A DNA stretch of 25,575 bases, from contig JAEOSH010000026.1 of assembly GCA_016840465.1 (NCBI GenBank), forward strand, positions 1 to 25,575, read 5' to 3'. The notes beneath the pieces were generated by a model. It made no database searches. It was not told the DNA's origin and was given only the letters and a program-made list of their open reading frames with translations. The translations under genes were made by a program, and so were the position numbers. Origin of the DNA: Candidatus Baldrarchaeum yapensis (GTDB lineage Archaea > Asgardarchaeota > Baldrarchaeia > Baldrarchaeales > Baldrarchaeaceae). Positions 1-25,575 of the stretch are shown in pieces (positions within the stretch are counted from its first letter, which is position 1; each line of letters starts with the position of its first letter).

Positions 1-529
1 GTTTTCCCTCAGCCGGTATTCTCTCCAGTACGAAGGACACGTACTCGTCTATTATTTCGTTTGTGTTCCAGTGCTCAACTTTTCCGAGGTTGTTCCAGTT
101 CGCCAGTCTGAAGTTTCCGTCGTAGAATACTTTCTTGATTTTCTGGTTTTCGATGTCTATGTATCCAGTTCCGTCGGGGTGACGGAATCTTATTCCGTTG
201 TACTCAGGCGGGTTGTGGCTCGCGGTTATTATAATTCCGGCATTGAAGGTTTTTGCCTTCCAGGTTGCCCAATTACCGACGGATATTGGAAGTTCGCCTA
301 GGAGGGTTACGTTCACGCCTGTGGATGTAAGGCTTGCGGTGAGGGCGTGCTCTATTGCGGGGCTACTTGTTCTGACATCTCTGCATATGGACACCGAGTT
401 CCCCTCCTCCAGGAGCGTTCCGAAGGCCTGCCCTATTCTTGCGACAATTTCGGGGGTGAGTTCCTTGTTGTAGATGCCTCTGATGTCGTAGGCTCGGAAT
501 ATATGTTCTATTTCTTCGAGTTTGGGCAT
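1..529 (-). CDS. Phosphomannomutase/phosphoglucomutase, N-terminal part (gene runs off the left edge)
   Basis: Reading the minus strand from the ATG at 529 gives 176 open codons to the window edge. Residues 11-18 read FRAYDIRG, the usual N-terminal signature of the alpha-D-phosphohexomutase family. Residues 101-107 read ITASHNP, the phosphoserine loop, with S104 as the residue phosphorylated during catalysis. NGIRF follows at 111-115. The family interconverts hexose 1- and 6-phosphates (mannose, glucose or glucosamine) to supply sugar nucleotides in the cytoplasm. The metal-binding DGDxDR motif and the C-terminal domain lie outside the window, so the preferred sugar cannot be told. The start is set by GGTGAG five bases upstream of the ATG. 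It is divergent from the coiled-coil gene at 605, and the two share a 75-bp AT-rich promoter region. Confidence 0.93.
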   Translation of the reverse strand, partial: MPKLEEIEHIFRAYDIRGIYNKELTPEIVARIGQAFGTLLEEGNSVSICRDVRTSSPAIEHALTASLTSTGVNVTLLGELPISVGNWATWKAKTFNAGIIITASHNPPEYNGIRFRHPDGTGYIDIENQKIKKVFYDGNFRLANWNNLGKVEHWNTNEIIDEYVSFVLERIPAEGK

Positions 530-559
530 GTAACTCACCGCGGGTTATGCTGTAGATAG

Positions 560-576
560 GTATCCCGTGCGGATAC
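560..576. promoter_or_regulatory. Perfect 6-bp inverted repeat in the divergent promoter region
   Basis: GTATCC at 560-565 and GGATAC at 571-576 are exact reverse complements separated by five bases. The site abuts the AT-rich core at 576-585 (CTTTTATTTT), which could act as a TATA element for either divergent gene. Position and symmetry suit a binding site for a dimeric regulator. This is inferred from sequence only. Confidence 0.35.
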
Positions 577-604
577 TTTTATTTTACCTTAGGAGGCGGT
601 GCGG

Positions 605-1435
605 ATGGGGGACTTTAAATATTGTGTGTGGGAACGAAAATATGGTGATGCGATGGACGCGTTACGGAAGGAGTTCTTAGAATTATTGGAGAAGGATAAG
701 GAGTTCCGATATGCGGTTGCGGGGTATTTAGGAGTACTTGAGGTACTGAAGAGGTTAGATCAAATTGCGGATGCTCAGAAGAAGTTAATAGAGGGGCAGA
801 ACAAAATATGGGCTGAGATTTCAAAAATATGGGACGAAATTTCTAAGATATGGAGGGAGATTGAAAAGGTGTGGAAGGAAATTGAGAGTGTTCGTGGGGA
901 GATAAAGGCTCTAAGAGAGGAGGTTTCAAAGATATGGGAGGAGATTAGGAGTATATGGAGCGAGGTGAAAAAGTTACGTGAAGACTTCAATAAAATGTTA
1001 GCGGAGATCAGGAGCATAAATATGAGGCTAGAGAGGGTTGAGAGGACGCTGGAGAAGATCACATTAAGCATCGAGGACGATGCTCGTGTTATTATCGAGT
1101 GGTCTCTAAGAGGTAGGGGTATAGACATGAGAGTAAGAGAGCTTATTCTTCCGGATCTTCAGATGAACATCTATGGGGCGTCAGATGAGATATGTATCGT
1201 GGGTGAAGTAGAGACGAGAGCAGGGGTTTCAACCCTCAGGGAGTTGGAGAGGAAGTTTGAGATCCTGCGGTCGAAGTATCCCGAGTATTTGCGGAGGAGG
1301 GTAATCCTCGTAATATACACCCTTCAGCCGACGTACGAATTGATAGAAGAGGCGCGCAAGAAGGGCGTATGGCTCTTGAGGCCGACGGTAGAGTATGTAA
1401 GACCAGATCCTTTGTGGAAAGAGATTTCCTTATAA
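605..1435 (+). CDS. Long coiled-coil protein with a C-terminal degenerate PD-(D/E)XK-like domain (DUF3782-like)
   Basis: About 276 residues. The region encoded at 806-1060 is twelve consecutive heptads with no skip, of the pattern I-W-x-E-I-x-K, with hydrophobic residues at heptad positions 1 and 5. This predicts a rigid parallel coiled coil of about 84 residues. The C-terminal 110 residues resemble the nuclease-fold tail of archaeal DUF3782-type proteins. The expected ExK core reads GEVETR, so the usual catalytic lysine is absent and activity is doubtful. The function of the family is unknown to me. Start choice: ATG 605 has AGGAGG at 591-596, eight bases upstream. GTG 599 lies only two bases from that site. 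ATG 653 is a serious alternative, with CTTTAAATA at 613-621 and GGTGAT just before it. The gene faces away from the hexomutase gene. Confidence 0.8.
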   Translation: MGDFKYCVWERKYGDAMDALRKEFLELLEKDKEFRYAVAGYLGVLEVLKRLDQIADAQKKLIEGQNKIWAEISKIWDEISKIWREIEKVWKEIESVRGEIKALREEVSKIWEEIRSIWSEVKKLREDFNKMLAEIRSINMRLERVERTLEKITLSIEDDARVIIEWSLRGRGIDMRVRELILPDLQMNIYGASDEICIVGEVETRAGVSTLRELERKFEILRSKYPEYLRRRVILVIYTLQPTYELIEEARKKGVWLLRPTVEYVRPDPLWKEISL

Positions 1436-1665
1436 TTTTATCAATTTCGTTCTAAATTTTAATTTCTTGGAATCTTCAAGCTATAATCATTTAATGATGA
1501 TTAATAGCATGATATTTTAAATAAAAACGGGTACGCACTAGTTATATTGCGTTACGGGCAGTATTGGCGCATTTTTGAGGGGGCAACATCTCGCAAAATA
1601 ATTGATGTAATGGCCGGTTGTTGAGATTCTTGTGTAGTATGAATGATTGAAGTAGAGAGATTGAG
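1436..1665. other. Gene-free AT-rich spacer
   Basis: No convincing reading frame is present on either strand. AATCAT at 1485-1490 and ATGATT at 1497-1502 form a small inverted repeat. TTTTAAATA at about 1511-1519 could be a TATA element, but no clear gene follows at the expected distance. I see nothing else that can be supported. Confidence 0.5.
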
Positions 1666-1908
1666 ATGATAGGGATATTGCATGTGCTCATCGTTCTTCG
1701 AAAAACCGGTATAATGTTAACAGAGTTGCTGCAGAAAGTAGATACTTCTTCTAAAACCGTTATGAGAGCCGTAAACCACCTACTAAAAATAGGCCTTATT
1801 AAGGAAGTTTAAGGAAGTCCGCGAGGGGAGTTTCCGCACAGGAGGGGACTTTTCCTCACAGAGAAGGGGAAGAGGATAGAGGAGTTGTTAGAAAAGATAG
1901 AGCCATAA
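1666..1908 (+). pseudogene. Winged-helix transcriptional regulator interrupted by an in-frame stop
   Basis: From ATG 1666 the frame reads 48 residues to a TAA at 1810-1812, then continues in the same frame for 31 more residues to a TAA at 1906-1908. The first part carries a winged-helix core: MLTELLQKVDTSSKTVMRAV, then a recognition-helix/turn segment ending LLKIGLIKEV. The second part supplies what normally follows, a basic wing (PHRRGLFLTEKGKRI) and a final helix. This is the layout of small archaeal MarR/ArsR-like single-domain regulators. The stop lies in a local duplication, AAGGAAGT at 1801-1808 and again at 1811-1818, so a short tandem duplication may have caused the break. No strong Shine-Dalgarno site precedes the start. 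A decayed regulator is the simplest reading. Two separate short peptides or a sequence error cannot be excluded. Confidence 0.6.
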
Positions 1909-1978
1909 GTCAGGAGAGTTAAAAGTAAAGGAGGTCGCGCTCTCCGAATCCCTGTCGGTATCTCCCAAACGCGGTCGA

Positions 1979-2089
1979 AGACTGCCGCTTCCTATCTCCT
2001 CCCCATTTTTCCTCCTACGATACCCCGGGCCGAAAAACTTGGCCGCCGAGGGTTGCGAAGTTGGGCGGGTTGATCTGCTGCGGCAGTCT
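1979..2089. ncRNA. GC-rich long hairpin, candidate structured RNA (strand unknown)
   Basis: AGACTGCCGC at 1979-1988 and GCGGCAGTCT at 2080-2089 are perfect reverse complements, giving a 10-bp basal stem around a 91-base interior. The interior can fold further: ACCC pairs with GGGT, then GGCC (2029-2032) pairs with GGCC (2041-2044) across a GAAAAACTT loop, making a rod-like imperfect hairpin. A competing local hairpin, GCGG (1971-1974) with CCGC (1985-1988), would use part of the same 5' strand. The segment is clearly more GC-rich than its surroundings, a known mark of RNA genes in AT-leaning thermophile genomes. I looked for the conserved cores of SRP RNA and RNase P RNA on both strands and did not find them. 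No protein-like frame is visible. Confidence 0.35.
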
Positions 2090-2147
2090 AATCGGTATGA
2101 AAAGACGAAGTGTCGTTTTGAAGGGAGAAGGACCTGCAGAGTAGGAG

Positions 2148-2162
2148 AAGCGCATTGCGCTT
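2148..2162. repeat. Perfect 6-bp hairpin with 3-base loop
   Basis: AAGCGC at 2148-2153, loop ATT, then GCGCTT at 2157-2162. It sits between the two candidate structured RNAs and just before the TATA box at 2173. It could be the 3' end of an upstream transcript or part of the promoter region. No T-run follows, so it is not a classical terminator. Confidence 0.4.
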
Positions 2163-2172
2163 GTGTGGGACA

Positions 2173-2180
2173 TTTATATA
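2173..2180 (+). promoter_or_regulatory. TATA box for a candidate non-coding transcript
   Basis: TTTATATA matches the archaeal TATA consensus and is preceded by GGGACA. The spacing predicts a transcription start near 2202-2204, exactly where the structured segment GTGGGCATG begins. Because the element is nearly symmetric, it could also fire on the minus strand toward about 2150. Confidence 0.45.
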
Positions 2181-2201
2181 TCGTTGCCCACAACAGTAGT
2201 A

Positions 2202-2345
2202 GTGGGCATGGCTAGGCATGACATGCCCTCTCGTCAGGCGGTTGCAGTTGTTACGATGCCAACCGCGCCCTTTTCTACTTTTCGCTGCTTTGTCGCAAAT
2301 AATCGTTAGCCTGACAAAGGACAACTTTTGGTGGGCTCGCATTAA
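2202..2345 (+). ncRNA. Candidate structured non-coding RNA downstream of a TATA box
   Basis: Several perfect complementary pairs occur in 144 bases. GGGCATG (2204-2210) pairs with CATGCCC (2222-2228). GTCAGGC (2233-2239) pairs with GCCTGAC (2309-2315). GCGGTTG (2238-2244) pairs with CAACCGC (2260-2266). The last two share two bases and would form adjacent helices of a junction. ACGAT (2253-2257) can also pair with ATCGT (2302-2306), a possible tertiary or alternative contact. In addition GTGGGC (2202-2207) can pair with GCCCAC at 2186-2191 upstream. No protein-like frame is seen. It does not resemble tRNA, SRP RNA, RNase P RNA, or a simple C/D or H/ACA guide by eye. The 3' end is unknown; 2345 is the end of the GC-rich part. 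The vapBC promoter lies beyond. Confidence 0.4.
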
Positions 2346-2420
2346 GCATATGTCGCTTATGAATGTTTAAGCCTTTATAATATCACATGATGGTAATACT
2401 ATAGCATAATAATGTTACAT

Positions 2421-2429
2421 GGTTATATT
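2421..2429 (+). promoter_or_regulatory. Probable TATA element of vapBC
   Basis: GTTATATTG lies about 50 bases before the antitoxin start, giving a short leader that carries GAGGTGA. A second AT element, CTTTATAATA near 2373-2382, is an alternative. Between them GTAA (2393-2396) and TTAC (2415-2418) form a weak symmetric arrangement where an antitoxin might bind. Confidence 0.3.
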
Positions 2430-2481
2430 GCTTTTTGCTTTCAGAGATGGAATGTAAGAACGATGCCTCGAGGTGAGACTA

Positions 2482-2709
2482 TTGAAAACAATTGCCGTAT
2501 CGGAGAGGATTTACCGGTTGTTATTATACGTCGAGAAAGAGTTAGGGGCGAAAAGTCATGGAGAGGCGATTGAGAGGTTGATTCGTATATATAAGGAGTA
2601 CAAGAAGGCGCGAATAAGGGAACTAATGAAACTTTCGAGGCTTCCGGAGGATAAGGTAAAGGAGCTGGAGGAAATAATTGCGAAGTTGAGGGATAGGCCG
2701 TGGAGATAA
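2482..2709 (+). CDS. vapB: VapB-type antitoxin
   Basis: A 75-residue protein starting MKTIAVSERIYRLL, the common N-terminus of archaeal VapB-type antitoxins, in which a beta strand and helix form the DNA-binding dimer. The C-terminal half (LPEDKVKELEEIIAKLRD) is helical and would wrap the toxin. Start choice: TTG 2482 is preceded by GAGGTGA at 2470-2476 with five bases of spacing. The in-frame GTG at 2473 lies inside that Shine-Dalgarno site and is unlikely. The gene overlaps the toxin gene by ten bases, the usual translational coupling of such pairs. By family knowledge the antitoxin neutralises the toxin and represses its own promoter. The DNA-binding subclass is not certain from sequence alone. 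Confidence 0.82.
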   Translation: MKTIAVSERIYRLLLYVEKELGAKSHGEAIERLIRIYKEYKKARIRELMKLSRLPEDKVKELEEIIAKLRDRPWR

Positions 2710-3107
2710 GAACTTGTGTTCTCGACACATCGGTTGTGATCGCTATTTATGACAAGAATAAGGATTGGCTTTTGGAGTACATTTTCGAAAGGTATGAGAG
2801 GATATTAATACCGTGGATTGTGGAACACGAGTATCTATATGGACACGAGTACATAGGTGAGGACATTACGAGGAAAAAGTTTCTTCTTGAACAATTAGGT
2901 GAAATAGTATTTCCCACGCAGGATATTGTGATGCGAGCGGTAAAATTGGACGTTAATCTGGCAAAAGAGGGTATGCAGATACCATTTGGGGACATATACA
3001 TAGCAGCGGTCGCATTGACGTATAATGCAGATCTTGTCACGTTAGATGTGCGTCATTATGAGAGGGTTAAGGATCTTAAGGTTGTAGTTCCCAAAGAACA
3101 AAAATAG
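2700..3107 (+). CDS. vapC: PIN-domain ribonuclease toxin VapC
   Basis: A 135-residue PIN domain, the standard length for VapC. The four acidic metal ligands are in place: D9 (LDTSVVIAIYD), E44 (VEHEYLYG), D98 (FGDIYIAAVA) and D116 (LVTLDVRHYERV). These bind Mg2+ or Mn2+ for endonuclease cleavage of RNA, often tRNA or rRNA. The target here cannot be read from sequence. GTG 2700 lies inside the end of the antitoxin gene (stop at 2707-2709), so the two form one operon. The last residues form the typical VRHYERVKDLKVVVP tail. The gene looks intact. It ends only six bases before the convergent nicotinamidase gene. Confidence 0.92.
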   Translation: MEIRTCVLDTSVVIAIYDKNKDWLLEYIFERYERILIPWIVEHEYLYGHEYIGEDITRKKFLLEQLGEIVFPTQDIVMRAVKLDVNLAKEGMQIPFGDIYIAAVALTYNADLVTLDVRHYERVKDLKVVVPKEQK

Positions 3108-3113
3108 GAGAGA

Positions 3114-3653
3114 TTAAAGTTCTTTTAAGACGTCATCGAGTTTTTTGATTTCCGCATTCAGTACGTTTTTCATGTGTTCCAGTCCGTATTGTTGTGCTTT
3201 TTCGTCTATTGTGGCGACGCATTCCTCGGGAACTATTATTTTGTAGCCTAGGAAGTAGGCGTCGGCGGCCGTGTGCAGGACGCAGATGTTTGTGGCGACG
3301 CCCGTCAGTATCAATGTATCGACGCCCAACTCTCTCAGCGTGAGGTCGAGGGATGTCTGGAAGAATCCGCTGTATCTTCTCTTTTCTATGATTATGTCTC
3401 CGGGCTGGGGTTTTAGTTCGTCCACGACCTCGGCTCCCTTTGTTCCCTTAACGCAGTGCTTTGGCCAGATTTTGAACTCGGCGTCGTTCTCCAGATGGCT
3501 ATCGCATATGTATATTATTGGGATTTTCTTTTTGCGGGCCTCCTCTAGGAGTCTTTTTATGTTAGGGATTATTTTTCTCCCCTCTGGAAGTTCCAGAGGC
3601 GCGCCTTCGAGCAGGAAGTCGTTAAGCATGTCGATCACAAGGATTGCCTTCAT
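3114..3653 (-). CDS. pncA: Nicotinamidase (isochorismatase-like cysteine hydrolase)
   Basis: 179 residues, matching archaeal nicotinamidases such as the Pyrococcus enzyme. The catalytic triad is visible as D8 (VIDMLNDF), K91 (EKRRYSGF) and C124 (VATNICV), with the cis-peptide Ala-Thr before the cysteine. The metal ligands are D51, H53 (CDSHL) and H66 (WPKHC). It hydrolyses nicotinamide to nicotinate and ammonia in the cytoplasm, the first step of NAD salvage. GGTGAT lies four bases before the ATG. The divergent neighbour at 3858 encodes the next enzyme of the pathway, which supports nicotinamidase over other isochorismatase-like hydrolases. Confidence 0.92.
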   Translation of the reverse strand: MKAILVIDMLNDFLLEGAPLELPEGRKIIPNIKRLLEEARKKKIPIIYICDSHLENDAEFKIWPKHCVKGTKGAEVVDELKPQPGDIIIEKRRYSGFFQTSLDLTLRELGVDTLILTGVATNICVLHTAADAYFLGYKIIVPEECVATIDEKAQQYGLEHMKNVLNAEIKKLDDVLKEL

Positions 3654-3857
3654 GCTATCACCGTGAGACTTTTAGAATTATTGGGTTCTCCGGCTATTAG
3701 AGTTGTGATGGTCATGGCAAGCTTTGACATTGGCGTCGTGATGAGGTTCTAGGATTGCCTTTACCTAAAAGGTTGAAATATTGTGCGTGGTAGAGAGTAG
3801 TACATACGGCGTCGTGTGGTTGAGACGGAAGAATAAAGGGGGCCGCGGTGAGTTCCC

Positions 3858-5105
3858 ATGGGCGATGACTATCTTTTCATTATGGCGACTCCCGAGGAGA
3901 TAAAGGAGGGAAAGACGACAGACATCTATTTTATCCGTACGGTCAAGATTTTAGAGGAGGACAACCTATCGAATGTTGTTGTGAATGCAGAATTCACTGC
4001 GAGCGGTTTTCCTGACAATTATCCATGGGCCTTCTTGGGAGGATTGAGAGACGTTGCCAAGCTTTTGGAGGGGCTCCCCATAGACGTTGATGCGATGCCA
4101 GAGGGTTCTGTCTTCTACAAGGAGGACTATTACGGTGTGAAGGAGCCCGTTATGGTCATTAGGGGGCCCTATGGCAAGTTTGCGATCTACGAGACTCCGG
4201 TGCTGGGATTTCTGTGTATGGGCTCAGGGGTTTTGACGAAGACCGCAAGATTGAGAAAGGTTGCCGGAGACGATGTCATATTGATTTCGTTCGGCGCTCG
4301 TAGGACTCATCCGGCGATTGCTCCATTTACTGCATTTTACGCGTACATTGGGGGATGTAATGCAGTTTCATGCGTTTTATCTGCTGAGAAGTTTTTGAAC
4401 ATGGCACCCGCGGGGACCATGCCTCATAGTCTCATAATAATATACAGTGTTGTTAAGGGCGACCAAGCAGAGGCGTGGAGAGCGTTTGACAGGGTGATGC
4501 CGCCTGAGGTTCCGCGTATAATGCTGTGTGACACTTATCTTGACGAAACCACCGAGAGCGTTAAAGCGGTTGAGGCTGTTGGTCCCGATAGGGTTTGGGG
4601 AGTGAGACTTGACACTCCAGGGTCTCGAAGAGGGAATTTTGCCGCAATAGTCAGGGAGGTCCTTTGGGAGTTGAGGGCGCGCGGGCTAAAGGGCAAAGTG
4701 TTCGTCTCGGGTGGTATTGACGAGGATGTCATACCGGAGTTGGTCAAGGCGGGGGTATCTGGGTTTGGTATAGGTTCCGCGATAGACAATGCCCGCATAA
4801 TAGACATTGCGATGGACATAACTGCAATATTTCAGAATGGGCAGTGGGTTCCGTGTGCGAAGCGTGGAAAGTTCTCGGGTGTTAAGAAGGTATATCGATG
4901 CCCCGACTGTCTGACCGATGCGATAACGTTGGAGAATGAGCCTAAACCCAAGTGTCCAAAGTGTGGCGGTGAGATGGAGAACATCTTACAGCCGCTGATT
5001 AGGAACGGAAAAATAGTCATGGAGTTTCCGGAGCCGAAGGAAGAAAGGGAATACGTACTGAAGCAACTGAAGAAATTGGACTTGAATAAACGTCCATGGG
5101 ATTAG
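3858..5105 (+). CDS. pncB: Nicotinate phosphoribosyltransferase with zinc-knuckle tail
   Basis: 415 residues of the archaeal class resembling the Thermoplasma enzyme. It converts nicotinate and PRPP, with ATP, to nicotinate mononucleotide. Signatures are FGARRTHPAI (145-154), GTMPHSL (186-192), LDTPGSRRGN (251-260), the TIM-barrel phosphate loop SGGID (284-288) and GFGIGSAID (302-310). The C-terminal segment carries four cysteines as two CxxC pairs (C348, C351, C366, C369), a zinc knuckle known in the archaeal subgroup. GGTGAG at 3847-3852 lies five bases before the ATG. It is divergent from pncA, giving a two-step NAD salvage unit. Its TAG stop overlaps the TAA stop of the convergent lhr gene (5102-5105). 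Confidence 0.94.
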   Translation: MGDDYLFIMATPEEIKEGKTTDIYFIRTVKILEEDNLSNVVVNAEFTASGFPDNYPWAFLGGLRDVAKLLEGLPIDVDAMPEGSVFYKEDYYGVKEPVMVIRGPYGKFAIYETPVLGFLCMGSGVLTKTARLRKVAGDDVILISFGARRTHPAIAPFTAFYAYIGGCNAVSCVLSAEKFLNMAPAGTMPHSLIIIYSVVKGDQAEAWRAFDRVMPPEVPRIMLCDTYLDETTESVKAVEAVGPDRVWGVRLDTPGSRRGNFAAIVREVLWELRARGLKGKVFVSGGIDEDVIPELVKAGVSGFGIGSAIDNARIIDIAMDITAIFQNGQWVPCAKRGKFSGVKKVYRCPDCLTDAITLENEPKPKCPKCGGEMENILQPLIRNGKIVMEFPEPKEEREYVLKQLKKLDLNKRPWD

Positions 5106-8100
5106 GTGCTGGTGTTATACGATTTCAGTAATTCGATGTCTGAACGCAGAACCCACTGCTTGTCCGGTTTGTATTTCAGATAGTATCCCGAAACAACCTT
5201 TCCTTCCATTTCTAATTGATTTAATAACTCCCTAATCTCATCCTCGTTGAGGCCCGACCACTCGCATATCTCATCTACCGTCGAGGGGCCATTGAACCAT
5301 AGGAACTTCTCTATGAGTTTCTTTTGGGCCAACCTCCTCGTTAAACTTTGGTAACGCTCCAATATTTCTGCTGGAAGGACGCGTTCCGGCAGATCCCATA
5401 CTATCATTGTCTTGCCTTTTTCGTCCTTTATTGTGTCCACGCGAATTATTAAGAAGTTGCTTTCCAGCCTCTGTAAGGAAACTCTCACATCGGAAATCTT
5501 CGCTTTCAGTTTCTTTTTCAATTGTATGATTGTTTGTGGGCCCTCAGCTTTTATTGTATCAAGGATCCTTCTGTCAAGGTCGTTGAGTGGAATGTTCTGT
5601 TCATACACCCTTCTGAAGATCGGGTACTCTTCGGTTACGATCCACAATGGTTGCAGGCCGCGCAGACATCTTATCCATAGTACTTTCCTTTCTCTCCACA
5701 ACTCTCTTGTTGCATTTTGTATTTCTTCCATGTTCATCTTCATTCGCTTTTTAAGGGAAGGTTCCTTATCCATTAATGCGTTTAGGGGACCGCAGTCTTT
5801 CAGTATTCTCACAATATCATCTTTTGTTGTTCCTAGAGAATCTTCTGTCAGACGTGACCTTCTCGCGTAGAATTTCTCAATGACCTCAGCCGGTATTGCT
5901 ATAAAAGTTAGGTTGCTGAGTTCTTCGTACATGTCCCTAGAGATCACCTGAGGAGTGGGTTTGTAGTCGACGAATTTTCCACTCAGGATCTCTCCGCCCA
6001 TTTCTAGGGATGAAAGTATTTTGCTTATCTCTTCGGCGGGTATTCGCGTGTATCTCTCTATTTCTTCCAGTGTTGATGGACCATTATTCCTCAGGAAGGT
6101 CATTATTGCTTCTCGTTTTGCCAGAGCAACGTCGTAGTTTTCTGCGGATTCTAAAATTGCGGGAGGAACTATCGACTCCCTCGCGCACCACAGGTTCTTC
6201 GTCGTGTACTTTCCATTTTTCTTTCTTTTTCTTCTATGTACCAGATATGCCTCTTCCAGAGACTTTAGTGCCTTCTTTACGGTTTTCACGTCCAGATTTA
6301 AGTCCCCGGCAATTTGTTCTTCCGTTGCCTTTCCTACAGTTCTCAGGTATCTTAGAACATTATTTTCGATGCGCGAAAGCGAGGAAATTTTCCTAAAGGC
6401 GGCGTAATATACGGGGTATCTTGCCATGGGGATATAACATGGTTTCTTGTACTTGAGGCAACGAACTTGGATAACTTTTCCTTCTTCCTCCAACATACCC
6501 AGCCATTGACGGACAATTTCGCGTGCCTTCTTATCGTTCTCCGCATGCACTCTTCTTACAATTTCGTCTTCTGGGAGCGCGCCGACATCAAATAATATTG
6601 TTAAGAGGTCATCGGGGGATCTTGCCATAGTTTCCTCAGTGAGGTGCTGTCGTTGCATGATCACACGTTCGACGATATCTCTTGGGAAAATCACTGGTGA
6701 TACCGGAATTCTCTCCATCTTCTCGGATATTCTCTGGAGAACTTTTCTATGCAATTCGCGCAGAAGTGTCTGCCTATCCTCCATTATCACTACATCGCTT
6801 ATTCCGACTAGGAGTATTCCGTGAGCAAAGGGCGATGGCACGTCGTGGGAGTGCAAGAAGTCAAACCTTATGTTTCCGCGTTCGATTTCCCTTAACACAT
6901 ACTCAGCGTTTTGTACGTCGAAAACGTCCTCTAGTATTTCCCTATATGTTTCTTTGACTACCGGGAAGTCCTCCCATTCTGAAATCAGGTCAAGAATTCT
7001 GGAAGCACGGAGTTGCTGTTTCGACAATGAAATTTCTACGCCCTTATACCGCTTAAGGATCATGAAACTCCTAGCGGCGACATGCTGGAATCTTCGCCTG
7101 AACAATTCTGTGTTCTTTACTGCTCTACGTAAAACCTCCCTCAATTCTCTCCAGTTCAGCAACTCCGGTATTTCGTGTATGTCCATCCTCTTATCGCTCG
7201 GAAGGACGAGGAGAAAGCCGTCGTCATTAACTGCGGTTCCAACATTTGCCCTAATCAAGTTTGAGATTTTATACGCGTATGCGCGGGAAAGAGCATCATT
7301 GACCCTTCTTCCAAATGGCGCATGGAAGATTATGTGTTGTTTTCCGCTATCATCGAAGAACTCCTCTATCAATATGACTCTATGTGTCGCGATTTTTCCT
7401 GAAAAGCGGAGTTGTTCGAGGAAGTAATTGATAATGCTGTTTGCAGCGTATTCGTCAAGATAATACTCCCTTACTAACCACTCCCTCACGCTGTCTTCGC
7501 CCTCGGTAAGTAGCCGTCGCACGACTTCCTCCCTAAATTTTCCGACTTCTATTGAAAGATCGAAGCTTCGCGGAAGCATTTCACCTACCCATGTTGGTAC
7601 CGTCGGTCTCTTTCCGAAAGCGCTCCTCACGAAGACTGTCATACCGCTGGTCGTGAGGTATTCGTATGTTTTTCCTCCTAGGACAAAGACATCTCCGGGA
7701 TTCAACCTTTCAAGGAATTTCTCGCTCAGCATTCCAATTTTCATGCCAGTATCTTTGTCGATGACCTTGAATTCCGCCTCTTCCGGTATAGTTCCAACGT
7801 TAAGGAAGTATATCATCCGAGAGGATTTCTTTCTCCCAAATTTCCCCTCGGAAAGATCAAGCCATATCTTTCTGTAGACTCCCGCGTACTCGAGGGGGGC
7901 ATATTCGCCACCTAGAAATCTCAGTACGGACAGATAGTCGTCCCAGCTGAGATCGTGGTAGCAGTACGAGCACCTTATCAGTTTATATGCGTCGTGGATG
8001 TCCCACTTGGCGTTAATCGACATTCCAACTATGTGCTGCGCCAGGACATCTAAGCAGTTTTTAGGTATTTGCACGCGATCTATCTTCCCATCATATGCTG

Positions 8101-9328
8101 CTTTTATCAAAACGGTACATTCTATTAGGTCATCTCTGTCGAAAACTATGAATCTTCCCTTGGACACTTCATGAAGATAATGTCCGGCTCTGCCGACTCG
8201 TTGCAGCCCCTTTGCAACGCTCTTTGGGCTTCCTATTTGTATTACCAGATCAATGTATCCGATGTCGATTCCGAGTTCAAGTGAGGTAGAGGTGACCACC
8301 GCCTTTAGTTCTCCGCGTTTTAGTTTGTCCTCAACGGTCAATCTTGTGTCTCGCGATAGGCTTCCATGGTGAGTTGCAATGTAGTCTATTAATTCGTCTC
8401 CTATGAACTGCTTGAGGTGGAAGGTAACGCTTTCGGCGCCGCTTCTTGTATTCGTAAATATCAGTGTGGTTCTATGCTTCTTCACGAGGTCTCTTATCAA
8501 TTCGTACATTCGGGCGTTAACATACGCGTAATCGGATCTTATTAGGTCCTTGACCGGGCATACGACCCTTATATCCAGTTTCTTTGTCTCATACACGTCG
8601 ACAATGGCGACATCTCTAAGTTCACCATCTTCCCTGTAACCCACAAGCCACTTTGCGATTTCCTCGAGTGGAGCCTGTGTTGCACTTAAACCTATTCTGA
8701 TGAACTCCCTGCCTATCATCCATCTTAGTCTTTCCAAGGAGAGCGAAAGATGTACCCCCCGTTTGTTATCGCATAGCTCATGTACCTCGTCCACTATAAC
8801 GTACCTGACAGTTGAAAGCTTTTGGCAGAACTTGGGAGCGCATAGCACTATTGCTAGGCTTTCTGGGGTTGTTATAAGGATGTGCGGTGCTTTTCTAAGC
8901 ATCTTTGCTTTTTCGCTCGATGAGGTGTCACCTGTACGGACGAACACTCTAATTTCCGGCAGTTCTATTCCCATCTCTTCGGCGACTTTGCGAATTCCCT
9001 CGAGCGGGAAAAGTAAGTTCTTTCTTATGTCGTTTGCTAGGGCTCTTAAGGGTGATATATACACGACGTAAACGCCATCGCCGAGTTCTCCCCTCTCTCC
9101 TAACTCGAAAAGCCAGTTTATTACAAATAGGAACGCGGCCAGAGTCTTCCCACTTCCGGTTGGGCTGAAAACGAGAACATTCTTTCCCTCTTTAATCAGG
9201 GGTATCGCCCGCCGTTGAGGAGGAGTGAAGGTTTCGAAGGTGCGGCGAAACCACTCTGCCACGTAAGGCCTAAGCATTGCAAGTATTTCCTCGTCGCTCC
9301 AGTCCCTGTTGACATATATTATTGCCAC
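5102..9328 (-). CDS. lhr: Lhr-type ATP-dependent DNA helicase with duplicated C-terminal winged-helix module
   Basis: 1408 residues, well above the roughly 850-950 of most archaeal Lhr proteins. Helicase lobe 1 has Walker A SPTGSGKT (55-62), DEVH (180-183) and LSATQAP (214-220). Lobe 2 has FTNTRSG (291-297), STSLELGIDIG (347-357) and QRVGRAGH (376-383). The Lhr-core winged-helix and beta domains run to about residue 860. Residues 890-1404 are two copies of one module in exact 264-residue register: LTEE at 896 against LTED at 1160, RCL at 956 and 1220, ILE at 1058 and 1322, NGPST at 1082 and 1346, YKP at 1122 and 1386. Lhr translocates 3' to 5' on DNA and acts in repair. The start is GTG 9328, nine bases after GGTGA. 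It is divergent from an Lhr-associated phosphoesterase. Confidence 0.95.
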   Translation of the reverse strand: MAIIYVNRDWSDEEILAMLRPYVAEWFRRTFETFTPPQRRAIPLIKEGKNVLVFSPTGSGKTLAAFLFVINWLFELGERGELGDGVYVVYISPLRALANDIRKNLLFPLEGIRKVAEEMGIELPEIRVFVRTGDTSSSEKAKMLRKAPHILITTPESLAIVLCAPKFCQKLSTVRYVIVDEVHELCDNKRGVHLSLSLERLRWMIGREFIRIGLSATQAPLEEIAKWLVGYREDGELRDVAIVDVYETKKLDIRVVCPVKDLIRSDYAYVNARMYELIRDLVKKHRTTLIFTNTRSGAESVTFHLKQFIGDELIDYIATHHGSLSRDTRLTVEDKLKRGELKAVVTSTSLELGIDIGYIDLVIQIGSPKSVAKGLQRVGRAGHYLHEVSKGRFIVFDRDDLIECTVLIKAAYDGKIDRVQIPKNCLDVLAQHIVGMSINAKWDIHDAYKLIRCSYCYHDLSWDDYLSVLRFLGGEYAPLEYAGVYRKIWLDLSEGKFGRKKSSRMIYFLNVGTIPEEAEFKVIDKDTGMKIGMLSEKFLERLNPGDVFVLGGKTYEYLTTSGMTVFVRSAFGKRPTVPTWVGEMLPRSFDLSIEVGKFREEVVRRLLTEGEDSVREWLVREYYLDEYAANSIINYFLEQLRFSGKIATHRVILIEEFFDDSGKQHIIFHAPFGRRVNDALSRAYAYKISNLIRANVGTAVNDDGFLLVLPSDKRMDIHEIPELLNWRELREVLRRAVKNTELFRRRFQHVAARSFMILKRYKGVEISLSKQQLRASRILDLISEWEDFPVVKETYREILEDVFDVQNAEYVLREIERGNIRFDFLHSHDVPSPFAHGILLVGISDVVIMEDRQTLLRELHRKVLQRISEKMERIPVSPVIFPRDIVERVIMQRQHLTEETMARSPDDLLTILFDVGALPEDEIVRRVHAENDKKAREIVRQWLGMLEEEGKVIQVRCLKYKKPCYIPMARYPVYYAAFRKISSLSRIENNVLRYLRTVGKATEEQIAGDLNLDVKTVKKALKSLEEAYLVHRRKRKKNGKYTTKNLWCARESIVPPAILESAENYDVALAKREAIMTFLRNNGPSTLEEIERYTRIPAEEISKILSSLEMGGEILSGKFVDYKPTPQVISRDMYEELSNLTFIAIPAEVIEKFYARRSRLTEDSLGTTKDDIVRILKDCGPLNALMDKEPSLKKRMKMNMEEIQNATRELWRERKVLWIRCLRGLQPLWIVTEEYPIFRRVYEQNIPLNDLDRRILDTIKAEGPQTIIQLKKKLKAKISDVRVSLQRLESNFLIIRVDTIKDEKGKTMIVWDLPERVLPAEILERYQSLTRRLAQKKLIEKFLWFNGPSTVDEICEWSGLNEDEIRELLNQLEMEGKVVSGYYLKYKPDKQWVLRSDIELLKSYNTST

Positions 9329-9375
9329 GGAGCATGTTCACCCCATGTGACGGACAGGTATTCAGAAATATCCAC

Positions 9376-9403
9376 TAATCCACTGTTATAAATTCTTGGA
9401 TTA
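9376..9403. promoter_or_regulatory. 7-bp inverted repeat flanking a TATA element between lhr and the phosphoesterase gene
   Basis: TAATCCA at 9376-9382 and TGGATTA at 9397-9403 are exact reverse complements. The 14-base spacer contains TTATAAAT (9386-9393), which fits the TATA box of lhr on the minus strand, with a predicted start near 9364. A dimeric protein bound here would cover the TATA box. Operator function is inferred. Confidence 0.45.
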
Positions 9404-9487
9404 CAGGGAAGGATGGAATTAATATTGGGAACTTATCAGTTTAACTATTGGGACTAAAAGTTAGAATTTTCGCGTGGAGGACAATTG

Positions 9488-10291
9488 ATGGCAGAAAGCA
9501 CGCGCATCACGCTCCATAAAGGTGATGTGGAGATTGCATCAGGAATTCCCGCAATATTTGTGAAATCGATAGGCGCGGTCGTCATAGCGGATCTTCATAT
9601 TGGTTACGAGTGGGCGCTTGGTCAGCAGGACATTCATCTTCCGTTATCACAGTTCCCCGAGATGCTTGACGATATCAAGAGGCTTATCGAAACATACGAT
9701 CCGGATATACTTATAATAGATGGCGATCTCAAGCACGAGTTCAGTAAGGCGACTGCGCAGGAGTGGAGGGAGGTTCTAGATCTGCTCCATTTCCTCGACA
9801 AAAACATTCGAAAAACGTACGTTGTACGGGGCAACCATGACAATTTTATAAGGGGTTTCTTCCGGCGATACGAGCACGTGGATTTCGTGGAACCCTACTT
9901 ATTACTCGAGGATTACATGTTCTTGCATGGTGATAAGGAAATTCTCGACATCAATTCGCGAAAGGACGAGTATGAGGTTCTAGTAATAGGGCATGAGCAT
10001 CCCTCCATGATAATAGTGGACGAGGTCGGTGCTAGGGTCAGACTGAAAGTTTTGATGACGGGTCCTATGAAAATAGGACGAGAATTAATAGTGTTGCCAG
10101 CGTTTTCTCCGATAATGAGCGGAGTCGAGGTTGTGACAATAAGAGTTGGTGCGGGTGGTTTTGCCTTACCACAGAGTCAATTTCTATCCCCAATTTTGAG
10201 AAATTATACAGAGATAGGCGAGATGAGGGTTATTGGAATCGATAAGGAGGGAGGCGTGCTTCCCTTCCCGAAAATAGCCGATCTTTTATGA
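9488..10291 (+). CDS. Lhr/ligase-associated metallophosphoesterase (MJ0037/PdeM-like)
   Basis: 267 residues with all calcineurin-type motifs: ADLHIGYE (D35, H37), DGDLKHEF (D78, D80), RGNHDNF (GNHD 115-118), FLHGD (146-149 region) and IGHEHPS (GHEHP 168-172). These coordinate two metal ions for phosphodiester or phosphomonoester hydrolysis. In bacteria, relatives sit beside Lhr-core, ATP-dependent ligase and exonuclease genes and are thought to act in DNA end repair. Here the gene is divergent from lhr, repeating that association without ligase or exonuclease nearby. GGAGG at 9476-9480 lies seven bases before ATG 9488. The overlapping TTG at 9485 is only four bases away and less likely. The natural substrate is not known. 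Confidence 0.9.
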   Translation: MAESTRITLHKGDVEIASGIPAIFVKSIGAVVIADLHIGYEWALGQQDIHLPLSQFPEMLDDIKRLIETYDPDILIIDGDLKHEFSKATAQEWREVLDLLHFLDKNIRKTYVVRGNHDNFIRGFFRRYEHVDFVEPYLLLEDYMFLHGDKEILDINSRKDEYEVLVIGHEHPSMIIVDEVGARVRLKVLMTGPMKIGRELIVLPAFSPIMSGVEVVTIRVGAGGFALPQSQFLSPILRNYTEIGEMRVIGIDKEGGVLPFPKIADLL

Positions 10292-10292
10292 A

Positions 10293-10700
10293 TTAGGATG
10301 TTGGCGTTGCCCTTGCCATACTTCGCAGCTTTTCAAGTTCCTTTCGCATCTCGCTTTTAAGTTTTTCAAGGACATCGAAACTTGGAGACTTAACCGATAT
10401 GCTTTCTATCGGAGGTTTAGAAGGTGTTGTACTTGGCGGAGCCGGCGCAAGCGCACCTCTACCCTCACTAGGCGATATAGAGGGCGTTCGTGCTGGCGCT
10501 TTTATAGCGGGACTTGGCGCAGGCGCAGCTATTGGAGGTTTCACACTCCGCAATTCTCTTACTACGTCTTCCATTTTACTCAATCTACTTTCGAGGTCGG
10601 AGATTCTGTCTTTTAGCGACTGTATTACAGGGAATTGATCAGCAAGCTTTTCTAATCTTCTCAGTCTACCATCTATGTCGTTTAACGCGGTTATTACCAT
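10293..10700 (-). CDS. Coiled-coil, proline-rich-linker protein (visible frame; true start probably 10818)
   Basis: The intact frame gives 135 residues. It has an N-terminal coiled coil with LGRRLRRLEKL-like spacing, continuing through SLKDRISDLESRLSKMEDVV, then an Ala/Pro/Ser-rich flexible linker of about 50 residues, then a short second coiled coil near the C-terminus (LEKLKSEMRKELEKLR). No domain is recognised and no membrane segment is seen. It looks like a scaffold or tether. The ATG at 10700 has no good Shine-Dalgarno site. Coding-like sequence continues upstream in frame for 38 codons with no ATG, GTG or TTG, which suggests the real N-terminus is further upstream and is cut off by a one-base disruption (see 10701-10818). 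It ends one base from the convergent phosphoesterase gene. Confidence 0.7.
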   Translation of the reverse strand: MVITALNDIDGRLRRLEKLADQFPVIQSLKDRISDLESRLSKMEDVVRELRSVKPPIAAPAPSPAIKAPARTPSISPSEGRGALAPAPPSTTPSKPPIESISVKSPSFDVLEKLKSEMRKELEKLRSMARATPTS

Positions 10701-10818
10701 TTTTATGAAGCCTTCTATTATCTCACCTATCTCGTCGAGCGTTCGCGGCTTCTTCTGCGCTGCCCTTTTCCTACCAAATACCGATATCCCAGTAACCCCC
10801 TAACTTGAGCAATCCCAT
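10701..10818 (-). pseudogene. N-terminal extension of the 10293 gene, separated by a one-base frameshift in a G5 run
   Basis: From ATG 10818 the minus strand reads MGLLKLG and then soon stops in frame. If the five-G run at 10800-10796 had four G, the frame would read MGLLKLGVTGISVFGRKR and continue through KPRTLDEIGEIIEGFIK directly into the 10700 methionine, giving a 174-residue protein. The TATA box TATAAA (10845-10840) lies about 25 bases before ATG 10818, the expected distance for leaderless archaeal mRNA, which independently marks 10818 as the start. Possible causes are a homopolymer error in the sequence, a true mutation, or +1 frameshifting. Confidence 0.65.
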
Positions 10819-10837
10819 TACTTGATTTCTGTCAGCC

Positions 10838-10854
10838 AAATTTATACTTTTACC
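10838..10854 (-). promoter_or_regulatory. TATA box and upstream element for the 10293-10818 gene
   Basis: On the minus strand the sequence reads GGTAAAAGTATAAATTT, with TATAAA at 10845-10840 preceded by an A-rich BRE-like stretch. The distance of about 25 bases to ATG 10818 predicts a leaderless transcript. So the coiled-coil gene has its own promoter just after the stop of the 656-residue protein gene. Confidence 0.55.
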
Positions 10855-10868
10855 TTGCTGATATAGTG

Positions 10869-12839
10869 TTAACCTAGTATATATAGGATTTGTGAGGCTA
10901 GATTAATTCCAAATCTATAAACGTTTTCCAAGCTTTTAGCATTTCTAGCAAGAGGGTACATACTCCCATGATACCTAGACCTGAACACCTGTAAGCATCT
11001 GCGTGCGAACTCATCGACCCTCTTCAATACTCTGAGGATCATTGATCGCGTGGGGACGCGCAAGAGGATTTTATCTCCTTCTTTTCTAAGTTCCGAACAC
11101 CTATGACGAACAACATCACATAGGGATACGAAGCTTATGCAGGGGAGTGCTCCTAGCAAAAGTAGCACTGCTGAGAGAAATTTGTATGCCTCAGCGATGA
11201 ATACATCGATAGAAAATCTAATATCGCCGTTCGTTAGCAAATCAAGTGCATATTTGAAGCTCTCGATCGATTTTCTCATCACATTGGCGCATATGTCGAG
11301 AACTTTTTTACGAAATGAATTTTCATCCCTAGAGGCCTCGAAAAGTTGTGCGAAGTATGGAACAGCACTTGACAGTATCGCTCTTATGATTTCAAGAATT
11401 AATTCTTCGGGCACACATAGTGGTGTTTCATCTCTTATTGCGACAACTCTGGGTACTAGTGTCATGAATAGAGACCTTAAGCCCTCGTATATTTGGGATG
11501 CTAGAGATTCGACCATAGACTTGCTCGCTTTCAATGGAATTTTTGATAAAAAGTTGCGTGTGACGAGCATTTCTATGGTCGTTCGACTGAAAGGATACAT
11601 GTGGCCGTTCTTGGATTTAATGACTAGGAAGTCTTGTGTCGATACGTAATATTGATACCTTGTTGAGAACTCTCCCGTTCCGTCAATGCTATCCAGCGCC
11701 CTGCAGACGCTCCAAACTATCTCATCAGATCCTACAATTGCGGATCCTCTCAGAGAGTTCACAATACTGTCAATGACCGATAGGGCTATTGAGACGTCTA
11801 TATTTGCACGTATCAGCGATTCGAGAATTTTTTCGTACGAAAATTTTGATAGTTTTCCATCACGTAACACTACATATTTCTTTTCCGAACTCAATGTGTC
11901 GAACAGTTCTTTTATTGGATTTTTTAGCCTCCCTACGTAATTTTCTTCCCAAAAACTCAGTATTCTTTCAAGTTCTCCTATTAATGCTTTACCTTTTGGT
12001 AGTATTTCCACCCACCTGTTGGATCTCTTGACAATCTCTGCGTTCTCGAGTTTTTCTAGCATACTATTAACCAAGGAAGGATCATGATACTGCTCAATAT
12101 CGAGTATAGGGAAGACTTTCTCGTATAGAAGGCCAAGATCACCTTCATACATGTGTAGCAGGAAGAGTAGAAGATAAATAGTTGCGGTTTCATTCCCGAA
12201 ACTTTCTAGTTTGTTTGCAACCTCCTTTAGATCCTCATATAAGTCCAGAAGCCATGAACCGATGGTGGATAATCTTATAATGTCTCGTTCTACCTTTTCG
12301 ACGACCCCGAGACTTTCCAAGCGTTGCATTATTGATGCATTAACAGAAATATCCGTAGATGTGGAAAGATCCGGAACTTGAGAGTAAGGACGCTTCGAAA
12401 GTTCTGTTAGAAGTTTATGAACGTAGGGGTCACATTCCTTTATAAGAATCATTATATCAATTATGAGCCTTAGGCTCTGTAACTTCATCAACAAGTCTAC
12501 CTTTTCATCGGAACTAAGGTCCTCGTCCTCGACCTGACTTACCGATATCCTATTCATGATCATTCCCTGTTTTTTAAGGAAATTTCCCAAATTCTCCTCC
12601 AAGATTTTCATCGCCGACTCGGCGGATTTTTTATCTATGGCCTTAATTACGAAAATTGCCTCCATTTCGTCCTCTATTATCTTCCAGCCCCTGATACGTG
12701 CCCCTACCTCTCTTACTTGCGCTTCCACTTCTTTCATCAGTTCTTGGAGGTCGTAAATTATTTTCCTGTCAAAATTGTTCAATTGATAAATGGCGGTGAG
12801 CATGTATCTTTTCGAGCGATTGCCGCTATATGAATACAT
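10869..12839 (-). CDS. Uncharacterised winged-helix/double ATP-cone protein, possible nucleotide-sensing regulator
   Basis: 656 residues, not recognised as a named family. Residues 321-398 match the ATP-cone domain: YVVLRDG, then KFSYEKILESLIRA, then a GSDEIVWSV segment, ending in RYQYY. Residues 403-490 repeat the pattern in worn form: FLVIKSKNGHMYPFSRTTIE, a helical stretch, then VPEELILEIIRAIL. Upstream, residues 135-200 and 219-292 each look like winged helices (helix, recognition helix, basic beta wing). Residues 1-105 form an alpha/beta region of unknown fold. Residues 500-656 are all helical. ATP-cones bind ATP or dATP and set oligomeric state in ribonucleotide reductase and in the NrdR repressor. 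A nucleotide-responsive DNA-binding protein is my inference. GGAGG lies nine bases before the ATG, and the gene overlaps the SerK-like gene by 14 bases, so they are cotranscribed. Confidence 0.8.
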   Translation of the reverse strand: MYSYSGNRSKRYMLTAIYQLNNFDRKIIYDLQELMKEVEAQVREVGARIRGWKIIEDEMEAIFVIKAIDKKSAESAMKILEENLGNFLKKQGMIMNRISVSQVEDEDLSSDEKVDLLMKLQSLRLIIDIMILIKECDPYVHKLLTELSKRPYSQVPDLSTSTDISVNASIMQRLESLGVVEKVERDIIRLSTIGSWLLDLYEDLKEVANKLESFGNETATIYLLLFLLHMYEGDLGLLYEKVFPILDIEQYHDPSLVNSMLEKLENAEIVKRSNRWVEILPKGKALIGELERILSFWEENYVGRLKNPIKELFDTLSSEKKYVVLRDGKLSKFSYEKILESLIRANIDVSIALSVIDSIVNSLRGSAIVGSDEIVWSVCRALDSIDGTGEFSTRYQYYVSTQDFLVIKSKNGHMYPFSRTTIEMLVTRNFLSKIPLKASKSMVESLASQIYEGLRSLFMTLVPRVVAIRDETPLCVPEELILEIIRAILSSAVPYFAQLFEASRDENSFRKKVLDICANVMRKSIESFKYALDLLTNGDIRFSIDVFIAEAYKFLSAVLLLLGALPCISFVSLCDVVRHRCSELRKEGDKILLRVPTRSMILRVLKRVDEFARRCLQVFRSRYHGSMYPLARNAKSLENVYRFGINLASQILYILG

Positions 12840-13701
12840 ACAGATGATCCTCCGCGTAAAATCTATCGATATTTATTCCACCTCGTATTTTCATTAGATT
12901 TCGCTGCCTTAAAATTATATTTAAGATTTTATTTCGCTCCTTCAGATCAAGATCCTCGGATGTTCGGGAGAGGAGTTTTAGGGGGACGTTTACGAAAAGG
13001 GGGCGTGCTGGTATTATGTGGCGTGTCGTCTTTGGAGGGAAGACTTCTCCTCTCAGGGCGACTTCCACGACATCCTTCTTGGCGATGGGGGGTGTTGCCA
13101 TGATTGCGTTGGCACCTGATTCTCGTAACGCAAGTGCATCCGCCTGGTAGGTTATCTTTGCGCGAAATGTTGTCGTTAATATTCTTTCTAATCTATACAC
13201 TTCGTCATAAAGGGCCTTTATGCTCAATGTTTCTTCAGGTAATATCAGAATTGCGCTTTTCCTCTGTTTTAACATTATTGCCGCAATTGCATTCTTAGAA
13301 TTCAATTCTTCCATTGCGACGTCGATATTGCATTTTTCTGTGCAATATTCCTGCGAGATCTTACTTACCATGTCATCTATTGGACCTTCCAGCCAGATCT
13401 CTCGATACCAATTACGGACTTTAATGTGAGGGTCTTCATATCTCACGAGGCAGGCGACAATGTACTCATAACCTAGCTCTCTTAGGGCGTAGTATCTATG
13501 CATTCCGTCTAATATAACGCGGGTTCGTTCATCAACTATTATTGGATTCATGAGGATAGAGGATCTTTTTATTTCCTTTACCAGTTTTTCGAGGAGGTGG
13601 GGTACTACCATCTCATGAGGATAGAGATCAGTCAACTTTAAAATGGATATTTTGAGCGTGAATATAGTGTGATCCGGGAGAAGGTGATTAATTACGAACA
13701 A
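12826..13701 (-). CDS. SerK-like protein (ParB/Srx-fold, free L-serine kinase family)
   Basis: 291 residues. The N-terminal half is a ParB/Srx fold: LYPHE with E30, NPIIVD (52-57) and ILDGMHRYYAL (63-73). The C-terminal half ends in RGEVFPPKTTRHIIP, closely like the same region of the Thermococcus ADP-dependent serine kinase SerK, which makes O-phosphoserine for cysteine synthesis. The conserved glutamate and the DGxHR loop are kept. SerK, as I recall it, has DGHHR where this protein has DGMHR, so one histidine may be missing and activity is not assured. A tail of about 40 residues (after LKLLSRT) extends beyond the usual SerK end. The start TTG 13701 is supported by GAGGTG seven to eight bases upstream. 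The gene is cotranscribed with the ATP-cone protein. Confidence is high for the family, moderate for the reaction. Confidence 0.75.
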   Translation of the reverse strand: MFVINHLLPDHTIFTLKISILKLTDLYPHEMVVPHLLEKLVKEIKRSSILMNPIIVDERTRVILDGMHRYYALRELGYEYIVACLVRYEDPHIKVRNWYREIWLEGPIDDMVSKISQEYCTEKCNIDVAMEELNSKNAIAAIMLKQRKSAILILPEETLSIKALYDEVYRLERILTTTFRAKITYQADALALRESGANAIMATPPIAKKDVVEVALRGEVFPPKTTRHIIPARPLFVNVPLKLLSRTSEDLDLKERNKILNIILRQRNLMKIRGGINIDRFYAEDHLYVFI

Positions 13702-13780
13702 GTTTGTAGCACCTCATCTGTTCTAAGTAAAGATTTGAACGTATTTATCAAAAAGTTGACGAACAATGGCGGTGCCTGAT

Positions 13781-14776
13781 ATGCGAAAATTGCATTTAGA
13801 GTACAATGGCGGAATACTTTTAGAATACCAAGAAAAACGCATTCTGATAGATCCTCACGGGAAAACGGTGAAAAACCCCGATATTGTGATAGTTTCTCAC
13901 GCCCATAGTGATCATAGTAGCGGAATCTGGAGTCCTAGGCTCAGAAGTGCATATAAGATAATGAGTCCGGCAACGAGGAAAATACTTGAGAGGCGGAGAG
14001 GGAGAAAACTTACAAACGTCATTGAATTGTCCGAGGGAGAATATTTGGACATTGGAAGCATCAGAATTCATACAGAAACTGCCGGACACTGTGCGGGCAG
14101 TTTGCAATTTCTCATATCGTTTAAAAATTTGGATGTTGTTTACAGTGGTGATTTTTGCCTTGAAAGGAGAGTAATTTTGAATGCGTGTCGGCCGTTAAAG
14201 GGTGATGTGCTGATCATGGAGGCTACGTATGGCAATCCGAGATACATATTTCCTCCTCGCACCACGTTATATACGCGTTTTAAGAGTTGGCTGATGGAAA
14301 TGTTCGAAAAATATCAGGGAGTGATCGTAAAATGTCGAAGCTTAGGCACCGCACAGGAAGTTACAAGGCTCATTTCGGAGCTTAAAGGAGCCCAGATATT
14401 TGCGCATGCTTCAATAGCTGAGATGAATAGGGTACACGAAGAGTACTATAACAACTTAGGGGAGTATTACGAGTTTTGCGGTAACTTAGATTATATGAGT
14501 GGGATTCTGCTGGTGCCCCTAGGGGCTAAGATGAAGATTAGAAATCAAAGTCTTGTGAAGTCCTTTGTAAGTGGGCGTTTTGCAATATCTGGTTACAGAT
14601 ATTCCTTCCCAATAAGTTCACACGCGGATTTTGTCCATTTGATAAAGTACGCGCGGGAAAGCCAAGCAACTGATGTTTTTACGGTATACGGGTATGCTGA
14701 AGACCTTATTACTTATCTGCACGACGAACTTGGAGTTTCGGGACACCCCATTAAAAGAAGAAAATTGATGAAGTAA
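13781..14776 (+). CDS. Beta-CASP metallo-beta-lactamase-fold nuclease
   Basis: 331 residues. The metallo-beta-lactamase half has HAHSDHSSG (motif 2), GHCAGS (motif 3) and YSGDF (motif 4). The beta-CASP half has MEATYGNP (motif A), PISSHADF (motif B) and VFTVYGYAEDL, where motif C should lie. RNA-acting members usually have His at motif C and DNA-acting ones Val; here the position appears to be Tyr. The protein is shorter than archaeal aCPSF or RNase J and has no KH domains, so it belongs with the small exonuclease-like group of COG1236. Its substrate is unknown. ATG 13781 has GGTG six bases upstream, and a TATA-like TATTTAT at 13742-13748 predicts a start near 13770. ATG 13766 is the alternative. 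It is divergent from the SerK-like gene. Confidence 0.85.
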   Translation: MRKLHLEYNGGILLEYQEKRILIDPHGKTVKNPDIVIVSHAHSDHSSGIWSPRLRSAYKIMSPATRKILERRRGRKLTNVIELSEGEYLDIGSIRIHTETAGHCAGSLQFLISFKNLDVVYSGDFCLERRVILNACRPLKGDVLIMEATYGNPRYIFPPRTTLYTRFKSWLMEMFEKYQGVIVKCRSLGTAQEVTRLISELKGAQIFAHASIAEMNRVHEEYYNNLGEYYEFCGNLDYMSGILLVPLGAKMKIRNQSLVKSFVSGRFAISGYRYSFPISSHADFVHLIKYARESQATDVFTVYGYAEDLITYLHDELGVSGHPIKRRKLMK

Positions 14777-14807
14777 CCTAGTAGGAATGACGGGTAATCT
14801 GAGTTTC

Positions 14808-14936
14808 TTATTCCTCTTTTTTAAGTTTTTCTTTAAGTTCTTGTATGACCTCCTTCATTCCTGATTCTTCGAGCCTTTCTTCGATTTCTTCCTTGGTGAT
14901 GACGGGGCTTTCTTTCTTTTCCTCACTCTCACTCAT
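14808..14936 (-). CDS. Small charged 42-residue protein
   Basis: From ATG 14936 the minus strand reads MSESEEKKESPVITKEEIEE and continues through a second helix, VIQELKEKLKKEE, to a TAA. The start has GGGGTG seven to eight bases upstream. A TATA box (TTATAA near 14972-14967 on the minus strand) lies about 34 bases before the ATG, predicting a short leader. The product is highly charged and probably two amphipathic helices, with no cysteine and no membrane segment. I do not recognise it. The combination of promoter, Shine-Dalgarno site and a typically soluble composition argues for a real gene. It lies downstream of the RecJ/GAN-like gene on the same strand and convergent to the beta-CASP gene. 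Confidence 0.6.
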   Translation of the reverse strand: MSESEEKKESPVITKEEIEERLEESGMKEVIQELKEKLKKEE

Positions 14937-15106
14937 TAGTGACACCCCACTGGTGTGCTCCTAGTAGTTATAATGAGAGATGCAATTTTTATCTTTATGT
15001 TGTCTTGTGAACGTATATTAACAAAGATAGCGTTTGAGAAGTATATCCGTCAATATTATGAAACTATCGACAAAGATTTTGGATCTTTCCAGCAAAAATT
15101 CTATGT

Positions 15107-16612
15107 TTACTCAAGTACTGAGGACAAATATTCGTCCAGAAGTTCTAAGACCTTAGGAAGATATTTAATGGGAATCGTTATAGCGCATGCAGCTTTATGT
15201 CCACCGCCATCAACTCTAGGGTCTATTTTTCTAAATATTTCTTTGAGTCCAGCGAAGAACTTTCCAACATTCAAGTTTTTCTCGGAAAGTTCAAGTGGGG
15301 CTCGAAAGCTTATCTTTACCATTCCCCTCATAGCCGGATCCGTGTGATATGCTGCAACCACATGCGGTATCCTCCTATTTTTCAATTCACGCTTCATGAG
15401 TTTTGTTGCGATAACTCCTGTCACCTTCTCATTTATCATGTTTGCAAAGTTGTAGAACACAAAGTTGTTATAATATTGCGGCTTTACAAAACCCGATCTT
15501 ACGGCTTCCAGAGCCTCTCTGATCAAAGATCTATACAATCGATAATTCTTCATGGCTTTTTCAACGGCAACTATGTCCCCCCAGAGGAGAGAGAACGCTG
15601 TTTCATAATCGCTTTGCCTAGTGCAACTATTAAGAAACGTCGCCAGTTCACGTGGGTCTAGGCTGAACTTTTCCAGTTCGGATCCTTTATATACTGTCAG
15701 TTCGTATACCTCATTTCTTAGGGATTCCACGTATTCCACGAACTCGTCTTCGTTGTTTACCGATGTTGCAAGGAACACCTCCAATTCTTCCAGTAATCTC
15801 TTCTTTTCTTCTTCTGAAAGGTCCTTTAATCTCCTCCAGTATCGATGTCCGTTTTCTTCCTCGTAAATTTTAAAACCTTTTGAAATAAGCCATGCAGCGC
15901 ACTTAGAGGGATCAGAAAGGGGTTCTGGCAACTTGGGACTATGGTGTGCTATTGCAACGGGTAGCGGTTTTGTATATCTGCCATATATTCCGATGTCCTC
16001 CCAGAAGTCAACTGCACCTATCTCTTTCGCGAATACTAGTACATCTCTGTTTAAACCGATAAGTCTGCCATATTTGACATTTTGGAGGTCGGCAACTGCG
16101 CCTAGGACTGCAAGAGCTGCTATCTTTCGCCCCCAAACGGTGTCCCAGAATTCCTTATCGAAAAGACTGTAAATTAGGAGAAAACATGTTACACTTCCGG
16201 AACACTCCGTCATATCATTTATTCCATGAAATATCGGGTTAAGGTGTCTCTCTGATACCCACACTTCAGGCTCATGATGATCTAAGATTACGTAGTTCGG
16301 AAACTCCCTTGCAATAACACTTTCATTTCCGGCCCCGAAATCGCAGAATACAGCTCTGTGGTAGCCTTCATTCATCTTCCTCCTTATTTTCTCAATTACT
16401 GGCTCTGACAAGTCGTGTATTATTAAAAAGTCGACATCACACCCCATTCTCCAGAGTCCCATGTACATGAGTGCGCCGCTTGATATTCCATCACCATCGG
16501 CATGACAAATCACCAGCGTTGGTACATTTTCTCGGAAATGCTCCCTCGCAATTTCTCGTGCTTGTTCAAGCATTCGCAAATGTCTCTGGTCATGTAACTT
16601 TAACTCTACCAT
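15107..16612 (-). CDS. DHH-family phosphoesterase, archaeal RecJ/GAN-like
   Basis: 501 residues. The DHH domain shows HADGDGISSGAL (motif I, 37-48), VFCDFGAG (motif II, 89-95), VILDHHEPE (motif III, DHH 111-113) and GAVADL (motif IV). The C-terminal DHHA1 domain ends with DGGGHKAACAI (467-477), the substrate-binding loop. Archaeal RecJ-like proteins of this size include GAN, a 5'-3' exonuclease bound to the replicative helicase through GINS, and related RNA or DNA exonucleases. The motifs appear complete, so it should be a Mn2+-dependent enzyme. Which subgroup it belongs to cannot be settled by eye. The start is ATG 16612, with a weak GGGAG upstream and a possible TATA (CTAATAAAAC) near 16660. 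Confidence 0.88.
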   Translation of the reverse strand: MVELKLHDQRHLRMLEQAREIAREHFRENVPTLVICHADGDGISSGALMYMGLWRMGCDVDFLIIHDLSEPVIEKIRRKMNEGYHRAVFCDFGAGNESVIAREFPNYVILDHHEPEVWVSERHLNPIFHGINDMTECSGSVTCFLLIYSLFDKEFWDTVWGRKIAALAVLGAVADLQNVKYGRLIGLNRDVLVFAKEIGAVDFWEDIGIYGRYTKPLPVAIAHHSPKLPEPLSDPSKCAAWLISKGFKIYEEENGHRYWRRLKDLSEEEKKRLLEELEVFLATSVNNEDEFVEYVESLRNEVYELTVYKGSELEKFSLDPRELATFLNSCTRQSDYETAFSLLWGDIVAVEKAMKNYRLYRSLIREALEAVRSGFVKPQYYNNFVFYNFANMINEKVTGVIATKLMKRELKNRRIPHVVAAYHTDPAMRGMVKISFRAPLELSEKNLNVGKFFAGLKEIFRKIDPRVDGGGHKAACAITIPIKYLPKVLELLDEYLSSVLE

Positions 16613-16698
16613 ATGGTCTCCCGCATCCGTTCTGATGTTCTATCCCACGTTTTCGGTTTTATTAGTGATGGTATGACGAGTGATGATGGTCTTCGACA

Positions 16699-16908
16699 CT
16701 ATTCCTTTTTCTGAGAGAGCCACCATTCTAAATACTCACGACGCATGCGTTTTCTCTTCTCTTCTTCAGGAATTATTTCATCCATTGCTTTCTCTTTTAA
16801 TTCGTCCAACTCCTTCCTTGAAAGGGCCAAACCGCACCTTTTACATACGTAAAATCTAGATTCTCTGTCCCATCTCATATCTCCGCCGCATTCCGGGCAT
16901 ATGGGCAT
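16699..16908 (-). CDS. Small zinc-ribbon protein
   Basis: 69 residues. A four-cysteine zinc ribbon occupies the N-terminus as CPEC (4-7) and CKRC (22-25), followed by a charged helical tail rich in Glu, Lys and Arg that ends in EYLEWWLSQKK. The layout resembles archaeal zinc ribbons that serve as adaptors or nucleic-acid contacts, but no specific function is recognised. The start ATG 16908 has GGAGGG placed seven bases upstream, directly after the stop of the radical SAM gene, 13 bases away. The two are therefore cotranscribed. Confidence 0.85.
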   Translation of the reverse strand: MPICPECGGDMRWDRESRFYVCKRCGLALSRKELDELKEKAMDEIIPEEEKRKRMRREYLEWWLSQKKE

Positions 16909-16921
16909 AGATGTCCCTCCG

Positions 16922-18004
16922 TTAGCGGATGTAGTTGATCAGCCGGTGTCGATCTCCTCGATACTCTCCCTTTATCGCTATTTTTGTGCCGCATTTTTTA
17001 CATTTCATGTCCTCTGTGAGATTCCATTCTGTTATGTCGAAACCCAATCGCTTGACCACGGGGTACCCGCACTCTGGACAGTAAGTATATTCTCCCTCAT
17101 GTCCTGGGACATTACCTATATACACGTAATGTAGCCCTATTTCCTTCATTGCTATTTCTCTAGCTTTAACCAGCGTACTAATGGGTGTAGGGCTCACATA
17201 TATCATTTTGTAGTGAGGATAGAATCTTGAGAAGTGGAGCGGCGTGTCTGGCCCCAGTTCTTCGAACACCCATCTGGCGAGTTGTCGTATTTCATCAAAA
17301 TTATCGTTATAGCCGGGTATTATCAGGTTTGTACATTCAACGTGAACTCCCTTCTCCTTCATATATTTTGTTGCTTCTAGTACGGGTTTAAATGAGGGAA
17401 CGCTACAGAGCTCCTTGTAAAATTTGTCAGAGAACGCCTTAATGTCGATATTTGCCGCGTCTATATATGGTACAAGTTCCTCCAGCGCTTCTAGCGTTAT
17501 ATAGCCGTTTGTTACGAGGATATTCTTAACACCTTCCTTATGAGCGAGTTTTGCGGTGTCATATACGAATTCAAACCATATTATTGGTTCATTGTACGTG
17601 TATGCTATGGTTTCACAGTCATACTTCTTTGCAAGAGCAACTATTTCCTCAGGAGAGTACTCCTCTATTCTTCCACGCGCTTCTTCTATTGTCACTTGAG
17701 ATATTGACCAATTTTGGCAGAACTTGCATGCAAAAGAGCAACCGACGGTTGATATCGAAAAGGCAAGAGCCCCAGGCCAGAAATTGTAGAGGGGCTTCTT
17801 CTCTATGGGATCTACGGCAAGTGCGGTTAATGAGCCATAAATTAGTGTATACAATTTCCCGTCCCTATTTTCTCTGGTTTTGCAGAAACCGCGACGACCG
17901 GGTGGAATTACACAGTGCCGAGGACAGAGATCGCATCTAATTTTATTTCCATCAAGTTTTTTGTGTGGGGCAAATGCCTCACGTATCATCATTGAAACCT
18001 TCAT
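16922..18004 (-). CDS. amrS: AmmeMemoRadiSam-type radical SAM enzyme
   Basis: 360 residues. The radical SAM cluster motif is C89-x3-C93-x2-C96 (GCSFACKFCQNWS). An N-terminal cysteine group (C24, C27, C31, C41) precedes it, as in this subfamily of pyruvate-formate-lyase-activase-like proteins. The C-terminus carries a zinc ribbon, CPEC then CKKC, separated by about 22 residues. The family is named for genomic co-occurrence with AMMECR1 and Memo domain proteins; neither partner is in this window. The reaction is not known to me. ATG 18004 has no Shine-Dalgarno site. CTTTATAG near 18050-18043 on the minus strand predicts a short leader. The gene is followed within 13 bases by the zinc-ribbon gene. 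Confidence 0.88.
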   Translation of the reverse strand: MKVSMMIREAFAPHKKLDGNKIRCDLCPRHCVIPPGRRGFCKTRENRDGKLYTLIYGSLTALAVDPIEKKPLYNFWPGALAFSISTVGCSFACKFCQNWSISQVTIEEARGRIEEYSPEEIVALAKKYDCETIAYTYNEPIIWFEFVYDTAKLAHKEGVKNILVTNGYITLEALEELVPYIDAANIDIKAFSDKFYKELCSVPSFKPVLEATKYMKEKGVHVECTNLIIPGYNDNFDEIRQLARWVFEELGPDTPLHFSRFYPHYKMIYVSPTPISTLVKAREIAMKEIGLHYVYIGNVPGHEGEYTYCPECGYPVVKRLGFDITEWNLTEDMKCKKCGTKIAIKGEYRGDRHRLINYIR

Positions 18005-18084
18005 GCGTTTTTATGAAAGTTGAGCACAGTATGGAAAAAATTTTTCTATAAAGTGTCGTTGGTGATCTTGCGGCATTTGCCGTT

Positions 18085-19317
18085 TTAGAGATCTTCGCTG
18101 TGCACTCTGAACAGATCTATGTCTCCCGGTTCCTTTGGTACCTGTGTTGCTAACTGGAATAGGAACTCGCGTGTTGATCTCTCAACGTCACGACTTTGGG
18201 TTATGTATCTGCCGACTATCAAAATATCTGCTCCCATTGCGAGGGCTTCTGGAACCTTCTCCGGTACTATACCTCCTGCGACTGCAATTAGTATTTTATG
18301 CCCCTTGAATTTCTCCTTTATCTCTCTTATCCATCCCCACCGAAGATCTTCCTTTGTTTCAACATCTATTGCCCTATGTAGGATCACAACATCTGGAAGT
18401 TCATCCAGCGTTTCCAGTTTTGCGACCGGGTCGTTGACGTACATCATATCGACAAATGCATATATTCCTAGCCTGCGGGCCTCGTAGATGAACTTATTTA
18501 GAGAATCGGAGTCTGCGAGTCCGCTAGCTATCACACCATCCGCGGTTTCCTCATATGCTATGTCTACTTCGACCTTGCTTACGTCTAAAGTCTTGAGGTC
18601 AGCGACTATGAATGCATCACTTGCAACGCTACGTATTTGCCTGATTACTTGCGCGCCGTACCTCTTAATAAGTGGCGTTCCGGCTTCAAGGATTATTCTA
18701 TCGCTTTTAGGTAATTGTTTGACGATTTCCAGAGTCTTATTGATATTTGGGATATCCAGTGCTATCTGGAGGTATGGTGGGCGCCAGAGTCTGTTTGCTA
18801 TACGGAATCCTATATGAGGATGTACTGCTCTGTCCTTATCGTACATCAATTTGTCTATTGACGGGTAATTCATCAGTGCACGTCTTATTGCAAGTTTTGT
18901 CGCACTATAGTTATAGTTATAAAGCTTTCTGATATCTTTAGCTTTTGGACTGACAAAAACACTTGCAATTATTACCCAGTCATCTATCTTCTCTATCGGA
19001 ATTATTCCATCTTCTACCGCATCTGCTACTGCTTTCGCAACTGCAGCCTGTACCGGACCGAATACTATATTCGCTTGATCCAAGTTCTTGATCGTAACTT
19101 TAGGAACTATAAGTGTCCATGGCTTTGCTGGCAGATTTGGACGTATTACTGCGAGGAGCGGTGTATGTCCCATTTTGGGGTTTGCAAACGCCTCGGAGAA
19201 CGCCTTTCCGACGGGGCCGTCCTTATCACCTATTATTACTTCCACATGAGCGATCTCATCTCCCTTACCAACGCACGCCTCTCCTATCAGGAAGGTTTTC
19301 TTAGCAGAATTCTCCAT
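18085..19317 (-). CDS. fae-hps: Bifunctional formaldehyde-activating enzyme / 3-hexulose-6-phosphate synthase
   Basis: 410 residues, the usual size of the archaeal fusion. Residues 1-160 are Fae: [18 protein letters not shown] with the conserved H24, then [12 protein letters not shown] and the long [16 protein letters not shown] helix. Residues 170-400 are Hps: [40 protein letters not shown] and VAGGI. Fae condenses formaldehyde with tetrahydromethanopterin. Hps interconverts ribulose 5-phosphate plus formaldehyde and hexulose 6-phosphate. In archaea the reverse Hps reaction makes pentose phosphate and Fae disposes of the formaldehyde released. The isomerase partner (Phi) is not in the window. 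GGAGGATCAT lies directly upstream of the ATG. Confidence 0.95.
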
Positions 19318-19381
19318 GGAGATGATCCTCCGTCTTCACAACCCGGTCTCCAACTTTAGAGTTTGCATGCACATCTTTAAA

Positions 19382-19411
19382 CTTACTTATTTTACCTCTT
19401 TGTAAAGTAAG
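19382..19411. promoter_or_regulatory. 7-bp inverted repeat upstream of fae-hps
   Basis: CTTACTT at 19382-19388 and AAGTAAG at 19405-19411 are exact reverse complements with a 16-base AT-rich spacer. On the minus strand the repeat sits just upstream of TTTAAA (about 19380-19375), a probable TATA box of fae-hps, where archaeal activators commonly bind. It also lies 75 bases before the divergent trmG10 gene. Regulatory function is inferred from symmetry and position. Confidence 0.35.
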
Positions 19412-19486
19412 ATAGATCCTTTAAGGTTAGAGTATAGCCGTGGGTATTATCGAGAGATCTTCAACACAGGACTAGCGGTGAGATTC

Positions 19487-20533
19487 GTGGAAAAGTTACT
19501 AATACTGCTATCCGGAGAACATGAGACATTGCCAGTTGCGGAAATAAAGGCAATTGCAGAGGGAGAAAATCTAAGGATAAGAGACATTAGGGTACTGGAC
19601 CAGGTCTGTATACTGACAGGAGATGATGGACTGGGAGATGCTATTGCGAGAAGGGCGGCGTATGTGAAAACGATATGTAAATATCTTTTTTCATGCAACA
19701 CTAATCTGCACGAAATATATGATTCTGTGAAAAGTTTGAATTTTTCTGAGATATTTTGCGAAAAATCCAGTTTTGCCGTTAGAATTCATAGAATAAAGAA
19801 TTATAGTCCAGACATCAGCGCATATGAACTCCAGAGACGAATTGGGGCAATAATATTAGAGGCTTTTGGAAAAAGAGGAATAATGGTGAACTTAAGATCC
19901 CCTGATGTTATATTTATTGGATTTTTGACTGCTGGTAGGTTCGTGTTTGGAATTGTTGAAAAGGTAATTGAGAGGATATCGTTTAAGCGGCGTGCTCCTC
20001 AATTTCGGCCGTACGCGCATCCGAGCTCCATGAATCCTTTTTTGTCCAGATGTATGGTTAATCTATCGCGTGCAACATCCGGTGACGTTTTTTATGATCC
20101 TTTTTGTGGGGTTGGAGGGTTTTTGATAGAGGCAGCGTTAATAGGATGTAGAGTATTAGGATCAGATATCGATCCGAAAATGGTTTTAGGCTCGAGAAAG
20201 AATCTAGAGTTCTATGATTTGCCATATTTAGACGTATTCCTATGTGATGCAAGGTCATTTTCTACAATAGGAAGAGTTGACGCCATAGCAACTGATCCGC
20301 CATACGGAGCCGCATCATCAACGAAGGGAGAGGACCCGGAGAAGTTGACGCGTATGTTTCTTGAAAATTCCGAAAGTGTCATCAAAAGGGGAGGGTATGT
20401 TGTTGTTGCAACTCCTCATAAATTCGATATTGGAGGGCTTTTGAAATCCACGAATCTTAAGCTTTTAGAAATTCATTCAGTAAAGGTACATCAAAACTTG
20501 ACGAGAAGGATTCTGGTATTAAAGAGGGATTGA
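19487..20533 (+). CDS. tRNA (guanine(10)-N2)-methyltransferase, Trm-G10
   Basis: 348 residues from GTG 19487. The N-terminal half is a THUMP/ferredoxin-like RNA-binding region beginning EKLLILLSGEHETLP. The C-terminal half is a Rossmann methyltransferase with DPFCGVGGFLIEAA (about 204-217), GSDID, and the catalytic ATDPPYG (DPPYG about 270-274). The DPPY motif marks N2-guanine methylation, and this domain order is that of archaeal Trm-G10, which makes m2G or m2,2G at tRNA position 10. Start choice: GGTGA lies five bases before GTG 19487, and the in-frame GTG 19478 overlaps that site. RNase Z follows two bases later, so the two tRNA maturation genes form one operon. Confidence 0.9.
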   Translation: MEKLLILLSGEHETLPVAEIKAIAEGENLRIRDIRVLDQVCILTGDDGLGDAIARRAAYVKTICKYLFSCNTNLHEIYDSVKSLNFSEIFCEKSSFAVRIHRIKNYSPDISAYELQRRIGAIILEAFGKRGIMVNLRSPDVIFIGFLTAGRFVFGIVEKVIERISFKRRAPQFRPYAHPSSMNPFLSRCMVNLSRATSGDVFYDPFCGVGGFLIEAALIGCRVLGSDIDPKMVLGSRKNLEFYDLPYLDVFLCDARSFSTIGRVDAIATDPPYGAASSTKGEDPEKLTRMFLENSESVIKRGGYVVVATPHKFDIGGLLKSTNLKLLEIHSVKVHQNLTRRILVLKRD

Positions 20534-20535
20534 AC

Positions 20536-21447
20536 ATGTACATTGTGTTTCTCGGCACATCTGGTACTATGCCTACGAAGACACGTAATGCTCCAGCAAT
20601 TGCGCTTAAGTACGATGGAGAATTGATGTTATTCGATTGCGGTGAAGGAACACAGAGGCAGTTACTTAAGGCAGGACTAGGGCTTGGTGTTTCGAAGATC
20701 TTCATTACGCACATTCATGGAGATCACGTACTTGGAGTTCCTGGGCTTCTGCAGACGTTTTCTGTTCTTTGTAGAGAGAAACCCCTTGAAATCTACGGGC
20801 CACCGGGGATCCGACACTTTTTAGAGTTAGTAGTGGACGCTCTCCGGATGGAGTTATGTTATGATCTGCACGTCTATGAGGTCAAAAGTGGGACAATTTT
20901 GGAGACTAAAAGGTACAAGGTTGTATGCGTTCCCGTAGAGCATAACATTGAGGCCCTAGCATACGCATTCATTGAAAAGGATCGACCTGGGAAGTTCCAT
21001 CCCGATCGTGCGCTGAAGCTGGGGGTGCCGCGTGGTCCCCTTTGGAAGAAGCTCCAGGAGGGTGTTCCCGTAACATTGCCTGATGGGAGAACCATTCGGC
21101 CCGAAGAGGTTGTGGGACCGCCAAGGCCGGGCAGGAAGATTGTTTATAGTGGGGATACGAGGCCGTGTGATAGTGTAATAAAATTGGCCCAGAACGCAGA
21201 TGTACTTATCCATGAGGGAACATTTAGCAGTAAATTGAAGGATTTAGCGCATGAAAGTGGGCATTCCACGGTAGAGGACGCTGCCAAAATAGCTAAGGAG
21301 GCAAATGTTAAAAAACTTGTAGTAGTTCATATAAGTCCTCGTCACCAAGGAGAGGACATACGGATTTTGGAGGAAGAATGTAGGAGTGTTTTTAAGAATA
21401 GCATAATAGCGTACGATTTGTTCACATTAGAGGTAACTTATCCGTGA
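20536..21447 (+). CDS. rnz: Ribonuclease Z (tRNA 3' endonuclease)
   Basis: 303 residues, standard archaeal length. The N-terminus FLGTSGTMPTKTRNAP is the usual RNase Z opening. Zinc ligands are in HIHGDH (H59, H61, D63, H64), VPVEHN, YSGDTRP and HISPRH. The exosite segment KFHPDRALKLGVPRGPLWKK and the ESGHST loop are present. It cuts pre-tRNA at the 3' end so that CCA can be added. ATG 20536 follows the TGA of trmG10 by two bases, with GAGGG as its Shine-Dalgarno site inside the upstream gene. Its stop overlaps the end of the convergent UPF0201 gene by ten bases. Confidence 0.96.
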   Translation: MYIVFLGTSGTMPTKTRNAPAIALKYDGELMLFDCGEGTQRQLLKAGLGLGVSKIFITHIHGDHVLGVPGLLQTFSVLCREKPLEIYGPPGIRHFLELVVDALRMELCYDLHVYEVKSGTILETKRYKVVCVPVEHNIEALAYAFIEKDRPGKFHPDRALKLGVPRGPLWKKLQEGVPVTLPDGRTIRPEEVVGPPRPGRKIVYSGDTRPCDSVIKLAQNADVLIHEGTFSSKLKDLAHESGHSTVEDAAKIAKEANVKKLVVVHISPRHQGEDIRILEEECRSVFKNSIIAYDLFTLEVTYP

Positions 21448-21878
21448 AATTCCCTTTCAAACAATGGTTTTCCGTGTCTTGTAGGGGGTGCAAGCCAGTC
21501 TATTAGTTCGGCTATTTTTTCTGCGCTATCAGATACTATTTCGACCGTTATGGGGCCTAAGGGAGGGTTTTCCTCTGGTTCACAGAAATTGACTTTGCCC
21601 ATGAAAGCCACCTGTTTGTTTATATGAAAGACTATTATGTTTTCAATGGCCTTACGTTTGAAGATCGACCGTGCGGTATCGAGTATTCTTTGCTCTCTAA
21701 GTTTCCTATGTAGTTCTCTCAACGCGTCAACTCCCTCCGCTAAGCCTACCATTCGTCTTCTTATTCCTTCCCCTTCAATTGTTATGTTCACTGTTGGAAA
21801 AATATTTCTAATCGCAAGCTCTACTTTTTTAGGATCCTCTGTTGGGTTCAGAGGTGTTTCAACTCTTAGTTTTATCAT
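21438..21878 (-). CDS. UPF0201 family protein
   Basis: 146 residues. Family marks are ETPLNPTEDPKKVELAIRNI at the N-terminus, ILDTARSIF in the middle, the INKQVAFMGKVNF strand, PLGPITVEI, and the IDWLAPPTRHGKPLFE end. UPF0201 (COG1325) is an archaeal family with a ribosomal-protein-like alpha/beta fold and probable RNA-binding role; its function is not established. In some archaea it is fused to UPF0200, and here the two genes overlap by four bases as ATGA, the same association in unfused form. Confidence 0.92.
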   Translation of the reverse strand: MIKLRVETPLNPTEDPKKVELAIRNIFPTVNITIEGEGIRRRMVGLAEGVDALRELHRKLREQRILDTARSIFKRKAIENIIVFHINKQVAFMGKVNFCEPEENPPLGPITVEIVSDSAEKIAELIDWLAPPTRHGKPLFEREFHG

Positions 21879-22531
21879 GGATGTGACCCCTCGGCTATGG
21901 AGAATATCTTCTTTAGAACTTCATGCGATGCGGTTTCAAACTCCTTTTTCGTTCCGTTGTTTCTTATTATAAAGAACCTTTGGGGGTTCTTAAGGTACCT
22001 TCTTGCGGCCATTAATGTCCTCTTATACTTCTCCTCTTCCCACACATCATCTTTTTTGAACTTCTCTAGGTCTATGAGATCCTTTTTGCCCTCAAACCTC
22101 TTCATAACACGCTTTGCTCTTACGTTGAAATCTGCCTCTATTGCAACTAGGAAGAAGGCGCTACCGAACTTTTGCGCGAAGTATGCAACTTCCCCATAAT
22201 CACGTACGCCGTCTATGAAGATCACATCAACGGGTTGTTCGTTCCTTACGGATTCTTCTATTAGGCGATGTGTCAATATTGCAACTGCGGTGTTTCCCAG
22301 TTCTGTACGTGCGATATCTCCGATTTTCTGCATGGCTTCTCGAGTTGCATCCTCGTACTTTTCGATATTAAAGAGTTCCTTAAACTTCGAGCGGTAATAA
22401 TGAAAGAGAGCATAACTCATTTTAAAGCATTTTGAGGATAGGCCGTGCTTGCTTAGGAATCTCTCACAGAACTTTATGAAAGTGCTTTTGCCTGCAGCAG
22501 GAAGGCCACATACCCCAATTACGAGTTTCAT
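21875..22531 (-). CDS. UPF0200-like P-loop NMP-kinase-fold protein
   Basis: 218 residues. The Walker A loop GVCGLPAAGKSTF begins at residue 6. The LID-like basic segment around RAKRVMKRFEGKKD and the acidic DGVRDYGEV strand fit a nucleoside or small-molecule kinase fold similar to adenylate and dephospho-CoA kinases. The coupling with UPF0201 points to UPF0200. The substrate is unknown. The gene lies 12 bases after the AAA ATPase gene and runs into UPF0201 through an ATGA overlap, so the three form an operon. The start is ATG 22531, with a purine-rich GGGAAGAG upstream. Confidence 0.82.
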   Translation of the reverse strand: MKLVIGVCGLPAAGKSTFIKFCERFLSKHGLSSKCFKMSYALFHYYRSKFKELFNIEKYEDATREAMQKIGDIARTELGNTAVAILTHRLIEESVRNEQPVDVIFIDGVRDYGEVAYFAQKFGSAFFLVAIEADFNVRAKRVMKRFEGKKDLIDLEKFKKDDVWEEEKYKRTLMAARRYLKNPQRFFIIRNNGTKKEFETASHEVLKKIFSIAEGSHP

Positions 22532-22543
22532 GTCTCTTCCCGC

Positions 22544-23689
22544 TTATACGAACATCAGGGTCGGCGGTTGGTTACGTATAGTGCTTTTTGCGCGTTCAAC
22601 TGCTTTTTGCAGATGTTCATCTCTGACCTCTTTTGCATCTTCCAGAATAGCAAAGTGCAGTGCCGTTTTCAGGACTTTTTCTTTCAAATCACGTCCAGAG
22701 AAACCTTCCGTTTCTTTAGCTATCTTCATCAGGTCGCCTACTACTGGCAATGGCATCTTAGCAGCGTACATTTTCAGTATTTCATATCGTTCCTGTAGGG
22801 TTGGCAACGGGAACAGTATTTCTTCCTCAAATCGGCTACGTAATGCACGATCAAGTAGCAGTGGAGCGTTTGTTGCCATAATGGTGACTACTCCCGTATT
22901 AGGACTTAGTCCATCGAGTTCTGAAAGCAGGGCGTTGACAACCTCCGAAACATCACCTCTTATTGATTGATACTTTCTATCCAGGCCTATGGCATCAAGT
23001 TCGTCTATGAAGATAACACTTGGAGCGGAACGTCTAGCTTCATTGAATAATTGATGTATTCGTTTTGCGCCGTCTCCGACATGAGTTCCTATTAGATCGG
23101 TGGCTCTAGTCAGAAATATCGGACAATCCGCTTCGGAGGCGAGAGCCTTCGCCATCATGGTTTTTCCAGTTCCGGGTGGACCGTAGAAGAGGATGTTTCT
23201 AGGGGCCCATTCTCCGAAGAGTTTGGGGTTTTTTAGATATTTCAGGACAATCTTGCACTTCGATTTTGCATGTTCATGACCGACGATATCCGAGAATTTA
23301 ACCTTCGGAAATTCTTTTTTAAAGGGAGTGCTTAATGGGCTTTCAAGCTTGAAAATCGTCTTACTTGTAACCCTTCCGGTTCTGGGCCTAGCTTTAACGA
23401 CCTCAAACGCGAAATCGGGAAACATGAGTTGGTCAAACAGGAAGTCGCCCTCGGTTACGCGGAAGCCCATCCACTGGTCTCTTGCATATGCTTGGAATAG
23501 CTTCATATTATCGGTTGTCACCATTATTGGTCTATCATCTCCCAATGCTCTCAATGGGTATCCGACAGGCCTTAATACAACTAGCTTAAGTGGTGGGAGA
23601 TTTGCTCGCGATGAGTGTTGGCTTTTCTCCTTCTCAGAATCTTCCTCCGGCTTCAATGGTTGCGCAATTCTGCCTCCTTTACGCCCCAC
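22544..23689 (-). CDS. AAA-family ATPase, proteasomal/CDC48-like single ring subunit
   Basis: 381 residues with one AAA module. Walker A is YGPPGTGKT (169-177) and Walker B is VIFIDELDAI (225-234). The sensor 1 strand is MATNAP, the arginine-finger region is LRSRFEEE (283-290), and sensor 2 is GFSGRDLKEK. An N-terminal domain of about 85 residues (33-117) precedes it and may be a small beta barrel. The first 30 residues are charged and probably disordered. The C-terminus ends LMFV and lacks the HbYX motif that docks proteasomal ATPases on the 20S core, so a different partner is likely. GTG 23689 has GAGGTG four to five bases upstream. It leads the operon with UPF0200 and UPF0201. Confidence 0.88.
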   Translation of the reverse strand: MGRKGGRIAQPLKPEEDSEKEKSQHSSRANLPPLKLVVLRPVGYPLRALGDDRPIMVTTDNMKLFQAYARDQWMGFRVTEGDFLFDQLMFPDFAFEVVKARPRTGRVTSKTIFKLESPLSTPFKKEFPKVKFSDIVGHEHAKSKCKIVLKYLKNPKLFGEWAPRNILFYGPPGTGKTMMAKALASEADCPIFLTRATDLIGTHVGDGAKRIHQLFNEARRSAPSVIFIDELDAIGLDRKYQSIRGDVSEVVNALLSELDGLSPNTGVVTIMATNAPLLLDRALRSRFEEEILFPLPTLQERYEILKMYAAKMPLPVVGDLMKIAKETEGFSGRDLKEKVLKTALHFAILEDAKEVRDEHLQKAVERAKSTIRNQPPTLMFV

Positions 23690-23821
23690 TGTACCACCTC
23701 AGCGTCGAAAAGTCCATTCTCTCTTTAAAATAAAAATCAATTTAAACCTATTTTTGCATGTGGATATTGTGGTTTATCTTTAATTTTCTTGGGTCAGAGG
23801 ATATAGCTTGAGGTGGCCGCA

Positions 23822-24388
23822 GTGGAGAAGGTGAGAAGCTTTATTTCAATAGATATCGAGGACCCGGAGATCATCAATAAAATCGTACATATTCAGAGGG
23901 AGATTGAGGGGTTACGCGTTGCAACAGTTAAGTATGTTGAGCCGGAAAATCTTCATTACACCTTGTGGTTCTTAGGTGAGATTCCTGCTTCGTTGATAGA
24001 GGATGTATATAGGGTTATGAGGGACATTAAAAGTAAGCCGTTTAAATTGGAATTGAGAGGTGTCGGCGCGTTCCCGAGTATTTCACGCCCTAGAGTTATC
24101 TGGATCGGTGCGGGAAAAGGTAGCGATGCCATGATTAACATATATAGGCAACTCGAGGGCGGATTGCGCGGGCTTGGATTCAAACCTGACAAGAGAGGGT
24201 TTACTCCCCACCTTACAATTGGGAGGGTCAAGAGCATATCGAATGCGCCCCTCTTGCATAAGAAGTTGATGGAGTTGTCGGATGTTGAGATCGGAGAAGT
24301 TCTTGTTGACCGCATTAGGCTGAAGAAGAGCACTCTAACTCCAAAGGGACCCATATATACTACTTTAAAGGAGGTGAGGTTCTCTTAA
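23822..24388 (+). CDS. thpR: RNA 2',3'-cyclic phosphodiesterase
   Basis: 188 residues of the 2H phosphoesterase superfamily. Both active-site motifs are intact, HYTLWFLG and HLTIGRV. The N-terminus RSFISIDI and the segment RPRVIWIGAG are typical of ThpR. The enzyme opens 2',3'-cyclic phosphate ends of RNA; archaeal members can also ligate tRNA halves in vitro. Start choice: GAGGTGG at 23810-23816 is five bases before GTG 23822, while GTG 23813 lies inside that site. GTG 23831, which would give MRSFISIDI, is also possible. Its TAA overlaps the TAA of the convergent radical SAM gene in the sequence TTAA (24385-24388). Confidence 0.93.
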   Translation: MEKVRSFISIDIEDPEIINKIVHIQREIEGLRVATVKYVEPENLHYTLWFLGEIPASLIEDVYRVMRDIKSKPFKLELRGVGAFPSISRPRVIWIGAGKGSDAMINIYRQLEGGLRGLGFKPDKRGFTPHLTIGRVKSISNAPLLHKKLMELSDVEIGEVLVDRIRLKKSTLTPKGPIYTTLKEVRFS

Positions 24389-25491
24389 CTTACAGGTCTC
24401 CACAGCAAGCCGAGATCGTCAGCTATTTTATAGGCTTCCTTCATTTCCTGATAGGTCGGACGTCGGTTTATGTCTTTATATGCTGGGTCTTTAGGAACGA
24501 GATGCATCGGCCTGTATTGTTCCATTATGTTAACTAGAGCATTGGGGCAGTGTTTTGCGATCCATTCGAGTACCGGCCTCGTGCAACACTCCACGTGGTT
24601 TGGAAGGACAAGATGTCGTATTATCATTTCGCCGCCGCCCTCTTCATATGCCAGCTTGTGGTTTCGTGAAACCACCTCGAAATAATTCTTAACCTTAGAA
24701 AGTCTTTCTGCGCACTCATCGTTTCCGTATTTAAAGTCAGGTAGCCAGAAATCTATCACATCAAGAAGCAACTTCATGGTCTCTTCGGAACAGTACATGT
24801 TACTATTCCACAGTTGTGTCACATTGACCTTCAGGTATTTCATCGCTTCCAGTATTACATGAAGATTGGGAGTAGGCTCTCCTCCAACGTAGTTTATGTT
24901 TCTTGCGCCCTCTCTGAAGAGTTCGGCTGCTATCGATGCCAATCTTTTTCCATCGACCTCGACTCCATTGTACGGGTCTGTACTAATATCGTAGTTTTGA
25001 CAGAAAACGCATTTGAAGGTACAAGATGTGAAGAATATGGTGCCGGAGGGCACAAGTGGAGCTTCTTCTCCGAGATGTAGAAATGCTGATGATACCCTTG
25101 ATGTTTTGTCAAGCCTGCAAAAGCCCGTTTTTCCATTCAATCTGTCGACTTGGCATCTTCTTTCGCAGAAATGACAGCTTTGGAGAATTCTTTTTGCGAT
25201 TTCTACTTTTAAGTCCAGATAAGATATCTCGGGAGTTTCGAGTTCGCCATATTTCAATTCCCCCTCGTCTATCTTTTTCATTGTTTCTCGGAATACTTTA
25301 CTTGCTCTATCATGCTCTCTCCATAGTTTTTCAAGTGAGTCGTTATCATCTATTTTGACCGGGATCTTCTTTGCAATAAGAAACTTCGCGATGTATTTAT
25401 TATTGAGGATGCCGTAGTAGCGTCTTAACCTCCTTTTCACTTCCTCATCTCTCCAAACTAGAATTGCATCAGGCCGATATATTCTCCACAT
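24385..25491 (-). CDS. Radical SAM protein, pyruvate-formate-lyase-activase-like (COG1313 type)
   Basis: About 368 residues. The radical SAM motif reads SCTFKCVFCQN (CxxxCxxC). An N-terminal group, CHFCERRC followed by GFCRL, precedes it, as in the 16922 gene. NYVGGEPTPN is the GGE SAM-binding motif. Late cysteines (ECC) and the end EQYRPMHLVP are typical of this family. The substrate is unknown. There is no C-terminal zinc ribbon, which separates it from the AmmeMemoRadiSam protein. Start choice: ATG 25491 has GGGGAT five bases upstream and follows a TAA of a possible upstream gene by one base. GTG 25527, ATG 25524 and ATG 25509 are in frame but lack Shine-Dalgarno sites. Its end overlaps thpR by four bases. 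Confidence 0.87.
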   Translation of the reverse strand: MWRIYRPDAILVWRDEEVKRRLRRYYGILNNKYIAKFLIAKKIPVKIDDNDSLEKLWREHDRASKVFRETMKKIDEGELKYGELETPEISYLDLKVEIAKRILQSCHFCERRCQVDRLNGKTGFCRLDKTSRVSSAFLHLGEEAPLVPSGTIFFTSCTFKCVFCQNYDISTDPYNGVEVDGKRLASIAAELFREGARNINYVGGEPTPNLHVILEAMKYLKVNVTQLWNSNMYCSEETMKLLLDVIDFWLPDFKYGNDECAERLSKVKNYFEVVSRNHKLAYEEGGGEMIIRHLVLPNHVECCTRPVLEWIAKHCPNALVNIMEQYRPMHLVPKDPAYKDINRRPTYQEMKEAYKIADDLGLLWRPVS

Positions 25492-25492
25492 G

Positions 25493-25575
25493 TTAATCCC
25501 CGTTCCCATATAACGCGGTATCATCACAATCGACTATATGACGTACAGTGGCTTCATTAACAATTTTCATGCGCA
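25493..25575 (-). CDS. Possible 3' end of another minus-strand gene (runs off the right edge)
   Basis: The minus strand is open from the window edge to a TAA at 25495-25493. The last residues are KIVNEATVRHIVDCDDTALY, then GNGD. The composition is protein-like, and the stop sits one base before the best start of the radical SAM gene, as in an operon. It is too short to identify and could be chance. Confidence 0.35.
   Translation of the reverse strand, partial: RMKIVNEATVRHIVDCDDTALYGNGD

What the first reader, a model, noticed from the sequence alone, without database searches (positions are those of the whole stretch)
10869..12839. Winged-helix protein carrying two ATP-cone domains: a candidate new archaeal nucleotide-sensing regulator
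Seen: residues 321-398 carry the ATP-cone pattern (RDG, then KFSYEKI, then a late DEI helix, then RYQYY). Residues 403-490 repeat it in weaker form (VIKSKNG, PFS, PEELILEII). Two winged-helix-like regions precede them. Known: ATP-cones sense ATP/dATP in ribonucleotide reductase and NrdR. Inference: this could couple adenine-nucleotide state to DNA binding by an architecture unlike NrdR, which uses a zinc ribbon. No reductase catalytic domain is present and the C-terminal 150 residues are an unknown helical domain.
Basis: partly seen in the sequence, partly recalled or inferred. Interest (0 to 1): 0.78.

Follow-up and report, generated by a model that had tools for sequence, protein, structure and literature searches.

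The report
Energy-sensing partner of archaeal serine kinase
An Asgard archaeon carries a large, undescribed protein containing an ATP-sensing fold usually seen in DNA-precursor enzymes, but its gene is locked to a SerK-like (serine kinase) gene, and in some other archaea the two are fused into one protein, so it probably tunes serine and cysteine metabolism to cell energy rather than controlling DNA-precursor genes.

Summary
Its ATP-cone is real: Pfam above cut-off, profile comparison E 1e-13, and a structure model matching NrdA and NrdR. A second cone-like unit is supported by structure but not by sequence. One MarR-like winged helix is supported, not two. The N-terminus is ferredoxin-like and the C-terminal 150 residues are HEPN-like.

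The gene starts inside a SerK-like (ADP-dependent serine kinase) gene, behind a GGAGG motif. Homologs occur in Asgard archaea, Thermoproteota, Theionarchaea and a Thermoplasmatales MAG. Every full-length homolog with visible upstream DNA follows, or is fused to, SerK; two Theionarchaea carry one 927-932 aa polypeptide. In a tree of 82 SerK proteins, all 20 with this partner fall in one 22-member clade (SH-aLRT 98).

Best explanation: a dedicated regulatory partner of a serine kinase that reads adenine-nucleotide state. Shown: domains, partnership, fusion, co-inheritance. Inferred: nucleotide sensing, kinase control. Caution: ATP-contact residues are only partly kept (L,R,S,K against K,R,E,K in NrdR), and SerK scores below its curated cut-off.

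The parts
10869..12839 (-). Target gene, 656 aa: ferredoxin-like / helical linker / MarR-like winged helix / ATP-cone / cone-like repeat / HEPN-like bundle
   Evidence: ORF; domains
12534..12803 (-). Ferredoxin-like beta-alpha-beta-beta-alpha-beta domain (model residues 12-101)
   Evidence: AF2 of residues 12-317, ten-residue pLDDT means 63-90 over this stretch; aIF2-alpha C-terminal domain Z 10.4, rmsd 2.9 over 88 residues; Foldseek 2op5 E 3e-4
11928..12191 (-). MarR-like winged helix (model residues ~216-303)
   Evidence: AF2, ten-residue pLDDT means about 40-77; NadR 5aip Z 9.4, rmsd 2.2 over 80 residues, and other MarR proteins
11631..11879 (-). ATP-cone 1 (residues 320-402)
   Evidence: PF03477 E 9e-6; hhalign 98.1%, E 1e-13; Foldseek NrdA/NrdR
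11331..11630 (-). Second ATP-cone-like unit (residues 403-502)
   Evidence: AF2 order E-E-H-H-E-H-H, ten-residue pLDDT means mostly 72-92, one block at 47; sequence alone not significant
10872..11324 (-). C-terminal HEPN-like helical bundle (residues 505-655), no conserved RX4-6H motif
   Evidence: VIA-align: 2hsb HEPN Z 12.2, HepT toxins Z about 11.5; motif scan
12826..13701 (-). SerK-like (ParB-fold) protein, 291 aa, upstream partner; overlaps the target by 14 nt
   Evidence: NF053625 93 bits, E 1e-26, cut-off 380 not reached; PDB SerK-type structures 1vk1/5x0b E 1e-19 and 4e-18; motifs HE, DGMHR, KTTRH kept
12849..12853 (-). GGAGG Shine-Dalgarno-like motif inside serK, 9 nt before the target ATG
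   Evidence: sequence read

Best explanation
The protein is a dedicated regulatory partner of a SerK-family serine kinase. It is probably translated coupled to serK and, most likely, binds SerK through its N-terminal ferredoxin-like half. Its ATP-cone (with the second cone-like unit and the HEPN-like bundle as oligomerisation parts) reads adenine-nucleotide state. That state changes the oligomer and turns serine phosphorylation (Ser + ADP to O-phosphoserine + AMP) up or down. In this genome O-phosphoserine could feed the SepCysS route to cysteine. Shown: domain make-up, gene overlap, fusion, co-inheritance. Inferred: physical binding in the unfused species, nucleotide binding, direction of control.
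For: 1) Adjacency. In Asgard genomes the gene overlaps a SerK-like gene in every contig that reaches upstream (window, G025, G187, G100). In 398 Thermoproteota genomes searched with the partner profile alone, 13 long members were found; all 10 whose upstream DNA is visible follow SerK directly, including 3 that had not been reached through SerK. 2) A separate scan with SerK gave 80 named loci; 14 hold the ATP-cone partner directly downstream or fused and 3 more an N-terminal-half version. 3) Fusion: Theionarchaea L192 and L194 encode SerK (residues ~47-342) and the whole partner in one ORF of 927 and 932 aa. 4) SerK tree: 20 of 20 partner-bearing SerKs lie in one clade of 22 (SH-aLRT 98; 5 label changes against 18.5 in shuffles). 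5) In Njordarchaeota-type genomes the N-terminal half alone follows SerK (L100, L099, L103) and in one of them the cone-HEPN half is a separate, apparently membrane-anchored protein (L013), so the SerK-facing part is likely the N-terminal half. 6) Serine context of such SerK genes: SerA, class V aminotransferase, phosphoglycerate mutase, SerB-ACT. 7) Experimental SerK uses ADP and makes AMP (PMC5120207), so an adenylate sensor is a sensible partner. 8) This genome has SepCysS above cut-off.
Against: ATP-contact residues of NrdR (K50, R51, E56, K62; PMC9110341) read L,R,S,K here, and the K50 position is K or R in only 5 of 17 members; nucleotide binding may be lost in Asgards. [quoted passage not shown] The MarR-like winged helix suggests DNA binding. 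62 of 82 SerKs in the tree do without the partner. The serine context is not seen around the window's own pair.
Confidence: 0.5

Rival explanations
1. Transcription factor: the MarR-like winged helix binds DNA at the serK operon and serine/cysteine genes, and the ATP-cone sets its oligomer state, as NrdR does but for other genes.
For: MarR-like fold, Z about 9; NrdR precedent of cone-driven oligomers; weak hits to HTH families in several members.
Against: Winged helix absent in L187 (404 aa); fusion to an enzyme-type protein in Theionarchaea is unusual for a transcription factor; winged-helix pLDDT means only about 40-77.
Confidence: 0.25
2. Scaffold only: the cones are degenerate and bind no nucleotide; the protein holds SerK in an assembly, perhaps with SerA or tRNA-Cys enzymes.
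For: Loss of cone contact residues in Asgards; HEPN-like bundle without catalytic motif; N-terminal-half-only partners in Njordarchaeota-type genomes.
Against: Hairpin glycine kept in all 17 members, phenylalanine and K62 in most, and Thermoproteota members such as L119 keep R, R, E, K; cone profile kept across phyla.
Confidence: 0.18
3. NrdR-like regulator of ribonucleotide reductase genes.
For: ATP-cone; reductase-like ORFs with ATP-cones exist in the genome.
Against: No zinc ribbon; no reductase neighbour in the window or in the homolog loci read; constant partner is SerK.
Confidence: 0.03

Closest known systems
NrdR (zinc ribbon + ATP-cone repressor)
   Same: ATP-cone joined to a putative DNA-binding domain; nucleotide-driven oligomerisation is a plausible mechanism
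   Different: No zinc ribbon, 656 aa instead of 140-220, partner gene is SerK and not reductase, cone contact residues partly lost, extra ferredoxin-like and HEPN-like domains
Class I RNR NrdA with tandem ATP-cones (PDB 5im3)
   Same: Best Foldseek hit for the model; two cones in a row (my knowledge of 5im3)
   Different: No reductase domain; second cone recognisable by fold only
SerK, ADP-dependent free serine kinase (TK0378; PDB 5x0b)
   Same: The partner gene: similar sequence and active-site-type motifs kept
   Different: Longer C-terminus, 93 bits against a cut-off of 380; the characterised SerK is not described with an ATP-cone partner in the passages read
Archaeal ParB-fold + CBS fusions (PMC12704722)
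   Same: A ParB-fold protein joined to an adenosyl-ligand sensor
   Different: CBS instead of ATP-cone, mainly in Methanobacteriota and haloarchaea; the main text of that survey does not mention ATP-cone
HEPN domain proteins (AF_0298, HepT)
   Same: Helical-bundle fold of the C-terminus
   Different: RX4-6H motif not conserved; no nucleotidyltransferase partner seen

Membership tests
ATP-cone (PF03477) | Score above curated cut-off | tested here: met
   26.6 against 25.8 bits; profile-profile E 1e-13
ATP-cone (PF03477) | Three-stranded cap plus four-helix bundle | tested here: met
   AF2 secondary structure 321-398, Foldseek to NrdA and NrdR; definition from PMC6572854
ATP-cone (PF03477) | Nucleotide-contact residues K50, R51, E56, K62 (NrdR numbering) | tested here: inconclusive
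   window L,R,S,K; Thermoproteota L119 R,R,E,K
ATP-cone (PF03477) | Binds ATP/dATP | not testable with these tools
   needs purified protein
NrdR | N-terminal zinc ribbon with two CxxC motifs | tested here: not met
   no CxxC in the sequence; N-terminus is ferredoxin-like
NrdR | 140-220 residues, linked to RNR genes | tested here: not met
   656 aa; neighbours are SerK and unrelated genes
SerK (partner gene) | NF053625 equivalog cut-off of 380 bits | tested here: not met
   93 bits; no genome of the phylum reaches it
SerK (partner gene) | Conserved HE, DGxHR and K[ST]TRH motifs | tested here: met
SerK (partner gene) | ADP-dependent phosphorylation of free serine | not testable with these tools
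   needs enzyme assay
HEPN | HEPN helical-bundle fold | tested here: inconclusive
   four best VIA rows are HEPN proteins, Z 11.3-12.2, but below about 13 helical bundles may match by common arrangement only
HEPN | RX4-6H catalytic motif | tested here: not met
   absent in the window protein and not conserved
MarR-type winged helix | Winged-helix fold | tested here: inconclusive
   Z about 9 to NadR, TcaR, MexR and SlyA, pLDDT means about 40-77
Ferredoxin-like fold | beta-alpha-beta-beta-alpha-beta order | tested here: met
   a fold, not a family claim

The most novel reading that the evidence does not exclude
A SerK-ATP-cone enzyme/sensor pair, fused in Theionarchaea: the ATP-cone, known mainly for controlling deoxynucleotide supply, directly gates an ADP-using amino-acid kinase and so ties serine, O-phosphoserine and tRNA-dependent cysteine flux to adenylate charge in Asgard and other archaea.
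Probability: 0.38. Interest if true: 0.85.

Novelty: new variant of a known kind. Interest (0 to 1): 0.7.

Why it matters
ATP-cones are studied almost only in ribonucleotide reductase and NrdR. A conserved, sometimes fused pairing with a serine kinase across several archaeal phyla would show that the sensor was also recruited to amino-acid metabolism. It gives a concrete, testable function for an unannotated protein family and for a large unassigned branch of SerK/ParB-fold proteins in archaea. Because the fused Theionarchaeal protein is a single polypeptide, the central claim (adenylate control of serine phosphorylation) can be tested with one purified enzyme.

Tried and rejected
phmmer of the target against PDB: no hit. 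Pattern scan of genome contigs with the single protein: none; with alignment A2: too divergent. RNR-regulator idea: no reductase neighbour in the window or in the homolog loci read. Two winged helices: the first (residues ~136-189) has pLDDT under 50 in both models, so not claimed. ACT domain (serine sensing): I suspected it from the beta-alpha-beta-beta-alpha-beta order; the fold searches returned general ferredoxin-like folds, mainly aIF2-alpha and designed proteins, so I do not claim ACT. Active HEPN ribonuclease: motif not conserved. Second cone by sequence: E 0.01-0.02, not significant. DUF2704, YqgQ-like and Ribosomal_S19e Pfam hits: below cut-off, treated as chance. Cysteine synthase in the window genome: only PALP proteins in open frames of 412-505 aa were found, subfamily not resolved. 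Sigma-70-type promoter scan of the region: no more than shuffles and not suited to archaea. Searches of the open literature for ATP-cone with HEPN or with serine kinase: none; that library lacks most subscription papers, and Aravind et al. 2000 was not read.

Full report
What is there. The ORF lies on the minus strand, 10869-12839, 656 aa with ATG; the plus-strand frame is closed by many stops. It overlaps the end of the upstream ORF 12826-13701(-) by 14 nt, and its ATG follows GGAGG by 9 nt, an arrangement that fits translational coupling. Residues below are numbered from the Tyr after the Met.

Domains. Pfam finds only one domain above its cut-off, ATP-cone, 26.6 bits for residues 320-362. 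A profile of cone 1 from 17 homologs matches eight Asgard ATP-cones (from reductase-like and short ATP-cone proteins) at 98.1% and E 1e-13; the other regions of the same protein score E 0.2-0.4. AlphaFold2 on seven homologs is confident for most of 316-655. It shows strand-strand-helix-helix-strand-helix-helix twice (321-398 and 404-501), the layout of an ATP-cone (definition in PMC6572854), and then a helical bundle 505-655. Foldseek puts P. aeruginosa NrdA first (E 1.7e-4), with NrdR and other reductases below it. VIA-align puts HEPN proteins first for 505-655 (Z 12.2 for 2hsb), but helical bundles can reach such Z by common arrangement, so I call it HEPN-like. A second model, of residues 12-317 with eight homologs, gives a clear beta-alpha-beta-beta-alpha-beta domain at 12-101 and a MarR-like winged helix at about 216-303 at lower confidence.

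Nucleotide contacts. In S. coelicolor NrdR, K50, R51, E56 and K62 touch the nucleotides (PMC9110341). The window protein has L, R, S, K. Members from Thermoproteota come closer (L119: R, R, E, K). Across 17 members the K50 position is K or R in five. Nucleotide binding is therefore plausible but not shown, and could be lost in some members.

Who it travels with. The upstream ORF is a ParB-fold SerK-like protein: NF053625 93 bits, below the equivalog cut-off of 380; solved SerK-type structures match at E 1e-19 and 4e-18; HE, DGxHR and KxTRH motifs are conserved. The characterised SerK phosphorylates free serine with ADP and feeds cysteine synthesis (PMC5120207).

Homologs and neighbours. In 227 genomes of the window's phylum seven members of the family, the window's own included, were found. 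The phylum is read as Asgard because contigs of the same set bear names such as Asgard group archaeon, Njordarchaeota, Hermodarchaeota and Borrarchaeum. In every Asgard full-length case whose contig reaches upstream (window, G025, G187, G100) the SerK-like gene overlaps it. In G187 the SerK gene itself is cut by the contig end. A scan with SerK instead of the partner gave 80 loci. The partner profile then found the ATP-cone protein directly behind SerK in Thermoprotei and Thermofilaceae MAGs, a Thermoplasmatales MAG (in two frames) and Asgards. In two Theionarchaea SerK and partner form one ORF of 927 and 932 aa. The reverse test, searching 398 Thermoproteota genomes with the partner profile alone, found 13 long members; all 10 with visible upstream sequence follow SerK, three of them new (L217, L218, L220).

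Modularity. In Njordarchaeota-type genomes only the N-terminal half follows SerK (L100, L099, L103). In one of these genomes the cone-HEPN half occurs as a separate, apparently membrane-anchored protein beside a gene that I read as adenosine-specific-kinase-like (L013). L187 lacks the winged helix. The constant element beside SerK is the N-terminal domain; the cone half is the usual but separable sensor.

Co-inheritance. In a tree of 82 SerK proteins, 20 of 20 with a partner lie in one clade of 22 (SH-aLRT 98); the other side has 60 without (5 changes of label, shuffled mean 18.5). The two exceptions are L151 and L174; in L174 SerK overlaps a SerB-like gene with ACT domain.

Metabolic context. 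SerA lies near SerK in G025, G187 and L132 and near the partner in G051; class V aminotransferases in G187, G057 and G032; cofactor-independent phosphoglycerate mutase overlaps SerK in Hadarchaea. The window genome has SepCysS at 522 bits (cut-off 365) and a SerB-like protein below cut-off. O-phosphoserine could therefore be used for tRNA-dependent cysteine formation. This last step is inference. The window's own pair stands among DNA-repair-type genes, not serine genes.

Reading. The evidence supports a two-gene enzyme and sensor unit more than an NrdR analogue. Shown: fold content, gene overlap, fusion, co-inheritance. Inferred: that the cone binds adenine nucleotides, that it acts on SerK, and the direction of the effect. 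The main rival is a transcription factor for serine/cysteine genes through the MarR-like domain. A survey of ParB-fold proteins published in December 2025 reports CBS-domain fusions in archaea and a SerK-like protein that bound CTP, and its main text does not mention ATP-cones (PMC12704722). I found no paper joining ATP-cone with HEPN or with serine kinase in the open library, which does not hold most subscription journals.

Noticed in passing
window 5102-9328(-), 9485-10291(+), 13766-14776(+): An Lhr-type helicase, a PdeM/SbcD-related phosphoesterase (TIGR00024 above cut-off) and a relative of the ligase-associated exonuclease (TIGR04122, below cut-off) flank the SerK pair: like the bacterial ligase-associated DNA damage response set, but in an Asgard.
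   Followed up: no
L112:1684-5364 (G010): 1227-aa open frame holding an ATP-cone, HEPN-like helices, zinc ribbon and membrane segments, running without a stop into what looks like glutamyl-tRNA synthetase.
   Followed up: partly
L013:287-1429 and 1703-2218 (G057): Apparently membrane-anchored ATP-cone + helical protein next to a gene resembling adenosine-specific kinase; same module without SerK.
   Followed up: partly
L209:742-2364, L210:691-2340 (Theionarchaea): A second, shorter cone-HEPN-like protein of 541-550 aa in the genomes that carry the SerK fusion, beside a molybdopterin-oxidoreductase-like gene.
   Followed up: no
L224, L226, L227, L229 and others; L007: Stand-alone ATP-cone proteins of about 95-105 aa and about 180-200 aa in Thermoproteota and Asgards, function unknown to me.
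   Followed up: no
L216:895-1719: ATP-cone joined to what looks like a restriction-endonuclease-type domain.
   Followed up: no
L153, L154, L157, L162 (Hadarchaea): SerK overlaps the next gene by 7-90 nt in open frames; in L153 and L154 that gene is a cofactor-independent phosphoglycerate mutase, and L157 and L162 look alike in length and position.
   Followed up: partly
L095, L096, L098 (Hermodarchaeota): SerK followed by a conserved 333-337 aa protein of unknown function.
   Followed up: no
window 599-1435(+): Coiled-coil protein with repeated IW-containing heptads and a C-terminal part that looks nuclease-like.
   Followed up: no
G000 contig C27:6221-7360: SepCysS at 522 bits in the window's genome, pointing to tRNA-dependent cysteine formation in this Asgard lineage.
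   Followed up: partly
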